DNA of 64,000 nucleotides. It comes from Verrucomicrobiales bacterium. Lineage in GTDB: Bacteria; Verrucomicrobiota; Verrucomicrobiia; Limisphaerales; UBA1100. The first letter of the stretch is position 1, and each line of letters begins with the position of its first letter. The notes under the pieces were generated by a model. That model was given only the letters and a program-made list of their open reading frames with translations, had not been told where the DNA came from and did no database searches. A program made the translations under genes and the position numbers. The stretch lies in contig SYLI01000066.1 in the NCBI GenBank assembly GCA_005809105.1, positions 1-64,000 on the forward strand, given 5' to 3'. Of this stretch, positions 1-64,000 are shown in pieces.

Positions 1-456
1 CAGGCCCGGGAAAATGTAGGCCAGCGTGGTGCCCGCACCCTTCATCTGCGGCATGGTGTAAAAGAAGCCGATGAAGAGCACGAACACGACGGCGATTTTA
101 CGGAAGAGCGGCGAGTCGAACCGCCCCTCGGCGAAGTCGGGGATGGTGTAGGCGCCAAAGCGCCGCAGGGGGCCGGCGATGAAGAGCAGCAGGAAGAGGT
201 AGCCGCAGGCGTAACACACCGGATACCACAGGGCGTCGTAGCCGCTGGACATCACCATGCCGGCCACGCCCATGAACGACGCGGCCGAGAGGTATTCGCC
301 AGATATGGCGCTGGCATTCATGCCCACGCCCACGCTGCGGCCAGCCACAAAGAAATCGCTCGCCGTTTTGGATTTTTTGGCGGACCAAAAACCCATCGCA
401 ATGGTTGCCCCCACCATGAGGACGCTGAACCCAAGGATCCACGGATCAATATTCAT
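1..456 (-). CDS. Sodium:solute symporter, ActP (acetate permease)-like, truncated by window edge
   Basis: The reading frame runs from ATG at 456 off the left edge, giving the first 152 residues. It is not in the ORF track because no stop lies in the window. Translation starts MNIDPWILGFSVLMVG and continues through several hydrophobic segments with motifs such as FFVAGRSVG, SGEYLSAASFMG and FFYTMPQMKGAG, typical of the N-terminal half of ActP-type Na+/acetate symporters in the SSS family. The start overlaps the stop of the upstream DUF485 gene as ATGA, the usual pairing for yjcH-actP type loci. It probably imports acetate or a similar small monocarboxylate across the inner membrane; the substrate itself is inferred. 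About 400 residues are missing beyond the window. Confidence 0.9.
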   Translation of the reverse strand, partial: MNIDPWILGFSVLMVGATIAMGFWSAKKSKTASDFFVAGRSVGVGMNASAISGEYLSAASFMGVAGMVMSSGYDALWYPVCYACGYLFLLLFIAGPLRRFGAYTIPDFAEGRFDSPLFRKIAVVFVLFIGFFYTMPQMKGAGTTLAYIFPGL

Positions 457-773
457 GACTGACGCGTGGGCAGGCTGGGCTGGGCGGACCGCACTTCGTC
501 AGATTCTAAGGCCATGGACTTGCGGATGAACACCCAGGAGATCACCCACACGAACGGGAAGAACAAGACGCCCAGAATGAACCAGCTCAGCGTGAACCCC
601 AGAATGCGCTGGGCCATGAAGTCCGGAGCAAAGTAGTTGGCCAGTGGAAGCCCAAGCAGTGTCACCATGAAGAGCGCCGCGCAGGCGATGGAGAGGCGTA
701 GCTGGCGCCGCATCAGCATTTGCAGAAATGCCTCGCTGTGGATGTCGGCCTTGCCGTCTGGCGCCGGGTTCAT
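453..773 (-). CDS. DUF485 small membrane protein, symporter partner
   Basis: This encodes about 106 residues with two hydrophobic segments (LRLSIACAALFMVTLLGL and LGFTLSWFILGVLFFPFVWV), the layout of DUF485/YjcH proteins encoded next to acetate/solute symporters. I chose ATG at 773 (MNPAPDG); the longer track start at 791 is a TTG without a well-placed Shine-Dalgarno. The last codons overlap the symporter start by 4 bp (ATGA), so translation is probably coupled. The role of the family is not firmly established; it is thought to support the symporter. Confidence 0.85.
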   Translation of the reverse strand: MNPAPDGKADIHSEAFLQMLMRRQLRLSIACAALFMVTLLGLPLANYFAPDFMAQRILGFTLSWFILGVLFFPFVWVISWVFIRKSMALESDEVRSAQPSLPTRQS

Positions 774-903
774 GCGCGGGGCTTTTAGCAAACCTCAAGC
801 GGCCCGGCAATGCCGGAACGTCTCGAGGATAACAAAAGCACGGCGGTTTGGCGCCGGGCTTGCGAGAAAATGAGGGATTGTTATTGCCGGGGCGCAGCCC
901 GGA

Positions 904-2715
904 TTAGTCGCGCTTGATGTCCGGGGCCGCTTTGAGCGGCGGGGCGATGCGCGGTTTTAGGAAGGGAAGCACCTGAATGTTGGCTCCATTAATTTGAAAC
1001 TGTTCGACCGCACCTTGGATTTGTTCCAGCAATTCCTGAGGCACGTCAGCGCCGTTGATGTTGATGCGCGTGGTGGCGGTGCCTGCGACGGGCGCGACGG
1101 GCGTTGCCGCCGTGGAGGTCACGACAAAGTCCACAGACTCAACAACGCTGGCGTCAATCGTGGCGTCGCCCAAGGTTGGGCTTGAGAGATGCACCTTACC
1201 GTCCTTCCACTCCTTGAGCGTGCAGGTGATCTGCCCTTGGTTCTTGAGCGAAATGCGCACGGGATTTTTCTGGGCCGTCGCAGGGGCTTCGGCCTTCGCA
1301 AAGCGGATCACGCTGATGCGATTTAAGGGGATGGGCAGGTTGTCGGCAAAGGGTGTCTTGAAGGTCATCTTGCCTTCCTTGATGTCGAGCAGCGTGCCGC
1401 TCAGTGTATCGCTGTTGGCCAGACGGACAAAGTCCTCCTTGTCACTGCCACCGGCCACTTCGACCTTGCCGGGCAGGTTGCCGTCCCATTGGGAAAGGCG
1501 AATGCCGCTCAGTCGCACCGGGTAAGTGGTGCGGGTGGAGAACACGAGGCCCTTGCCTTTGCCCGCAAAGGTTCCGGTGTCCACCCATTTGTGAACGAAT
1601 TGTCCGTTGATCAGGAGCGCGATGGTCTTCTGGGGTTTATCGACGCGGATGGAAACGCGGGCCATGGGGCGCGCCCCCAACTGGGAGGTGAGGTTGTACT
1701 GGGCCGAGGTGCCCACGTGGCTGGAGCGGGAGAAGTTGTCGCCGCGTTCGTACTTGTAAAGCCATGCGGAAGATTGCGTGAAGCGCAGCGAGTAGGTGTT
1801 TCCCTGATCGGCCGACTTGAGCTGGTCGGTGTGGAGGTTGACAAAAAAACTCATCGACGTGCTCCATTCGATGTCAAATTCAAGGTTCATCCGGTCGGGC
1901 AATTCAAAATTGCGGCCCACCTGCGCGCCCACGCCGGTGCTTTCAAAGCCGCCGTCCTTGTACTGAAAGGCTCCGCTTGCCTGGGCCTTGATTCGCGCCA
2001 TCGCCTCGGCGGGCAGTTGCGCGTTGATGGGAATGTTCGCGGCATGAACGTTGGAGAACTCCCAGCCCTTGTCATCGGCAGGCCCATCGAAGAGCACACC
2101 CATGGTTTCCTCACCGGGAACCAGGGACAGCAGCGAAGCCCTGCTCAGTGCCAGATCGCCGCCGTACCAAGTTTTAAGCACGAGCTTCCGGGCGTCCATC
2201 TCGAACAAGTCGCCAGCAAGCTGGTCGCCGTTGCTCAGCTGAACGCGGCTGGACTGGCGTTTGGACGCCGGAGCGCCCGCGCGCGGCGCAAACGTGACGC
2301 GCGCCACACTGGCCGGATCAATCTTCAAAGCGGGCTTGATGGTGGGGTGCTCCCACACCAGTCCGTCTTTGGGATCCAGCCCCACAAACTTGCCGCTGAT
2401 GATGTCGCCGTTCTTCAGATACACCGCCTCCACATTGCGGCGCGAAGCCGTCGGGCTGGCAATGCTGGAAATCGTATCACCATTGGGCGGCATTGGTGCG
2501 ACGATGGCGGGCAGCGCACGAATGCCGCCCGGCCGTAGCACGCGCCGCACGGGATCCGGCTTGGCTTCCTCCACAGCCTCAATCACGACCGCCTGAACCA
2601 CGACGGCCGGTGCGGCGACCGCAGGCTGGGGCAAGGGTGCTGCCTTGGGCTCATCGGCGGTCAAAAGCGCTGCCGGAATCATGCTCGCCAACGCAAGCAG
2701 GAGGGGACTTTTCAT
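904..2715 (-). CDS. Secreted repeat protein of PVC type (paralog A), unknown function
   Basis: This 603-residue protein has a signal peptide (MKSPLLLALASMIPAALLTADE) followed by a Pro/Ala/Val-rich linker. Four or more short modules of the form NGDxxxGxxxxL occur at the N-terminal side (LKNGDIISGKF, LSNGDQLAGDL) and C-terminal side (LANSDTLSGTLL, LKNQGQITCTL). Between them is a domain of about 170 residues (LEFDIEWSTSMSFFVNLHTD through FAGKGKGLVFST) resembling a concanavalin/DUF1080-like beta-sandwich. The 556-residue protein just upstream has the same architecture, so this looks like a tandem duplication. No catalytic motif is recognised. A surface or periplasmic carbohydrate-binding or structural role is only a guess. 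Confidence 0.75.
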   Translation of the reverse strand: MKSPLLLALASMIPAALLTADEPKAAPLPQPAVAAPAVVVQAVVIEAVEEAKPDPVRRVLRPGGIRALPAIVAPMPPNGDTISSIASPTASRRNVEAVYLKNGDIISGKFVGLDPKDGLVWEHPTIKPALKIDPASVARVTFAPRAGAPASKRQSSRVQLSNGDQLAGDLFEMDARKLVLKTWYGGDLALSRASLLSLVPGEETMGVLFDGPADDKGWEFSNVHAANIPINAQLPAEAMARIKAQASGAFQYKDGGFESTGVGAQVGRNFELPDRMNLEFDIEWSTSMSFFVNLHTDQLKSADQGNTYSLRFTQSSAWLYKYERGDNFSRSSHVGTSAQYNLTSQLGARPMARVSIRVDKPQKTIALLINGQFVHKWVDTGTFAGKGKGLVFSTRTTYPVRLSGIRLSQWDGNLPGKVEVAGGSDKEDFVRLANSDTLSGTLLDIKEGKMTFKTPFADNLPIPLNRISVIRFAKAEAPATAQKNPVRISLKNQGQITCTLKEWKDGKVHLSSPTLGDATIDASVVESVDFVVTSTAATPVAPVAGTATTRININGADVPQELLEQIQGAVEQFQINGANIQVLPFLKPRIAPPLKAAPDIKRD

Positions 2716-2723
2716 GGCACGAC

Positions 2724-2752
2724 ATTCAACATTAATGGGCGGCTTGCGTCAA
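2724..2752 (-). promoter_or_regulatory. Possible sigma70-like promoter of paralog A
   Basis: On the minus strand TTGACG and TTGAAT are separated by exactly 17 bp, just before the ATG at 2715. The -10 match is only 4 of 6, and the leader would be almost absent, so this is tentative. Confidence 0.3.
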
Positions 2753-2780
2753 GCCGCACCGCAACGAAAAAGGCCCTGCT

Positions 2781-4361
2781 CTACGGAGATGCCGGGGCGG
2801 CGCCTCGCGCCCGGAGATGATCCAGATTAAATTCCAGCGTCTCCACAATGCCCGTGAGCAGCGCAGCCTTGCCGAAGAGCGGGCTTTGCACCTGCAGCGC
2901 GTCCTTCCCCCAATCCAGCAGCTCAAATTCCAGCCGACTGCCGCCCACCATGCCGGCGCGAATCGTGCGCGGACTGCGTGCCGCCGCAGGCATCGTTGCT
3001 GCGCTAAACTGAATGCGCGCCACACGTTCGATCGGAACGGCAATGGAATCAACGAATGACTTCACCGTGAGTTTGCCATCCTGAATTCCCAGCACCTGTC
3101 CGGTGAGGCTGTCTTGATTCATGAGGAGCACCAAGTCCTCTTTTCCTTGAGCGGCCAGCGGCGGGATTTCTCCGGCCAGCCGCCCATCCCAATCGCTGAC
3201 ACGCAGGCTATGCAGGCGAAGGGGCTGCGCCGACTGGCAGGAAAATGCCAGCGCGCGCCCTTCGCCGGCCAGCGCGCGCGTGTCGGTCCAGTGGGCGAGA
3301 GGTTGGTTATTGACCTGCAGTGCGACGCGGTGCTTGGCGAGATCCACCTGCAGGGTGAGACGGGCGCGCCGGGGAAGCTTGCCCAAGTCGATGGCGGCAG
3401 CCTCGCCTATGGGAATGGCCTGACTCCTGCCCTCAACCAAGTCTTGGCGCAGGCACTGCGCCTGTGTGGGACTCAAGCGAAGGACATACCCACGGCCTTC
3501 AGCCGGCGCCTTCAGATTGTCGGCATACATCATGACCGACAGCGTGAACGGGCTGGCCCACTCGAGGTCAAATTCCAACTGGGCGCGGTCTCCAATTTCA
3601 AGGCGCCGCGCCGCCCAGCCGCTCGAACCGGCAGATTGGAAGGCGTGCTGCTGATACGTCCACGATTGCTGAGTCTGGTCGCGAAGCCGCCGGTTTTTTT
3701 CGAGAATGCGCTGGAGCACTTCGGCGGGCAGCGGATTACCCCCCGGCGCCGCTTCCGGTAACGCCGCCTCCCATTCCGATGAAAAGGTCCAGTCCTCGCG
3801 CCCGGTGGGGCCGGAGTAGTGTACGCGCCGGTCCTTGCCAGGCACGAGCGCGCGCACCGCATCCCTGCGAATGGACAGGCGGCCGGCATACCACGTGTCC
3901 AGCACCAGACTCTGGGAACCAAGCGAGACCAGCTCGCCTTGCAGATCGTCACCATTGGAGAGGAACACGCGGCCCGAATGCGCCCGCGCGCCCGGGGGCA
4001 GGCCGGATCGCGGCAGGGTGATGAGATCCACCTGCGCGGGATCCAAATGCAGCTCTTGGGAAATGCCCGGATGTTTCCAGATGATGCCGCGCTTTGGATC
4101 CATGCCGAGCAGGCGCCCGCCCCATTCATCGCCATCCAAGAGCCGCACCGATTCGCGCCGGAGTGGAAGGCGTGCTGGCGGCCCTGGCACAACGGGCGCC
4201 GATTGGAGGATCCCGCGTTCGCGCACGAGCACGACCGGCACGTCCGGGAGCTGGAGAATGAGGGGGTCTTTGAGGACCCGTTGCTCCCGTTCGGCTATGC
4301 CGGGGCAGACCATTCCCGAGAGAAGGGCGAGCACTGCGGCGGATGGGCGAATTCCAGTCAT
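2781..4361 (-). CDS. Secreted repeat protein of PVC type (paralog B), unknown function
   Basis: Starting at ATG 4361 gives about 526 residues beginning MTGIRPSAAVLALLSGMVCPG, a plausible signal peptide; the longer track ORF adds 30 residues that look untranslated. The modules match the neighbouring paralog: LDGDEWGGRLLGMD, LSNGDDLQGELVSL, a central beta-sandwich (LEFDLEWASPFTLSVMMYAD ... LAGEGRALAF), then LMNQDSLTGQVLGI and SRLEFELLDWGKDALQVQSPLFG. Paralog B lies upstream of A in the same transcription direction with a 65 bp gap, and 10 bp after the LCCL pseudogene. Function is unknown; extracytoplasmic location is inferred from the signal peptide. Confidence 0.72.
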   Translation of the reverse strand: MTGIRPSAAVLALLSGMVCPGIAEREQRVLKDPLILQLPDVPVVLVRERGILQSAPVVPGPPARLPLRRESVRLLDGDEWGGRLLGMDPKRGIIWKHPGISQELHLDPAQVDLITLPRSGLPPGARAHSGRVFLSNGDDLQGELVSLGSQSLVLDTWYAGRLSIRRDAVRALVPGKDRRVHYSGPTGREDWTFSSEWEAALPEAAPGGNPLPAEVLQRILEKNRRLRDQTQQSWTYQQHAFQSAGSSGWAARRLEIGDRAQLEFDLEWASPFTLSVMMYADNLKAPAEGRGYVLRLSPTQAQCLRQDLVEGRSQAIPIGEAAAIDLGKLPRRARLTLQVDLAKHRVALQVNNQPLAHWTDTRALAGEGRALAFSCQSAQPLRLHSLRVSDWDGRLAGEIPPLAAQGKEDLVLLMNQDSLTGQVLGIQDGKLTVKSFVDSIAVPIERVARIQFSAATMPAAARSPRTIRAGMVGGSRLEFELLDWGKDALQVQSPLFGKAALLTGIVETLEFNLDHLRARGAAPASP

Positions 4362-4371
4362 GAAGGGTGGA

Positions 4372-4968
4372 TCAACGCTGAGGCACCGGGCCGATGCGCA
4401 GGAGCTGGTAACTGGTGCCGTAGGCGTTGTAGTCATTGGACGCCACTTCATTCCGTTGGGTGCCCTTGTAGGACTGCCGTCCGGGTGTGATTAAAATCAG
4501 GAGCAGCGCCGTTTCACCGGCCGCCACCACGCCTGTGTGCACCGCCGCAGTGGCCACCCGCGAATCGGCCGTGTACTCGTGCGTGCCCCAAACCGTGCCG
4601 GCCTTGTCGCCAGTGACACGGGCGATCCACTGGCGGCCCACGTCTTTGGAGTGCGCGCTCATGGTGGCAGGTTCCTCAATCAGATCCTGCGAGCCAGCCG
4701 CCACGAGCACCAGCTAGGTGAGAATGCGCTCGGCGGGCGCCGTCTGGTTGGCGTCGCGGCATTGGTCGTGCAGGCGCAGGAGGTCTTGGATGGCCTTTGC
4801 CCGCAACTGCGAAAGCTGCTCTTGGGACTGTTTTTCAATCTGCTGGCGCTGCGCTTGAAACCGTTCCTGAACTTGCAGGGCCTCCTTCAGGGGGTCGGCT
4901 GCGACGGGAATCAATCCTGCCAGTGTCAGCATCAGAAACGCCGCCCTTCCATGAAGGATTCTGTTCAT
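4372..4968 (-). pseudogene. LCCL-domain secreted protein interrupted by in-frame TAG
   Basis: From ATG 4968 the frame encodes a signal peptide (MNRILHGRAAFLMLTLAGLIPVAA, counted with the start) and a charged Gln/Glu-rich helix (VQERFQAQRQQIEKQSQEQL), then meets TAG at 4714-4716 after 84 codons. The same frame continues without another stop for about 113 codons into a clear LCCL domain: VWGTHEYTADS, ATAAVHTGVV and PGRQSYKGTQRNEVASNDY. Signal peptide plus helical stalk plus LCCL is a sensible single protein, so a one-base change (for example GAG or CAG to TAG) is the simplest explanation. Alternatives are a sequencing error, readthrough, or an independent GTG start at 4710, which would leave a domain without an export signal. 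Confidence 0.75.
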
Positions 4969-4970
4969 CA

Positions 4971-4980
4971 GATCACCTCC
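4971..4980 (-). promoter_or_regulatory. Unusually strong Shine-Dalgarno of the LCCL gene
   Basis: The minus strand reads GGAGGTGATC, fully complementary to the 3' tail of 16S rRNA, ending 2 nt before ATG 4968. It selects 4968 over the track start at 5004 and is far stronger than most ribosome-binding sites in this window. Confidence 0.75.
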
Positions 4981-5003
4981 GTTTCCATTGTCGTTAGACG
5001 CCA

Positions 5004-5678
5004 TCAGCGCGGCAGCACCTTGTGATCCTGCAGCTTTCTCATCTTGGGGATGATGACGAAGGCGCAGTAGGGCGCATTGGGATTTTTGCGGAAATAATCC
5101 TGGTGATAATCTTCCGCCGGATAAAAGACCGGCGAGGGGGAGCGCTGAGTTACGATGGGGTCGGCCTGCCCCTTCGCCGCGTCCTTGAGCGAGGACTCGG
5201 CGGCGGCGCGCTGGGCGTCGTCATGATAAAAAATCACCGAACGATATTGCGTGCCCTCGTCCGCCCCCTGGCGATTGAGCGTGGTGGGATCGTGGCACTG
5301 CCAGAACACGTGGAGCAATTCCTCATAGCTGATTTTCGTAGGGTCAAAGTGAATCTGCACCACCTCGGCATGGCCGGTATTGCCTTCGCAAATCTCCTTG
5401 TACGTCGGGTTGAGCGTCGCGCCGCCGGCATAGCCGGAAACCACATTGGTGACGCCCGGCAGCTTTTCAAACACGGCTTCCAAGCACCAAAAACATCCGC
5501 CGCCTAGGGTGGCAATATTCGTAGCTTGCACCGAGGGCGACGCGGGAGGCAACGAGGCTGATGTGTTCGTGGTCACGAGGGGAGGGGGCGTGGGTTCGAT
5601 GGGCGTGGGTTGCAGGCTCCAGTATCCGCCGGCGGCCAAGCTGGCGATCCCCAAGGCGATGATGACCCACTTTTGCAC
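5004..5678 (-). CDS. msrA: Peptide-methionine (S)-S-oxide reductase MsrA with N-terminal membrane anchor
   Basis: MsrA reduces the S-epimer of methionine sulfoxide. The catalytic motif GCFWC lies at about residues 61-65, followed by EAVFEKLPGV, SGYAGG, EVVQIHFDPTKISYEELL, FWQCHDPT and QYRSVIFYH, all canonical. The 224-residue protein carries about 50 extra N-terminal residues: a hydrophobic stretch (VIIALGIASLAAGGYW) and a Pro/Thr/Ser-rich linker. It is therefore probably tethered on the outer side of the cytoplasmic membrane or exported. Regenerating Cys residues near the C-terminus are not obvious. It lies between pyrE and the LCCL gene on the minus strand. Confidence 0.95.
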   Translation of the reverse strand: MQKWVIIALGIASLAAGGYWSLQPTPIEPTPPPLVTTNTSASLPPASPSVQATNIATLGGGCFWCLEAVFEKLPGVTNVVSGYAGGATLNPTYKEICEGNTGHAEVVQIHFDPTKISYEELLHVFWQCHDPTTLNRQGADEGTQYRSVIFYHDDAQRAAAESSLKDAAKGQADPIVTQRSPSPVFYPAEDYHQDYFRKNPNAPYCAFVIIPKMRKLQDHKVLPR

Positions 5679-5732
5679 AGATTTCTAGCTGCCGAATGGG
5701 AGCATCCTGCGCAGGCACGCGTTTGGCAAACG

Positions 5733-6299
5733 CTATTTGCTACCGGGCTTGGTGGCGGGCACACACGCGAGGTCTGGCGGCAGACTGCCGGAGTCAAACG
5801 ATTCCACCTCCAGCCGCAAGAGGCTGACGAAGGGCGCGCCAAAATCCACCTGGCCTCCCGAACGGTCGACGACAGCGGCGACACCGGCGAGAACGCCGCC
5901 CTGAGAGCGGGCGATGTCGATGGTCTCTCTCGCGCGCCCGCCCTGAGTCACCACGTCCTCCGCCACAAGAATTCTTTCGCCGAGCTTTATTTTAAACCCC
6001 CGCCGAAGCACCAGTTTTCCCTCCTCCTTTTCGGCGAAGAGAAACCTCACGCCCAGTTGGCGCGCCAATTCCTGGCCGATGACAAGCCCTCCCATCGCAG
6101 GTGCGAGCACGGTCTGGGCATTGAGGGGCCGCGCGAGCCGGGCCAGTGCCGCGCCGATGGACTCAACCACGGGCATTTGCTCAAGAGCCAGCGCGCACTG
6201 GAAAAACTGGCGGCTGTGGCGGCCACTGCGAAGAATGAAGTGGCCTTCCAGTAACGCGCCGCTGTCGCGGAAGTGTTGGAGCAATTGGTCGCTTGTCAT
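5733..6299 (-). CDS. pyrE: Orotate phosphoribosyltransferase
   Basis: PyrE joins orotate to PRPP to form OMP in de novo pyrimidine synthesis. The protein is 188 residues, slightly short for the family. Visible landmarks are the N-terminal GHFILRSGRHS substrate segment, the middle APAMGGLVIGQELAR loop, FLFAEKEEGKLVLRRGF, and the PRPP-binding motif ERILVAEDVVTQGGRARET with the acidic pair. It starts at ATG 6299 and leads the minus-strand block that ends at the left edge; 54 bp separate it from msrA. It is divergent from the next plus-strand gene, with about 97 bp between starts. Confidence 0.95.
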   Translation of the reverse strand: MTSDQLLQHFRDSGALLEGHFILRSGRHSRQFFQCALALEQMPVVESIGAALARLARPLNAQTVLAPAMGGLVIGQELARQLGVRFLFAEKEEGKLVLRRGFKIKLGERILVAEDVVTQGGRARETIDIARSQGGVLAGVAAVVDRSGGQVDFGAPFVSLLRLEVESFDSGSLPPDLACVPATKPGSK

Positions 6300-6396
6300 G
6301 GCAAGAGGAGCGAGCCTAACGGATGGATGGCGCGGGTGGCAACGGCGGTGTCTTTGCGCTGGCCCTCACGCGCAGAGGGACGCTAAGAATCACCCC

Positions 6397-7077
6397 ATGC
6401 CGAAGTGGGCCAAGCTGCTACTGGCGGTTCTTCTGTTGCCTGCTTGCATGGCGTCGGCCTCGGCGCTGGCGCGCTGCTTCCGTGTTGCGGCGGGGGGCGC
6501 CACCGACCCAGTGTGGGTGCCCTTGCTGGCCGGCGCGGCAAGCTGGCTTGTGATTTACGCGATGCTCCCGCGGCCCATGTGGCTCTACGTGCTGGGACAT
6601 GAACTCACCCACGCGGTGTGGACGTGGCTTTTTCTAGGAAGTGTCAAGTCGATGAAGGTCTCCAGTCGGGGCGGTCATGTGAAGGTGAGCAAGGAGAATT
6701 TCCTCACCACGCTGGCTCCCTATTTTTTCCCGCTCTACGCGGTGCTGGTGGCTGTGGTGTATCACTCGGGCGCCGCGCTGGACGCATGGGAAGGCCCGAT
6801 GGCGCTGGGTGCCTATCATTTGGCACTGGGCGCTGCCTACGCCTTTCACGTCACGCTCACGGCCTGCGTGCTGCAGGTGCGACAGCCTGATTTAGATTCG
6901 CAGGGAATCCTCTTTTCGGTGGTGGTCATCTTTCTGGGCAACGCGCTGGTGCTCATGGTGGCGTTGCCGCTCCTCACCCAAAGCATGACTTTGGGGCAGG
7001 TGGCGGGCTGGTGGTGGGAGAGCCTCGTGGTGCTGGCAGGGGCGGCTGGGAGGATGTGGCACCGAATTGAGTCTTGA
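6397..7077 (+). CDS. Polytopic membrane protein with HExxH motif (M50-like), unknown substrate
   Basis: I start at ATG 6397 (MPKWAKLLLAVLLL), giving 226 residues; the track ORF begins upstream inside antisense pyrE. About five hydrophobic segments are present, and LGHELTHAVW at about residues 67-75 holds a zinc-metalloprotease HExxH motif immediately after a transmembrane segment, as in site-2 protease/M50-like proteins. A possible second metal ligand (an NxxPxxxLDG-like motif) is not evident, so catalysis is uncertain. The downstream gene encodes a PTS EIIA-like regulator 39 bp away. Intramembrane protease or a non-catalytic relative are both possible. Confidence 0.65.
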   Translation: MPKWAKLLLAVLLLPACMASASALARCFRVAAGGATDPVWVPLLAGAASWLVIYAMLPRPMWLYVLGHELTHAVWTWLFLGSVKSMKVSSRGGHVKVSKENFLTTLAPYFFPLYAVLVAVVYHSGAALDAWEGPMALGAYHLALGAAYAFHVTLTACVLQVRQPDLDSQGILFSVVVIFLGNALVLMVALPLLTQSMTLGQVAGWWWESLVVLAGAAGRMWHRIES

Positions 7078-7116
7078 ACTGCCGGCCGCGACCCGGCCAA
7101 ATACGTCGCCGTTGTC

Positions 7117-7584
7117 ATGATACTCAGCGAAATCATCCGCCCCGACCAGATTGTTCCCGACTTGCACGCCACCAATCGGTGGGAAGCCATCGAGGAATTG
7201 GTGGACACCTTGGTGACGTGTGGGCGGATTCCTGCGGCGGAGCGAGATTCGGTGGTGGAGGTGGTCAAGAAGCGCGAGATGTCGATGAGCACCGGCATTG
7301 GTTTTGGCATCGGCATTCCGCATGCCTCCATCGAGATCATCGATGAAGTGGTGGGCATCCTCGGCCGATCCAAGGCCGGGATCAATTTTGAGGCACTGGA
7401 CAATCAGCCGGTGAAATTGGTCGTGTTGTTCTTGGTTCCGCAGGGGCAGTTCCAGCGGCACCTGCACACTCTGGCCAACATCGCCAAGCGGCTGCACAAT
7501 CGCGAATTCCGGCTGGCACTAGAGAACGCCCCGGATGCCGCAGGCATGTTGCAGGCCATCCAACAGCCCATTCCGCAAAAGTAG
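7117..7584 (+). CDS. PTS fructose/nitrogen-type EIIA domain protein (PtsN-like)
   Basis: This is a 155-residue stand-alone EIIA type-2 domain. The phosphorylatable histidine is in GIGIPHAS at about residue 69, preceded by KKREMSMSTGIGFG and followed by VKLVVLFLVPQGQFQRHLHTLANIAK, all typical of the PtsN/FruA EIIA family. It starts at ATG 7117 with no transporter domains attached or nearby, so it is more likely a regulatory phosphocarrier than part of a sugar permease. No ptsI or ptsH is in the window. argS follows 26 bp downstream on the same strand. Confidence 0.85.
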   Translation: MILSEIIRPDQIVPDLHATNRWEAIEELVDTLVTCGRIPAAERDSVVEVVKKREMSMSTGIGFGIGIPHASIEIIDEVVGILGRSKAGINFEALDNQPVKLVVLFLVPQGQFQRHLHTLANIAKRLHNREFRLALENAPDAAGMLQAIQQPIPQK

Positions 7585-7610
7585 GCGCGGCAAGGCCGGT
7601 CTTTCTTCCC

Positions 7611-9326
7611 GTGATTCATCGCTGCATTGAGAAGAGGCTTCAAGCAGCCGTGAGCGCCGTGGTGCCGGAGGCCGACACGCGGCGCGTTCTCGTGCGGCCG
7701 TGCCCTGAGCCAAAGCACGGCGACTATCAGGCCAATGCCCTGATGATGCTGGCCAGACAACACCGGCTTAACCCACGCGAATTGGCGGAGAAGGTCGTCG
7801 CTGCACTGGATGTTTCAAGCTGGTGCGAGCAGGTGACTGTGGCCGGGCCGGGCTTCATCAACTTTCGTCTCTCGGGAAGCGCGCTCAATGCCCGCTTGCA
7901 GCACGTGCTGGGTTCCGGCGGCAGCTTCGTGGAAGCCACTGCAGAGCCTCGCACGGTGGTGATCGACTTTAGCTCGCCCAATGTGGCCAAGCCCATGCAC
8001 GTGGGCCACATTCGCTCCACCATTTTGGGCGACGCGCTGGCGCGGGTGTTCCGCAGGCTCGGCCACCGCGTGATCACCGATAACCACATCGGTGACTGGG
8101 GCACCCAGTTTGGGATGTTGATCGTGGGGTGGCGTACGCTTCTCAACGAAGAGGCCTTGCAACGCGATCCCATCGCAGAATTGGAGCGGCTCTATCAGGC
8201 GGTCAACCATGCCGCAAAGGAAGACGGCAGTGTGCGTGATCAGGCGCGCGCCCAGCTCGTGAAGCTTCAGGGGGGCGACCTTGAAAACCTCTCCATCTGG
8301 CGGCGCATGCAGGCGCTCTCGCAGTCCCAGTTTGATTCGGTGTACGCGCGGCTTGGCATCCGCTTCGACCACACCTTGGGAGAAAGCTTTTACAATGACC
8401 AGTTGGCTGGCGTGCTGGGCGAGCTGTCTCGCGCAGGCATTTCAGAAGAAAGCGACGGCGCGCAAGTGGTCTTCTTCAGGGATCACTCCACGTTGCATGA
8501 CAAGCCCGCACTCATCCGCAAGAGCGACGGCGCCGCCAACTATTGTACCACCGATCTGGCCACGCTGCGCCACCGCGTGAAGCAATGGCAGGCGGATGAA
8601 ATTCTCTATGTCACCGACGGCCGGCAGCAGCTGCACTTCCAGCAGGTGTTTGCCATCTTTGGGAAATGGCATCCGGCCTGCGCGGCCAAGTTGGAGCACG
8701 TCTGGTTTGGATCGATCCTCGGTCCCGACGGAAAGCCCTTCAAGACTCGCGAAGGCGAGGTGGTGAAACTGACGGCCCTGCTGGATGAGGCCGAGTCGCG
8801 CGCGCTGGCGGCCGTGACGGAAAAGAACGGGGAGCTGCCGCCGACGCAGCGGATTGAGATCGCGCGCGCCGTTGGGCTCGGGGCGTTAAAGTACGCCGAC
8901 CTTTCCAACAATCGCCAGAGCGACTACGTCTTTGACTGGGACAAGATGCTCTCACTCCAAGGCAACACCGCGCCCTACCTCCAATACGCCTGCACGCGGG
9001 TGCGCGGCATCTTCCGGCGGGGAGAAATGCCCGACACCCAAGGCGCAACCCTGGCGCTGGCCGCACCGCAGGAGTTGGCTCTGGCCAAGCGGCTGCTCAA
9101 TTTTGGCTTGGTGTTGGAAATGGTCGCGGCCGAATACCGTCCCAACTATCTCTGCTCCTACCTCTACGATTTGGCTGGCGACTTCACCGCGTTCTACGAG
9201 GCCTGCCCGGTGTTGAAGGCCCCGCCAGTGGAAAGGCAGTCGCGCCTCGCGCTCTGCAAACTCACCAGCCTCGTGCTGCGGGAAGGGCTTGATCTCTTGG
9301 GAATCGAAGTGCCCGACCAGATGTAG
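7611..9326 (+). CDS. argS: Arginyl-tRNA synthetase
   Basis: This class I aminoacyl-tRNA synthetase charges tRNA-Arg. At 571 residues it is normal length. The N-terminal additive domain comes first, then FSSPNVAKPMHVGHIRST at about residues 120-137 with HVGH as the HIGH signature, then DNHIGDWGTQFG. The KMSKS loop is degenerate (GPDGKPFKTREGEVV), as in most ArgRS. The C-terminal DALR anticodon domain ends LDLLGIEVPDQM. Translation starts at GTG 7611. The 3' end is 9 bp from the convergent coaB stop. Confidence 0.97.
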   Translation: MIHRCIEKRLQAAVSAVVPEADTRRVLVRPCPEPKHGDYQANALMMLARQHRLNPRELAEKVVAALDVSSWCEQVTVAGPGFINFRLSGSALNARLQHVLGSGGSFVEATAEPRTVVIDFSSPNVAKPMHVGHIRSTILGDALARVFRRLGHRVITDNHIGDWGTQFGMLIVGWRTLLNEEALQRDPIAELERLYQAVNHAAKEDGSVRDQARAQLVKLQGGDLENLSIWRRMQALSQSQFDSVYARLGIRFDHTLGESFYNDQLAGVLGELSRAGISEESDGAQVVFFRDHSTLHDKPALIRKSDGAANYCTTDLATLRHRVKQWQADEILYVTDGRQQLHFQQVFAIFGKWHPACAAKLEHVWFGSILGPDGKPFKTREGEVVKLTALLDEAESRALAAVTEKNGELPPTQRIEIARAVGLGALKYADLSNNRQSDYVFDWDKMLSLQGNTAPYLQYACTRVRGIFRRGEMPDTQGATLALAAPQELALAKRLLNFGLVLEMVAAEYRPNYLCSYLYDLAGDFTAFYEACPVLKAPPVERQSRLALCKLTSLVLREGLDLLGIEVPDQM

Positions 9327-9335
9327 CTTTTTAGA

Positions 9336-9992
9336 TCAGGTGCGGGTGTTGAGGAGCCCAAGCAGTTCGCGAAAGAGCCGCGTCGGGTTTGGCGCATGCC
9401 GCATCTCCCGGCGGGTGACGACTCCAAAGCCTTCGCCGTAAGCCGGACCGTTCACCACGCAGACATCGGTCTTGTTTCGGACAAGCTGCGAGCGGCCCTC
9501 GCTCAAGGCATCGGCGGCTTGGCCCTCCACTTCAAACTTCCAGCCCACCAGCAACGCCGAGGGGAACCATCTTCGCAGTGATCCAATGAGCTTGGGCGCG
9601 GGAACCAAGCGCAACCAATAGCCTTCCGTGCGCGTGGGAAGTTTCCGTTCCTTTTCAATCCGTGGCGAAAGACGCAGTGGGCCTGCCGGTCGCACGCCTG
9701 CCACACGAAAATCGGCCACAGCGGCCGCATGGAACACGCCGCCAATTTCCGACTGGGCATTTTCACGAAGCCGTTCCTTGAGATCGGCACTGGTGGAGAA
9801 GCGAACGATCTCGATCGCAGCCGAACGAGGCCGGTGGAGCGCCGTATCAGAAAGCAGCAACGTCACTCGATGGCCGCCGCGCACCAGCGAGTCGGCTAGA
9901 GCGCAGCCGAGCCTGCCCGTCGAATGGTTGGTGATCCTGCGGACTTCATCGATGGGTTCGAAGGCAGGGCCTGCCGTGACGACGCAGTGCAC
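9336..9992 (-). CDS. coaB: Phosphopantothenoylcysteine synthetase (CoaB domain only)
   Basis: This is a stand-alone CoaB (DFP C-terminal) protein of about 218 residues that joins 4'-phosphopantothenate and cysteine in CoA synthesis. Motifs: CVVTAGPAFEPIDEVRRITN, STGRLGCALAD, FHAAAVADF, KLIGSLRRWFP, LLVGWKFEVEG and RNKTDVCVVNGP. In most bacteria this domain is fused to the CoaC decarboxylase; no CoaC domain is present here. I prefer the GTG start at 9992, because upstream lies an AT-rich promoter-like stretch and the family begins just before the VTAG motif. ATG at 10064 is the alternative. It is convergent with argS and divergent from the Hsp70 gene. Confidence 0.85.
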   Translation of the reverse strand: MHCVVTAGPAFEPIDEVRRITNHSTGRLGCALADSLVRGGHRVTLLLSDTALHRPRSAAIEIVRFSTSADLKERLRENAQSEIGGVFHAAAVADFRVAGVRPAGPLRLSPRIEKERKLPTRTEGYWLRLVPAPKLIGSLRRWFPSALLVGWKFEVEGQAADALSEGRSQLVRNKTDVCVVNGPAYGEGFGVVTRREMRHAPNPTRLFRELLGLLNTRT

Positions 9993-10011
9993 GCAACGAA
10001 GGCTATCGGAG

Positions 10012-10040
10012 TTGGAGACGCACTCACAGGGAATTGTAAA
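10012..10040 (+). promoter_or_regulatory. Probable promoter of the Hsp70 gene in an AT-rich island
   Basis: TTGGAG and TGTAAA are spaced 17 bp apart, about 35 bp before ATG 10076. The surrounding segment (about 10031-10052) is strikingly AT-rich for this GC-rich window. The minus strand of the same island contains TACAAT, which could serve coaB. Motif-based only. Confidence 0.35.
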
Positions 10041-10075
10041 TAAGGCAATTCTGTGGCGTTGCATTGGCGGGTGCG

Positions 10076-11983
10076 ATGGGCAGAGTGCGGGGCGTGGACG
10101 ACATTGTCGGCATCGATTTGGGGACGACCAATTCCGCCGTGGCCCTCGTGGAAGCGGGCATTCCCGGCATTCTTGCCTCGAGCCAGGGAGAGCGCCTGCT
10201 GCCGTCGATTGTCCGCTATCACGCCGGCCGGGCCGTGAGCGTGGGCGTGGAGGCGCGCCGCAGCTTGGCAGCGCATCCAGCCGACACTGTTGTCTCGGTG
10301 AAGCGCTACATGGGCCGCGATCGTGGCGATGCTCCGCCAGCGGTGGCACTGGGTGAACGCGATGGGCGGCTGGCCATTCTGGCGGGGGGCGCGAGCCATC
10401 TGCCCGAGGAAGTCTCGGCGGAAATTCTGCGCGATCTCAAGGCGCGCGCGGAGGGTGCGCTTGGCCGCCCTGTGCAGCGCGCGGTGATCACGGTTCCCGC
10501 CTACTTCAATCACGCACAGCGTGAGGCAACCAAGCGTGCCGGCGAACTCGCCGGTTGGGTCGTTGAGCGCGTGCTCAACGAGCCCACGGCAGCGGCGCTG
10601 GCGTACGGCTTGAGCCGCCTGCGGGAGCGCTCCAAGCTCGCGGTGTACGATCTGGGAGGCGGCACCTTTGACCTCTCGCTTCTGGAACTTCGCGAGGGTG
10701 TTTTCGAAGTGAGGGCCACGCACGGTGACACCTGTCTGGGAGGCGACGACATCGACCAGGCGCTCGGCGGTTGGCTGGCCGAGCGCATCGCCGCGTCGGG
10801 CGGGCCTTCTGACATGAATGATCCGGCGACCTCGACCCGAGTGCGCATGGCAGCCGAGGCGGCGAAGGTGGCGCTCTCCAGCGCGGTGGAAACGGAAATT
10901 GTTCTGCCGTTTCTAGTTGAGCAGTTCCACTTTCACTGCGTGCTCACCCGTGAGGAATTGGAGAAAATCGCCAGGCCCATCATCGATAAGACCCGCGCTC
11001 ATTGCAGGCAGGCGCTCTCGGACGCGGGATGGACGGCGACGGATCTGGATCAGGTCATCCTGGTTGGCGGACAGACGCGGATGCCCTTGGTGCGGCGGCT
11101 GGTGGCGGAGTGGTTTCAATGCGCGGATGGTGCCCAGTTTGGTGCGGTGCGCGGAAATCTTTCCATGAGCGATGCCGACCGGCGCGGACCCATGCTCAAC
11201 ACCTCGCAGCACCCGGAGGAAGCCGTGGCATTGGGTGCCGCCATCCAAGGTGCCATCCTCTCCGGGTCGCTCAATGACGTGCTCCTGCTTGATGTCACCC
11301 CGCTGTCGCTGGGGATTGAAACCTTCGGTGGTTTGATGAATGTGTTGATTCCTCGCAACACGACCATTCCAACCAAGGCGGGGGAGCTCTTCACCAACGC
11401 CGTGGATGGGCAGCGCGAGCTGCTCGTGCACGTGCTGCAGGGCGAACGCGAGCGAGCGCGTGACAACTGGACGCTGGGGCGGTTCACCCTCTCCTTCGAT
11501 CCGGCACCGCGCGGGGCGGCACGGGTGGGGGTGCAGTTCGAACTGGACGCCGATGGGCTGCTCCATGTTCTGGCTCGTGACACGCGGACCGGTTGCGAGA
11601 AGCGGCTCACCATCAAGTCGGCGGTGGATGTGGAGGACACGAAGGTGCAGCAGATGGTGGAGGAGTCGGTGGAGCACGCCCTTGCGGATTGGGACGCGCG
11701 TCGGTGGGTGGAGGCATCGATGCGGGGACGAGAGGCGGCTGCCGCGGCGCGTCAGGCGCTCGGCGAAATGCAGGCCGAACTTCCCGAGGAGGTGCGCTCT
11801 CGCGTCGTGCGATCGGTGGAGGCGGTGGAATCAGTGCTGGCGGCCGGGGGTGAGGATGCCGGTGATCTGATCCTGCTGCAGTCTGCCCTAAAGCAGTTGG
11901 ACGAGGACACCACGCCGCTGGCTGATCTGCTCGTGGAGCGCGCGATGGACGAACTCCTGCGAAGGCGGGGAGCGCTGCGCTAG
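10076..11983 (+). CDS. Hsp70-family chaperone (DnaK/HscA-like)
   Basis: This is an about 635-residue Hsp70 with the ATPase signatures [16 protein letters not shown] near the N-terminus, [16 protein letters not shown], and [18 protein letters not shown] substrate-binding domain starts near [16 protein letters not shown], followed by a short helical lid that ends without the acidic EEVD-like tail. The segment between the first strands and [13 protein letters not shown] is compact. It begins at ATG 10076 (TTG 10064 in the track is less likely). No dnaJ, grpE or isc genes are in the window, so it is probably a paralog such as HscA or an Hsp70 with a private partner. Its stop shares a CTAG with infC. 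Confidence 0.88.
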
Positions 11984-12696
11984 GCCCCCGGTGCTTTGGG
12001 CTTTGTGGCGGGCACCGACAGATTGGCGAAGGGCGTGTTCAAACCTGATGCAGGCGTGCCATTGGCGCGTTCCGGGCGCGGGGGTGTGGCGGGATGATTG
12101 GCCGCCTCCGGTTTGGCGTTGGGTGAAGCGTTGGGCTTGGCGCGTTGCGAGGGCGGGATGGGGGTGATGAGCACCGTGATGCCGCGGCCCACCTTTCGAG
12201 GGGCGCCGTCGGACTTTCCATAGGCCACCAGCTCATTGACGAACTTGCCCATCGTCTGGTGGCCAAATTCCTGGTGGGCATTCTCGCGTCCACGGAAGCG
12301 CAGGCTGACCCGCACCTTGTTCCCCTCATTGAGAAACTCGACGGCGTGTTGCAGCCGGTACTCAAAATCGTGCGGGTCAGTGAAGGGTCGCAGCTGGATC
12401 TCCTTCACCTTCATCACATGCTGGTGCTTCTTGACATCCGACTCCTTCTTGGCGAGTTCGTACTTGTACTTTCCGAAATTGACGATGCGACAAACCGGCG
12501 GGCTGGCGGTCGCGGCGATTTCCACCAGATCCATCCCATGATCGCGGGCCATCTGGATGGCCACACGGGTGGGATGAACCCCCAATTGCTTTCCGTCGTT
12601 GGTGACGACGCGAACCTCGGGAACGCGGATTCGTTCGTTGGTTCGGATGAAGAAGCCTGGAGGGTGACTCTGCCTAGAGTTGAAGGGGCGACTCAA
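11980..12696 (-). CDS. infC: Translation initiation factor IF-3 with Pro/Ala-rich C-terminal tail
   Basis: IF-3 binds the 30S subunit and checks start-codon pairing. The N-domain ([22 protein letters not shown]), linker ([28 protein letters not shown]) and C-domain ([34 protein letters not shown]) are intact. About 60 further residues rich in Pro, Ala and Asn follow the C-domain. The only standard in-frame start upstream is TTG 12696; an ATC at 12648, just before RTNER, is where IF-3 often starts, and infC is known for rare start codons. rpmI and rplT, its usual partners, are not adjacent. The stop overlaps the Hsp70 gene stop in CTAG. Confidence 0.95.
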
Positions 12697-12856
12697 TGCG
12701 ACCTTGGGTTTCGATTCTCACTCATCGGTTTGGCGCCAGACATCCAAGCCGGCATGGGCGCAATAATGATGGGAAGCCTCGCGCTGGCAAGTGAATTATC
12801 CTCCTGAGAAAAACCTCGTCGCCGACGTGTCACGCAAGCTACTTTCGCCGGCCTCT

Positions 12857-14071
12857 ATGGCGACACTCAATCCCTTTTGCGCCCTGCGTCCCGCGCCCGA
12901 ATTGGCCGCGCGCATCGCCGCGCCGCCCTACGATGTGGTGTCCGCCGACGAAGCCCGCGACCTGGCTGCCGGCAATCCGCTCTGTTTCCTGCGCGTGGGC
13001 CGGCCTGAAATCGACCTTCCCCCCGCCACGGATCCGCACGCGCCCGAGGTCTACGAGAAGGGCGCGGAGAATTTCCAGGCGATGCAGGCGCAGGGGAGCC
13101 TTCGCCGCGATGCCTTGCCGGGGTTCTACCTGTATCGTCAGATCATGGACGCGCACGTTCAGGTGGGCCTGGTGGCGGCCGCCAGCTGCCAGGAATATCT
13201 CGAGGGCTCCATCAAGAAGCACGAGCTTACCCGCGTGGACAAGGAAGATGACCGGGTGCGCCACATCGAGTGCCTCAACAGCCAGACCGGGCCGGTGTTC
13301 CTGACCTACCGCGGGCAGAAGTCGTTCGACGATTTCATCGCAGCCAGGATTGCATCCAGCCCGGACACCGATTTCGTCGCAGCCGATGGCGTGCGTCACA
13401 CGACGTGGACCCTCGCCGCCCCGGGGGAAATTGCCCGGGTGCGCGCCACGTTCGCCGGCATCGGGCCGGTGTACATCGCCGACGGGCACCACCGCAGCGC
13501 CGCTGCCGCGCGAGTGTTCAAGGCGCGTGGGGGGCGGGGGGCCAGCGGGCAGTTTCTGGCCGTGCTTTTCCCGCACGACCAACTGCGGATCCTCCCCTAC
13601 AACCGCGCCGTGAAAGACCTGCACGGCCTCTGCGCCGCTGCATTTCTTAAAAAGTTGGAGGCCGTGTTTGAAGTGGCACCGGGCGCAGCGCAGCCCCAGG
13701 AGGCTCACACCCTCTGCCTGTATATCGAGGGCCATTGGCGGGCGTTAAGATTCCGCCGGCAATTGCTGCAAGGCACCGATGCCCTCGAGTCCCTCGACGT
13801 GTCCTTGTTGCAGCGGCACGTGCTGGCGCCGATGCTGGGAATCGACGATCCCCGGACCAGCACGCGCATCGAATTTGTGGGCGGGATTCGGGGGACCTCG
13901 TTTTTGGAACAGCGGGTCGACTCGGGTGCGGCCGCCTGCGCCTTTTCCCTGTTCCCCACCAGCATTCTGGAGCTCATGCGCATTGCCGACGAGGGGGCAA
14001 TCATGCCTCCCAAGAGCACGTGGTTTGAACCCAAGCTGCGCGACGGCCTCTTCTGCCACATGCTCGACTGA
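12857..14071 (+). CDS. DUF1015 family protein (SerK-related)
   Basis: From ATG 12857 the protein has 404 residues and starts with the typical family opening: [27 protein letters not shown]. Other landmarks are [29 protein letters not shown], and [15 protein letters not shown], the conserved DGHHR segment. DUF1015 includes an archaeal ADP-dependent free-serine kinase (SerK), so a small-molecule kinase role is possible, but bacterial members are mostly uncharacterised. It is divergent from infC and lies 61 bp upstream of argG. The longer track ORF adds an N-terminal piece unlike the family. Confidence 0.82.
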
Positions 14072-14132
14072 GCTTCATTCCGGCGATTCTGCTTGGCAGC
14101 GCGCCGGCTTGGCTCTAATCCCCACGCACGAG

Positions 14133-15395
14133 ATGAAAATTGTGTTGGCATATTCCGGGGGACTGGACACCTCGGTCCTGTTGTCATGGATTCGGGAGAC
14201 GTACCAAGCCCAGATGATCGCCTTCTGCGCCGACATCGGCCAGGAGGAGGAGCTGCGCGGGCTTGAGAAGAAGGCGAAGGGCACCGGCGCCGCCCAGGTG
14301 TACATCGACGACCTGCAGGAGGAATTTGCGCGCGACTTCATCTTTCCCATGCTGCGCGCAGGCGCGGTGTACGAGGGACAGTACTTTCTGGGCACTAGCA
14401 TCGCGCGGCCGCTGATTGCCCAGCGCATGATCGACATCGCCCGCCGTGAGGGCGCCGATGCGATCGCCCATGGCGCCACGGGCAAGGGCAACGACCAGGT
14501 GCGATTTGAGCTCACGGCCGCGGCGCTCGCGCCCGAACTGGCCATCATCGCACCTTGGCGTGACGAACGCTTTCGAAACCAGTTTCCCGGTCGTCAGGAG
14601 ATGATTGACTACTGTGCCGCCAAACGAATCCCGGTGCAGGCCAGCGCGAAAAAGCCCTTCTCGATGGATCGCAACCTTCTCCACATCTCCTACGAGGCGG
14701 GGATTCTGGAGGATCCCTGGTTTGACGCCGGCGATCCGCGGCATCGCGGCTACTTCACCACGCTCTCAGTCCTTCCCGAACAGGCGCCGGACAAGCCGGA
14801 AATGGTGACGCTGGAATATGAGCGCGGTGATTGCATCGCCGTCAATGGCAGGAAGCTGGCGCCACTGGGCGTGATGCGCGCGCTCAACAAGCTGGGTGGC
14901 AAGCATGGAGTGGGCCGCGTGGACATGGTGGAAAACCGGTTCGTCGGCATGAAAAGCCGGGGAGTGTACGAGACGCCCGGAGGGGCCATCCTGCAATTTG
15001 CGCACCGCCAGATGGAGAGCCTGACGATGGACCGCGAGGTGATGCACCTGCGCGACTCACTCATCCCGCGCTACTCGGAATTGGTCTACTACGGTTTCTG
15101 GTTCTCGCCGGAGCGACTGGCACTGCAGGCTTTGGTGGAGGAGTCGCAGCGCCATGTTTCAGGAACGGTGCGCGTGAAGCTCTACAAGGGCGGCCTCCAT
15201 GCCGCGGGGCGCAAGAGCGGTGTGAGCCTTTACAACCCGCACATCGCCACGATGGAGGCCGATCCCACCAAGGCGTACAATCAGGATGACGCCACGGGGT
15301 TCATCCGCCTCAACGGGCTGCGATTGAGGGTGAACTCCGCCGTCCACGGCGCCAACCACCTGCGCCCGCGCCGCGAGCGTCCCCGCGCCCGCTAG
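14133..15395 (+). CDS. argG: Argininosuccinate synthase
   Basis: ArgG condenses citrulline and aspartate using ATP in arginine synthesis. Starting at ATG 14133 the protein is 420 residues, the family norm. The ATP-binding motif [16 protein letters not shown] opens the protein. [40 protein letters not shown] and [19 protein letters not shown] are canonical. No other arg gene is nearby apart from argS. The stop TAG overlaps the convergent exbD stop in a shared CTAG. Confidence 0.97.
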
Positions 15396-15814
15396 GGGCC
15401 GATCGGCAACACCTTGCTTTCGATGTGGGCGACCTTGGCGGCCTTCGCCGCGTCCCACACACGGATAATCTCGCCGTAGGGCGCGTCGCGGTCGGCCTGA
15501 ATCTGCAGCGCAATCTGGGGCGTTGCCTGTACGCGCCGCGTGAGTTCCTGCTCCAGCTGCTGGGGATTCACCGGCTTGCTGTCGATGTGGATGTGGGGCT
15601 TCTCCCTGCCCACCACGACAATCACCGGTGCCGGCCCGGCCGCTCCTTTTTTGCTGCCCTGCTTGGACTCGGGCAGCACGAGCTTGATGGTGAGCTGGTG
15701 CTCGCGAAAGGTCGTGCTGACGACCAGAAAGATGAGCACCACCATCAGCACGTCAATCAACGAGACGATGATGATGGCGGGCGTGGAGCGTCGCTTGTGA
15801 CTCTGGAAGCGCAT
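15392..15814 (-). CDS. exbD: ExbD/TolR-type biopolymer transport protein
   Basis: A single-pass inner-membrane protein of 140 residues. The N-terminus ([29 protein letters not shown]) includes the transmembrane helix with the conserved aspartate in SLIDVLMV, which carries protons with ExbB. The periplasmic part contains [11 protein letters not shown] and [18 protein letters not shown]. It lies 9 bp after exbB and ends the tonB-exbB-exbD-like operon. Its stop overlaps that of argG. Confidence 0.9.
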
Positions 15815-15823
15815 GGGGCCCTT

Positions 15824-16591
15824 TTAGCGTGAGCGGTATTGCTGCCGCAGAAACTCGTCGAGCAGGTTCTCCATTTCCACGGAGAGGGTCTCGATGCGCT
15901 TGTTAAAATAGCTCCATCCCGCCAGCGAGGGGATGGCCACCACCAGACCCAGCAGCGTGGCATTGAGGGCGATGCTGATGCCTTGCGCAAACAGCCCGGT
16001 GTTGTGGCCTTCGCCCGCGCCGCCCATGCCCTTGAAGAGGACAATCAGGCCGAAAATGGTGCCCACGAGTCCCAACAGGGGCGCGATGCCCGTGAAGATT
16101 TCCAACGCCACCATCCGGCGCTCCAGCACCGTGATCTCCTGCCGTGCCCGCGTCTGGAGGGCCTCGGCGTTTTCCTGTCGCGAAAGGTGTAAATGGTCGA
16201 TCGCATAACCCAGCAGCCGCCCGTAGGTGGAATTGCTTTGGTTGCAGAGGGCGCGCAGCGCAGGAATCTGGTCGGGTTCCTTGGTGTGGCGCTGGCCGAT
16301 GACGACATCGGGTGGAATCACGCGCTTGGCTTGCAGCACGATGGCCCGCTCGATGATGAAGGAAAGGCTGACGATCGAGATGATTCCCAGCAGCCCCACC
16401 ACGACGACTTCCATCGGCGTCATCTTGGCCTCCTCCTGCGGCTTGGGGGCGGCGGCTTCAGCCGTGTTGTTCCCAGCCGGGGCAGCGCCTGCGGCGGGCC
16501 CGGCGCTCGCTTTCATGGGCAGGGCCGTCGCAGCGAGCAGCATCGTGGTGGCCAGAAGCCGGGGCAGGTGTCGTCGGAGGGCGTGGAACAT
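15824..16591 (-). CDS. exbB: MotA/TolQ/ExbB proton-channel protein with cleavable N-terminal extension
   Basis: The 255-residue protein starts at ATG 16591 with a signal-like segment (LLATTMLLAATALPMKASA) and an Ala/Pro-rich periplasmic stretch. The first ExbB helix is VVVGLLGIISIVSLSFII. The conserved channel part is GIAPLLGLVGTIFGLIVLFKGM plus IALNATLLGLVVAIPSLAGWSYFNKRI. This N-terminal extension is seen in a subset of ExbB proteins. Start 16591 lies 5 bp after the TonB-like stop; the longer track start would overlap it by 40 bp. Confidence 0.9.
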   Translation of the reverse strand: MFHALRRHLPRLLATTMLLAATALPMKASAGPAAGAAPAGNNTAEAAAPKPQEEAKMTPMEVVVVGLLGIISIVSLSFIIERAIVLQAKRVIPPDVVIGQRHTKEPDQIPALRALCNQSNSTYGRLLGYAIDHLHLSRQENAEALQTRARQEITVLERRMVALEIFTGIAPLLGLVGTIFGLIVLFKGMGGAGEGHNTGLFAQGISIALNATLLGLVVAIPSLAGWSYFNKRIETLSVEMENLLDEFLRQQYRSR

Positions 16592-16596
16592 GGTTT

Positions 16597-17694
16597 TTAG
16601 TGGGGTACGATGATGAGGTGGAAGGAGATTCGGCACTTGCGCCGGTCGGCGCCAATTTCGCGGCGCACACTTTCTGGCCAGCGCCCATAGGGCTGCGGCA
16701 CCTGGATGGACTCCACACAGAGGTGTCGGGGCAGCGCGGACGGATCGGCTGTGGCGACAGGTGTAAAATCGGTGGTCACGGCGCGCAAGTTTCGGATGGC
16801 GCCGTCGGCCGTCTGGTCAAAGTCCACCACGACGACGAAGGGTTCATGGATGCGATGCTCACCCAGCAGTCGAATCCACTGCAGGTAGATGGCGGTGAGC
16901 ATCCGGTCGTCGTATGCACCGCGGGTGAAGCCCTCGGTTTCCAGCCGGAGCGGTCCCTGCCGGGCGTTGCCACCGGCCGCAGGCGCGGGCGTCGATCCCA
17001 CCGAAACGGGTAGCCGGGATTTGGCCTGGGAGAGGATCGGGTTGATGGGGGGGCCTGAGGGCTCGGGCGCGCTTTCAGGCAAGGGCGGCAATTGGGCTGC
17101 GGGCAGCGACGCCATGCGCGGCTCGTTCAAGCGGCCGAGGGGTTCCGACGGGGTGGAAAGCCGGGGTGATTCTGAAAGGGTGGGCTGAAGTGCAGGCCGG
17201 GCCGGCTCAACCGAAGCAACCAGTGCGGGAAAGCGTGGCGCCGTCGCAATGGTGCGAGGCTGCGATTGGGGCGCTGCGTGGGGCAGGGGAGGGCGTGGTG
17301 CAACCACAGGAGGCGCGGCGGCAATCTTGGGAAGCGTGGCCATCACCGGCAGGAACGCTGAAGGAGATTTGCTCCTTGGTGAAGAGGTTTTGGAAACCGG
17401 GTCCGGGCTGCTTGCCGCGCTATTTTGGGCGGCATAATGCGCTGCGTCCTTGGGGCGCGGAGCAGGGGGGCTGTCGGGGGAAACCTTGATGAAAGTTTGC
17501 GCCGGTGGCAGCAACGTGATGGTCAGTTCCGGCAATTCAGTTTTTTGCAGCAACGTGGAAACAGGGGGCTCGTGGAACCAAGCGAGGCCAACGCCCGCCA
17601 GACACACGTGGAGGGCCAGCGATCCGGCGGTGGCCAGTTTGGACCGATAGCGTCCCCAATCAACCGGGGTTCGGTGTGGGAAATGGCGCCCCAT
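16597..17694 (-). CDS. TonB-like energy transducer with long Pro-rich linker
   Basis: The protein has about 365 residues from ATG 17694. A single transmembrane segment near residues 20-40 (LATAGSLALHVCLAGVGLAWF) is followed by a Pro/Ala/Ser-rich region of roughly 200 residues that would span the periplasm. The C-terminal domain of about 110 residues (YDDRMLTAIYLQWIRLLGEHRI ... FVVVVDFDQTADGAIRNLRAV) resembles a TonB-C-like fold but is divergent. Its position directly before exbB and exbD supports a role in energising outer-membrane receptors or an alternative PMF-driven system. No TonB-dependent receptor lies in the window. Confidence 0.7.
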   Translation of the reverse strand: MGRHFPHRTPVDWGRYRSKLATAGSLALHVCLAGVGLAWFHEPPVSTLLQKTELPELTITLLPPAQTFIKVSPDSPPAPRPKDAAHYAAQNSAASSPDPVSKTSSPRSKSPSAFLPVMATLPKIAAAPPVVAPRPPLPHAAPQSQPRTIATAPRFPALVASVEPARPALQPTLSESPRLSTPSEPLGRLNEPRMASLPAAQLPPLPESAPEPSGPPINPILSQAKSRLPVSVGSTPAPAAGGNARQGPLRLETEGFTRGAYDDRMLTAIYLQWIRLLGEHRIHEPFVVVVDFDQTADGAIRNLRAVTTDFTPVATADPSALPRHLCVESIQVPQPYGRWPESVRREIGADRRKCRISFHLIIVPH

Positions 17695-17770
17695 CTGCGA
17701 GGAGGAGCGTGCCGCAAAGGAATGGGCGGCGCAACGATTAGTTGGGGAGCAGTTGTTCAGAGACAAAGGA

Positions 17771-17803
17771 TTGCCCGCGGCAGCCGGTGCGGTATTTTCT
17801 CCC
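17771..17803 (+). promoter_or_regulatory. Promoter-like element before apaG (recurrent motif copy 1)
   Basis: TTGCCC, 16 bp, then TATTTTCTCCC lies immediately before ATG 17808. Very similar elements precede parA (22803-22835) and the MFS gene (59365-59395), which suggests a shared promoter or regulator site. The short distance to the ATG implies a leaderless or near-leaderless transcript. Confidence 0.4.
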
Positions 17804-17807
17804 TCAC

Positions 17808-18218
17808 ATGTCAGCGGAGGGCGCCCATCACGAACTTAAGGGATTGCATGTGAGCGTGGATGATCTGGTGTATCAAACCCAGGCGGTGACGCCGCCGGAC
17901 CGGCCGCATTGTTTTGCCTACTACATCAGCATCCACAACGACTCCGACCGCCCCGTGACCATCAAGGGGCGCAAGTGGGTGGTGCGCAGCGAGACCGGCG
18001 ACACCGTGGCTGTGGAAGGCGACGGCGTGGTGGGCCAGTTTCCCACCATCCAGCCCGGTGCCCGATTCACGTACAACAGCTACCACCTTTTTCAGGGACG
18101 GTACGCCGTTGCCGAAGGCAGCTATTTGGGAGCCGATGAAGAGGGACGGCGCGTGCAGGTGCGCATCCCGCGGTTCAAGATGGTGGTGCCGGGGGCGGCT
18201 AGCGGTGCCGATAGTTGA
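17808..18218 (+). CDS. apaG: ApaG domain protein (DUF525)
   Basis: The protein is 136 residues from ATG 17808. The family signature is clear: [51 protein letters not shown] and [20 protein letters not shown]. ApaG folds as a fibronectin-like beta-sandwich; genetic links to Co2+ and Mg2+ tolerance exist, but the biochemical role is unresolved. No apaH or ksgA is adjacent, unlike in Enterobacteria. Its last 20 bp overlap the convergent infA. Confidence 0.93.
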
Positions 18219-18417
18219 TGCGCGCCTTGGTGAGGTCGTAAGGCGACATCTCGATGTTGACCCGGTCGCCCACGGAAATCCGGATGAAGTGCTTGCGCAT
18301 TTTTCCGGAGATGTGCGCGAGCACCTCGCGCCCGTTGGGAAGCTTCACGCGGAACATGGTTCCTGGAAGCACTGCGCTGATGGTGCCTTCCAGTTCGATC
18401 GGTTCCTCTTTTGCCAT
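18199..18417 (-). CDS. infA: Translation initiation factor IF-1
   Basis: IF-1 is a 72-residue OB-fold protein that binds the ribosomal A site during initiation. [45 protein letters not shown] and [18 protein letters not shown] are canonical. Length matches the family. It is monocistronic here rather than in a ribosomal protein cluster. The 3' end overlaps apaG convergently by 20 bp. Confidence 0.97.
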
Positions 18418-18510
18418 GCAGTTGCGCGCTATGACGCGCTATCGGGGCAGGGAAACTGCCGCAAAGGCCGGGGGGATGGCAAGAGCAATCGGTCTTGCGA
18501 ACATGGCCGC

Positions 18511-19491
18511 CTACGACTTGGGTTCGGGCCCCTTGGACGGCGGAGCCTTGGGTGCAGGCGGGGCCTCCTTCGACTTCTCGGGCGGCGTCGGCGAAGTGGG
18601 AGTAGTCGGTGGCACCGGCGGCTTGGGAACCACGGGGGTGGGCACCACCGCTGGAGCGGGCTCGGCCAGCAGTTTTGAAACCTTGGCTGCCAGATCATGG
18701 CGCGCGTTTAAGTCGCGCAAATTGCCGGCGCGATCCACCAGCCACATGGTGGGAATGAGAGTGATCCCGTGCTCCTCGAAAAACCGATTCTGCCAGCCCT
18801 TGCCGTCGAAGTGCTGCGGCCAGGCGACACCGTTCTCGCGCAGAAACCGGCGCAAGCGGTCGCCTTCGCGGTCCGCCGTGATTCCCAGAATCTCAAACTG
18901 GGGCGTGACGTCCTTCTTGTGATGCTGCTTGTGCAGCGCCTGAAGGCTGTCCACGTCGGCCACGCACGGGCCGCACCAAGTGGCCCAAAAACTGATGAGC
19001 ACCACCTGACCGCGCATTTTTGCCAGATCGACGGCGCGGGCGCCCCCGTCTTCCATGGGCAGCGCCTCAAATTGCATCGCCAGCGGCTTGCCCAGGCGGT
19101 CCAACTGGGCGAGGTGGGCGCGGGCGTGTTCGTGCGTGGTCTGCGCGGCGTTGGGTGCCTGGATGATTTCGTTGAGAAGGTCGCGGGTGCGCTTGAGATC
19201 CGCGGGCACGGGCTTTAACGCCGGATCGAGATAGGTCCAGTTGGCAGCCACCTCCACCAACATCGCCCAGGGCTCCGGCCGATCCGGGAACTGCTTAAAG
19301 AGCTTTTCGCGGATGCCCTTCTCGTAGGCCAGGAGCGCGTCGTGAAGGTTCACCGAGAGCTGCCTGCCGACGTCCTGGATGATCGGCCGCGCCGCATCAT
19401 CAAACTTGCCGGGCGCGTCCGCCCCTGTGGCAGGCTGGACCATGAGGCTGAGGCACGCAAATGCGGCCGCGCATTGGATGAGACGGGACAT
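18511..19491 (-). CDS. Secreted TlpA/ResA-like thioredoxin-fold protein (copy 1, Pro-rich tail)
   Basis: From ATG 19491 the protein is 326 residues. It has a signal peptide (MSRLIQCAAAFACLSLMVQPATGAD), a helical region of about 110 residues, then a thioredoxin domain with ISFWATWCGPCVADVD (Cys at about 173 and 176) and IPTMWLVDRAGNLRDLNAR containing the cis-Pro. A Pro/Thr/Lys-rich tail of roughly 45 residues ends the protein. It probably acts as a periplasmic thiol-disulfide reductant or peroxiredoxin-like protein. The next upstream gene on the same strand is a paralog without the tail, so this is a tandem duplication. Confidence 0.88.
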   Translation of the reverse strand: MSRLIQCAAAFACLSLMVQPATGADAPGKFDDAARPIIQDVGRQLSVNLHDALLAYEKGIREKLFKQFPDRPEPWAMLVEVAANWTYLDPALKPVPADLKRTRDLLNEIIQAPNAAQTTHEHARAHLAQLDRLGKPLAMQFEALPMEDGGARAVDLAKMRGQVVLISFWATWCGPCVADVDSLQALHKQHHKKDVTPQFEILGITADREGDRLRRFLRENGVAWPQHFDGKGWQNRFFEEHGITLIPTMWLVDRAGNLRDLNARHDLAAKVSKLLAEPAPAVVPTPVVPKPPVPPTTPTSPTPPEKSKEAPPAPKAPPSKGPEPKS

Positions 19492-19514
19492 ATCGAGCCG
19501 GTGGTTTTGAGGGG

Positions 19515-20342
19515 CTACTCGGCCGCCAGATACTTCTCCACCTTCTTGTCGAGTCCGGCACGGGCGTTCATGTCCACCAGATTGCCCTTCTTGTCCACGA
19601 GCCACATCGCCGGGATGCTGGTGATGGCGTACTCCTTGGCCAGTTTGCCCTCCCAGCCCTTGCCGTCAAAGTACTGCACCCAGGGCATCTTCTTTTCTTT
19701 GACGAAGGACGTGAGTTTCTCCTCGTCGTCGTCGAGGGAGATTCCCACGATTTCAAATCCCTTCGAGTGCAACGCTTCGTAGGTCTTCATCACGTTGGGA
19801 AGTTCCGCGACGCACGGCCCGCACCAGGTGGCCCAGAAGTCGATGAGCACCACCTTGCCTTTGAGCTTGGAGAGGTCCACTTCACGTCCATCCACGGCCT
19901 TGAACTTCAGGTTCACAGGCTTGCCCAGCGCCTCGGTCTTCTTGAGGAGACCCTCGGCGCGCTGGACAATGGGGGCAAATTTCTTGTTCTTAAGCTGCAC
20001 CAATCCCGCCAGAATTTCCTTTTGGACCTTGGGTTCCTCGACGATGGAGGCGGCCTCCAGAAGCATGGCCTGGGGGCCAACCTCATCGGGATAATCCTTC
20101 GCCAGCTTTCGGGCGCCGTCGATGTACGCCTTGATTGCCGCATCGCGGTCGGTGGCAATGAGCTTGCGAATCTCGGTGATGAACACCTTGGCGGCGTCAT
20201 CAAACGTGGGCTTCTCTTTCTTTGCCTCGGGCTTGCCTTTGGGTTCGTCGGCCGCGCGCAAGGCACTGGGGCCTGTCACCCAAGCCGTGAGGCCGAGGAT
20301 GAAGGCGAGGGCGGCAGTGAGGGTAGTGGGCGTGGTTTTCAT
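19515..20342 (-). CDS. Secreted TlpA/ResA-like thioredoxin-fold protein (copy 2)
   Basis: The protein is 275 residues with a signal peptide (ALAFILGLTAWVTGPSALRA), a Lys/Glu/Pro-rich linker, a helical TPR-like segment (KVFITEIRKLIATDRDAAIKA), and a thioredoxin domain with LIDFWATWCGPCVAEL (Cys about 174 and 177) and ITSIPAMWLVDKKGNLVD. Domain order and the odd phrase VQYFDGKGWEGKLAKEY match copy 1 (PQHFDGKGWQNRFFEEH), showing duplication. It lies 23 bp upstream of copy 1, so the two are probably co-transcribed. The oxidised partner is unknown. Confidence 0.9.
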   Translation of the reverse strand: MKTTPTTLTAALAFILGLTAWVTGPSALRAADEPKGKPEAKKEKPTFDDAAKVFITEIRKLIATDRDAAIKAYIDGARKLAKDYPDEVGPQAMLLEAASIVEEPKVQKEILAGLVQLKNKKFAPIVQRAEGLLKKTEALGKPVNLKFKAVDGREVDLSKLKGKVVLIDFWATWCGPCVAELPNVMKTYEALHSKGFEIVGISLDDDEEKLTSFVKEKKMPWVQYFDGKGWEGKLAKEYAITSIPAMWLVDKKGNLVDMNARAGLDKKVEKYLAAE

Positions 20343-20414
20343 TTGAGAGATGGGGCGATCTGGTGCGCGACTCTAACCTCGCCGCGGCGCCATTGGCCAG
20401 CAGTAAATGGGAGA

Positions 20415-20624
20415 TCACCCACCAGCCACGATGCGGACAATTTCAAGCCGATCGCCATTCTGCAGGATGCGCCCCCAAAACTCCGAGGGCGCCACGGCTT
20501 CGCCGTTGTGCTCCACCACCACACTGCGCGGCCGCAGCTCCCGGCTTTTCAAGAAATCCTCCAGCGCACAGGGAAGCTGCGCCGCCAGCGGCTCGCCGTT
20601 GGTGATGAGCACCCCGTGAGGCAT
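20415..20624 (-). CDS. thiS: Sulfur carrier protein ThiS
   Basis: From ATG 20624 the product is 69 residues with a ubiquitin-like fold, ending IVRIVAGG, the di-glycine tail that is adenylated and thiocarboxylated for thiazole synthesis. VLITNGEPLAAQLPCALEDFLKSREL and VVVEHNGEAVAPSEFW match ThiS strands. The start is 2 bp after the metallophosphoesterase stop, so it is translated from the same mRNA. thiH is two genes upstream, but thiG and thiF are not in the window. Confidence 0.9.
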   Translation of the reverse strand: MPHGVLITNGEPLAAQLPCALEDFLKSRELRPRSVVVEHNGEAVAPSEFWGRILQNGDRLEIVRIVAGG

Positions 20625-20626
20625 CG

Positions 20627-21535
20627 TTAGCTCAACGTCAACAGCGCGGCTTCCGGGCGGCAATTGAGGCGCAGCCCGTGCAGGTTGCCCACGCCCTTGG
20701 TGATGTAGACCCAGCGGCCGCGCCAGAGGTGAAGCCCGCGCACCCGGTGCTTGTCACGAACCGGTGCCAGTAGCGCGCCCAGTCCGGGCAGCAGCCATTG
20801 GCCGCCATGGGTGTGGCCGCTCAGCATCAAGGACCAGTGAAAAGGAGCCAGAAGGGTCTTGGTATCCGGGTTGTGGGAGAGCACCACCGTGGGCGCGCCC
20901 GGTTCGAGTGGAGTGGCAAACGCCGCCTCGGGATGGCATTCGTCATTCCATGGATCGCCCACCCCAACCAGATTCAGGCATTGGCTTCCCAATTGCAGGG
21001 CGCAGCCCCGATTGTGCAGCAGGGTGACACCCGCCTGACGAAGCAGGCGCCGCACCGGATGCGCGCTGGCATAGCCCAGCCTGCTGCCAGCCCACGGGCC
21101 ACCGTCGTGATTGCCCAGACAGGCGAAGGTCGGGGCGGCGCGGGAGAGGCGTTTCAGGGCGGCTGCGTAGGGGTCGTATGCGTTGTATTTCCAGGTGATG
21201 AAATCGCCTGTGAGGCAGATGAGGTGCGGCTTGTGCTCCAGTCCCAGCTCGAACACGCGCTCGAGGTAGCCCAGGCTCACCACACGCGATGCATGCAGGT
21301 CCGAAAGGTGCAGGACGCGCAGGGGCTCTCGCAGGCCGATGGGGATGTCGTGCCGGGCGATGTCGATCCAGCCGCTCTCCCAAAAGCGCATGGGGGGCGC
21401 GGGCGGCGCATCCAGATTCCGGTGGCGCAGCCGCGCGTGAATGAGGCGCCGCCGCGGCCCGCTGGGAGCACGTGCGGGGACACCGGGGGCAAACTGCAGC
21501 GATTCCAACAAGAGTGGCAGGATAGCCCGGCGCAT
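20627..21535 (-). CDS. Metallophosphoesterase (YkuE/YaeI-like)
   Basis: The 302-residue protein starts at ATG 21535, 35 bp after the thiH stop. The calcineurin-like metal-binding motifs are all present in order: LHLSDLHAS, LTGDFITW, LGNHDGG, VVLSHNPD and LSGHTHGGQWLLPG. KGVGNLHGLRLNCRPE near the C-terminus is typical of the YkuE subfamily, which includes enzymes acting on UDP-2,3-diacylglucosamine (LpxG/LpxI-like) and general phosphodiesterases. It sits between two thiamine genes, which may be incidental. The substrate is not predictable from sequence. Confidence 0.87.
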   Translation of the reverse strand: MRRAILPLLLESLQFAPGVPARAPSGPRRRLIHARLRHRNLDAPPAPPMRFWESGWIDIARHDIPIGLREPLRVLHLSDLHASRVVSLGYLERVFELGLEHKPHLICLTGDFITWKYNAYDPYAAALKRLSRAAPTFACLGNHDGGPWAGSRLGYASAHPVRRLLRQAGVTLLHNRGCALQLGSQCLNLVGVGDPWNDECHPEAAFATPLEPGAPTVVLSHNPDTKTLLAPFHWSLMLSGHTHGGQWLLPGLGALLAPVRDKHRVRGLHLWRGRWVYITKGVGNLHGLRLNCRPEAALLTLS

Positions 21536-21570
21536 CCGCCCGTCAATGGCGATTGCCGTCGTAAGAGTCT

Positions 21571-22746
21571 TTACGTGTGGAGCGCGCAGTCCCAGTCCTT
21601 CCAAACCGGCTCGTAGCCGGCGGCGCAGATCTGCGCGGCTACTTCGGCGGGGGGGCGTTCGTCGGCGATGTCAAACTGGCCGGTGGCCCATTGGCTTGAG
21701 CCCTCAGCCAACGCCACGATGCTGCCGCGCTGCGTGCGGTGAATCTTGTCGCGGCCCGCACCGGTGTAGCCGCCGGGCTCGGTGTGGCTGCCCGCACTCA
21801 TGTGAGTGACGCCCAGGAGCAGCAGGCGGTCGCGCAGACGGGCGCTTTCGCGGGTGGAGAGCACCAACCCCACGTCGGGAAGAAAGAGGCGCAGCGCGCA
21901 GAGCAACTGCACCAGCTCTGCGTCCGTCACGTTCACTCGTGGCTCGAAGTCTCCGGCACAGGGGCGCAGGCGCGGCAGGGAAATCGTGAGCTGCGCCTTC
22001 CAGCAATGCCGCAGCAGCCATTGCGCGTGGGCCGCCACGCACAGGGCTTCCCAACGCCAGTCGCCCAGGCCCAGCAGCACGCCGATTCCCAAGCGGCGGA
22101 ATCCCGCCGCGTACGCGCGCTCTGGCGTAGCCAGTCGCCAGTCAAAGTCGCGCTTGGGGCCTGCCGTGTGGAGGTCGGCATACACAGGCCGGTCGTAGGT
22201 TTCCTGATACACCACCAGACCTTCAGCTCCGGCGGCGACGATGGGCCGATACTCGTCAGTTTCCATGGGGCCCACTTCGAGCGCGATGCCCGGCACCACT
22301 TGGCGCAGGGCGGCGGTGCAGTCGCGCAAGTAAGTGGCAGAGATAAATCGCGGATGCTCGCCTGCCACGAGCAGCAGATTACGAAACCCCTGTGCAGCCA
22401 GAGCCCGCGCCTCGGCGGCTGCTTCGTCCGGCGAGAGGGTGAGCCGCAGGATGGGGTTGTCGCGTGAGAATCCGCAGTAGGCGCAGTTGTTGATGCATTC
22501 GTTTGAAAGGTACAAGGGCGCAAACATGCGAATGACCTTGCCAAAGCGCTGCTGCGTGAGCGTCTGGGTGCGCCGGGCCATGGGCTCCAGGCAGGCGGCT
22601 CCCTCTGGGGAAATAAGCCGGGCAAAATCCGACAGAGTGGGCCTTCCCAACCCCACACTGTGCCGGGCGTCGGCGGCTGGGCACTGCATGGACAGGTGCA
22701 ACAGGCGCTCCAGCGGAAGCTGGCGGTAGGCGTCGACAAAACTCAC
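21571..22746 (-). CDS. thiH: 2-iminoacetate synthase ThiH (radical SAM)
   Basis: ThiH cleaves tyrosine to dehydroglycine for the thiazole ring. The radical-SAM cysteines are in CINNCAYCGF (CxxxCxxC, about residues 84-91), preceded by FAPLYLSN as in ThiH. Other matches are LLVAGEHP, VYQETYDRPVYADLHTAGPK, GIGVLLGLGDWRWEAL, SLPRLRPC and STRESARLRD. I prefer GTG 22746 (MSFVDAYRQL), which aligns with the start of known ThiH; the track uses TTG 22797. Product length is 391. It leads the thiH-phosphoesterase-thiS operon. Confidence 0.94.
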   Translation of the reverse strand: MSFVDAYRQLPLERLLHLSMQCPAADARHSVGLGRPTLSDFARLISPEGAACLEPMARRTQTLTQQRFGKVIRMFAPLYLSNECINNCAYCGFSRDNPILRLTLSPDEAAAEARALAAQGFRNLLLVAGEHPRFISATYLRDCTAALRQVVPGIALEVGPMETDEYRPIVAAGAEGLVVYQETYDRPVYADLHTAGPKRDFDWRLATPERAYAAGFRRLGIGVLLGLGDWRWEALCVAAHAQWLLRHCWKAQLTISLPRLRPCAGDFEPRVNVTDAELVQLLCALRLFLPDVGLVLSTRESARLRDRLLLLGVTHMSAGSHTEPGGYTGAGRDKIHRTQRGSIVALAEGSSQWATGQFDIADERPPAEVAAQICAAGYEPVWKDWDCALHT

Positions 22747-22802
22747 CTGCAAAAGGTGGCAGGAGGATGCCTGACTGTCCAGCGGGCTTGGGGGCAAGGG
22801 CG

Positions 22803-22835
22803 TTGCCAGCGGCCGTGCGAATAATTTTTTCTCCC
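22803..22835 (+). promoter_or_regulatory. Promoter-like element before parA (recurrent motif copy 2)
   Basis: TTGCCAGCGGC followed by TAATTTTTTCTCCCC, about 25 bp before ATG 22860. It aligns with the elements upstream of apaG and the MFS gene. The region between the thiH and parA starts is only 113 bp, so this must include the parA promoter. Confidence 0.4.
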
Positions 22836-22859
22836 CACGAGATGGGGGGCAGGGGTCTA

Positions 22860-23693
22860 ATGCCTCCCGTGAGTCACGTGATCGTCGTGGCCACTCAGAA
22901 GGGGGGCGTCGGCAAGACCACCACTGCGGTGAATCTGGCCGCCTGCCTCGCTGCGCAGGGGCGTTCGGTGCTGCTGCTCGATTTGGATCCGCAAGCCAAT
23001 GCCACCAGCGGTCTGGGATTGGAGAAGGTGGCCGGTGGCAGCGTCTACGGCGCGTTGCTGGGGCACGAGCTGCTGGTGGACAAGGTGCGGGCCACTTCCC
23101 AGCCCAACCTGTTCATCGTCCCCAGCGAGATGGATCTGTGCGGCGCGGAGATTGAACTGCCCCGAATGGAGGGGCATCTGCAGCGGCTGCGTCGGGCGTT
23201 GCAGGGGCTCACTGAGCGCGCGCAGTTTGACGTGGTGCTCATCGATTCGCCGCCCTCGCTGGGCGTGCTGACACTCAATGCGTTTGTGGCGGCGGAGAGC
23301 GTGCTGGTGCCCCTACAGTGCGAGTATTACGCGCTCGAGGGAATTTCCACGGTGAACTGGCTGCTCGAGCGTGTGCGGCAGTCGGGCGAAAATCCATCGC
23401 TCTCCATCATGGGGATCGTGATGACCATGTATGACGCGCGCACGCGGCTCTCTTCGCAGGTGGTCGAGGAAGCGTCCCGGCATTTTGGCGAGAAGGTGTT
23501 TGAGACGCGCATCCCGCGCTCCACGCGCTTGGCCGAGGCGCCCAGTCACGGCTGTTCCATACTGCAGTATGATCCCCACAGTGCTGCCGCCGCTGCCTAT
23601 GAGGTGCTGGCGCAGGAAGTCGCGTCGCGCCTTGGGCTCTCTGCGTCAGGGGCAGGCGAACATGCGTGTGTGCCGGTGCAAAATGTTGCTTGA
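22860..23693 (+). CDS. parA: ParA/Soj family ATPase
   Basis: This 277-residue P-loop ATPase has the deviant Walker A motif VVATQKGGVGKTTTAVNLAA, Walker B-type LLLDLDPQANATSGLG, and VLIDSPPSLGVLTLNA, typical of chromosome-partitioning ParA/Soj. QCEYYALEGISTVNWLLERV and TMYDARTRLSSQVVEE are also family hallmarks. ATG 22860 follows a G-rich stretch that may act as ribosome-binding site; ATG 22842 is an alternative. Unusually, parB does not follow; the next gene encodes a PQQ-type propeller. It may work with a ParB elsewhere. Confidence 0.93.
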   Translation: MPPVSHVIVVATQKGGVGKTTTAVNLAACLAAQGRSVLLLDLDPQANATSGLGLEKVAGGSVYGALLGHELLVDKVRATSQPNLFIVPSEMDLCGAEIELPRMEGHLQRLRRALQGLTERAQFDVVLIDSPPSLGVLTLNAFVAAESVLVPLQCEYYALEGISTVNWLLERVRQSGENPSLSIMGIVMTMYDARTRLSSQVVEEASRHFGEKVFETRIPRSTRLAEAPSHGCSILQYDPHSAAAAAYEVLAQEVASRLGLSASGAGEHACVPVQNVA

Positions 23694-23742
23694 AGAAGCG
23701 CCCTCAAGGCCTAACATCGCGCCTTCCTCTATGGCGGCAACC

Positions 23743-25023
23743 ATGAAGAACTTGCAACCTCTGGCGACTTTTTTTGCCTTCGCCTTGCTTCTGGAATCTT
23801 CGCAGGCGGCCGACTGGACCCAATATCGCGGCCCGAACCACGATGGCTCCACCGTGGAGAAGATTCCCGCCAAGTGGCCGGCATCGGGGTTGCGCACGCT
23901 CTGGAAGGTTCCGGCACCGGGAGGATTTAGTTCCTTCGCGGTATCGCAAGGCCTTGCCGTCACTCAGGTGATTCGCGAGGGCCGCGAGTGCGTGGTGGCC
24001 CTTGATGCGATGACCGGAAAGGAAGCGTGGGCGGTGGAGTTGGGGGCCGCGGATTACGGGCACAACGGTGGCAATGCAGGCGCCAAGGGAAATGACGGCG
24101 GCGATGGACCGCGCTCCACGCCCACCTTGGACGGCGACCACGCGTACGTCTTGTCTTCGGATCTTCGTTTGTGGTGCCTCAATGCCAAGTCCGGAAAGAA
24201 GGCATGGATGGTGGACTTGATGGCGGAGCATGGAGGCCCCAACATCAAATGGAAGAACGCCGCCTCGCCGTTGCTGGACGGCGATCAGGTCTTCGTCGCG
24301 GGCGGTGGTGCCGGTTCGACGTTTCTCGCCTTTGACAAGCTGACCGGCAAGGTGTTTTGGAAATCTGGAACCGAAACCATCACGCATGCCACCCCGGTGC
24401 GCACGACGCTCCACGGAGTGGCGCAGGTGATTTTCTTTGTGCAGAGCGGACTGGTTTCGCTGGACCGCGCCACGGGGCGTGAACTGTGGCGGCAGGCCTT
24501 CCGGTTTTCGGTTTCCACTGCCATCAGTCCGGTGGTGGCGCAAGACGTGGTGTACTGCTCGGCGGGTTACGGAGTGGGCGGCGGCGCCTACCGTATTTCC
24601 AAGACCGATGGGAAGTGGGCCGCCGAGGAGCAGTGGCGCGCGCACGGCAATGGCCAGTCGGCCAATCACTGGAGCACGCCCTTGCACCGCGAGGGGCACC
24701 TCTACGGGGTTTTTGGTTTTAAGGAATATGCGACGGGGCCTGTGAAATGTGTGGAGCTTGCGACTGGTGCTGTGAAATGGCAGAAGCCCAATTTTGGCGC
24801 GGGCAATGCGGTGCTGGCTGGCGGGCACCTACTGGTGCTGACCGATTTGGGCGACTTGGTGTTGCTGGCGGCGCAGGCGGCTGAGCAGCCCGAATTGGCG
24901 CGGGCCCATGTGGTAGATGGCAAGTGTTGGTCAACCCCCGCGCTGAGCAACGGGCGTGTGTATGTGCGCAGCACCAAGGAGGCGGCGTGCGTTGAGCTGC
25001 CGCGGGCCCTCTCCTCGCGATGA
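23743..25023 (+). CDS. Secreted PQQ-like beta-propeller repeat protein
   Basis: The protein is 426 residues from ATG 23743 with a signal peptide (LQPLATFFAFALLLESSQA). It begins with DWTQYRGPNHDGSTVEKIPAKWP, the WxQxRGPxxdG opening common in planctomycete and verrucomicrobial outer-membrane-biogenesis-like (BamB-type) proteins. Blades such as VVALDAMTGKEAWAVEL, LWCLNAKSGKKAWMVDL, FLAFDKLTGKVFWKSG and LVSLDRATGRELWRQA follow. It may be a scaffold or quinoprotein-like; no quinoprotein active-site residues are evident. The stop overlaps the next gene's ATG (ATGA). Confidence 0.85.
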   Translation: MKNLQPLATFFAFALLLESSQAADWTQYRGPNHDGSTVEKIPAKWPASGLRTLWKVPAPGGFSSFAVSQGLAVTQVIREGRECVVALDAMTGKEAWAVELGAADYGHNGGNAGAKGNDGGDGPRSTPTLDGDHAYVLSSDLRLWCLNAKSGKKAWMVDLMAEHGGPNIKWKNAASPLLDGDQVFVAGGGAGSTFLAFDKLTGKVFWKSGTETITHATPVRTTLHGVAQVIFFVQSGLVSLDRATGRELWRQAFRFSVSTAISPVVAQDVVYCSAGYGVGGGAYRISKTDGKWAAEEQWRAHGNGQSANHWSTPLHREGHLYGVFGFKEYATGPVKCVELATGAVKWQKPNFGAGNAVLAGGHLLVLTDLGDLVLLAAQAAEQPELARAHVVDGKCWSTPALSNGRVYVRSTKEAACVELPRALSSR

Positions 25024-25793
25024 ACCCAACGCCGGGCCAACTGCAGCCGGCCGCTCCTGCCCCCGCCGCAATCACGACCTCCAAGCAGCCGGTCGAGATG
25101 GTGGTTGAACGGGTGGTGATGGAGCTGCCCGACACCAAGACGATTCGCCTCATCTGGCCGCAGGATTACAATCCGCAGTTTCTGACGGGACAATTCATCA
25201 CCGTGTCCTGGCCGGACACCCCGAAGTACCGCCGGGCCTACTCGCTCTCAAGCTGTGCGCTCGATCGCGGCCACTTTGAAATTACCGTCAAGCGCGAGGG
25301 CAGGATGGGAACGCGCATGGTTGACTGGGCCAAGGAGGGCGACCTCTTGCAAGTGATCCGTCCGGCAGGAAAGTTCCTGCCTGTCTACGATGCTGACAAA
25401 CACCTGATTTGCATCGCGGGCGGATCGGGCGTCACTCCCTTTCGCGGTTTTGCGCGCGAGGCCACATCGCGAGGGCTTTCCACGCGCCTGACGGTCCTTT
25501 ATTCCGTGCGCACCACCAAGGACATCATCTTTCATGACGAGTTTCGCGAGATGGAAAAGCGAAATCCCAACCTCAAGTTTGCCGTGACCTGCACGCGCTT
25601 GGAGGTGGACGACCCTTGGGAGGGACGCCGCGGCAGACTGGACGTGGCTTGGATTCGCGAACAGGTGACCGACATTGGTAACGCGGTGTTCTACGCCTGT
25701 GGTCCGACGCCGCTGGTGGAATTTGCCGAGGATCTTGTGGTCAATCACATGGCCGTGCCACGCGCCCAGCTTCGAACCGAGATCTGGGGCTAG
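25020..25793 (+). CDS. FAD/NAD(P)-dependent flavodoxin/ferredoxin reductase-type oxidoreductase
   Basis: The protein is 257 residues. FAD-binding motif RRAYSLSS follows a beta-barrel start (VVMELPDTKTIRLIWP). The NAD(P) domain shows CIAGGSGVTPFRGFARE and FYACGPTPLVEFAEDLV, as in FNR-like reductases. There is no C-terminal or N-terminal 2Fe-2S ferredoxin domain, so it probably donates to or receives electrons from a separate carrier. It is translationally coupled (ATGA) to the PQQ-propeller gene and 25 bp upstream of gcvT. A link to glycine metabolism is not shown. Confidence 0.85.
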   Translation: MNPTPGQLQPAAPAPAAITTSKQPVEMVVERVVMELPDTKTIRLIWPQDYNPQFLTGQFITVSWPDTPKYRRAYSLSSCALDRGHFEITVKREGRMGTRMVDWAKEGDLLQVIRPAGKFLPVYDADKHLICIAGGSGVTPFRGFAREATSRGLSTRLTVLYSVRTTKDIIFHDEFREMEKRNPNLKFAVTCTRLEVDDPWEGRRGRLDVAWIREQVTDIGNAVFYACGPTPLVEFAEDLVVNHMAVPRAQLRTEIWG

Positions 25794-25818
25794 GTGGCCG
25801 CTTCCCGCTTTTCCTGAC

Positions 25819-26958
25819 ATGACGCTCCAACGGACGCCGCTGTACGACTGGCACGCCGCGCATGGCGGGCAGTTGATTGACTTCGGCGGCTGGGAGCTTC
25901 CGGTCAAGTACAGTGGCATCATCGAGGAACATCTGGCGGTTCGCCGCGCGGCTGGTCTCTTTGACATTTCGCACATGGGCGAAGTGTGGGTGAGCGGCCC
26001 GGCGGCGGCGCGATTTCTCAATGGTGTGCTCACCAACGATCTTGCGCGTCTGGACGTCGGGATGGCGCAGTACACCATTCTATGCAACACGCAAGGTGGC
26101 ACGGTGGACGACCTCTACGCCTACCGCATCGGGGAGGAGACGTTTTTCCTGATCATCAACGCCGCGCGTATTGACGCGGACATGGCGTGGCTTGAGTCGC
26201 AGCTGGATCAATTTGCCGACCGGCGACAGGTCTCTCTAAAAAATCTCTCTGGTGAGTATGCCGCGCTGGCTCTGCAGGGGCCTGCGACCGCCGGTTTTGT
26301 GGACAGCCTGCTTCCCGGCCAAGGTTTGATTGCTGGCCTTAAGCCCTCCGCGCTGCGCAAGAATGGCGTGGAAGCCTACGCCGTTGGAACCGATAAGGTG
26401 TTCGTCGCGCGAACCGGCTACACGGGCGAGGATGGTTTTGAGTTTGTCTCGCCAGCCACGCACATCGCCGACATCTGGGAGGCTGCATTGCGCGCGGGAC
26501 AATCTTCTGGGATCAAGCCTTGCGGGCTGGGTGCACGCGACACGCTGCGGCTTGAGTCGTGCTACCCGCTCTACGGCCATGAGCTTGACGAGCAGACTTC
26601 GCCCATCGAAGCGGGCCTGGGTGCGTTTGTGAAGTGCGAGAAGGGGCCCTTCGTTGGAGCAGCTCCTCTGGCCGCTCAGAAGGCGGGAGGGTTGCAACGC
26701 AAGTCGGTCGCCTTCCAACTCACGGGAAAGGCACCGCCCCCGCGCATGGGCTGCGAGCTTTTCATTCCCGGCGAGAGTCAGCTCCTGGCAAACGTCAGCA
26801 GCGGCACGATGAGCCCCACCTTGGGCGCGGGCATTGGCCTGGCTTGCCTGCCGCTCGCGCAAGCCCACGCGGGCCAGCCTCTGGAATTAATCGTGCGCCA
26901 GACGCGCTATCCAGCGCTCGTGGTGCCCAAACCCTTTTATCGGCGACCCACCCCATGA
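25819..26958 (+). CDS. gcvT: Aminomethyltransferase, glycine cleavage T protein
   Basis: GcvT moves the aminomethyl carbon of glycine from lipoyl-GcvH to tetrahydrofolate, releasing ammonia. The protein is 379 residues from ATG 25819. Landmarks are [34 protein letters not shown] (quoted here only in part as RTPLYDWH and [10 protein letters not shown]), [38 protein letters not shown] and [11 protein letters not shown]. The stop overlaps gcvH as ATGA. The P protein (gcvP) is not in the window. No glycine riboswitch is visible because the upstream gap is only 25 bp. Confidence 0.96.
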
Positions 26959-27350
26959 GCACACAAATCCCCGCAGAACTTCTCTACGCGCCCACCCACG
27001 AATGGTTGCGCAACGCCGCGGGCGTGGCCACGGTCGGCATCACCGACCACGCGCAGCACGAGCTCACCGACATCGTGTTTGTCGAGCTGCCCAAAGTGGG
27101 GCGCGTGCTGGCCGCTGGTGAATCCTGCGCGGTGGTCGAGTCGGTGAAGTCTGCCAGCGACATCTACTGCCCCGCTGCCGGTGAGGTGGTCGAAGTAAAT
27201 CCATCGCTGGCGGAAAATCCCGCGCTCGTCAACAACGACCCCTACGGGGCTGGATGGTTCTTTAAGATGCGCCTTGCCGCTGGCGCAGCCTCAAGCTTGC
27301 TGGACGCCGCTGGATACAGCAAAGCGATCGGCTCCGGCAGCAAAGCCTGA
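26955..27350 (+). CDS. gcvH: Glycine cleavage system H protein
   Basis: GcvH is the lipoylated carrier of the glycine cleavage complex. The protein has 131 residues. [30 protein letters not shown] and the lipoylation site [10 protein letters not shown] (Lys at about 65) are all present; [18 protein letters not shown] is also canonical. It is coupled to gcvT by a 4-bp overlap. The downstream gene is a deacylase, not gcvP. Confidence 0.97.
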
Positions 27351-27386
27351 TTGCCTGCGGTGGGCACCTGCGCCATCTTGTGTCAG

Positions 27387-28949
27387 ATGACCCTTCGCGC
27401 CCTGCCTCTTTTGCTTCTGCACGGAGTGTGTCTTGGGGCGGCGGCGCCCGATGTTGTGTTGCGCAACGGCCTGTTGGTGGACGGCACCGGCAAGGCGGCA
27501 TTTCGTGGTGACGTGGCGGTGCAGGGCGGGCGCATCCAAGCCTTGGGCGCGGTGAGCGTAAAGGGGCGGGTGGAAATTGATGTCAGGGGTTGGGTGGTTG
27601 CACCGGGGTTTATTGACGTCCACACGCACGCGGAGAACATCGCGGAGCATCCACTGGCGGAGAATTTCCTGCGGATGGGCGTCACCACTTTGGTGCTGGG
27701 CAACTGTGGCAGCTCCCGCGTGGATTTGGCGGCGTTCTTCCGCGGGCTGGAGGCGAACGGCACAGCGGCGAATGTAGCCAGCCTCATCGGCCACGGCACG
27801 GTGCGGGCCCAGGTGATGGGAGGATCGTTCCGCAGGAAGCCTTCGGCCGACGAGCTGGATCGGATGCGCCAGTTGACGGCCCGTGCGATGCGCGACGGCG
27901 CTTTGGGGATGTCCACGGGACTCATTTATCTTCCCGGCACCTTTGCCGAGACGGAGGAACTGTTGGAGATGGCCAAGGTCGTGTCCACACACGGGGGCAT
28001 TTACGCCAGCCACATGCGCAACGAGGGAACCCGAATCGCCCAAGCCATCGGAGAATTGGTTCGCATCGGCACCGAGGCGCGGCTGCCGGTGCATGTCTCG
28101 CACATCAAGATTGGCGACAAAACCAAGTGGGGGGAGGCGGCGGCAGTGCTTGGGCTGCTTGCCAAGGCGCGCACGGCGGGAGTGGCGGTCACGCAGGATC
28201 AGTACGCGTACACCGCCTCCAGCACGGGGCTGCGGCAGTTGCTTCCCGACGATGCCGTGGCCGGCGGCCGCGAGCGGTTCGCCCAGTTGCTAGACAATCC
28301 GGCCGAGAAGGCGCGCATCATCCAGCAGATGAAAGAGCGACTCAAACAGAGCGGGCGCGAGGATTACGCCTATGCGGTTCTAGCCCACTATCGACACCAG
28401 ACCAACTTCAACGGGCTGAGCGTGCCCGCAGCGGCCCGAATGCGATTTGGTCAGAGTGGCATGGATCAACAAATTGAGCTGTTGCTGGAGGTCGAGCGCA
28501 ATGGAGGTGCGTCGGCGGTGTTTCATGGGATGAACGAGGACGACTTGCGCACGTTCCTCAAGGATCGGCACACCATGTTTGCCTCGGACAGCGGCGTGCG
28601 CGTCTGGGGCGAGGGCGTGCCTCATCCGCGGGGTTACGGGAACAATGCGCGCTTTCTCGCCCGCTATGTGCGCGAGGAACACCTCATCACCCTCGAAGAG
28701 GCCGTGGGACGCATGACCAGCCTTCCCGCGCGCACCTTCGGCATCCCCGATCGCGGTGAGTTAAAGGTTGGCGATTGGGCCGATGTGGTGGTGTTTGATC
28801 CGGCCACGATCGCGGATGCGGCAACTTACGCAGCGCCCCATCAGTACGCCAAAGGCGTGGGATGGGTGCTGGTGGGCGGTCGCTTTGTGGTGGAAGAGGG
28901 GCGCTCGAATGGCCAGCGGCATGGTCGCGTGGTTCGCCGCGCCAACTAG
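27387..28949 (+). CDS. N-acyl-D-amino-acid deacylase (amidohydrolase family), secreted
   Basis: The 520-residue protein starts at ATG 27387 with a signal-like segment (LRALPLLLLHGVCLGAA). It matches D-aminoacylases: VVLRNGLLVDGTGKAAFRGDVAV, metal ligands in GFIDVHTHAE, GNCGSS, GALGMSTGLIYLPG, ASHMRNEG, VHVSHIKIGD, FASDSGV and HPRGYGN. The C-terminal LKVGDWADVVVFDPATI is the usual barrel-closing motif. It probably frees D-amino acids from N-acyl forms in the periplasm. It follows gcvH by 36 bp and ends within the CTAG shared with glcF. Confidence 0.9.
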   Translation: MTLRALPLLLLHGVCLGAAAPDVVLRNGLLVDGTGKAAFRGDVAVQGGRIQALGAVSVKGRVEIDVRGWVVAPGFIDVHTHAENIAEHPLAENFLRMGVTTLVLGNCGSSRVDLAAFFRGLEANGTAANVASLIGHGTVRAQVMGGSFRRKPSADELDRMRQLTARAMRDGALGMSTGLIYLPGTFAETEELLEMAKVVSTHGGIYASHMRNEGTRIAQAIGELVRIGTEARLPVHVSHIKIGDKTKWGEAAAVLGLLAKARTAGVAVTQDQYAYTASSTGLRQLLPDDAVAGGRERFAQLLDNPAEKARIIQQMKERLKQSGREDYAYAVLAHYRHQTNFNGLSVPAAARMRFGQSGMDQQIELLLEVERNGGASAVFHGMNEDDLRTFLKDRHTMFASDSGVRVWGEGVPHPRGYGNNARFLARYVREEHLITLEEAVGRMTSLPARTFGIPDRGELKVGDWADVVVFDPATIADAATYAAPHQYAKGVGWVLVGGRFVVEEGRSNGQRHGRVVRRAN

Positions 28950-30202
28950 TGGTATTGCTCGCGTTCTAGGAAGTCTGCGATGTGCTCGACACGGATGTGG
29001 CCGGCACCGGCTCGCTCCAGGCCCGCTTGAATTTGCAGCAGGCACCCGGGATTGCTGGTCAGCACCACGTCCGCGCCTGTGGCCACAATGTGGGCGCACT
29101 TGCGCTCCTGTAGCTGGGCCGCCATCTGCGGCTCGGTGAGGTTGTAGCTTCCAGCGCTGCCGCAACACATCGAGGCTTCGGTGAGTTCCAACAAATCCAC
29201 GCCCTGGATCGCACGCACCAAATCTCTTGGGGCGGTGCAGATCCGTTGTGCATGAGCCAGGTGGCAGGCGTCATGATAGGTCACCTTGAGGGGTGTGGTG
29301 GCTCGCGCACTCACCGCCTTCGCCGGCTTTAATTCCTCCACCAAGTCGCGAACCTTTTCGCTAAAGCGGGCGGCGCGCTCGCGCCATGCGGGGTCGTCCT
29401 TGAGAAGGTGCCCGTATTCCTTTAACATGCTGCCACAGCCGGCGGCATTGACCACGATGGCATCCACCGGCTGGGCTTCAAAGGTAGCGATGTTTTTGCG
29501 CGCGCAGTCGCGGGCGGCGTCCAGACGGCCTGAATGGGCGAACAACGCGCCGCAGCAGCCTTGCTCAGGCGGGGTGAGTACATCGCAGCCGGATTGGTTC
29601 AAGAGCTTCACACTGGCTGCATTGGTTCGTGCGAAGAGAACCTGCATCACGCAGCCCCTGAGAAAGCCCACCTGCCGTTTGGGGGAGCCCGCCGCCGGTG
29701 ATAAGACTGGGATCGGGGTTGCGGGCTGGCTGGGCGGAAGCAGTGCCAGTGCCTCGCGCATCACCCTCGGCAGCAGCCACCCCAGTCGCGCTGCACGGAT
29801 CAGCCGGGCTGGGATGAGCGCCATGCGCAAGAGCACGGGACGGGAAAAGACAAACTCGATGCCCCAGCGCCACAGCCTTTCCCGCAGGGGCCGGCGATGA
29901 TGCTGTTCAATGTGCTCGCGCGTCTCTTCCAGCAACGCGCCATATTGTACGCCACTGGGGCAGGCGACCTCGCACGCGCGGCAACCCAAGCAGCGGTCGA
30001 TGGGGCCCGTGCTGAGTTCATCAAGCGCCAGTCGCTGCTCCTCCAGTGCACGCATGATGTAGATGCGTCCGCGAGGCGAGTCGTTCTCATTACCCGTCTC
30101 CAGATAGGTGGGGCAGGCGCTCAGGCAGAGCCCGCAGTGGACGCACGCCTGCGCCTTGCTGGCATCAAGAAAGGATCGGGTGAATGAGGGGGGGCTGCTC
30201 AC
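28946..30202 (-). CDS. glcF: Glycolate oxidase iron-sulfur subunit GlcF
   Basis: The protein has 418 residues. It begins with two 4Fe-4S motifs, CVHCGLCLSACPTY (Cys about 20, 23, 26, 30) and CLGCRACEVACPSG. Two CCG domains follow (GCVMQVLFARTN ... GCCGALFAHSG and CHLAHAQRI ... MCCGSAGSYN), as in GlcF and LutA. It transfers electrons from GlcD/E to quinone. The start overlaps the glcE stop (ATGA), and the 3' end shares CTAG with the deacylase gene. Confidence 0.93.
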   Translation of the reverse strand: MSSPPSFTRSFLDASKAQACVHCGLCLSACPTYLETGNENDSPRGRIYIMRALEEQRLALDELSTGPIDRCLGCRACEVACPSGVQYGALLEETREHIEQHHRRPLRERLWRWGIEFVFSRPVLLRMALIPARLIRAARLGWLLPRVMREALALLPPSQPATPIPVLSPAAGSPKRQVGFLRGCVMQVLFARTNAASVKLLNQSGCDVLTPPEQGCCGALFAHSGRLDAARDCARKNIATFEAQPVDAIVVNAAGCGSMLKEYGHLLKDDPAWRERAARFSEKVRDLVEELKPAKAVSARATTPLKVTYHDACHLAHAQRICTAPRDLVRAIQGVDLLELTEASMCCGSAGSYNLTEPQMAAQLQERKCAHIVATGADVVLTSNPGCLLQIQAGLERAGAGHIRVEHIADFLEREQYH

Positions 30203-31119
30203 AGGCTGGGCAGCGTGTGATGCGGGTCAAACGCATCCTTGAGCCGCTGCTGCAAGGCTGAAGGTGCGGTGGCCGGCGGTGCGGGAGGGCCTTGTGTGTG
30301 GTAAATCACCCCATTGCCGGCACGCGCAACAAAGGCGCATCCTTCCAATCTTGCCAGCGTGTCCATGAGGGCAGAGGGCATCACGGCGCATTTGCGATGG
30401 GGCCACTTGTGAAAGAGGCCGTCGTACTCCATGTCGCCGGGCTGGCAAATACCAAGGTGGGATAGTGCTTGGCACTGCTCGTCCACATCCTCCTGCGGTC
30501 CACCAAATCCCATCACGAGTGTCGGTGGAGAGCCGGGCAAGCGGTGCAAATCAAGGATGTCCAGATGCAGTCGCGAACCCACCACGCGCTCCAGCAGCGC
30601 ACCCGCTTCCTCAAGAGTGGCGCAGATATGTTGCAGGATGCGTTGGGCCTTGGGAAGAGGCAGCACCTTGAACGTCGCTTCGACAATGATGCCTAGCGTA
30701 CCGTGACTGCCGACAAAGACTTTGCAGAGGTCAAAGCCGGCGACATTCTTGACAACCTTCCCGCCTGATTTCACAAGGCGGCCGTCGGGCAACACGACGC
30801 TGATCCCAATGAGCCAGTCTCGCGCCGTGCCAAAACCCCATCGGCGCGGCCCGCTGTGGTTGCCGGCAATCAGTGCGCCCAGCGTCATGGCTTTGGGAAA
30901 GGGTGGGTCCAGGGGCAGCCACTGGCCGGCTTGTGCGAGGGTGTGCTGAAAATCCGCCAGCGACATCCCCGCCTGCGCGGTGGCCGTCATGTCCTCGGGA
31001 TGATGCTCCAAGAGCGCCCCCAGCGCGTGCAGATCCCAGCCGGTCACCGGCACGCGCCGCCCGTTGGCGGTGGCGAGCGCGTGGCGCAGTTCGTCCAGAT
31101 TGGCGGGGCACAGGCGCAT
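30199..31119 (-). CDS. glcE: Glycolate oxidase FAD-binding subunit GlcE
   Basis: From ATG 31119 the protein is 306 residues. It is a FAD_binding_4-type protein with VPVTGWDLHALG, AMTLGALIAGNHSGPRRWGFGTARDWLIG (quoted in part: GALIAGNHSGP) and GGKVVKNVAGFDLCKVFVGSHGTLG (quoted in part: KVVKNVAGFDL). It lacks the full substrate domain of GlcD, as usual for GlcE. Start and glcD stop overlap in TGATG, and its stop overlaps glcF in ATGA, so the three subunits are translationally coupled. Confidence 0.92.
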   Translation of the reverse strand: MRLCPANLDELRHALATANGRRVPVTGWDLHALGALLEHHPEDMTATAQAGMSLADFQHTLAQAGQWLPLDPPFPKAMTLGALIAGNHSGPRRWGFGTARDWLIGISVVLPDGRLVKSGGKVVKNVAGFDLCKVFVGSHGTLGIIVEATFKVLPLPKAQRILQHICATLEEAGALLERVVGSRLHLDILDLHRLPGSPPTLVMGFGGPQEDVDEQCQALSHLGICQPGDMEYDGLFHKWPHRKCAVMPSALMDTLARLEGCAFVARAGNGVIYHTQGPPAPPATAPSALQQRLKDAFDPHHTLPSL

Positions 31120-32594
31120 CAGGCGTGGGCCTGCTTGCGCACGGCAAAGTCCGAGCAGCGTTTGCTGCCGGGAAACATCTTGTGCGGATTGCAACGCTGG
31201 TCGGGATCGAACACCCGCCGAAGCGTGCGCATCGCATCCAGATCGCTTTCGGTGAACTGCAACGCCATATAGTCCATTTTCTCGACGCCAATGCCATGCT
31301 CGCCAGTGACGCTGCCGCCCAGCTCAATACAGCGGGTGAGGATGTCGTGGCCTGCGGCCAGCGCACGCTGCACCTGGCCCGGCTCCCTTTCATCGTAGAG
31401 GATGAGCGGGTGGATGTTGCCGTCGCCCGCGTGAAACACATTGGGAATGCGCAGGTCGTGGCGCCGGCTGGTTTCCTGGATGAACTGCATGATCTGCGGC
31501 AGCTTGCTGCGCGGCACCACGCCGTCCTGGGTGACGTAGTTGGGGCTGAGCCGGCCAATGGCTCCAAAAGCGCGCTTGCGGCACTTCCACAAGGCTGCAC
31601 GCTCGGCCTCGTCGCGAGCCACCCGCACCTCGCGTGCACCGCGGCCACGGCAGAGGGCCTCGATGACACCCGCCTGCGCAGCCAAGCCCGCGGGCAGACC
31701 ATCGAGTTCGATGATGAGCACCGCGCCCGCGTCGAGCGGAAAGCCAAAGTGATACGCTTCTTCCAGCGCGCTCACGATGAGCCTGTCCATCATTTCCAGC
31801 GCGGCAGGCACGATGCCCGCAGCAATGATGTCGCTCACGGCGTGGCTTGCCTCGTCCACGGTGTCAAACACACCCAGGAAAGTCCGCCAGTGCGTCGGCG
31901 TGGGGATCAGGCGAAGCAACGCGCGCGTGACGACGCCAAACATCCCTTCGCTGCCAATGAGCGCACCGCGCAGATCGTAGCCCTCCACGTCCTCGCCGCC
32001 ATCGGGGGTGACGCCAAGCCATTGCACCGAGCCGTCGGGCAGCACCAGTTCCAGTCCCAAGACATGGTTGGTGGTGACGCCGTACTTGAGCGTGTGTGGA
32101 CCGCCCGAGTTGGTGGCGATGTTGCCGCCGATGGTGCAGGCTGGCTGGCTTGAGGGATCGGGTGCGTAGCAAAGGCCATGCGGGGCGGCCTCGCGCGTCA
32201 CCCAGGCGTTGACGCAGCCGGCCTCGACGAGTGCGCGTCGGTTGCGGACATCAAGCGCAAGCACGCGGTTCATGCGCGTGAGCGCAATCATGACGCCGCC
32301 TTCCACCGCCAGCACGCCGCCGCAAAGGCTGGTTCCCGCTCCGCGCGGAATGATGGGCAGATTCAACCGGGCGCACAGCTCAACCACCGCGGCCACTTCG
32401 GCTGTGGTGCGCGGCAACACCACGGCTGTGGGCGGATGGCGCTGCAGGGTGTAGCCATCGCACTCGTAGGCGAGCAGCTCCTTGGGATCGGCAAGCACGC
32501 TCTCGGCGCCCACGATCGCGCGCAGGGAATCCACCCATCCCGAAGTGTCGAGCCGTGGCGCCAGTGGCACGCACAGAGTGCTAGCCAAATTCAT
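31119..32594 (-). CDS. glcD: Glycolate oxidase catalytic subunit GlcD
   Basis: GlcD is the FAD-dependent subunit oxidising glycolate (or D-lactate) to glyoxylate. The 491-residue protein has [38 protein letters not shown] (PP-loop), [19 protein letters not shown] (in part) and the C-terminal [13 protein letters not shown] motif, all standard. FAD-linked oxidase C-domain follows. Its ATG lies only 36 bp from the divergent aminotransferase start, so a shared promoter region controls oxidation and transamination of glyoxylate. D-lactate is the main alternative substrate. Confidence 0.93.
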
Positions 32595-32630
32595 TGCTGC
32601 TGTCGAGTCGCCGGCCTACCCTTGGCTCGG

Positions 32631-33815
32631 ATGAATCCTTCTCCTGCCATGTCGATTCCCTCGCGCCTGCTCATGGGGCCAGGCCCCAGCAACGCGCCGC
32701 CGTCGGTGCTGACGGCGATGAGCCGGCCGCTCGTGGGGCATCTGGATCCGGCCTTTGTCGCGCTCATGGAGGACATCAAGGCGATGCTGCGGCAGGTGTT
32801 TTTAACCAGCAACGAAATGACGTTTCCCGTGAGTGGCACCGGCAGTGCCGGGATGGAATTCTGCCTCGTCAATCTCATCGAGCCGGGCGACGAAGTCATC
32901 GTCGGCGTCAATGGAGTCTTTGGCCAGCGCATGGCGGAGGTGGCTTCGCGCTGCGGTGCCAAAGTGACGACCGTAGAGGCCACTTGGGGAAGTATCATCG
33001 AACCCGACGCGATTGCTGCCGCACTCAAGCAGGTTGCGCGGCCCAAGCTCGTGGCGATCGTCCATGCGGAAACCTCCACCGGTGCCCTCACGCCGGTGGA
33101 AGAGATCGGTCGTCTCACGCGAGATTCTGGAGCGCTGCTGGTGCTCGACACGGTGACCTCTCTGGGAGGCTGCGCCGTGCGTTTGGACGACTGGCTGGTG
33201 GATGCCGCCTACAGCGGCACGCAGAAATGCTTAAGTTGTCCGCCGGGCCTCTCGCCGGTCTCCTTTGGTCCTCGCGCCATGGAGGCGGTGCGTGCTCGTC
33301 GCCATCGTGTCCAAAGCTGGTATCTCGATGTCAGCCTTCTGGCCAATTATTGGGCCGAAGGTCAGCGCGTTTATCATCACACAGCGCCCATCTCCATGAA
33401 CTACGCGCTGCACGAGGCGCTGCGTCTGCTGCTGGAGGAGGGGCTTGAGCAGCGGTGGGCGCGGCACGAACGCAACCACAACGCACTGCGGGCGGGACTG
33501 ACGGCGCTGGGGTTGGAAATCGTGTCCCAACGCGGCCATCAGCTCTGGCAGCTTAATGCCGTGGGTGTTCCGCAGGGCGTGGACGAGGCGGCGGTGCGGG
33601 GGCGCCTGCTGCAGGAATTTAACATCGAAGTGGGAGCAGGGCTGGGACCGATGAAGGGCAAGATCTGGCGCGTGGGCCTGATGGGGCACACATCAACCCT
33701 TGAGAATGTGTGCGTGCTGCTGATGGCGCTGGGACGCATTCTGCGCGAAGCCGGCCAGAGCGTGGATGAACGGGCGGCCGCCGCAGCCGCTAAGGCCAGC
33801 GCAGCAGGTTCGTGA
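32631..33815 (+). CDS. Alanine/serine-glyoxylate aminotransferase (class V PLP)
   Basis: The protein is 394 residues. Class V aminotransferase motifs include [51 protein letters not shown], and the PLP lysine in [12 protein letters not shown] (about Lys199). GPGPSN with SGTQKC identifies the alanine-glyoxylate/serine-pyruvate group. It would convert glyoxylate to glycine, fitting the divergent glcDEF and the nearby gcvT/gcvH. ATG 32631 is preferred over 32649. The last 26 bp overlap the convergent amidohydrolase gene. Confidence 0.92.
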
Positions 33816-34755
33816 CGCGCGTAAACGTTTCCGGCGGGAATCCTGCAGCCACCTTCAGCCGGTAATCGCGTTCGATGGGATTGCCGATCTGGGCGCATTC
33901 CAGCATGGCGCGGTAGCTCATGAGTCCCCGCAGCCAGGGCCATAGGGACTGGGTGGGCACGGGATAATCGCTGCCATGCAGCATGCGCAGAAGCAACTCG
34001 GGCTTGAGGCAGCCTCGCAAGACCCGGCTGCGATAGGGCAGATTGAGCGCACTTAAGTCGGCGTAGAGCTGTGGGTACTGCCACATCATATCAACCAGCT
34101 CAGGGAAGTAGTCGCGATCCGTTGCGCCGCTGGCCGATGCGGCGTGTGCGGCGATGCAGGTGACCCCGCATTCTAGTGGCAGGCGAAGAATGCGCGGGTC
34201 GCTAAACTCCGGGCGCAGGACCTCCAGTGTGCGCTCGCCTCCCGTGTGCGCCAAGAGTGGCAAGCCCGCCCGGGCCATCGCAGTCCAGAAGGGTTTGAAA
34301 CGCGGCTGGCTGCAGTCAATGTTCTGGCAATTGGGCAGGCACTTCATCATGACGGCACCGCCGGCCAGTCCGCGTTCCAGCGCCTCCATCGCATCGGGCC
34401 GCGCCGGGTGGATGGAAATGGCGGGGAGGAACTCGGGGTGCTGCCGCCCTAGCGCAAGCACGCGCGCATCGGGCACGTGCGCATTGCCCCGGCCGGGCAT
34501 CAGCCGGCCGTCATCGTCATACACCTCTTCTTGAGCGAGTAGTACCACGGCATCGAGTGAGGAGGTGCGGATGAAATGGAGGAGGCGATCCACATAAGGC
34601 TCGTCGAGCGGTCCTTGCAACGCCGTGAGGGGCAGGCCGATCTGTTGCAGCATGAGGCGGTAGAGCAGCCGCTTGCCAGCGGAGGCGCGCAGCCAGCAGC
34701 CGTGACCTCCCTGCGCATTGCCCACCAGGTGGACGTGCATATCAATCCGTTGCAT
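33790..34755 (-). CDS. Amidohydrolase_2-type TIM-barrel metal-dependent hydrolase
   Basis: From ATG 34755 the protein is 321 residues, opening [13 protein letters not shown] with the HxH metal motif. Other barrel landmarks: [62 protein letters not shown] and LHGSDYPVP. These resemble the PF04909 family (aminocarboxymuconate-semialdehyde decarboxylase and related lactonases). The specific substrate is unknown. It overlaps the aminotransferase convergently by 26 bp; the tRNA-Ser gene is just upstream on the same strand. Confidence 0.8.
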
Positions 34756-34817
34756 GCCGTGCCGTTGGTGGTGCCTGCTCATGGCCTAGATCTCCATGGG
34801 GAGCGTGCGGTGGATGG

Positions 34818-34910
34818 TGGCGGAAGGGGTGGGATTCGAACCCACGGTACGGTTTTCCCGTACGCTCGATTTCGAGTCGAGTGCCTTCAACCGGACTCAG
34901 CCACCCTTCC
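34818..34910 (-). tRNA. tRNA-Ser (anticodon CGA), CCA encoded
   Basis: The minus strand folds as a class II tRNA: 7-bp acceptor stem GGAAGGG/CCCTTCC, D-arm GGCTGAGTCCGGTTGAAGGC, anticodon stem-loop with loop CTCGAAA (anticodon CGA, reading UCG), a long variable arm with GTACGG/CCGTAC stem, and T-arm GTGGGTTCGAATCCCAC. The discriminator base is G, as required for tRNA-Ser, followed by encoded CCA. Confidence 0.95.
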
Positions 34911-34968
34911 TTGCGCCGAAGGAAAGCCTATCGCCCGCGCCCGCGCCTGACAATGGGGAGTTTCAGCC

Positions 34969-36075
34969 GTGGTGTGGAAGGGCTCGACGCGCGCGCCGGG
35001 CTTGGATTTACTGCCGCCCGTGATTGACAGCCCGGCCTTGCTCTCTGCGTTTCTTCCGCGCCTGCAACAGAGCGCATGGCTGGCGCTGGACACCGAGGCG
35101 GACAGCCTGCACGCCTATCCAGAAAAGCTCTGCCTGCTTCAAGTGGGACTGCCGGAAGGGCCGGAGCTGGTCGATCCGCTCGCTGACCTGGACTTAAGCC
35201 AAGTGTGGCCAGAATTTCGCAGGCGGGAGATCATCATGCACGGGGCCGATTACGATCTGCGTCTGCTCAAGGCCGGTCCGGGATTTGTGCCGGAAACCAT
35301 CTTCGACACCATGCTGGCGGCCCGAATCCTGGGTCACGAACGATTTGGGCTGGCGGATTTGGTGCAGCACTTCATGGGAGTGACGCTGGAAAAGGGCTCG
35401 CAGAAGGCCAACTGGGCGCAGCGGCCCCTGACGGAGAAGATGAGCCAGTACGCCTGCAACGACGTGCTCTACTTGAAGCCGATCGCCGATGCGTTGCGCG
35501 CCCTCATGATCGCCAAAGGGCGGCTGGGATGGCACGCCCAGCAATGCGCCCAGTTGATCGTGGATAATTCACAATTTGCCGCGCCCGACGCCGACCGCAT
35601 CTGGCGCATCAAGGGAAGCAACCACCTGCCGCCGCCCGTGCTGGCGGTGTTGCGCGAACTCTGGCACTGGCGCGAGGGCGAGGCCAGACGCCGATCTCGC
35701 CCGCCCTTTTTCGTGATCCCCCACGACACCCTGCTGCAAATCGCCTGCGTCGCAGGGCAGGGCGGCAATTTCCACGACCTCCTGCCCCGGCGGATTTCCG
35801 ACCAGCGCAGGCAGGGCATCATTGATGCCATCCACCGGGGAGGGCAGCAGCCGCCCGCGAGCCATCCTCGGCCGATTCCGCCGGCGCCGCGCCTGCGCCT
35901 CACGGGGCCGCAGGCCCAGCGACTGGCCCAATTGCAGCGCCACCGTGATGCGCGCGCCGCTGACCTTGCCATCGATCCGACGCTCATCGCCAGCCGCGCC
36001 ATGATGCTGGAGATGGTGACGGAGAATCACCTCGCGCATCTTCTGCCCTGGCAGCAGGACTTGATGGCGATGTGA
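34969..36075 (+). CDS. rnd: Ribonuclease D
   Basis: RNase D trims tRNA 3' ends. The protein has 368 residues. The DEDDy exonuclease motifs are WLALDTEADSLHAY, MHGADYDLRLL and YACNDVLYL, with the catalytic residues visible. A C-terminal HRDC-like domain follows (LWHWREGEARRRSRPPFFVI in part: REGEARRRSRPP). Start is GTG 34969. It is divergent from the tRNA-Ser gene, 58 bp away, a fitting neighbour. Six bp separate its stop from the convergent rlmI stop. Confidence 0.92.
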   Translation: MVWKGSTRAPGLDLLPPVIDSPALLSAFLPRLQQSAWLALDTEADSLHAYPEKLCLLQVGLPEGPELVDPLADLDLSQVWPEFRRREIIMHGADYDLRLLKAGPGFVPETIFDTMLAARILGHERFGLADLVQHFMGVTLEKGSQKANWAQRPLTEKMSQYACNDVLYLKPIADALRALMIAKGRLGWHAQQCAQLIVDNSQFAAPDADRIWRIKGSNHLPPPVLAVLRELWHWREGEARRRSRPPFFVIPHDTLLQIACVAGQGGNFHDLLPRRISDQRRQGIIDAIHRGGQQPPASHPRPIPPAPRLRLTGPQAQRLAQLQRHRDARAADLAIDPTLIASRAMMLEMVTENHLAHLLPWQQDLMAM

Positions 36076-36081
36076 GCCTCT

Positions 36082-37266
36082 TTAGCGCACGACTTCCAGC
36101 GCGAATCCCTTGAGGTATTGCGTCTCGGGGATGGCCGGGAGAATCGGGTGGTCAGGCGACTGGGTGTACGTCTCGCGCAGGCGCAACGTGCGCCGGGCAT
36201 CGCGCGCGGCGTCCAGGATCACCTCCATAAAGAGCGCTCCGTCCACGTGGTGCGAGCAGCAGAAGGTGGCCAGCAGTCCGCCCGGAGCCAGCAGGCGAAG
36301 CGCGCGCAGGTGGATTTCCTTATAGCCCCGGAGCGCATCGGCCACCGCAGCGCGGTTGCGGGTGAACGAGGGCGGATCGAGAATGATGACATCAAAGCTG
36401 CCCGCCTGCGAAGGCGCGGCCTTCAACCACTCAAAGACGTTGGCTTGCTCAAACTCGCAGCGCGCCTCCACGGAATTGAGCTTCGCGTTGGCGGCGGCGC
36501 CAGCCAGCGCCGCTGCGGATTGATCGAGTGCGCTCACCTTGAGTGCGCCGGCCGCAGCGGCATGAATGGCAAATCCGCCTTGGAAGGTGAAACAATCCAA
36601 CACCCGCGCCCCACGGCAATGCCGCGCGACAAGCGCATGGTTCACCTGCTGATCCAGATAGGCGCCGGTCTTGTGTCCGCCCAGCACGTCGGCAAGGAAA
36701 GTCATGCCGCCCAGTCGCACCGTGAGAGATGGGGAGAGGATTCCCTCGATGATGCCTGTGCTGGGAGGAAGTCCCTCGAATTGGCGTGCCGCCGTGTCTC
36801 CGCGCTCCACGATGGCCTCGGGCGTAAAGATCGTGCGCAAGGCGGCCAGAATCGCCGGCTTGCACCGTTCCATTCCGGCCGAGGTGATTTGGATGACGAG
36901 GCACGACTCGTACCGGTCCACGATAAGGCCACTTAGGAAATCGGCCTCGGAATTGACCACGCGGCAGGTGGTGGCGCCTGGCAACAGGCGCTCGCGCAGG
37001 TCGCGCGCCGCACGAATGCGTTGGGTGAAAAAGGACTCGTCCGGAGCGACACGTTCGTCTGCGATCAGCCGCACGGCAATCTTGGAAGTCTCGTTATAAA
37101 ATCCGCAGCCCAGAAACCGGTTGCGGTGGTCTTTCACTTGCACCCAATCTCCCGTGGTCGCCGGCCGGGTGAGGCGTTCGATGGCAGCCCGGTAAATCCA
37201 CGGATGTCCGGCAGCCACGCGTTGGGCGCCATGCGGGCACAGAAGAACGGCGGGAAGGGGAGTCAT
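36082..37266 (-). CDS. rlmI: 23S rRNA (cytosine-5)-methyltransferase RlmI-like
   Basis: From ATG 37266 the protein is 394 residues. The N-terminal PUA-like domain is AVLLCPHGAQRVAAGHPWIY. The RlmI-type middle region shows GFYNETSKIAVRL and VDRYESCLVIQ. SAM-binding VLDCFTFQGGFAIHAAAAGA and catalytic IILDPPSFTRNR follow, and CCSHHVD is also typical. RlmI methylates C1962 of 23S rRNA in E. coli; orthology is inferred. It is last in the nadC-birA-coaX-trpA-manC-rlmI run, 10 bp after manC. Confidence 0.9.
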   Translation of the reverse strand: MTPLPAVLLCPHGAQRVAAGHPWIYRAAIERLTRPATTGDWVQVKDHRNRFLGCGFYNETSKIAVRLIADERVAPDESFFTQRIRAARDLRERLLPGATTCRVVNSEADFLSGLIVDRYESCLVIQITSAGMERCKPAILAALRTIFTPEAIVERGDTAARQFEGLPPSTGIIEGILSPSLTVRLGGMTFLADVLGGHKTGAYLDQQVNHALVARHCRGARVLDCFTFQGGFAIHAAAAGALKVSALDQSAAALAGAAANAKLNSVEARCEFEQANVFEWLKAAPSQAGSFDVIILDPPSFTRNRAAVADALRGYKEIHLRALRLLAPGGLLATFCCSHHVDGALFMEVILDAARDARRTLRLRETYTQSPDHPILPAIPETQYLKGFALEVVR

Positions 37267-37276
37267 GCCGATGGCT

Positions 37277-38416
37277 TCAGAGCAACGAGGCGTGGGCTTT
37301 GTTCGCCGCCAGTTGCGCAACAAGTTCACGCACCTGCTGTGCGGCCTTCTTGTGCGCAACCAAGGTCGTGTCGTCGGTGTGAACAATCACGCAGTCGCGC
37401 AACCCCACCACCGCCACGAGCTGCCGGCGCGGCCCCTTTCGCATGTCGAGAATCAGATTTCGTGCTGCGTCCACCAGCACCGCGTCGGCCTCAACACAGT
37501 TGCCGGCGGGGTCCGCCTTCATGTGACGGGCCAGCGCGGGCCATGAGCCCAGGTCATCCCATGGAAAATCGCCATCGGCGACGACGACGTTCTGCGCGTG
37601 CTCCATCACGGCGTAGTCGAAGGACACGCGACGCAGCGCAGGGTAATCACGTGCCAGCGCGGCGCGCAGCTTTGTGGGTTGGGCGGCAATCCTAAACCAA
37701 CGCTCGCAGGCGGCGTGCAATTCCTTCTGATGCTTGAGCAGGCTCTCCACAATGGTAGGAAAGGAAAAAACGAAGAGCCCCGCATTCCAGCGATGAACAC
37801 CGCTGTTGAGAAATTCCACGGCGCGATCAAGCTGCGGCTTTTCAACAAATCGTTCTGCGCGATGGAAGGCCGTGCGGTAAGGCTTGCAGCTGCGGGGCGG
37901 TGGCAGAGTCTCGCCCACTTGAATGTAGCCGTAGCTGGTGGCGGGCTCCGTGGGCTTGATGCCGACCGTGACAATGGCTTGTCCGCGCGACGCCAGATCC
38001 ATGCTGTCCATGAGAATGCGCGTGAAGGCCTTGGTGCCCTGATCGGGAATCACATGATCGGCGGGCAGCACCGCGATTACGGCGGTGGCAGCGCGCGATC
38101 CAGCCAGCGCTGCGCCGAGCGCAATGGCGACGGCCGTGTCGCGCCCACAGGGTTCGGCCACAATATTGGCTTTGGGCAGGGCGGGCAGCTGCTTACTCAT
38201 GGCAGCCACCTGCGACTCTTGCGTGATGACGAAGATGTTTTTGGGAGGCGCGAGAGTGCGGGCGCGATCAAAGGTCTGCTGGATCAGCGATTTCTTGCCC
38301 ACCAGCGCCAGCAAGGGTTTTGGCGACTTCTCGCGGCTGAGCGGCCAAAAACGCTCGCCGCGCCCGCCCGCGAGGATGAGCACGAACCGGGGAGAGTCCG
38401 TAGATTTGCCCGCCAT
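37277..38416 (-). CDS. manC: Mannose-1-phosphate guanylyltransferase
   Basis: ManC makes GDP-mannose from mannose-1-phosphate and GTP. The 379-residue protein has the nucleotidyltransferase motif ILAGGRGERFWPLSREKSPK (pyrophosphorylase signature), NIVAEPCGRDTAVAIALGA, VLPADHVI and the ERFVEKPQLDRA motif. It lacks the C-terminal isomerase domain of bifunctional ManC, so mannose-6-phosphate isomerase must be separate. It is 8 bp after trpA and 10 bp before rlmI. Confidence 0.93.
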   Translation of the reverse strand: MAGKSTDSPRFVLILAGGRGERFWPLSREKSPKPLLALVGKKSLIQQTFDRARTLAPPKNIFVITQESQVAAMSKQLPALPKANIVAEPCGRDTAVAIALGAALAGSRAATAVIAVLPADHVIPDQGTKAFTRILMDSMDLASRGQAIVTVGIKPTEPATSYGYIQVGETLPPPRSCKPYRTAFHRAERFVEKPQLDRAVEFLNSGVHRWNAGLFVFSFPTIVESLLKHQKELHAACERWFRIAAQPTKLRAALARDYPALRRVSFDYAVMEHAQNVVVADGDFPWDDLGSWPALARHMKADPAGNCVEADAVLVDAARNLILDMRKGPRRQLVAVVGLRDCVIVHTDDTTLVAHKKAAQQVRELVAQLAANKAHASLL

Positions 38417-38424
38417 GATTAGCC

Positions 38425-39222
38425 TCAATTCCTAACCGCACTTACCAAGGGATTCACGAAGGCCGCGATGCGTTGGGGCAACGCTGCATCCTGACCCATC
38501 TGCGCCATCTCGTTGACGATGGCGCTGCCCACCACCACCGCTTCGCCGTGCGCGGCTACGGCGCGGGCTTGCTCGGCATTGGAGATGCCAAAGCCCACGG
38601 CTACCGGCAGCGTGGAATGTCGGCGGATGCAGGACAGCATCGGGGCAATGCCCGCAGAGAGGGTGGCTTGCATTCCCGTCACACCTTCGCGCGAGACGTA
38701 GTAGAGAAACCCACTGCCAAGGCGCGCGATGGTCTGCACGCGTTCTTCCGGTGTGGTGGGTGCGATAAGCCAGATTGCGCAGAGGCTGTGCGAGGCCATC
38801 ACGCGCTGGTAGTCGGCCGCCTCCTCCGGGGGCAAGTCCAGCGCCAGTACGCCATCCACTCCGGCGGCGGCGGCGTCGCGAACAAAAGACTCCAATCCAC
38901 GCTGGTGAATGAGGTTGTAGTAAACGTAGAGAACGATGGGAATCTCGGAAGCGCGCCGGATGGCGGCGACGCAGTCGAAAACTCCGTTGGGCGTCGTGCC
39001 GCTGGCCAAGCCACGTTGCGCAGCCAATTGGTTCACCAATCCATCGGCCAGCGGATCGCTGAAGGGCACGCCCAATTCCAAAATGTCCACACCAGCGCCA
39101 CTCAGCGCCAGAGCCACTTGCTCTGTGGCGGCCAAGTTGGGGTCGCCCGCTGCGATGTAGGCGATGAAGCCCTTCTGACCGGCGGCCCGCAAATCAGCAA
39201 ACCGCTTCTCGATCCGATTCAT
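38425..39222 (-). CDS. trpA: Tryptophan synthase alpha chain
   Basis: TrpA releases indole from indole-glycerol phosphate. The 265-residue TIM barrel contains AYIAAGDPNL, VDILELGVPFSDPLADG with catalytic Glu49 and Asp60, VLALDLPPEEA, FLYYVSREGVTG and VGFGISNAEQARAV. trpB is not in the window, so it is separated from its usual partner. It overlaps coaX by 4 bp (ATGA). Confidence 0.95.
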   Translation of the reverse strand: MNRIEKRFADLRAAGQKGFIAYIAAGDPNLAATEQVALALSGAGVDILELGVPFSDPLADGLVNQLAAQRGLASGTTPNGVFDCVAAIRRASEIPIVLYVYYNLIHQRGLESFVRDAAAAGVDGVLALDLPPEEAADYQRVMASHSLCAIWLIAPTTPEERVQTIARLGSGFLYYVSREGVTGMQATLSAGIAPMLSCIRRHSTLPVAVGFGISNAEQARAVAAHGEAVVVGSAIVNEMAQMGQDAALPQRIAAFVNPLVSAVRN

Positions 39223-39992
39223 GCAACTTTTGGCGCACGCAGGGCGGCCGTCGCCGGCAACGTGAGACGCAACCCCTCCAGTGTCAGCTTGGGGTCGATG
39301 CGGGTGATTTCCGGGATGGAACGGGCGAGGATTTCCGCCGTACCGCCCGTGGCGATGACGGGCATTTTCCCGACGCCCAACTCCTGCTGAATTTGCTGCA
39401 GCAGCGCACGAACCAACCCGCGATAGCCATGCACGGCACCCACCTGCATGGCAGCGGCCGTGGACTTTCCGATGACGGAGCCAGGCGCAGTGCCGGAGAG
39501 TGTAATGCGCGGCAGAAGCGCGGTCTTCTCGTGAAGGTAATCGGTCATGGCCGAGATCCCGGGCGCAATGATGCCGCCGACGTAGTGGCCGCGACCATCG
39601 ACAATATCGAAGGTGAGGGCCGTGCCGAAGTCGACCACCACCACGGGCCCCTTATTGGTTTCAAGGGCAGCCCGCGCGTTGGCCAGCCGGTCCGGGCCGA
39701 TGCTCTCAGGATCCGGATAGTCGATGGGCACGCCACAGTTTTTGTGCGTCAACAGGGTGGTGGGGATGGGGTGGCAACTTAACCAGAAGCTGGCCTCCTT
39801 GGTGGCACTGGGAACCACGCTGCAAAGCACGGCGTGCTCGCAGTCGGTTTTGCCGATGAAACGGTCCAGCAGCGCTTCGATGCGTCCGTTGGACCAGTCT
39901 TCGGTGCGGAAGTCGCGATCGCGTTTGAGCTTTCCATCGGCGACGATGCATACGTGGGTGTTGGTGTTTCCGATATCAAGTACGAGTTGCAT
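39219..39992 (-). CDS. coaX: Type III pantothenate kinase
   Basis: CoaX phosphorylates pantothenate, the first step of CoA synthesis. The 257-residue protein has LVLDIGNTNTHVC (phosphate loop), VPIDYPDPESIGPDRLANARAA (in part: IGPDRLANA), VVVDFGTALTFDIVD and GGIIAPGISAMTDYL, all typical of type III kinases. It lies 2 bp after birA, a common pairing, and complements the stand-alone coaB at 9.3 kb. Confidence 0.96.
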   Translation of the reverse strand: MQLVLDIGNTNTHVCIVADGKLKRDRDFRTEDWSNGRIEALLDRFIGKTDCEHAVLCSVVPSATKEASFWLSCHPIPTTLLTHKNCGVPIDYPDPESIGPDRLANARAALETNKGPVVVVDFGTALTFDIVDGRGHYVGGIIAPGISAMTDYLHEKTALLPRITLSGTAPGSVIGKSTAAAMQVGAVHGYRGLVRALLQQIQQELGVGKMPVIATGGTAEILARSIPEITRIDPKLTLEGLRLTLPATAALRAPKVA

Positions 39993-39994
39993 AG

Positions 39995-40969
39995 TCAGTT
40001 TTTGATAAGTTGAACATCCCCGCCGGTGATGCGCTCCAAGCGCCCGTGTTCGGTGCGTAGCAAGAGCGCGCCCGATGGGTCAAGCGCCTCGGCGCGTCCA
40101 CGCAGCGTACGCGGACCCTGCGAAATGGCGACTTCCCGGCCCAGTGTCGAGCAGTGGCTCTCCCATTCCTCAGAAACCGAATCAAAATCTCGCGCAAGGA
40201 TGCGCCGGTAGTCGCGGTCTAGCTCGCGCAACACGGCCGCCGCCAATGAGGCGCGATGCACCGGCTTGCCGGCAGCCTGTCGAAGCGAGATGGCCTGCGC
40301 GCGTAGTTCCACTGGAAAGTCAGACGGCGAATGCGAGACGTTTATGCCCATCCCCAGCACTATATGTCGCACATGATCCAAGTCGGCATTGAGTTCTGTC
40401 AGGATGCCGGCCACTTTGCAATCGCGAATCAGGATGTCGTTGGGCCATTTGATGTTCAAGGCAAGCCCAGTCTCGGCATGGAGGGCACGCACCAGCGCCG
40501 TCGCGGCCGCCGCCGTGAGCTGCGTGGTCTCGCTGGGCGCCATCGTGGGCCGTAGCAGAACCGAGAACCAGAGGCCCTTGCCGCGGGCCGACGCCCAATG
40601 ACGGCCAAGCCTTCCGCGGCCCTGCGTCTGGGTTTCCGCGAACACCACCAGCCCCTCCGCATGGCCTTCGCCAGCAAGTTGTTGCACCGCGTCGTTGGTG
40701 GATTCGGTGCGATCCAGCACCCGGATGTCGCGCCCGAGGATGGCGCTGGGATTTAGGCGAGCCCGCAGGTCGGGTGCGAACAGGGCGTCGGGCGACTGCA
40801 GCAGGCGGTAGCCTTCGTGCGGATTGGCCGCAATGTCATAGCCAAGAGCGCGCAGGGCCTCGATGCGCGCCCAGACTGCCGTGCGACTCACTCCCAATCG
40901 CCGGCACAAATCGGCGCCGGACACGCCATGCTCGGCCTCGTAGAGCGCCCTTAAAATGTGCGTGTCCAA
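39995..40969 (-). CDS. birA: Bifunctional biotin-protein ligase/biotin operon repressor BirA
   Basis: The 324-residue protein has an N-terminal winged helix (ADLCRRLGVSRTAVWARIEALRALGY in part: RLGVSRTAVWARI), so it can act as repressor as well as ligase. The catalytic domain shows TESTNDAVQQLAGEG, FAETQTQGRGRLGRHWAS, LWFSVLLRP, IKWPNDILI and KVAGILTELN. A small C-domain follows. It is 2 bp from both nadC and coaX. No bio genes are nearby, so its regulatory target is elsewhere if it exists. Confidence 0.95.
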   Translation of the reverse strand: MDTHILRALYEAEHGVSGADLCRRLGVSRTAVWARIEALRALGYDIAANPHEGYRLLQSPDALFAPDLRARLNPSAILGRDIRVLDRTESTNDAVQQLAGEGHAEGLVVFAETQTQGRGRLGRHWASARGKGLWFSVLLRPTMAPSETTQLTAAAATALVRALHAETGLALNIKWPNDILIRDCKVAGILTELNADLDHVRHIVLGMGINVSHSPSDFPVELRAQAISLRQAAGKPVHRASLAAAVLRELDRDYRRILARDFDSVSEEWESHCSTLGREVAISQGPRTLRGRAEALDPSGALLLRTEHGRLERITGGDVQLIKN

Positions 40970-40971
40970 TG

Positions 40972-41829
40972 TCAGGGGAGCGCCTCCAATTCCATGGAAA
41001 TGTCCACCGCCCGGGGCGAATGAGTCAATGCGCCCACGGAGATAAAATCCACGCCCGTCTCCGCCACGGCCCTGATGTTGTCCAAAGTTATGCCGCCGCT
41101 GGCCTCGAGCTTGATCTTCCCTGAAAGTTCGCGCACCGCTTGGCGAAGGCGCGCCAGATCCATGTTGTCGAGCAACACCATGTCGGCCTTGTGTTCAGCA
41201 GCCTCGCGCGCCTGTTGGAGGGTGTCGGCCTCCACCACAACAACGAGGTGCGGCCAGCAGGTCCGCGCGCGGGAGATGGCGGCAGCCACCGGGTTAGGCG
41301 AGGCGTCTTGCAAGGCAGCCAGATGATTGTCCTTGATCAGCACGCGGTCGAAAAGTCCCATGCGATGATTGGTGGCGCCACCGCAATGAGTGGCGTGTTT
41401 TTCAAGAACCCGCCATCCAGGAGTGGTCTTTCGCGTATCCAATAGCGTGGCGCGCGTGCCTTCGATGGCAGCAACGTACTTGGCAGTGAGCGTGGCGATG
41501 CCGCAGAGGCGCTGTAGAAAATTGAGCGCGGTGCGTTCGGCTGACAGCAGCGCGCGCGTTGGCCCCGCAAGCCGCATCAGCACGGCGTCTTTGGAGAGAG
41601 ACTGCCCCTCGAGGGCGAGGGCACTGACCTCCACCGTGGGGCAGACGGCTTCGAACACACATTGCGTCACCGAAAGCCCGGCGACATGCAGTGGCTCGCG
41701 CGCCACGAGCGTAGCGCGTGAGCGCATCGAATCGGGGATGAGCGCCAGGCTCGTGACATCGCCGCTGCCGATATCCTCGGCCAACGCCCGTGTCACTAGG
41801 TCCTCAAAATCCTCCCGACGCAGGGACAT
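40972..41829 (-). CDS. nadC: Nicotinate-nucleotide pyrophosphorylase (carboxylating)
   Basis: NadC converts quinolinate and PRPP to nicotinate mononucleotide. From ATG 41829 the protein is 285 residues. EDIGSGDVTSLALIP, ERTALNFLQRLCGIATLT (in part: ALNFLQRLCGIAT), DTRKTTPGWRVLEKHA, GGATNHRMGLFDRVLIKDNH (in part: HRMGLFDRVLIKDNH), EADTL, LLDNM and LEASGGI are canonical. It heads the six-gene minus-strand run; the promoter should lie in the 124 bp shared with divergent msrP. Confidence 0.96.
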   Translation of the reverse strand: MSLRREDFEDLVTRALAEDIGSGDVTSLALIPDSMRSRATLVAREPLHVAGLSVTQCVFEAVCPTVEVSALALEGQSLSKDAVLMRLAGPTRALLSAERTALNFLQRLCGIATLTAKYVAAIEGTRATLLDTRKTTPGWRVLEKHATHCGGATNHRMGLFDRVLIKDNHLAALQDASPNPVAAAISRARTCWPHLVVVVEADTLQQAREAAEHKADMVLLDNMDLARLRQAVRELSGKIKLEASGGITLDNIRAVAETGVDFISVGALTHSPRAVDISMELEALP

Positions 41830-41953
41830 TGGTGGAGCATGGCGTCGGGGCGAGGGAGGTTGGAAGAAAAAAGGCAATGTGGCCCAAGGAGCATTGTGAA
41901 GAAGCGAACGAGAATTGGTGTGAATTTTTGTCCGCTTCAGGCCACTATATGAC

Positions 41954-42907
41954 ATGGCGAATTTCATCCGCCGGCCGGATTGGTTCATCCCCGAGTCTCA
42001 GGTGACCCCTGAGGCGGTTTACCATAACCGTCGCGAATTCTTAACCGCGATGGGATTCGTGGGCGCCACAGCCCTTGTGGAGAACGCATTGGAAGCGGCC
42101 ACGGCGAAGGACAATCTGGCACTCTACCCTGGAAAGGAGACGGCGTACAAAGTCGCGGTAAAGCAAACGCCCGAGGAGTGGGCGATCGGGTACAACAACT
42201 TCTACGAGTTTCACACGCGCAAGGAACTGGTGAGCCACCCGCAAATCATCGGCAAGTTTCTCACCGAACCCTGGCGCCTGCGGATTGACGGCATGGTGGA
42301 AAAGCCGTGGGTGGGCGATGCCCAGGATTTGATTGCCCAGATGGGAAAGAAGGGCGTGATCGAGCAGCGCGTGTACCGTTTCAGATGTGTGGAAGCGTGG
42401 TCCATGATTTGTCCGTGGACGGGGTTTTCGCTGAGCAAGGTGCTGGAGTTGGTCGAGCCCAAGAAGTCAGCCAAGTTCGTGCGGTTTGAAACCTTCTTCG
42501 ACCCCCGCATGGCGCCGGGCTTTCAGGCGCTTCGCGGTTATCCCTGGCCTTACACTGAAGGACTGCGCATCGACGAAGCCGCCCACGAACTGGCCTTTGT
42601 CGCCACAGGCATGTACGGTAAACCGCTGCCGCGACAAAACGGCGCGCCGCTTCGCATGGTGGTTCCGTGGAAGTATGGCTACAAGAGCATCAAGTCCATC
42701 GTCCGCATCGAATTTACCGACAAGCAGCCCAAGACCCTCTGGGAATCACTGGCCCCCGATGAGTATCCCTTTGAGTCCAATGTGAACCCCGCCGTGCCGC
42801 ACCCACGCTGGTCGCAGGCCACCGAGCGGCGGCTGGGCACCGACGAGCGCGTGGCGACCATCAAATACAATGGGTACTCCGCGCAGGTGGCCGCGCTTTA
42901 CAAATAG
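41954..42907 (+). CDS. msrP: Protein-methionine-sulfoxide reductase catalytic subunit MsrP
   Basis: MsrP (YedY) is a periplasmic molybdopterin enzyme reducing methionine sulfoxide in exported proteins. The 317-residue sequence has a twin-arginine signal (HNRREFLTAMGFVGATA, about residues 24-40), the molybdenum-ligating Cys in YRFRCVEAWSM (about Cys145), and GFQALRGYPWPYTEGL and VPWKYGYKSIKSIV. msrQ, the usual haem partner, is not adjacent, so another electron donor or a distant msrQ is needed. It is divergent from nadC. Confidence 0.95.
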   Translation: MANFIRRPDWFIPESQVTPEAVYHNRREFLTAMGFVGATALVENALEAATAKDNLALYPGKETAYKVAVKQTPEEWAIGYNNFYEFHTRKELVSHPQIIGKFLTEPWRLRIDGMVEKPWVGDAQDLIAQMGKKGVIEQRVYRFRCVEAWSMICPWTGFSLSKVLELVEPKKSAKFVRFETFFDPRMAPGFQALRGYPWPYTEGLRIDEAAHELAFVATGMYGKPLPRQNGAPLRMVVPWKYGYKSIKSIVRIEFTDKQPKTLWESLAPDEYPFESNVNPAVPHPRWSQATERRLGTDERVATIKYNGYSAQVAALYK

Positions 42908-42931
42908 TCCCGGGCAAGTTTTTCTTCGCCC

Positions 42932-44335
42932 ATGCCGGTGCCGGTGCTCACTCTCGCGCAGATGCGCGAATGGGAGGCGATCTCTTGGCGTGCGGGGCGT
43001 TCCATCAGCACTGTGATAAGTTTGGCAGGCACCGCCCTGGCGCGGCAGGCACTGCGCATGACGCAGCCGGGCGATTCGATTCTGGTGCTTGCCGGAAAGG
43101 GCAACAATGGCGCCGATGCCAAAAGAGCCATTGAACACCTTGCAGATCGCCGTGTGCGCCTGCTTGAAATCTCCGATCCTGCGCCCGCCCGGGAGGAGCT
43201 GGCCGTTCAGCTTGCATCCCCAACGGCGCTGGTGATGGACGGCCTCTTTGGCATCGGCCTTAACCGCCCCTTGGATGCATACTGGGTGGAACTCTTGGAG
43301 CAGGTGAATCTAGCCGGGCATCCGGTGCTGGCAGTAGACGTACCTTCGGGCCTCTGTGCCGATACCGGGCGGCCGTTGCCTGTAGCCATACGCGCCCACG
43401 TTACTTTGACATTGGGCGCTCCCAAGGCCGGATGCCTCACTCCATCGGCCAGCCCTTTTGTGGGGCGACTTGAGCTCGCCGCCGACATCGGCCTTGTCCC
43501 GTGCCCGGCCTCGGGCGAACTGCTGTGGACGCTGCCGGGTGACTTTGCAGGACTGCCGCCCGCACGCCCGGTTGATTCGCACAAGGGAAGTTGGGGGCAC
43601 GTGACGATCCTTGCGGGGAGCACCGGCTATCACGGCGCTGCGGTTTTGGCGGCGCGGGGGGCATTGGCGGCGCGGCCCGGATTGGTGTCCGTCATCACTC
43701 CTCCGGCCGTGTATGTGCCAGTCGCAAGCCAGTTGCAGGCGGCGATGGTGCATCCGTGCTCCGCCGGGGCGCTGCAGCGAGTGCAGCAATCTTGCGCCTT
43801 CGTCATTGGGCCTGGGCTTGCAGGCGTAGACGTCACCACGGAATTGAAAGAGGCCGCCGCGCAAATCTGGCGTCAGGCCGCCGGCCCGGTTCTGGCCGAT
43901 GCCAGTGCTTTAGATTGGCTGCCTCTGCGGGAATTTCCAACGAGAGCCATCCGGGTCATCACACCGCACCCGGGCGAGGCAGCTCGCCTGCTGGATTGCG
44001 ACACGTCGCGAGTGCAGGCCGACCGATGCAATGCCTTGAGACAACTGACGTCGAGTGCGGGAGGCTCATGGGTGGTGTTGAAAGGGCGCCACACGCTCAT
44101 CGGTGCGACGGGTGGGCCCATCTGGGTGAATCCCAGCGGCAACCCGATGCTCTCCCAGGGAGGAAGCGGCGATGTGCTGGCAGGATTTCTGGGCGGCCTT
44201 CTTGCTCAGCCATGGGGTCGGCAGGATGCAGGGCAAACGCTTCGATTTGGTGTGTGGCACCACGGCGACGCGGCCGATCGCCTCTCCCAAAGGCGCGCGG
44301 GTTGGGGGATGGAGGAATTGCTCGGCGCACTTTGA
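42932..44335 (+). CDS. nnr: Bifunctional NAD(P)H-hydrate epimerase / ADP-dependent dehydratase
   Basis: This enzyme repairs hydrated NADH and NADPH. The 467-residue protein contains the epimerase domain (SILVLAGKGNNGADAKRAIEHL in part: LAGKGNNGADAK; VMDGLFGIGL; LAVDVPSGLCADTG) then the ribokinase-like dehydratase: HKGSWGHVTILAGSTGYHGA (in part), RAIRVITPHPGEAARLL, VLKGRHTLIG and GNPMLSQGGSGDVLAGFL. The epimerase active-site segment before residue 60 appears intact but somewhat short. It is 24 bp after msrP. Confidence 0.95.
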   Translation: MPVPVLTLAQMREWEAISWRAGRSISTVISLAGTALARQALRMTQPGDSILVLAGKGNNGADAKRAIEHLADRRVRLLEISDPAPAREELAVQLASPTALVMDGLFGIGLNRPLDAYWVELLEQVNLAGHPVLAVDVPSGLCADTGRPLPVAIRAHVTLTLGAPKAGCLTPSASPFVGRLELAADIGLVPCPASGELLWTLPGDFAGLPPARPVDSHKGSWGHVTILAGSTGYHGAAVLAARGALAARPGLVSVITPPAVYVPVASQLQAAMVHPCSAGALQRVQQSCAFVIGPGLAGVDVTTELKEAAAQIWRQAAGPVLADASALDWLPLREFPTRAIRVITPHPGEAARLLDCDTSRVQADRCNALRQLTSSAGGSWVVLKGRHTLIGATGGPIWVNPSGNPMLSQGGSGDVLAGFLGGLLAQPWGRQDAGQTLRFGVWHHGDAADRLSQRRAGWGMEELLGAL

Positions 44336-44388
44336 TCCGGCCCTTTTTGTTTGTCGATGGGCCTCAAGCGTGGTTTGCTCCGCACACG

Positions 44389-45180
44389 ATGCGCAGGCGG
44401 CTGGAAGTCTTGGTGCTGCTCGTGGCGCTGACATTGGGGATGGCACACGCGGGCTGGGGCGCAGCTGCTGCCAGCGGGGGTTCATCCGTGCAGTCCACCA
44501 TCCCCGAGGCGCCCCTTGAAGCGTTGGGGAAGAAGCCTCCACTCCCGCCTTTGCAGACCGAATCGTGGCCGGGATTGCCGCCGGGTTTTTCGCAGCGCTC
44601 TAGCAGCGACCACCCGGCCGGCACCTTCCTCTCGGCGCTGATCAATCCCATCGCAATCTTTTTTGTCCTGATCCTCGTGGGAGTGAATCTGTACCTGGCG
44701 CGCGAGGTGGCGCATCACTGCCAGCGACCGGTGCGCGCGGTGTGCGCGTGGTCGCTGCTGATGCCCTATGTGGTTCCATTGGTGTTCTTGATGCTGCCGG
44801 ATCCTGACGAATCGGCCGGTGCCGCGGTGGCTTCCCGCAAGTCCGCCCCGTTGGAGGAGGTGGCGCCAGCCGAGGAGGCCGAGGCAGGCGCCGCGAATGC
44901 CGCTCAGGGCTACGCCAATGCCACGGCCTATTTTCACCAAAGCACCACTCGATTTAATAAGCCCTTTTTCGAGCGCGAGCTCATGCGCTTTATGAGGATG
45001 ACGCCCCATGCCACCGAATGGCTGGTGATCCGAACCCGGCAGGAGGAATTGTGGGCTTGCCGGATTATCAGCGCCACGCAGGAAGGCCTGAAGCTGGTGG
45101 TGGCCGCCAATGACGTCTGGGATGAGCGCGAGCTGACCTACTTCAAGATCGTCGAACTCCAAGTCATCCCGGCGGCATGA
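44389..45180 (+). CDS. Membrane protein of unknown function coupled to adk
   Basis: From ATG 44389 the protein is 263 residues: signal peptide (LEVLVLLVALTLGMAHAGWGAAAA), a Pro/Ser-rich stretch, two hydrophobic segments (NPIAIFFVLILVGVNLYL, AWSLLMPYVVPLVFLML), an Ala/Glu-rich linker and a soluble C-domain (YFHQSTTRFNKPFFERELMRF ... LVIRTRQEELWACRIISATQ). The C-domain may be cytoplasmic. I do not recognise the family. Similar proteins with type II secretion or bacterial-pilin-associated names cannot be excluded. The stop overlaps adk as ATGA, so expression is linked. Confidence 0.7.
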   Translation: MRRRLEVLVLLVALTLGMAHAGWGAAAASGGSSVQSTIPEAPLEALGKKPPLPPLQTESWPGLPPGFSQRSSSDHPAGTFLSALINPIAIFFVLILVGVNLYLAREVAHHCQRPVRAVCAWSLLMPYVVPLVFLMLPDPDESAGAAVASRKSAPLEEVAPAEEAEAGAANAAQGYANATAYFHQSTTRFNKPFFERELMRFMRMTPHATEWLVIRTRQEELWACRIISATQEGLKLVVAANDVWDERELTYFKIVELQVIPAA

Positions 45181-45767
45181 GCATGAAGTATCGCAGCATT
45201 CTTCTCTTTGGTGCGCCCGGATCGGGAAAGGGCACGCAGGGCAGAATCCTTGGGCAGGTGCCCAATTTCTACTACTTCTCCTGCGGGGATGTGTTCCGGA
45301 ATTTGCGGCCTGAGGATCCATTGGGCCGGAAATTCGTGGAGTATTCCAGCCGAGGTGCGCTGGTGCCTGACGACCTGACACTCGAGGTCTGGCGCCGACA
45401 TATTCAGGCCGGCATCCTAGCCGGCAAGTTTCATCCCGAGCACGACACGCTGCTGCTCGATGGCATCCCGCGAAACGTGCGGCAGGTTGAACTCATGGAT
45501 GAGGCCATCGATGTTCGCGCCGTGCTTCATCTGGCCTGCGGTGACAATGACAAGATGGTGGCGCGAATCCAGCGGCGTGCGCTGGTGGAGAACCGGCTGG
45601 ACGATGCCCGCGTTGAGGTCATTCGCCAGCGCTTCGTCACCTACGAGGCGGAGACGCGCCCCGTGCTAAACAAGTTTGCGCCATCCATGGTTCACGAGAT
45701 GGACTCGACGCAATCGCCCGTCGCCGTTCTCTCCGACATTCTCCAGGTTCTGAGAGGGCTCTCCTAG
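45177..45767 (+). CDS. adk: Adenylate kinase (short-LID type)
   Basis: Adenylate kinase interconverts ATP, AMP and ADP. The 196-residue protein has the P-loop ILLFGAPGSGKGTQGRIL, YFSCGDVFR, LLLDGIPRNVRQ (the DGFPR motif with Ile) and IQRRALVENRLDDARVEVIRQR. It lacks the zinc-type LID, so it is the short variant. It is possibly an additional nucleotide kinase rather than the only Adk. It is coupled to the upstream membrane-protein gene and followed by fmt after 4 bp. Confidence 0.88.
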   Translation: MSMKYRSILLFGAPGSGKGTQGRILGQVPNFYYFSCGDVFRNLRPEDPLGRKFVEYSSRGALVPDDLTLEVWRRHIQAGILAGKFHPEHDTLLLDGIPRNVRQVELMDEAIDVRAVLHLACGDNDKMVARIQRRALVENRLDDARVEVIRQRFVTYEAETRPVLNKFAPSMVHEMDSTQSPVAVLSDILQVLRGLS

Positions 45768-45771
45768 ATTC

Positions 45772-46722
45772 ATGGCCGGGCCACTCCGCGTCCTCTTCAT
45801 GGGCAGCGCCGGGCTGGCGTGCCCAAGCTTGGAAATGCTCGCGGCCATGCCCGGGGTCGTCGTCGTTGGCGTCGTGACCCAGCCCGACCGCCCCTCGGGC
45901 CGCCGCTTGCAGATCGAGGCTTCTCCCGTGAAACAGGCGGCCTTGCGGCTGGGCCACCAGGTGTTTCAGCCCGCCAGCGCGCGCAGCCAGGAGTGTCTTC
46001 TGCAATTACGAGAGATGGCCCCCGATGTCGCGGTGGTGGCCGCCTACGGCCAAATCCTGCCGATCGGCGTGCTGAACCTGCCGCCACATGGCTGTCTTAA
46101 TATCCACGCTTCACTCTTGCCGCGCCACCGCGGAGCATCGCCTATTCAGGCGGCCCTGCTGGCGGGAGATTCTGAGACCGGAGTGACCCTGATGAAGATG
46201 GACGAGGGGCTGGACACCGGTGGAATGCTCGCAGCGGTTTCCACCTCCATCTCGCCGAAGGATACCGCGCAGACGTTGCACGACCGTCTGGCGCAACTTG
46301 GCGCCCAACTGCTTCGCGACACGCTTCCCGGTTATCTGGAGGGTGCCCTCCTTCCGCGACCGCAGCCCGCAGAGGGCGTGACGTATGCCGGCAAGGTGCG
46401 CAAGGAGGACGGCCTCATGGACTGGCGCCTGCCCGCCGAAATCTTGGAACGCAGGATTCGCGCCTACACGCCCTGGCCGGGTGCCTTCACCACATTGCCT
46501 GCGACGGAGTTGCGCCTGCTTAAAATCCGCGCCGCGGACATCGTGGATCGGGGAGGGCCCGCAGGCTGTGTTCTGGATGCGGGAGCAGAGGGGCTGCTGG
46601 TGGCCTGCGGGACGCAGGCGCTGCGGCTTTTGGAAGTGCAGCGCCAGGGTGGCCGCTGGATGCGCGCCGTGGAGTTTTTAAGGGGAATGCCTTTGCAGGC
46701 GGGCCAGCAGATGGGCACCTGA
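45772..46722 (+). CDS. fmt: Methionyl-tRNA formyltransferase
   Basis: Fmt formylates initiator Met-tRNA with 10-formyl-THF. The 316-residue protein has VLFMGSAGLACPSLEML, VTQPDRPSGRRL, AAYGQILP, NIHASLLPRHRGASPIQAALLAGD (in part: HASLLPRHRGASPIQ) with catalytic Asn and His, and MKMDEGLDTG. A C-terminal OB-like domain follows (TYAGKVRKEDG). def is not adjacent. Its stop is 1 bp from the convergent PPC gene stop. Confidence 0.96.
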   Translation: MAGPLRVLFMGSAGLACPSLEMLAAMPGVVVVGVVTQPDRPSGRRLQIEASPVKQAALRLGHQVFQPASARSQECLLQLREMAPDVAVVAAYGQILPIGVLNLPPHGCLNIHASLLPRHRGASPIQAALLAGDSETGVTLMKMDEGLDTGGMLAAVSTSISPKDTAQTLHDRLAQLGAQLLRDTLPGYLEGALLPRPQPAEGVTYAGKVRKEDGLMDWRLPAEILERRIRAYTPWPGAFTTLPATELRLLKIRAADIVDRGGPAGCVLDAGAEGLLVACGTQALRLLEVQRQGGRWMRAVEFLRGMPLQAGQQMGT

Positions 46723-46723
46723 T

Positions 46724-49084
46724 TTACTTTGCGCCAGGCTCCGCAAACTCCACTTGGGCTTCCCCAAAGAAAAGCACTCCTGAAGCCGTGCTGGCTCGGA
46801 GCGTGAGCGGCATGTTAAAGGGCCCCAGCTCCGAGCCCAGTTCGACGCGCAGCTCGCCCTCCTCGACGCCGGCGGCCAGCATGAGTGCGGGTGCCTTGAT
46901 GCCGCGCATGTGGGCGGGCACCAGAAGTTCCACCTTCATGGGTCCGGCTCCAAGTTGCGGCGCGCGCCGAACGTGCACTGGCAACGTCAGGAGCGCATTG
47001 GGCCTTGCCAGATAGGACGGCGAGGCAATCGACAGCGCCACCAGGTTCTCCGAGGTGATGGCAATCACCTGTTCGCTGCCCTCGAAGGAACTGTAGCAGA
47101 CCGTGTGCTTGCTGCCGTCAGCGTCAGTCACCACCGTAGTGAGCATGATCTGGATGCGGCTCGTGCGTCCGATTTCCATCCGTGCGGGGTAAGTGATCGG
47201 ATAATCAAACTCGGTCGTCCCCGCTGGCAACTCGAGAATGGGCCCCCTGACGCCTTGCACGTGGCGGCCCTGCTTGTCGGCCAGGCGTGCGACAAAGGGC
47301 CCGGCCACGCCACCCGGTTGAATCTTGTAGTGGCGGCTCACGACGGTGCCGGTGGGCTGGCTTGTGGCCAGTTGGAACTGACCGGTGAACTTGAAGGGCG
47401 TGGGCAGCCCCACCGCAACCAGGACATGATCGGCTGACGCCTGACTCAATCCCCGGATGGCCAGGGCTTCTCGTGTGGCGTTCCTGTCGGCCAGTGTGGC
47501 TTCGCCGCGCACCGTTACCCGATGCGTCGCGATGGTACTACTCTGCGGCGCAGAAAGGGTAACGTCGGCGTGTGGCTGGCCGGGGGGAATCACCAGACCC
47601 GTTGCGCTCATCCCGGCCGGAAGGCCGGAAAGCGTGAGTCGAACTTCTCCTGTAAAACCGCCCATCCGCTCCACACTGACCCTCAGCTTGGGGTTGGGTG
47701 TGGCGGGCTTCTTGGGATCGTCGGTCTTGGGGGCTTCGCGCAGAAGGGTGAGGGTTTCCGATCCCAGAGTGAGCTTAAAATCCGGCGAAGACATTGCCGT
47801 GGCACGCAGGCGGTAGGCAAAGGCAGGACCGCCGCGCGAAGCAAACCGGTCGGAAACCCGGACGCGGTACACGCCGGCCTTGGGGGGCGTGAAGACGAGC
47901 AGCGGATCGGGCTGATCGCTGGTGCGGTCGTCATTCGTGGCCAGCACCGTTCCCGCCTCATCGAGAATGCGCAACACGCCATCGAGCGGACTCTCCAGCC
48001 GCGCGGCGATGAGGTCGAGCGTCACGGGCACTTTCTCCGCCAGCCGCAGGGACCATTCGTCTGTTTCGCCGGGCTTCTCCACGCGGCCGTTGAGCATCAG
48101 GGGCACTGACTGCGGTGCTGCGGGTGCCGGTTCCACGATCTCAGAAAGCTCATCCACATGAAGCCGGATGCGTCCCAACGATCGCCCGGCATCCTTGAGT
48201 TCCACCCATTGAAACTCTCCTGGCAGGTCGGCAAGCCGGGCCGCGCAAGGCTGTGCGGCAAGCCCCGGGCCTTGGATGCGTAGATCGAGGGGCTGGCCTC
48301 TCTTTCCTCCCAACGGAAAAGCGTGATCCACACGGCCTCCGCTCTGAAGGGTAAGGCGGTAGACATAATGCTGAAGTCCTCCGTGGCTGGCGTCGGTGAT
48401 GCGAATCGTGTGCGGACCGGCAACCGCCGCTGTGAACCACCGGCGGGGATCGCCGCGCCGAGGGCTGCCCGTCAGTCGGACAGGCTGGCCGGCGGGGTCG
48501 AGCACGGTGAGCACGGCTTCAAGCGGCGAACCCAGTTGGCGGGTGGCCGCGTCGCAGACGATGGTCTCTCCCTCCTTGGCCGCGAAGGTCCATTCATCCA
48601 CGTCCTCGCGTGGGAAAATGCGCCCATTGACGGTGACGGGCAGGGCGACCGTCTGGTGGATCGGCCGTCCGGCCGCCTCCACTTCCACGACTTCCGGAAG
48701 GTCGCCCACCACAAAGGGCAGCGAGGGGCTCGTGCCCTGTGAGGTCCAGCATCGGGCGCGCTGCTCGTCCAAGGGGGCATCGGCCCCGATCACCAGTCGG
48801 GCGGCGTAATCCCGTGGGTAATTCTCCCCCGCCTGAGAGTCCGGTTGGGGAATGATCGGCCCTTCAAACCAGACGATGCGGGTTTCCTGAATGGTTCCTG
48901 GAAACCGGATGCCGCGCCCCAACATCTCAAAGTGCGCCTGATCGTGGAAATTGAGTCCCCCGACTCGCACCTCCACGGTCGTGCCGCGCTGTCCACCGGC
49001 AGGAAAAAGATAGACCAGTTGCGGAGGCTGGGCCCCAAGATTGGCCAGGGTGCCCGCCAGCAGAATGGCCGAAACCCGGCGCAT
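46724..49084 (-). CDS. Secreted pre-peptidase C-terminal (PPC) domain protein
   Basis: The 786-residue protein has a signal peptide (RRVSAILLAGTLANLGAQ) and the opening PQLVYLFPAGGQRGTTVEVRVGGLN, which is common in PVC proteins encoded beside DUF1501/DUF1549. Two PPC-like modules show VNGRIFPREDVDEWTFAAKEGETIV (in part: REDVDEWTFAAKEGE) and LNGRVEKPGETDEWSLRLAEK (in part: KPGETDEWSLRL). The C-terminal half is beta-rich, Ig-like. No protease domain is present. It is the third gene of the DUF1549-DUF1501-PPC operon, 5 bp after DUF1501. It may be a surface-binding component. Confidence 0.85.
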   Translation of the reverse strand: MRRVSAILLAGTLANLGAQPPQLVYLFPAGGQRGTTVEVRVGGLNFHDQAHFEMLGRGIRFPGTIQETRIVWFEGPIIPQPDSQAGENYPRDYAARLVIGADAPLDEQRARCWTSQGTSPSLPFVVGDLPEVVEVEAAGRPIHQTVALPVTVNGRIFPREDVDEWTFAAKEGETIVCDAATRQLGSPLEAVLTVLDPAGQPVRLTGSPRRGDPRRWFTAAVAGPHTIRITDASHGGLQHYVYRLTLQSGGRVDHAFPLGGKRGQPLDLRIQGPGLAAQPCAARLADLPGEFQWVELKDAGRSLGRIRLHVDELSEIVEPAPAAPQSVPLMLNGRVEKPGETDEWSLRLAEKVPVTLDLIAARLESPLDGVLRILDEAGTVLATNDDRTSDQPDPLLVFTPPKAGVYRVRVSDRFASRGGPAFAYRLRATAMSSPDFKLTLGSETLTLLREAPKTDDPKKPATPNPKLRVSVERMGGFTGEVRLTLSGLPAGMSATGLVIPPGQPHADVTLSAPQSSTIATHRVTVRGEATLADRNATREALAIRGLSQASADHVLVAVGLPTPFKFTGQFQLATSQPTGTVVSRHYKIQPGGVAGPFVARLADKQGRHVQGVRGPILELPAGTTEFDYPITYPARMEIGRTSRIQIMLTTVVTDADGSKHTVCYSSFEGSEQVIAITSENLVALSIASPSYLARPNALLTLPVHVRRAPQLGAGPMKVELLVPAHMRGIKAPALMLAAGVEEGELRVELGSELGPFNMPLTLRASTASGVLFFGEAQVEFAEPGAK

Positions 49085-49089
49085 GTTGT

Positions 49090-50421
49090 TTAAAGAAGTT
49101 CCTTAATCACGCGGCCGTTGTTGGAGAGCATGATGGGCCGTCCTTCGGGGGTGCGCATCTCGCCCATGGGATTGAGACCCATCAAGTGATAGAAGGTCGC
49201 CGCAAGATCCTCCGGGCCGTAGGGATTGTCGGCGGGATCCTGCGCCCAGCGATCGCTCTTGCCGACAACACGCCCGCCATGGATGCCGCCGCCGCCCAAG
49301 GCCACGGTGAAACACCGGCTCCAGTGGTCGCGGCCGGCTTCCTGATTGATGCGCGGCGTGCGGCCAAACTCGCCCGTGAGCACCACGATCGTCTTCTTCA
49401 GCAGGCCGCGGTTGGAGAGGTCCGTAAAAAGCGTCGACACCGCCATGTCAAACTTGGGCAGCAAATCATCGCGCAGGGTCTTGAAGTTTTCCGTGTGAGT
49501 GTCCCAGTTGGTGTGATCCACCGTGACGCAGCGCACGCCGGCCTCCACCAGGCGCCGAGCCATGAGACAGGATTGGCCAAGCGAGTTGCGCCCGAAGGCG
49601 TCGCGGGTCTTCGCGGGCTCCGCATCGATGTCAAAGGCCTTCTTGGCCGCAGGCGAGGTCATCAGATCCACAGCGCGTTGAGAGAACACGCTCAGGGCTC
49701 GCGTGTCGGCATTGGCCCGCGCCTCCGCGGACTTCTGGAACCGGTCCACGCGGGCAAGCAGGGCGCGCCGGTCGCCAAGGCGTTGGGCGTCCAGAGCCAG
49801 GGGAGGCGATAGATCGGGCACGGCAAATCCCGGGGTGGCGGGGTCGGCTTCGATGGTGAAGGGCACCGCAGAGGCTCCAAGGAAGGCGGAGCTGCCGCTG
49901 TTGTGCATGCCCGGAAGGCAGACATAAGGCGGGACGGGGCCGCGCGGCCCCAGTTTATGGGCGATCACCGATCCGAAGGAGGGGTGCAGGTTGTTGGGTT
50001 TGAGGCCGCCATTAAAGGATGCGCCAGGGTGGTAGCCGGTGAGCATGTAATGATCCGCCGGACCGTGGCCTGCGTCATGATGGGTGAAGGAGCGGATGAG
50101 GGAGAACTTGTCCATCACCTTGGCCACTTGAGGCAGTTGGTCGCACACGTGCACCCCGGGCACATTGGTGGCGATGGGATTGAAGGGGCCGCGGATGTCG
50201 GAAGGGGAGTCGGGCTTCAAATCGAACGTGTCGATGGTGCTCATGCCGCCCTTGAGAAAGATGTAAATCAAAGACACATCATCCCTGGCAGGGTCGGCAT
50301 GGCCGGTCTCTTCCGCGTGCAGCAACTGGTTCAGCGAGAGCGAAGCCCCCAGTCCACCGGCCACGCCCACGCGCAAAAAGTCGCGCCGCGCCAGTCCATC
50401 GCAGTAGGAAACGTTGGTTTT
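49090..50421 (-). CDS. DUF1501 (sulfatase-like) protein with twin-arginine signal
   Basis: From GTG 50421, which follows GGGGAAG, the protein has about 443 residues; GTG 50454 is the track start. A twin-arginine motif is present: GLARRDFLRVGVAGGLGASL. DUF1501 landmarks include LIYIFLKGGMSTIDTFDLKP, VLTGEFGRTPRIN, GRDHWSRCFTVALGGGGIHGG (in part) and GPEDLAATFYHLMGLNP. The family is related to alkaline phosphatase/sulfatase folds, but substrates are not established. It lies 45 bp after the DUF1549 gene in the PVC-characteristic operon. Confidence 0.92.
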   Translation of the reverse strand, partial: KTNVSYCDGLARRDFLRVGVAGGLGASLSLNQLLHAEETGHADPARDDVSLIYIFLKGGMSTIDTFDLKPDSPSDIRGPFNPIATNVPGVHVCDQLPQVAKVMDKFSLIRSFTHHDAGHGPADHYMLTGYHPGASFNGGLKPNNLHPSFGSVIAHKLGPRGPVPPYVCLPGMHNSGSSAFLGASAVPFTIEADPATPGFAVPDLSPPLALDAQRLGDRRALLARVDRFQKSAEARANADTRALSVFSQRAVDLMTSPAAKKAFDIDAEPAKTRDAFGRNSLGQSCLMARRLVEAGVRCVTVDHTNWDTHTENFKTLRDDLLPKFDMAVSTLFTDLSNRGLLKKTIVVLTGEFGRTPRINQEAGRDHWSRCFTVALGGGGIHGGRVVGKSDRWAQDPADNPYGPEDLAATFYHLMGLNPMGEMRTPEGRPIMLSNNGRVIKELL

Positions 50422-50466
50422 CACGAGTTCTTCCCCGTTGCTTTGACGCCACACGCGCTCATAGCT

Positions 50467-52659
50467 TCAGTGGTTGAAGATAAATTCCAAGGTGTTCAGC
50501 AATGACCAAGCCAGGTCTTCGGCGGCCTGCCTCCTCTGAAACCGCCGGCTGCCCAGGAACTCCAGCCCCACGTCGCGTTCTGAGGGCGAGGGGAACCGGC
50601 TGAAAAAGGTCAGGTACAATTCATCGAGCAGTTCGGCGTCATCGGGCTTGGCTTCTTCCGTGCGCGCCACCCGGCCGGCGGCGTGCGCAATCTTCGCGTG
50701 AACGCCCGGTCCGTTCATCAGGTGCAAGACCTGCGAGATGCTCGCGCCCGTGCTGCGCTCGCACTCGCAGGCGGTGATTCGCGAAGGCCGGCCGAATAGT
50801 TTGAGGAAGTAGTGCTGTACCTGGCTGTCCCAGAGTTGCACGGCACGCACGCCCGCGGGTGTGCCGGGAAATTTCTCGGGCACGCCCGTGGTGTCGCAAA
50901 CCGCGTCCATCAACACCTCGGCCGGAAGGCGCCGGAAGAGAGCGCGAGAATAGTTTTGATCATCGGCCTCATTGGAAATCTGAGGCTGGGAAGAGAGCTG
51001 GTAGGTGCGCGAGGCGGCGATGATGCGGATGAGGGCCTTGGCGCTGAACTTGTCTTTAACCAGCCGGGCGGCAAGGGCGTCGAGCAACTCAGGATTGGTG
51101 GGGGGATTAGTGGCGCGCACATCGTCCACCGGCTCAATGATCCCGCGGCCCAGGAAATGCGCCCAGACTCGATTGGCCATGTGGCGCGCGAACCATGGAT
51201 TGCCCGGTGCCACCAGCCAGTCGGCCAGCGCGCGGCGGCGGTCCTGCGGATCGTCCGCATCGGCCTTTGCCGGCATCAGCGAGCCCAGTGGATGAGGAAA
51301 AACCGGTTTCCCGGTCCGGGGATGTGACTGCGTCGTGCCGCCCTCGGCGAACAGGGATTCGTCGGCGTCCTTTCCCTTGAATTTCACCTGCTGGAAAAAA
51401 CCGCGCATGCCGTAGTAGTCCTGTTGCGTCCAGCGGTCGAAGGGGTGCTGGTGGCACTCTGCACAGGTGATCCGAACCCCCATGAACACTTGGGAGGTGG
51501 TGGCGGCCATGTCGCCCGGACGCGCGAGGACTTTGAAAAAATATCCAGCCGGCTGATCTGCAATTCTCCCTTCGGCCGTGAGTAGCTCTTGGGCGAACTG
51601 GTCCAGGGGCTTGTCCTCGGCCACAGATCGATGAATCCATTCGTAATAGGTTCGTGCGCTCTTGTGGCCCAGTGCGAGCCGGTCAACGCGCAGCAGGTCA
51701 GCCCATTTCAACGCCCAATAGTCTGCGTACTCTGGCCGTGCCAGCAATTCGTCCACCAGCGCGGCGCGCTTGTCGGGCGCCTTGCTCGACAGAAACCGCC
51801 GGGCTTCGGCTGACGTGGGCAGCTTGCCCACAATATCCAGATACGCGCGCCTGAGATACTCGGCGTCCTGGGCTGTCTCGGAGGGCTGCACGTTAAGGCG
51901 CCTTAGTTGAGCGTCCACCAGCGGGTCGATGAAATTGTGAACCGGGCGTTGTGTGAACGGGCCTGAGTTGCCGGGTTGCGGGATGAGCGCGTGAAACACG
52001 CCGACGGCCCCGCGATACCTCGCCATCACCGTGGCTTGTCCCACTTTGCTGCCAGCCGTGACGCGCCCAGCCTCATTAACCTGCGCCATCTCTCCATTGT
52101 TCGATTGGAAAACCGAAAGCCAGGTGACATCCTCCGAGCTCCCGTCGGCATACTGCGCCCAGACCTTCAAGGCTGCTTGACCACCAAACGCGAGCGTCTG
52201 CCGTGCGGGCTCCAGGCGCAGGTGCGAGAGCTCCGGGCGGACGCCCGATGTAAAGGCCAGCCCTCCGGCGACCCAGTCGCGCAAGAGCGCATACTCGCGG
52301 GACTTGAGCGCGACCCGCACGCCCCCGCCATGCCCCACCTCGCCCGTGACCTTTCGTAGCAACAGGCTGTTCTCAGGCGCCGTCGCGGAAATCCGCCGGC
52401 CGCGGCTTTCTTGGATCAGCGCCGCGAAATCCGCCTCGGGGTCGTTGCCAAAGATCGACAACTTGAACCCATTTTGACCATCCGCCTTGCCGTGACAGGC
52501 CGAGCCGTTGCAGCCAAACCGACTGAGCACGGGCATGACATCATGCACAAAATCCACGGCGGCCGCCGCGGGTGCCATCATCCCGAGCACCCCCAAGGCA
52601 GAAGTGGCAAGCAGGCGCATGCCGCGCACACGCGAGGGCTGTGGAATCGGGTTGGGCAT
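50467..52659 (-). CDS. DUF1549/DUF1553 secreted protein with CxxxxCH motif
   Basis: The start is uncertain (52704, 52659 or 52620); I use ATG 52659, giving 730 residues with a signal-like segment (LLATSALGVLGMMAPAAAA). The N-terminal part has FGCNGSACHGKADGQNGFKL, a CxxxxCH motif like that of haem-binding relatives, then a Big2-type Ig-like module (ALKVWAQYADGSSEDVTW). DUF1549 (FIDPLVDAQLRRLNVQPSE, CAECHQHPFDRWTQQDYYG in part) and DUF1553 (NRVWAHFLGRGIIEPVDD) follow. Such proteins are typical of Planctomycetes and Verrucomicrobia, and are linked to polysaccharide degradation by context. It leads the three-gene operon. Confidence 0.9.
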   Translation of the reverse strand: MPNPIPQPSRVRGMRLLATSALGVLGMMAPAAAAVDFVHDVMPVLSRFGCNGSACHGKADGQNGFKLSIFGNDPEADFAALIQESRGRRISATAPENSLLLRKVTGEVGHGGGVRVALKSREYALLRDWVAGGLAFTSGVRPELSHLRLEPARQTLAFGGQAALKVWAQYADGSSEDVTWLSVFQSNNGEMAQVNEAGRVTAGSKVGQATVMARYRGAVGVFHALIPQPGNSGPFTQRPVHNFIDPLVDAQLRRLNVQPSETAQDAEYLRRAYLDIVGKLPTSAEARRFLSSKAPDKRAALVDELLARPEYADYWALKWADLLRVDRLALGHKSARTYYEWIHRSVAEDKPLDQFAQELLTAEGRIADQPAGYFFKVLARPGDMAATTSQVFMGVRITCAECHQHPFDRWTQQDYYGMRGFFQQVKFKGKDADESLFAEGGTTQSHPRTGKPVFPHPLGSLMPAKADADDPQDRRRALADWLVAPGNPWFARHMANRVWAHFLGRGIIEPVDDVRATNPPTNPELLDALAARLVKDKFSAKALIRIIAASRTYQLSSQPQISNEADDQNYSRALFRRLPAEVLMDAVCDTTGVPEKFPGTPAGVRAVQLWDSQVQHYFLKLFGRPSRITACECERSTGASISQVLHLMNGPGVHAKIAHAAGRVARTEEAKPDDAELLDELYLTFFSRFPSPSERDVGLEFLGSRRFQRRQAAEDLAWSLLNTLEFIFNH

Positions 52660-52786
52660 GGTGATCCGCACCGGCACGTTGGACGCAGGCCCGCCGGGAT
52701 TCATGCAAACGAGTTTTGAAAGGGTGCGCCTGCCCGGAAGGGGCTGCCGGCTTGACTTCGGGGGAGGACAGTGCAAGCTGTCGGTC

Positions 52787-52808
52787 GTTTCAATCGTTCG
52801 ATTGAAAC
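52787..52808. promoter_or_regulatory. Palindromic operator for the TetR regulator
   Basis: Inverted repeat with 10-bp arms GTTTCAATCG and CGATTGAAAC separated by TT, ending 6 bp before the tetR ATG. The arms are perfect complements. Size and position match a TetR dimer site, implying autoregulation and control of the downstream efflux genes. A TTGACT at 52752 may be the -35 element of the promoter. Confidence 0.8.
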
Positions 52809-52814
52809 AGATGG

Positions 52815-53459
52815 ATGAAACCGGTTGACACCAAGACGCACATCCTCAACGCCGCGGAGGAGCTCTTTGCGCTGCGGGGGCCGCATGGCACCTCGCTGCG
52901 CCAGGTCATCGTGCGGGCGCGGGTGAATCTGGCGGCCGTCCACTATCACTTCGGCAGCAAGGAATCGGTGCTCGAGGCCGTGCTGGCGCGCCGACTGGTT
53001 CCGCTCAATGCGGAGCGGCTCGCACTGATCGAGGCGCACGAACGGGCGCGCGGCGGTCGCGCCGTGCCGCTCGAGTTGATCCTGGAGTCACTCGTCGCAC
53101 CGGCCTTGCGGCTGAGCCGCGACCCTCGGAAGGGCGGGGGCACCTTCATGCGCCTTCTGGGCCGGTGTTTCACCGAGCCCGATCCGGCCATTCAGGCGAT
53201 GCTCACGCGCCAGTTCAGCGGAGTGGCCGACCACTTCACCCCGGCATTTCGGCGGGCGCTGCCCGGCCTGCCTGCGGTCGAACTCTTCTGGCGACTTCAT
53301 TTCCTGGTGGGTGCTATGGGCCATACGATGGCGGACGCCGAACGGCTTCGGACTTTTTCGGGCGGCCTCTGCAATCCGGATGACACTGAGGGCACCATCG
53401 CGCGGCTGGTGTCGTTTCTCACGGCGGGGCTCCGTGCGAAAGTTCCGGAGGTTAAATGA
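52815..53459 (+). CDS. TetR-family transcriptional regulator of the efflux operon
   Basis: The 214-residue protein has the TetR HTH: KTHILNAAEELFALRGPHGTSLRQVIVRARVNLAAVHYHFGSKE (in part: TSLRQVIVRA, AVHYHFGSKESVLEAVL). The C-terminal ligand domain resembles the CerR/AcrR C-domain (FMRLLGRCFTEPDPAIQAML). It has its own palindromic operator and overlaps the OMF gene by 4 bp (ATGA). It probably represses the four downstream genes until an inducer binds. Confidence 0.92.
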   Translation: MKPVDTKTHILNAAEELFALRGPHGTSLRQVIVRARVNLAAVHYHFGSKESVLEAVLARRLVPLNAERLALIEAHERARGGRAVPLELILESLVAPALRLSRDPRKGGGTFMRLLGRCFTEPDPAIQAMLTRQFSGVADHFTPAFRRALPGLPAVELFWRLHFLVGAMGHTMADAERLRTFSGGLCNPDDTEGTIARLVSFLTAGLRAKVPEVK

Positions 53460-54883
53460 TGCGCGCCCTTTCACTGCTGCTCTTGTTGCCGCTGGCTTGC
53501 CGCCTCCCCTTGCCGGAGCGAGCCGAGCCTATGGGCGATCTTCCCCTCGTTTGGCAGACTCCAGCTCATTCCACCAATGAACCGCCGTCGGACTGGTGGA
53601 GGCAATGGGGCAGCGATGAACTGGCGTCCTTCGTGGCAGAAGCCTTAAAGGCCAGCCCCAATGTCAAGGTGGCTCAGGCAAGGGTGGAACAGGCGCGGCT
53701 GCGCGCAGAGTTGGCGGGGGCGGAGTTGATGCCACAGGCCAGCGTGTCGCTGGAGGGCAATCGGCAGCAGAACAACTTCATCGGCCTGCCCATTCCGGGG
53801 GATACCGGCGGCGTGCTGACGTCGCGGTCCACCTCCTACAGGTTATCGTTTGCCACCAGTTGGGAACTGGATCTCTGGGGGCGCATTCGCGCAGGCCAAT
53901 TGGCGGCGCTGGCGGATGCCGACGCGACCGGTGCCGACCTTGAGGGAGCGCGGCAGTCGCTTGCCGCCCACACGGCGCGAGCGTGGGTGTTGCTGGCCGA
54001 ATCGCGCCGGCAGACCGGGTTGGTAGAAGCCCATCTGAAAATTGCGGAGGCCTCAGCCCAACAAGCGCAAGTGCGATACGAGCTGGGGGTGCGCCCGGCG
54101 CTGGATCTCCATCTGGCTCAAACACACTTGGCGATTCTGCGCTCTCAACTCGAGCAATGGGGCGTGGCGAAGGCGTCGGCCGTGCGTCAGCTCGAAGTCC
54201 TTCTGGGGCGATATCCCAAAGGGGCCATCCCAGAGCCCGCCGACTTTCCTCGTCCTCTCGATGCCGTTCCGGCGGGCCTGCCCTCGGGCCTGCTCGGGCG
54301 CCGGCCGGACATCGTCGCCGCGCGATTGCGTCTGCTTTCCAGCGACGCGCGCGTCCTGGAGGCGCGGGCCGAGTGGTACCCCAAACTGAGCCTCACCGCC
54401 TCCACGGGCATTGCCAGCCCTGAATTGGAAAGGCTGCTCGACAACGACCTGAGCGTATGGTCCTTGGGCGCCAATCTGCTGCAGCCGCTCTTCGCCGGCG
54501 GCAGGCTGCGCGCCAATCTGAAGCTGAAGGAATCGATGGCTGGCGAAGCGGTGGCCGCCTACCGCGGGGTGGTGCTCAACGCTTTTGCCGAAGTGGAGAC
54601 GGCACTGGCCACTGAGGGATTGCTCGCCGCCCGTCACCAGAAACTGGAGTCGGCTGTGGCGCTGGCCACCGGGACGCTGCGGCTGGCGCAAGATCGGCAT
54701 GGCCGGGGTCTGGAGCCTTTCTTGACCGTCGTGGATGCGCAAGCGCGGATCACCGAAACCCAATCGCAGCGCATCGCCGTGCAGCGACAGCGGCTGGAGA
54801 ACCGGATTAATCTGCATCTGGCATTGGGTGGCGGGTTCGTCGCGGCCAATCCCGACTCGGTTTCCCAAAAGGCGCGGCCATGA
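53456..54883 (+). CDS. Outer-membrane efflux lipoprotein (NodT/TolC family)
   Basis: The 475-residue OMF has a likely lipobox LLLLPLACRLP with the Cys near residue 15. Coiled-coil and barrel segments typical of NodT/OprM follow: SPNVKVAQARVEQARLRAELAGAELMPQASVS (in part), WELDLWGRIRAGQ, QAQVRYELGVRPALDLHLAQ, LLGRRPDIVAARLRLLSSDARV (in part: LLGRRPDIVAARLRL) and LQPLFAGGRLRANL. It is the outer-membrane channel of the RND system and overlaps both tetR and the MFP gene by 4 bp. Confidence 0.93.
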   Translation: MMRALSLLLLLPLACRLPLPERAEPMGDLPLVWQTPAHSTNEPPSDWWRQWGSDELASFVAEALKASPNVKVAQARVEQARLRAELAGAELMPQASVSLEGNRQQNNFIGLPIPGDTGGVLTSRSTSYRLSFATSWELDLWGRIRAGQLAALADADATGADLEGARQSLAAHTARAWVLLAESRRQTGLVEAHLKIAEASAQQAQVRYELGVRPALDLHLAQTHLAILRSQLEQWGVAKASAVRQLEVLLGRYPKGAIPEPADFPRPLDAVPAGLPSGLLGRRPDIVAARLRLLSSDARVLEARAEWYPKLSLTASTGIASPELERLLDNDLSVWSLGANLLQPLFAGGRLRANLKLKESMAGEAVAAYRGVVLNAFAEVETALATEGLLAARHQKLESAVALATGTLRLAQDRHGRGLEPFLTVVDAQARITETQSQRIAVQRQRLENRINLHLALGGGFVAANPDSVSQKARP

Positions 54884-56121
54884 TTCGCCGGATTCTCCAA
54901 ATTCTACTTCCCGTCGTGGCGATCGCCCTTGCGTGCCTGGGTGCGCTCTGGCTGCTGCACAACCGTAAGGTCGTGGCGCAGGCGCCGATTGAAAAATTCA
55001 GGCCCCGCGTTGTCGTGGCGCGGGCGACCTTGCGCGAGTACCAGCCGGTGGTGCGTTCGCAAGGGGTGGTGCTGCCGCGCAGCGAGACGGGACTCACCCC
55101 GGAGGTGTCCGGGCGCGTGACATGGACAAGCGAGCGGCTGGTCGTGGGCGGGCACTTCAACCAGGCAGAGCCGCTCGTGCGCCTGGACGACACCGATTAC
55201 CGGCTGGCCATGGCCACCTCGCGGGCGGCCATGACCAACGCGATTGCCCAGCTCGCCCAGGCGCAGGCGCGATTCGAGTTGGAAAGCGCAGAGTCGGCGG
55301 CGGCGCGTGCCGAATGGAAACTGCTGGGGCGGGCAGGGGAGCCTCCCGCGCTGGCCTTGCGACTGCCGCAAATCAAGGAGGCGCAGGCGGGGGCAGAGGC
55401 GGCCCGGGCCAACTACGAGTCGGCCCAGGCATCGCTGATGCTGGCATCCAACCACGTTGCGCGATGCGTGCTCATGGCGCCCTTTGACGGCCGCGTGGCC
55501 CAGCAGCACGTGGTGGCAGGCCAGTTTGCCGCCTTGGGTTCGGTGCTGGCGCGGCTGCAGCCGGTGGACTCTGCTGAAGTGCGCCTTCCACTCGCGCTGG
55601 GAGATTTTGCACACCTGGGAATTTCCAACGCGTTCGCCGGCGGCACCAACCTCGTGGATGGTCCGGCCCTCACGCTCAAGGCCACCCATCGTGGCGCAAC
55701 CGAAGAATGGATCGGACAGATCCTGCGGGTGGAAGGCGAGGTGAACCCCGGCACCCGCATGATGTCGGTGGTGGTGTCGCTGGCCGATCCGTATCGCCGC
55801 GAGAAGGGGGCCGTCGGCGCCGTGGCCAGTTTCGGGACATTTGTGCGCGCGGAAATCCGGGCAACGCCGCTGGCGTTTGTCGCTGTGCTGCCTGCGTCGG
55901 TGCTGCGCGAGGGCCGTGCGGGGCCGGAGGTCTATCTGCTCTCGAGCGAACGCAAGCTGCACGCCCGGCCGGTCAAGGTTGCCTGGCGCACGCGCCATGA
56001 AGTGGTGATCAGCGAGGGCGTCCAGGCGGGTGAAGAAGTGTGTCTCTCGGAGCTGGAGACCTTTGAGGAGGGCATGGAGGTCATCCTTGTGACCGCACCT
56101 GAGCCGGAGTCATCGCCATGA
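54880..56121 (+). CDS. RND membrane-fusion protein (HlyD/AcrA-like adaptor)
   Basis: The 413-residue adaptor begins with one membrane helix (ILLPVVAIALACLGALWLL). The lipoyl/barrel-sandwich half-motifs are LPRSETGLTPEVSGRVTW and VLMAPFDGRVAQQHVVAGQFAALG (in part: MAPFDGRVAQQHV), separated by a coiled-coil hairpin. A beta-barrel and membrane-proximal domain follow. It bridges the OMF and the RND pump. Overlaps with both neighbours are ATGA. Confidence 0.93.
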   Translation: MIRRILQILLPVVAIALACLGALWLLHNRKVVAQAPIEKFRPRVVVARATLREYQPVVRSQGVVLPRSETGLTPEVSGRVTWTSERLVVGGHFNQAEPLVRLDDTDYRLAMATSRAAMTNAIAQLAQAQARFELESAESAAARAEWKLLGRAGEPPALALRLPQIKEAQAGAEAARANYESAQASLMLASNHVARCVLMAPFDGRVAQQHVVAGQFAALGSVLARLQPVDSAEVRLPLALGDFAHLGISNAFAGGTNLVDGPALTLKATHRGATEEWIGQILRVEGEVNPGTRMMSVVVSLADPYRREKGAVGAVASFGTFVRAEIRATPLAFVAVLPASVLREGRAGPEVYLLSSERKLHARPVKVAWRTRHEVVISEGVQAGEEVCLSELETFEEGMEVILVTAPEPESSP

Positions 56122-59100
56122 CGCGCATCGTCGCCTGGTTCGCGCGCAATCCGGTGGCGGCTAATCTGCTCACGGCCTTCTTCATCGTGGCCGGGCTCGT
56201 GGCGCTGCCGCACATCAAACGGGAGGTGTTTCCTGAATTTGACTCCAACTGGGTGCTGGTTCAGGTGCCCTATCCAGGCGCTGCGCCGGAAGAGACCGAG
56301 GGTTCCATCTGCGCCCGCGTCGAGGAGGTCGTGCTTTCCATCGAAGGTGTAAAACAGGTGGTTTCCACCGCGGCCGAATCAGCCGGGATCGTCGCCATCG
56401 AACTCTTTCCCAACACGGACACGCAGCGCGCGCTCAATGAAATCAAGACGCGGGTGGACTCCATCGACACATTTCCGGCCGAAACGGAGAAGCCGGTGGT
56501 CACCGAGATCATCGTTCGCAAACAGGTCATCAATGTGGCCATCAGCGGGGATGTGACCGAGCGCGAACTTAAACGCGCGGGCGAGCGGGTGCGCGACGAG
56601 CTTCTCGCGCTACCGGGTATCACTCAGGTGGAACTGGCCCACATGCGTCCCTACGAGGTGGCCATTGAGTTGAGCGAGGATCGCATGCGCGAGTATGGCC
56701 TCACGTTTGACGAGGTGGCTGCGGCCGTCCGTCAGGGGTCGCTGGATCTGCCCGGCGGCACGCTGCGCACGCGCGCCGGCGAAGTGTTGCTTCGTTCAAA
56801 AACACAGGCCCAGACAGGAGCAGAGTTCGAGCGATTGCCCCTGCGCACTCATGCCGATGGCAGCCGGCTGACGTTGGGGCAGGTGGCCACCGTGGTGGAC
56901 GGTTTTGCCGAGACGGATTTGCGCTCGCGCTTTGATGGCCGGCCCGCGGTGCTGGTGCGCGTGTTCCGCGTGGGCGATCAGAGCGCGCTGGAAATCTCAC
57001 GGGAGGTCAAGGATTACGTGGCGGGGGCCGCTTCGCGCCTGCCGCCGGGCATCAAGCTGGGCACCTGGCAGGACGATTCCAACTACCTGCGCAGCCGTAT
57101 CGGATTTCTGCTGCGCGATGGCTGGCAGGGGCTGTTGTTGGTGTTCCTCTCGCTGGCTCTTTTTCTGCGGTTTCGCGTGGCGTGCTGGGTCACCTTTGGC
57201 ATCCCCGTGGCCTTTCTGGCGATGCTCTGGCTCATGCCCATGATGGATGTGTCCATCAGCCTCATCACACTCTTTGCCTTCATCGTCGTGCTGGGCATCT
57301 TGGTGGACGACGCCATCGTGTTTGGCGAAAACATCTACACCCACCAGCAGCGGCACGGGCCGGGATTGGAGAGCACCATTAGTGGCGCCATGGAAGTGGC
57401 GGTGCCGGTGGTGTTCGGCGTGCTCACCACCGTGGCCGCATTTGTGCCGCTCCTGTTTCTGGAAGGCAACACGGGCAAGGTGCTGCGCTACATCCCGCTC
57501 ATCGTCGTGCCGATGCTGCTCATTTCCCTCGTGGAATGCGTGTGCTGCCTGCCGGCCCATCTTCGCAATATGCCCGACACCCGCAGCGTGCAGGGGCGTC
57601 GCGGACCCGGTGGCCTCTGGGCGCGTTTCCAATCCTGGTTTGCCGATGGAGCCGAGCGGTGGATTGTGCGCGGGTACGAGCCCCTGCTTAACGCCTGCCT
57701 TCGCTGGCGCTACCTCACGTTGGCGACGGGCGTTGGAGTCTTTCTCATCACTCTGGCGGCATTCGCCGGCGGGCATTTTCGCTTCGTCTTTTTTCCCAAC
57801 GTGGAAGGCGACAACGTGGCCGCGTGGGTGACGTTCCCGCGGGGAACCTCCGTGGAGACCACGCAGGCGGCCGTGGCGCGTCTGGAACGCGCCGCCGACA
57901 CCGTGCGGCGTGATGTCGTTGCGCAGGGGCTCGACACCACCAACGTGTTTGAGCACTCGCTGGCCACGGTCGGCTTCCAACCCTTCCGCACCGACGCCGA
58001 GCGCGCGGGCGGCAATTATGGAAGCGATCACAGCGGCGGCCACAAGGGCGAGGTGCACATCGAAACAGCACCTTCCGAAGCGCGCCGCATCTCCAGTTTC
58101 GAGCTGGCCGCACGATGGCGCGAGGCGGCCGGCGAAATCCCCGGCGCCTTGGAGCAGGGTTTTAGCTCGTCCATTTTCTCCGCCGGCAAGCCCATCAACA
58201 TCCGATTGAGCGGCCCGGATCTTCCCACGCTGCAGCGTGCCGCCACAGATTTAAAGCGGCGGCTCTCCGCCTATCCCGAGGCGCAGAACATTGCTGACAC
58301 CTTCCAGCCGGGCAAACGGGAGATTCAGATTCGGCTTTCGCCCGACGCCGAAATCCTGGGGCTGCGCGAGGCCGATCTGGCCCGGCAGGTGCGTCAGGCG
58401 TTTTACGGCGAGGAGGCCCAGCGCCTGCAGCGCAACCGGGACGATGTGCGCGTCATGGTGCGCTACCCACAGGAACAACGGCGCTCCACCTATGATCTGG
58501 AGGACATGCACGTGCGCCTGCCTGATGGTCGAAGCGTTCCGCTGACCGAGGTGGCGTCACTCACCTCGGGAAGGGGCTATGCCACCATCCGGCGTGTGGA
58601 TGGCCGCCGATCGGTGTCGGTCACGGCCGATGTGGACACCTCGAAACTGGAGCCCGACGCGCTGCTGGCGCGGCTGGAGCAGAAGGATCTGCCCGAACTC
58701 ATGGCGGCGCACTCAGGCCTTCAATACAGCCTGGAAGGCGCGCGACAGGAGCAGGAGCTGACCCTGGGAAGCATGAAGCGCGGCTACATCATGGCGATCG
58801 TGATGATCTACGCGCTGCTCGCCATCCCCCTCCAGTCCTACCTGCAACCGCTCATCGTGATGAGCGCCATCCCGCTGGGTCTCATCGGCGCGGTGCTCGG
58901 TCATCTGATTCTGGGGATGGATCTGACGGTGCTCTCGCTCTTTGGCATGGTGGCGCTCACGGGCGTGACGGTGAACGACAGTCTGGTGATGGTGGATTTC
59001 GTCAACCGCAACCGCCAGCGCTACCCCACGCTCATCGAGGCCGTGCGCGTGAGTGGCGTGGCCCGGTTCCGCGCCATTATGCTCAACTCGCTCACCACCT

Positions 59101-59363
59101 TCGTGGGCGTGGCTCCGCTGGTGTTTTTTGAAAAGAGTGTTCAGGCCAAATTCCTCGTTCCCATGGCCGTCTCGCTGGGCTTTGGCATCATGTTTGCCAC
59201 GGTGGTCACCCTGTTGCTGGTGCCTTCCATCTACCTGATCCAAGAAGACCTTCGCCGCGCCGTCAAGTGGCTCTATGGCGGCGGAGAGGCGGCACCGGTG
59301 GAACCGCCCGCGGCCGTGTTACAGGCTCCGCCCGGCAACCCCTCGCAGGCGCCGGCGCAGTAA
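56118..59363 (+). CDS. RND efflux permease (AcrB/HAE-type)
   Basis: The 1081-residue inner-membrane pump has 12 expected transmembrane segments. N-terminal ARNPVAANLLTAFFIVAGLVALPHI (in part: NPVAANLLTAFF) is typical. Two adjacent aspartates in TM4 (GILVDDAIVFGENIY, near residue 397) carry protons. Other family segments are PYPGAAPEETE and GVTVNDSLVMVDFVNRNRQ. Drug or metabolite substrate is unknown; a hydrophobic-drug (HAE) type is more likely than heavy-metal because CusA-type methionine motifs are not seen. Confidence 0.94.
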   Translation: MTRIVAWFARNPVAANLLTAFFIVAGLVALPHIKREVFPEFDSNWVLVQVPYPGAAPEETEGSICARVEEVVLSIEGVKQVVSTAAESAGIVAIELFPNTDTQRALNEIKTRVDSIDTFPAETEKPVVTEIIVRKQVINVAISGDVTERELKRAGERVRDELLALPGITQVELAHMRPYEVAIELSEDRMREYGLTFDEVAAAVRQGSLDLPGGTLRTRAGEVLLRSKTQAQTGAEFERLPLRTHADGSRLTLGQVATVVDGFAETDLRSRFDGRPAVLVRVFRVGDQSALEISREVKDYVAGAASRLPPGIKLGTWQDDSNYLRSRIGFLLRDGWQGLLLVFLSLALFLRFRVACWVTFGIPVAFLAMLWLMPMMDVSISLITLFAFIVVLGILVDDAIVFGENIYTHQQRHGPGLESTISGAMEVAVPVVFGVLTTVAAFVPLLFLEGNTGKVLRYIPLIVVPMLLISLVECVCCLPAHLRNMPDTRSVQGRRGPGGLWARFQSWFADGAERWIVRGYEPLLNACLRWRYLTLATGVGVFLITLAAFAGGHFRFVFFPNVEGDNVAAWVTFPRGTSVETTQAAVARLERAADTVRRDVVAQGLDTTNVFEHSLATVGFQPFRTDAERAGGNYGSDHSGGHKGEVHIETAPSEARRISSFELAARWREAAGEIPGALEQGFSSSIFSAGKPINIRLSGPDLPTLQRAATDLKRRLSAYPEAQNIADTFQPGKREIQIRLSPDAEILGLREADLARQVRQAFYGEEAQRLQRNRDDVRVMVRYPQEQRRSTYDLEDMHVRLPDGRSVPLTEVASLTSGRGYATIRRVDGRRSVSVTADVDTSKLEPDALLARLEQKDLPELMAAHSGLQYSLEGARQEQELTLGSMKRGYIMAIVMIYALLAIPLQSYLQPLIVMSAIPLGLIGAVLGHLILGMDLTVLSLFGMVALTGVTVNDSLVMVDFVNRNRQRYPTLIEAVRVSGVARFRAIMLNSLTTFVGVAPLVFFEKSVQAKFLVPMAVSLGFGIMFATVVTLLLVPSIYLIQEDLRRAVKWLYGGGEAAPVEPPAAVLQAPPGNPSQAPAQ

Positions 59364-59364
59364 C

Positions 59365-59395
59365 CGCGGCAGGGGCGCGGGCGATATTTTCTCCC
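59365..59395 (+). promoter_or_regulatory. Promoter-like element before the MFS gene (recurrent motif copy 3)
   Basis: GCGGCAG followed by TATTTTCTCCC, immediately after the RND stop at 59363. It matches elements before apaG and parA and may allow the MFS gene to be expressed separately from the efflux operon. No clear TTG -35 lies 16-17 bp upstream in this copy. Confidence 0.35.
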
Positions 59396-59449
59396 TACCC
59401 CCCGGCGCCCATTTGCGCTACGGTCGCGCGCCGTTGCCACGTCGCCCGC

Positions 59450-60856
59450 ATGAAAAAGCCATCGCTCCTGGTCATCTTTCTTACGGTGGTCATCGACCTC
59501 ATCGGCTTTGGCATCGTGCTGCCGGTGCTGCCACAGGTGGGACTGGATCTCCACGCTGCGGGATGGCAGACCGGTCTCATCGTGGCCTCGTTCTCGCTCA
59601 TGCAGTTTCTCTTCGCGCCGGCATGGGGTCGCTTGAGCGACCGAATCGGTCGGCGTCCGGTGCTCTTGGTGAGCACGGCCGGGGCCGTCATTTCATACGC
59701 GCTCTTCGCGCTGGCCATCACGCGGCAGAGTCTGGGGCTGCTGCTCATCTCTCGTCTTTTTGCCGGCATTTGCGGTGCCAATCTCTCGGTCGCCAGCGCG
59801 TACATCGCTGACATCTCCAAGCCGGAGGAGCGATCCCGGCGCATGGGACTGGTCGGGATGGCCTTTGGCATCGGCTTCATTCTGGGGCCCTTGCTGGGTG
59901 CGCTAAGCGCGCACTGGTGGGGGGCCGCGGCGCCAGGCTGGGTGGCCTCCGGCATCTGCGGCGCCAACCTCATCCTGGCGTATTTCATCTTGGGAGAGAG
60001 CCACCGGCCCGAGTCGGCACAGGCCGAGCCGCGCCCGCGTGTGGATCAGTGGCTGCACGTATTGCGCCGGCCGCAACTGCGCGTGCTGGTGGGCCTGTTC
60101 TTCTTCGCGACGTTTTGTTTCACCTGTTTTGAGTCGGGCTTTGTCGTTCTCTTCGTCAACAACCCAAAAATGCAACGCGTTGAGAGGGTTGCAGTGCCTC
60201 ATGGAGCCACCGTGATATGGCAGGCCAACAATGGCACCGAGGTGAAGCAAGGCGACGTGTTGGGGCATGCAGTGGCAGGGACGCAGCCCTCGCCGATTCG
60301 CGCGCCGCGATCGGGCCGGGTGGAGGCTACGGCTGACGGGGGGCGCGCCATCAACCACACCATGACAACGGCCTACTATCTCATGGCGTTTTGCGGTCTG
60401 GTGGGTGCGGTGGTGCAGGGAGGGATGATCGGCCGGTTGGTCAAGCTCTTCGGTGAAAAGCGGCTCATCGGTCTGGGCCTGCTGCTCCTGGGGACAAGCC
60501 TGTTTCTGCTGCCGCAGCTCACGCATATCGGCTGGCTCATGGCGGGCTTGGCACTCTTCGCCTTGGCGTCGGGAGTCTACCGCGCGCCCACTTTCGGTTT
60601 GATTTCGCTCAATGCCTCCCCGCGCGAGCAGGGCGAAGTGCTGGGCGTCACCCAGAGCGTGGGAAGTCTGGCGCGCATCGTGGGTCCGGTGTTCGTGCTG
60701 GGCCTCTTCGACATCCGGCCCGAACTGCCCTATTTCATCTGTGCGTGCATCGCGGCGCTGGCGGGCTGGGTGGCTCTGGTCAAGTTGAACCAGCCGCGGA
60801 TTCCGGCGGCCCAGGCCGCTGGTGCCGTTCCCGCAGCGGGCAAGGCGGCCGGTTAA
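59450..60856 (+). CDS. MFS transporter (TCR/Tet-like) with barrel-sandwich insert in TM7-TM8 loop
   Basis: The 468-residue protein starts at ATG 59450. Twelve transmembrane helices with MFS signatures (WGRLSDRIGRRPVLL; SRLFAGICGANLSVASAY) match the tetracycline-type group. Between TM7 (LFFFATFCFTCFESGFVVLF) and TM8 (TTAYYLMAFCGLVGAVVQ) are about 65 extra residues, about 238-303. They contain VAVPHGATVIWQANNGTEVKQGDVLGHA (in part: NNGTEVKQGDVLGHA) and IRAPRSGRVEA, which look like the two halves of a biotinyl/lipoyl-type barrel-sandwich. No modifiable Lys is evident. This loop is periplasmic. The gene lies 86 bp behind the RND gene. Confidence 0.82.
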   Translation: MKKPSLLVIFLTVVIDLIGFGIVLPVLPQVGLDLHAAGWQTGLIVASFSLMQFLFAPAWGRLSDRIGRRPVLLVSTAGAVISYALFALAITRQSLGLLLISRLFAGICGANLSVASAYIADISKPEERSRRMGLVGMAFGIGFILGPLLGALSAHWWGAAAPGWVASGICGANLILAYFILGESHRPESAQAEPRPRVDQWLHVLRRPQLRVLVGLFFFATFCFTCFESGFVVLFVNNPKMQRVERVAVPHGATVIWQANNGTEVKQGDVLGHAVAGTQPSPIRAPRSGRVEATADGGRAINHTMTTAYYLMAFCGLVGAVVQGGMIGRLVKLFGEKRLIGLGLLLLGTSLFLLPQLTHIGWLMAGLALFALASGVYRAPTFGLISLNASPREQGEVLGVTQSVGSLARIVGPVFVLGLFDIRPELPYFICACIAALAGWVALVKLNQPRIPAAQAAGAVPAAGKAAG

Positions 60857-60866
60857 GCGCTTTGAC

Positions 60867-61934
60867 ATGGCGCGCATCCGAAACGTCGTATTTGATTGGT
60901 CGGGCACTCTGGTGGACGATCTGCCGGCCGTGTGGCGCGCCACCAACTTCACGCTCACCCAGGCGGGAAGAGACGAGATGTCGCTTGATGAATTCCGCGC
61001 CGGGTTCAGCCTGCCCTTTGATGCCTTTTACGAACGCGTCACCCCCGGCGTGCCTCTCTCCCAACTCGAGGCATGGTACCAGCAGCGCTTCGCCGGCGAG
61101 CAGGCCTCCATCGAGCCTTTGCCGCATGCGCGCGCCTTCTTTGATTGGTGTGCCGCGCGCGGATTGCGGCGCCTGCTCTTGAGCTCCATCCATCCCGATC
61201 ATTATCGCGAACAGTCCGGGCGCATCCCCTTCGCCTTTGATCGCGAGTACGTGCGCGTGATGGATAAGCGCCTTCGGCTGGGCTCCATCCTGTCGGAGAA
61301 TGGAATGGTGCCGGCCGAGACGATGTACATTGGCGACATGCAGCACGATGTTGATGCCGCCCGCGTTGCCGGCGCGGTGTCCTGTGCCGTGCTGACGGGT
61401 TACAACACGCTCTCGCAGCTGCGCGAGAGCAAGCCGGACCTGGTGGTGGAGCATTTGGGTGAGCTTCGCGCACTGCTCGAGCGCCAGGCCTTGGAATGGC
61501 CGGCGCCCAATGGCGTCGCGCGCAGTCCGGTGGTCACGGTGGGTGCCCTCATCTTTGATGACTTAGGCCGGGCATTGCTGGTGCGCACGCGAAAGTGGTC
61601 GGAGCTCTGGGGCATTCCTGGAGGGAAAATCCAATGGGGCGAAAGTGCCGAGGCTGCGCTGCGCCGGGAGTTGCTGGAGGAGACCGGGCTGGATGTGAAT
61701 GACATCCGCTTTGTGATGGCGCAGGACTGTGTGGCCTCGCCCGAGTTTTATAGGGAGGAGCATTTTGTGCTCCTTAATTACACCTGCCATTGCCAAGGCA
61801 CGCCCGAGGTGCGCCTCAACGACGAGGCCCAGCAGTATCGATGGCTGCGCCCGCAAGAGGCTCTCTCTCTGCCTCTCAACACTCCCACGCGTGTGCTGGT
61901 CGATGCTTTGCTGGACGGGAAGGGGGCCCGGTGA
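60867..61934 (+). CDS. HAD hydrolase-NUDIX hydrolase fusion
   Basis: The 355-residue protein from ATG 60867 has an N-terminal HAD domain: nucleophile motif NVVFDWSGTLVDDLP (Asp about 10), motif II LLSSIHPDHY, and motif IV MYIGDMQHDVDAARVAG. The second Asp of DxD is Ser, so phosphatase activity cannot be taken for granted. The C-terminal NUDIX domain begins near residue 220 with VVTVGALIFDDLGRALLVR and carries a perfect NUDIX box GGKIQWGESAEAALRRELLEETGL (in part: RRELLEETGL) at about 250-273. The stop overlaps the folB start as GTGA. A role in removing phosphates from dihydroneopterin triphosphate is an attractive inference, not shown. Confidence 0.9.
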   Translation: MARIRNVVFDWSGTLVDDLPAVWRATNFTLTQAGRDEMSLDEFRAGFSLPFDAFYERVTPGVPLSQLEAWYQQRFAGEQASIEPLPHARAFFDWCAARGLRRLLLSSIHPDHYREQSGRIPFAFDREYVRVMDKRLRLGSILSENGMVPAETMYIGDMQHDVDAARVAGAVSCAVLTGYNTLSQLRESKPDLVVEHLGELRALLERQALEWPAPNGVARSPVVTVGALIFDDLGRALLVRTRKWSELWGIPGGKIQWGESAEAALRRELLEETGLDVNDIRFVMAQDCVASPEFYREEHFVLLNYTCHCQGTPEVRLNDEAQQYRWLRPQEALSLPLNTPTRVLVDALLDGKGAR

Positions 61935-62281
61935 AGGGAACCATTGCCATCGTTGATCTCGAAGTGGCGTGCCGCATTGGCGTGCCCGATAGCGAGCGAA
62001 GCACGCCCCAGCGTCTGATGATGACTTTGGAACTGGAATTGGACTTGAGTCGCGCTGCGACCACCGACGACATCGCGCACACTGTGGACTACGACGCTCT
62101 GGCGAAGGATCTGCGGGTTTACTGCGCCGCGGGCGAATGGCGCCTTCTTGAGAAACTGGCGGCAGACATCGTGGCCCGCGTCGTGTCGGCGCACCGGCCT
62201 CTGCGCGCGTCCTTGGAAATTAAAAAATTTGTCCTTCCGCAGACGCGGCACGTGTCCGTGCGCGTGGAATACACCGGCTAG
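61931..62281 (+). CDS. folB: Dihydroneopterin aldolase
   Basis: FolB splits dihydroneopterin to 6-hydroxymethyl-dihydropterin and glycolaldehyde in folate synthesis. From GTG 61931 the protein is 116 residues. VDLEVACRIGVPDSERSTPQRLMMTLELELD (in part: CRIGVPDSERSTPQ), DIAHTVDYDALAKDL, WRLLEKLAADIVARVV and VRVEYTG match the family. The start overlaps the HAD-NUDIX stop (GTGA), so the two are translated together. The stop shares CTAG with the convergent subtilase. Confidence 0.92.
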   Translation: MKGTIAIVDLEVACRIGVPDSERSTPQRLMMTLELELDLSRAATTDDIAHTVDYDALAKDLRVYCAAGEWRLLEKLAADIVARVVSAHRPLRASLEIKKFVLPQTRHVSVRVEYTG

Positions 62282-63645
62282 GGCTGAGGCAGTTTGACGC
62301 CCAGCACGGTGCGCATCCGCGCCCCGGCCTGTTGCGCCGTGTAAGCCTGCTTGGCCACGAGCGCCGCGGCAACGCCCGAGTTGTAGGCCGTGGCGGCCGA
62401 CGTGCCGGTGATGAGGTAGGTGCGGTTGTTAAACTGCACCCGCGCCGTGCCCGGCCCGCCGATGTCCACGAAATCGCCACGGTTGGCGTAGCTGGCTGGG
62501 TTGCCGGCGTAGTCGGTGGCCGTGACGGCCAGCACTTCATTGTAGGCGGCTGGATAATTGGGGGTGATCACCGGAGAGTTGCCGGCTGCGCCGAGAAAAA
62601 GCACGCCGCGTTCGTGTCCCTGCTGGATGATGGAATGCACCACGCGGCTTTCGCCGGGGCTGCCCAGACTCAAGTTGACGATGGAGGCGCCCCCGTTGAT
62701 GGCCTCGGCAATGCCCCTGGCCACATCAAACGAGGTGGTGGTGGCGCGGTCGCCGTAGATGTCCACGGGGAGAATGCGCACGGGCAAATCGGAGCCGGCA
62801 AGTTTCATATCGGACAATCCGCGCATGATGGCGTCGGCCATCGAGGTGCCGTGGCCGGGCGTCGTGGCGGCGGCGCGTTCCCCCTCATACAGGTTGACTT
62901 GCGGCATCAGAAAATCGGTGCGCGCCATGCCGTTGGCCTGCACAGCCGAATCGACAAGCCCGATAATAATCGAGCGACCATCGGCGGCTTTGCCCTGTTC
63001 GAGCGCAAGGCCGGGCAGGGGGGCCGCGCTGACTTGCTCCGGGCCAGCAGGGCGTTCCACAATGTACACGGCATCCACATCGCCCCAGTTGCCGTTGGCC
63101 TCGATGAGCTGGCGGGCTCGCGTGGCGGCCTCTTCATCTTCAAAGCGCAGGCGCACGGCATTGATCTTTGCGATCTCGCCGGCGATCTTGGCGTTGAACT
63201 GGCTGGCAAGCGCGCGCGCCTCCTTGTCGGGCTTGAGCACCACCACCAGCTCGTTTGGAATGGTGCGGGCCTTGGCGGGCAATGCCTGAACCTTGCGCGT
63301 GGCCTGATCGCGATTGTTCCGGTAGATGAAGAGCTTGGCCGAATCGCTCTTGTCGGGAACCAGCGCGTAGCTGGCACTGCCCAGAAGCAGGTCCAGCGCC
63401 TCTCCGGAAGATCGATCCCTAAACTGGGCACTGACCTGGCGGTCAAATTGCGGATCCAGAAAGATTTCCCAGCCCGTCTGTTGGTGCAGAAGCCTGAGCA
63501 CCTCAAGAACTGGCACATTTTCAAGCTTGGCCTCGAAGCGCTGGGTGCCCGGTTTCCGGATGAGAAGGGCTGCGGGGACAGGGGCGGGCGCGGCCTGCAC
63601 TGCGAGCACGCCAGCCAGAAATCCCGCCCACAAACTTCGTCTCAT
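62278..63645 (-). CDS. Secreted subtilisin-family (S8) protease with STN-like N-terminal domain
   Basis: The 455-residue protein from ATG 63645 has a signal peptide (LWAGFLAGVLAVQAAPAP). Residues about 38-110 (LENVPVLEVLRLLHQQTGWEIF ... GEALDLLLG) resemble the short STN domain of secretins and TonB receptors. A segment at 127-200 (IPNELVVVLKPDKEARALASQF in part) resembles an I9-type propeptide. The catalytic domain shows Asp232 (IIIGLVDSAV), His265 (PGHGTSMA), oxyanion Asn356 (GAAGNSPV) and Ser416 (ITGTSAATA). All triad residues are present. It probably matures outside the cytoplasm. The stop overlaps folB in CTAG. Confidence 0.88.
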   Translation of the reverse strand: MRRSLWAGFLAGVLAVQAAPAPVPAALLIRKPGTQRFEAKLENVPVLEVLRLLHQQTGWEIFLDPQFDRQVSAQFRDRSSGEALDLLLGSASYALVPDKSDSAKLFIYRNNRDQATRKVQALPAKARTIPNELVVVLKPDKEARALASQFNAKIAGEIAKINAVRLRFEDEEAATRARQLIEANGNWGDVDAVYIVERPAGPEQVSAAPLPGLALEQGKAADGRSIIIGLVDSAVQANGMARTDFLMPQVNLYEGERAAATTPGHGTSMADAIMRGLSDMKLAGSDLPVRILPVDIYGDRATTTSFDVARGIAEAINGGASIVNLSLGSPGESRVVHSIIQQGHERGVLFLGAAGNSPVITPNYPAAYNEVLAVTATDYAGNPASYANRGDFVDIGGPGTARVQFNNRTYLITGTSAATAYNSGVAAALVAKQAYTAQQAGARMRTVLGVKLPQP

Positions 63646-63765
63646 GGTTTTGAGTATCCACACACGCAAGTGATTTTGCCATGATAATTCGCCGGCCAGC
63701 CGCATGGAGAAGAAGCGAATTAGTGCTTGCGATTGCGGTGAAAAAGTTGTTAATAACCCCCCTCC

Positions 63766-64000
63766 ATGGCAGCAATCGGAAGATTCCAGAAGGGCGACGA
63801 CATTTTTTACGCGAAGGTTTTGGACGGAGAGCTGTTCCGAATGAACGGCGATGTTTTTGGTTCGCCGTCCTTTGCCAAGAAGGCCATGCCCCTGCGGGGG
63901 CTCAAGACGCTGACGCCGGTGACGCCCAGCAAGGTCATCGCCGTGGGCTTGAATTACGCCGACCACGCGCGCGAATCGAACCTGCCACGCCCTCACCAGC
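63766..64000 (+). CDS. Fumarylacetoacetase-family protein, truncated by window edge
   Basis: ATG 63766 opens a frame running off the right edge (78 codons seen), absent from the ORF track for lack of a stop. It begins AAIGRFQKGDDIFYAKVLDG, then LKTLTPVTPSKVIAVGLNYADHARE, the N-terminal signature of FAH/2-hydroxyhepta-2,4-diene-1,7-dioate isomerase-type proteins. The metal-binding catalytic part lies beyond the window. It is divergent from the subtilase gene, with 120 bp between starts. Confidence 0.88.
   Translation, partial: MAAIGRFQKGDDIFYAKVLDGELFRMNGDVFGSPSFAKKAMPLRGLKTLTPVTPSKVIAVGLNYADHARESNLPRPHQ

Follow-up and report, generated by a model that had tools for sequence, protein, structure and literature searches.

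A conserved STN-like domain at the N-terminus of a subtilase family

Background

STN domains have been described in secretins, in TonB-dependent transducers and in regulators of the FecR type. Near the end of the window (the whole 64,000-nucleotide stretch of DNA analyzed here), the original prediction placed an STN-like module in a subtilase, between a signal peptide and an I9-like segment, and proposed that an envelope complex, such as a TonB-like system located at 15-17 kb, might control the protease or be the place to which it is targeted. This raised the question of whether the N-terminal domain truly belongs with the interaction domains of envelope machineries, how widely it accompanies the protease, and what role it could play there.

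Results

The predicted STN-pro-S8 protease gene (62278..63645, reverse strand) encoded a protein of 455 aa, with orthologues in related genomes. Its open reading frame extended from an ATG at 63643-63645 to a stop codon at 62278-62280 on the same strand, a start supported by the leader peptide as well as by an FAA-hydrolase gene that starts about 120 bp upstream and is transcribed divergently. The signal peptide, MRRSLWAGFLAGVLAVQAA, was read directly off the sequence and covered approximately residues 1-20 (63586..63645, reverse strand) without lipobox cysteine; comparable hydrophobic leaders in the orthologues agreed with its original assignment. The STN-like (secretin N0-like) domain followed at about residues 36-110 (63316..63540, reverse strand), as delimited by orthologue profiles, and displayed the family motif TGW-x-V/I-x-x-E/D-P. 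The segment previously described as I9-like corresponded to a Fervidolysin_NPro-like prodomain at residues 117-185 (63091..63297, reverse strand; Pfam PF22148, 31.1 bits for a cut-off of 21), which was matched in 44 of 46 orthologues (E up to 1).

The Peptidase_S8 catalytic domain, predicted to be intact, was recovered at residues 223-435 (62341..62979, reverse strand; Pfam PF00082, 86.8 bits), with thermitase as its best solved relative. Catalytic Asp232 (62950..62952), His265 (62851..62853) and Ser416 (62398..62400), as well as the oxyanion-hole Asn356 (62578..62580), all on the reverse strand, were invariant in 51/51 proteins of a cross-phylum alignment. By its domain, Asp-His-Ser triad and oxyanion Asn, the protein is thus classified from sequence as an S8 subtilase. 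When contigs were searched with the single protein, only Clostridial S8 relatives were retrieved, aligned over the protease part.

With the window protein alone, no STN (PF07660) match above the curated Pfam cut-off was obtained. Because a single sequence was weak evidence for STN, orthologues were gathered from 58 related genomes and 48 of their N-terminal domains were aligned to build a profile. PF07660 was weakly matched by 30 of these 48 domains (best E 5.6e-4) and other families by at most three each, so that the HMM search proposed as a check was negative for the window protein itself and weakly positive among its orthologues. Against 177,635 PDB sequences, the 48-domain profile yielded 16 matches up to E=10, of which 15 were N0 domains of PilQ or GspD (PilQ 4ar0, E 6.2e-4); the top match was the lipoprotein 9u5s_R (E 8.7e-5). 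Comparison with hhalign gave a probability of 97% with secretin N0 regions (E 3.7e-11) and also 97% with membrane-anchored STN-like proteins, both sets having been chosen as profile matches and hence not being independent, and of 2% with the family's own prodomain, used as a control. A single-sequence AlphaFold2 model of residues 28-125 was poor (pLDDT 66.7), and Foldseek on this low-confidence model returned the FecA signalling domain as best match (E 0.17) and GspD N0 at rank 3 (E 1.3); structural likeness to either is only a hint from the model. On the profile evidence, the N-terminal domain is a family-level homologue of secretin N0/STN, which upheld the predicted STN-like module.

An ordinary propeptide without the STN fold had been named as the finding that would tell against this module. 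The missing Pfam call for the window protein alone would suit an ordinary or duplicated I9-type propeptide that resembles STN by chance. The 2% probability obtained with the family's own prodomain argued against a propeptide of either kind and led to its rejection; the profile evidence of the 48 orthologues also favoured STN, and the protein already contains a separate prodomain. We regard an ordinary or duplicated propeptide as extremely improbable.

The STN profile matched 159 of the 167 genomes of the order at E <=3.4e-19, and 161 of the 167 at E <=0.001, spanning all 77 genera (77/77). Among genomes drawn from the class outside the order, only ten gave an STN-profile match, at best a weak one (4e-7), and the matches that were read were secretins or membrane-anchored STN-like proteins. 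In subtilases from the other orders of the same class, the match started only at the prodomain or at the catalytic domain. In the draw across the phylum, the best STN-profile match outside the class was an S8 protease, and a full-length profile recovered full STN-pro-S8 proteins from other parts of the phylum as well, in at least 15 families. Such proteins from other classes (n=37) overturned the view that the architecture was confined to the order. The proposed survey of STN plus Peptidase_S8 returned strong STN matches in nearly all genomes of the order together with these 37 proteins, and STN-pro-S8 is, as judged from sequence, the usual architecture of a family found throughout the order and no one-off oddity. 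A tree of prodomain and protease, from which STN was left out, separated the STN-S8 proteins of the order, those of other classes and STN-less subtilases into three groups, which is consistent with a fusion that arose once. Without a known root, this tree did not discriminate between a fusion lost from the other orders and one passed from class to class.

STN-like domains were also observed in other proteins. The order's STN subfamily occurred in short protease-less proteins (L156:1831-2514 and L158:1755-2414), one of them with EF-hand-like motifs. Loci L161, L165, L166, L168 and L170-L174 encoded proteins anchored in the membrane, which had one STN-like domain or two and ended in a C-terminal tail rich in Gly/Arg or in Gln.

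Genomes from two genera of the window's family (g4 and g5) encoded a protein of 346-402 aa in which the same STN precedes a protease of another type (L056:5121-6218, L057:6432-7556, L058:4393-5601, L059:4813-5856 and L060:4713-5753). The STN subfamily was located right after the signal peptide and ahead of the protease as in the subtilase; the catalytic domain was that of a metalloprotease unrelated to S8. It was considered metzincin-like because of its HExxHxxxxxH motif, a following NLMIDG and weak M10 matches (best E 1.9e-4, just under the cut-off). A fervidolysin-type prodomain was not called in these proteins. Two relatives of the metalloprotease, in G006 and G094, had no STN.

Five g4 genomes (G004, G006, G010, G008 and G012; loci L194-L198) kept the HAD-FolB-FAA hydrolase gene order with no subtilase between FolB and FAA hydrolase, the position of the STN-S8 gene in G016 (L199), in G013 and in the window's closer relatives. 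All five harbored the STN-metalloprotease. Replacement of the subtilase by the metalloprotease version in g4 is only suggested by this distribution, since both proteases were present in g5 and in G016. In a quick domain tree, the STNs of the metalloproteases were nested inside those of the family's subtilases; capture of STN from the subtilase is favoured by this topology and not proven, the AU test having failed to reject the alternative (p 0.51). Retention of the domain with two unrelated proteases suggests that it serves the location or control of a protease rather than its fold.

Within the family, the protease was surrounded by housekeeping genes (HAD, FolB, FAA hydrolase, ProRS, TGT and SecDF), and the neighbor genes were mostly not conserved beyond it. 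No linked partner gene was found among these neighbors. Two other genes near the protease showed features of their own. A predicted MFS-type transporter (59267-60856) contained an apparent internal biotinyl/lipoyl-like (barrel-sandwich) segment near VKQGDVLGHAVAGTQPSPIRAPRSGRVEA, read by eye, and the gene at 60867-61931 encoded a HAD hydrolase-NUDIX fusion; in several members of the family, this locus encodes only the HAD part.

The TonB-like genes lay about 45 kb from the protease gene. ExbB was called by Pfam at 15824-16636, and an ExbD-like ORF, ExbB and a proline-rich TonB-like ORF stood in a row at 15392-17766, the ExbD-like and proline-rich ORFs having been read by eye; no TonB-dependent receptor was noticed beside them. 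In signalling systems, the partner of STN is a FecR-type anti-sigma factor and not TonB. A role of the protease in a TonB-like or FecR-type signalling system at 15-17 kb could draw on the ExbB and ExbD-like genes, and on the presence of STN in TonB transducers and in one FecR-type regulator (PMC7186176). It is very unlikely given the distance and the housekeeping neighbors of the protease, the lack of a TonB receptor, FecR, anti-sigma or sigma gene beside it, and the lack of any PF07660 match in the whole genome at E up to 1. As linkage was not found, the TonB connection was rejected.

Discussion

The window protein combines features of systems that are otherwise described separately. It shares prodomain, catalytic domain and triad with subtilases that have a fervidolysin-type prodomain (PF00082 and PF22148; fervidolysin, thermitase-like), which are autoprocessed secreted zymogens, as this protein may be by analogy, and it differs from them by the additional STN-like domain ahead of the prodomain. 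Secretin N0/STN domains (PF07660, PF21305; GspD, PilQ) are sequence relatives of its N-terminal domain. In contrast to secretins, the protein lacks a secretin pore domain and has a single STN copy, below the Pfam cut-off; the W of its TGW motif is L, M, Y or I in the aligned secretins. In TonB-dependent transducers and FecR-type anti-sigma factors (FecA, FpvA, PupB, PupR), STN is a periplasmic interaction domain, and in the transducers it is located N-terminally after the signal peptide as in the window protein, which however displays no receptor barrel, plug or anti-sigma domain and was seen with no linked sigma or FecR gene. According to a SMART survey, as described in PMC7186176, STN stands N-terminal to other domains, with PupR as the exception.

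We give about an even chance to a mechanism in which the protein is an exported STN-prodomain-S8 zymogen, docked by STN to an envelope partner and released as a protease by autoprocessing. The protein would cross the inner membrane via Sec and fold in the periplasm, where the prodomain would block the active site and STN would dock the zymogen. According to PMC11637429, STN domains bind one another, the STNs of other secretins and the periplasmic parts of proteins in the inner membrane. The most plausible partner would therefore be either a further STN-like domain or a domain of a secretin ring, or else an inner-membrane protein bound through its periplasmic domain. The originally predicted control by, or targeting to, an envelope complex is thus a reasonable inference from STN elsewhere, except for the TonB-like system specifically. 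Autoprocessing at the pro/S8 junction would free the mature enzyme and, because STN and prodomain are both N-terminal to the protease, would leave the STN-pro fragment at the docking site. As this cleavage parts them, STN would set where and when the protease is activated rather than hold the mature enzyme.

Conservation of the architecture as a unit, throughout the order and in other classes, argues for docking. Against it stand the absence of a linked partner, a gene order that is not conserved outside the family, and structural models (single-sequence AlphaFold2) that reached no useful confidence. Compared with the nearest orthologue, dN was 0.22 for STN and 0.10 for S8, and this roughly twofold faster evolution of STN weakens the docking mechanism, as it is unlike the prediction for a tight conserved interface. 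The same rate difference, together with the absence of a linked partner gene and the position of STN directly before the prodomain, with which it would leave, fits the view that the STN-like domain is an extra piece of the prosegment that helps folding or zymogen silencing without any outside partner. We consider this alternative less likely than docking: the relatives of STN are interaction domains, and the presence of the same STN on a metzincin-like protease, where no prodomain of the fervidolysin type was called, speaks against a bond between the domain and the S8 fold.

STN could also be an export address, recognised by the secretin of a type II secretion system through which the folded protease would exit the outer membrane. 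Type II secretion systems export folded proteases, STN is similar to N0, the domain that makes up the entrance of the secretin, and secretins were found in 58/58 related genomes. To our knowledge, type II cargo carries no STN tag, and secretins are so universal among these relatives that their co-occurrence is uninformative, either for this export route, which we consider unlikely, or for the identity of a docking partner, for which a secretin is possible. Returning to docking, the domain might be a portable tag that brings proteases to one envelope complex, with the subtilase order-wide, a transfer to the metzincin in one family and, in one genus, a takeover by the metalloprotease version upon loss of the subtilase version, an extension that we regard as doubtful.

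No paper on an STN-protease architecture was found in the open literature (most subscription journals being outside the scope of the search), and the STN-S8 pairing may already be listed in domain databases. It is a real, conserved and little-described architecture, in which a protease of a known type is unusually combined with an interaction domain that is itself known. STN is a conserved part of this protease family, across the order and in other classes, and is shared with an unrelated protease; its probable role is to help position proteases within the cell envelope or to help regulate them there. Should STN be a docking module, one would expect a conserved envelope complex that has a protease of its own and that could be found using STN as bait, and maturation, by removing the docking domain, would act as a simple activation switch.
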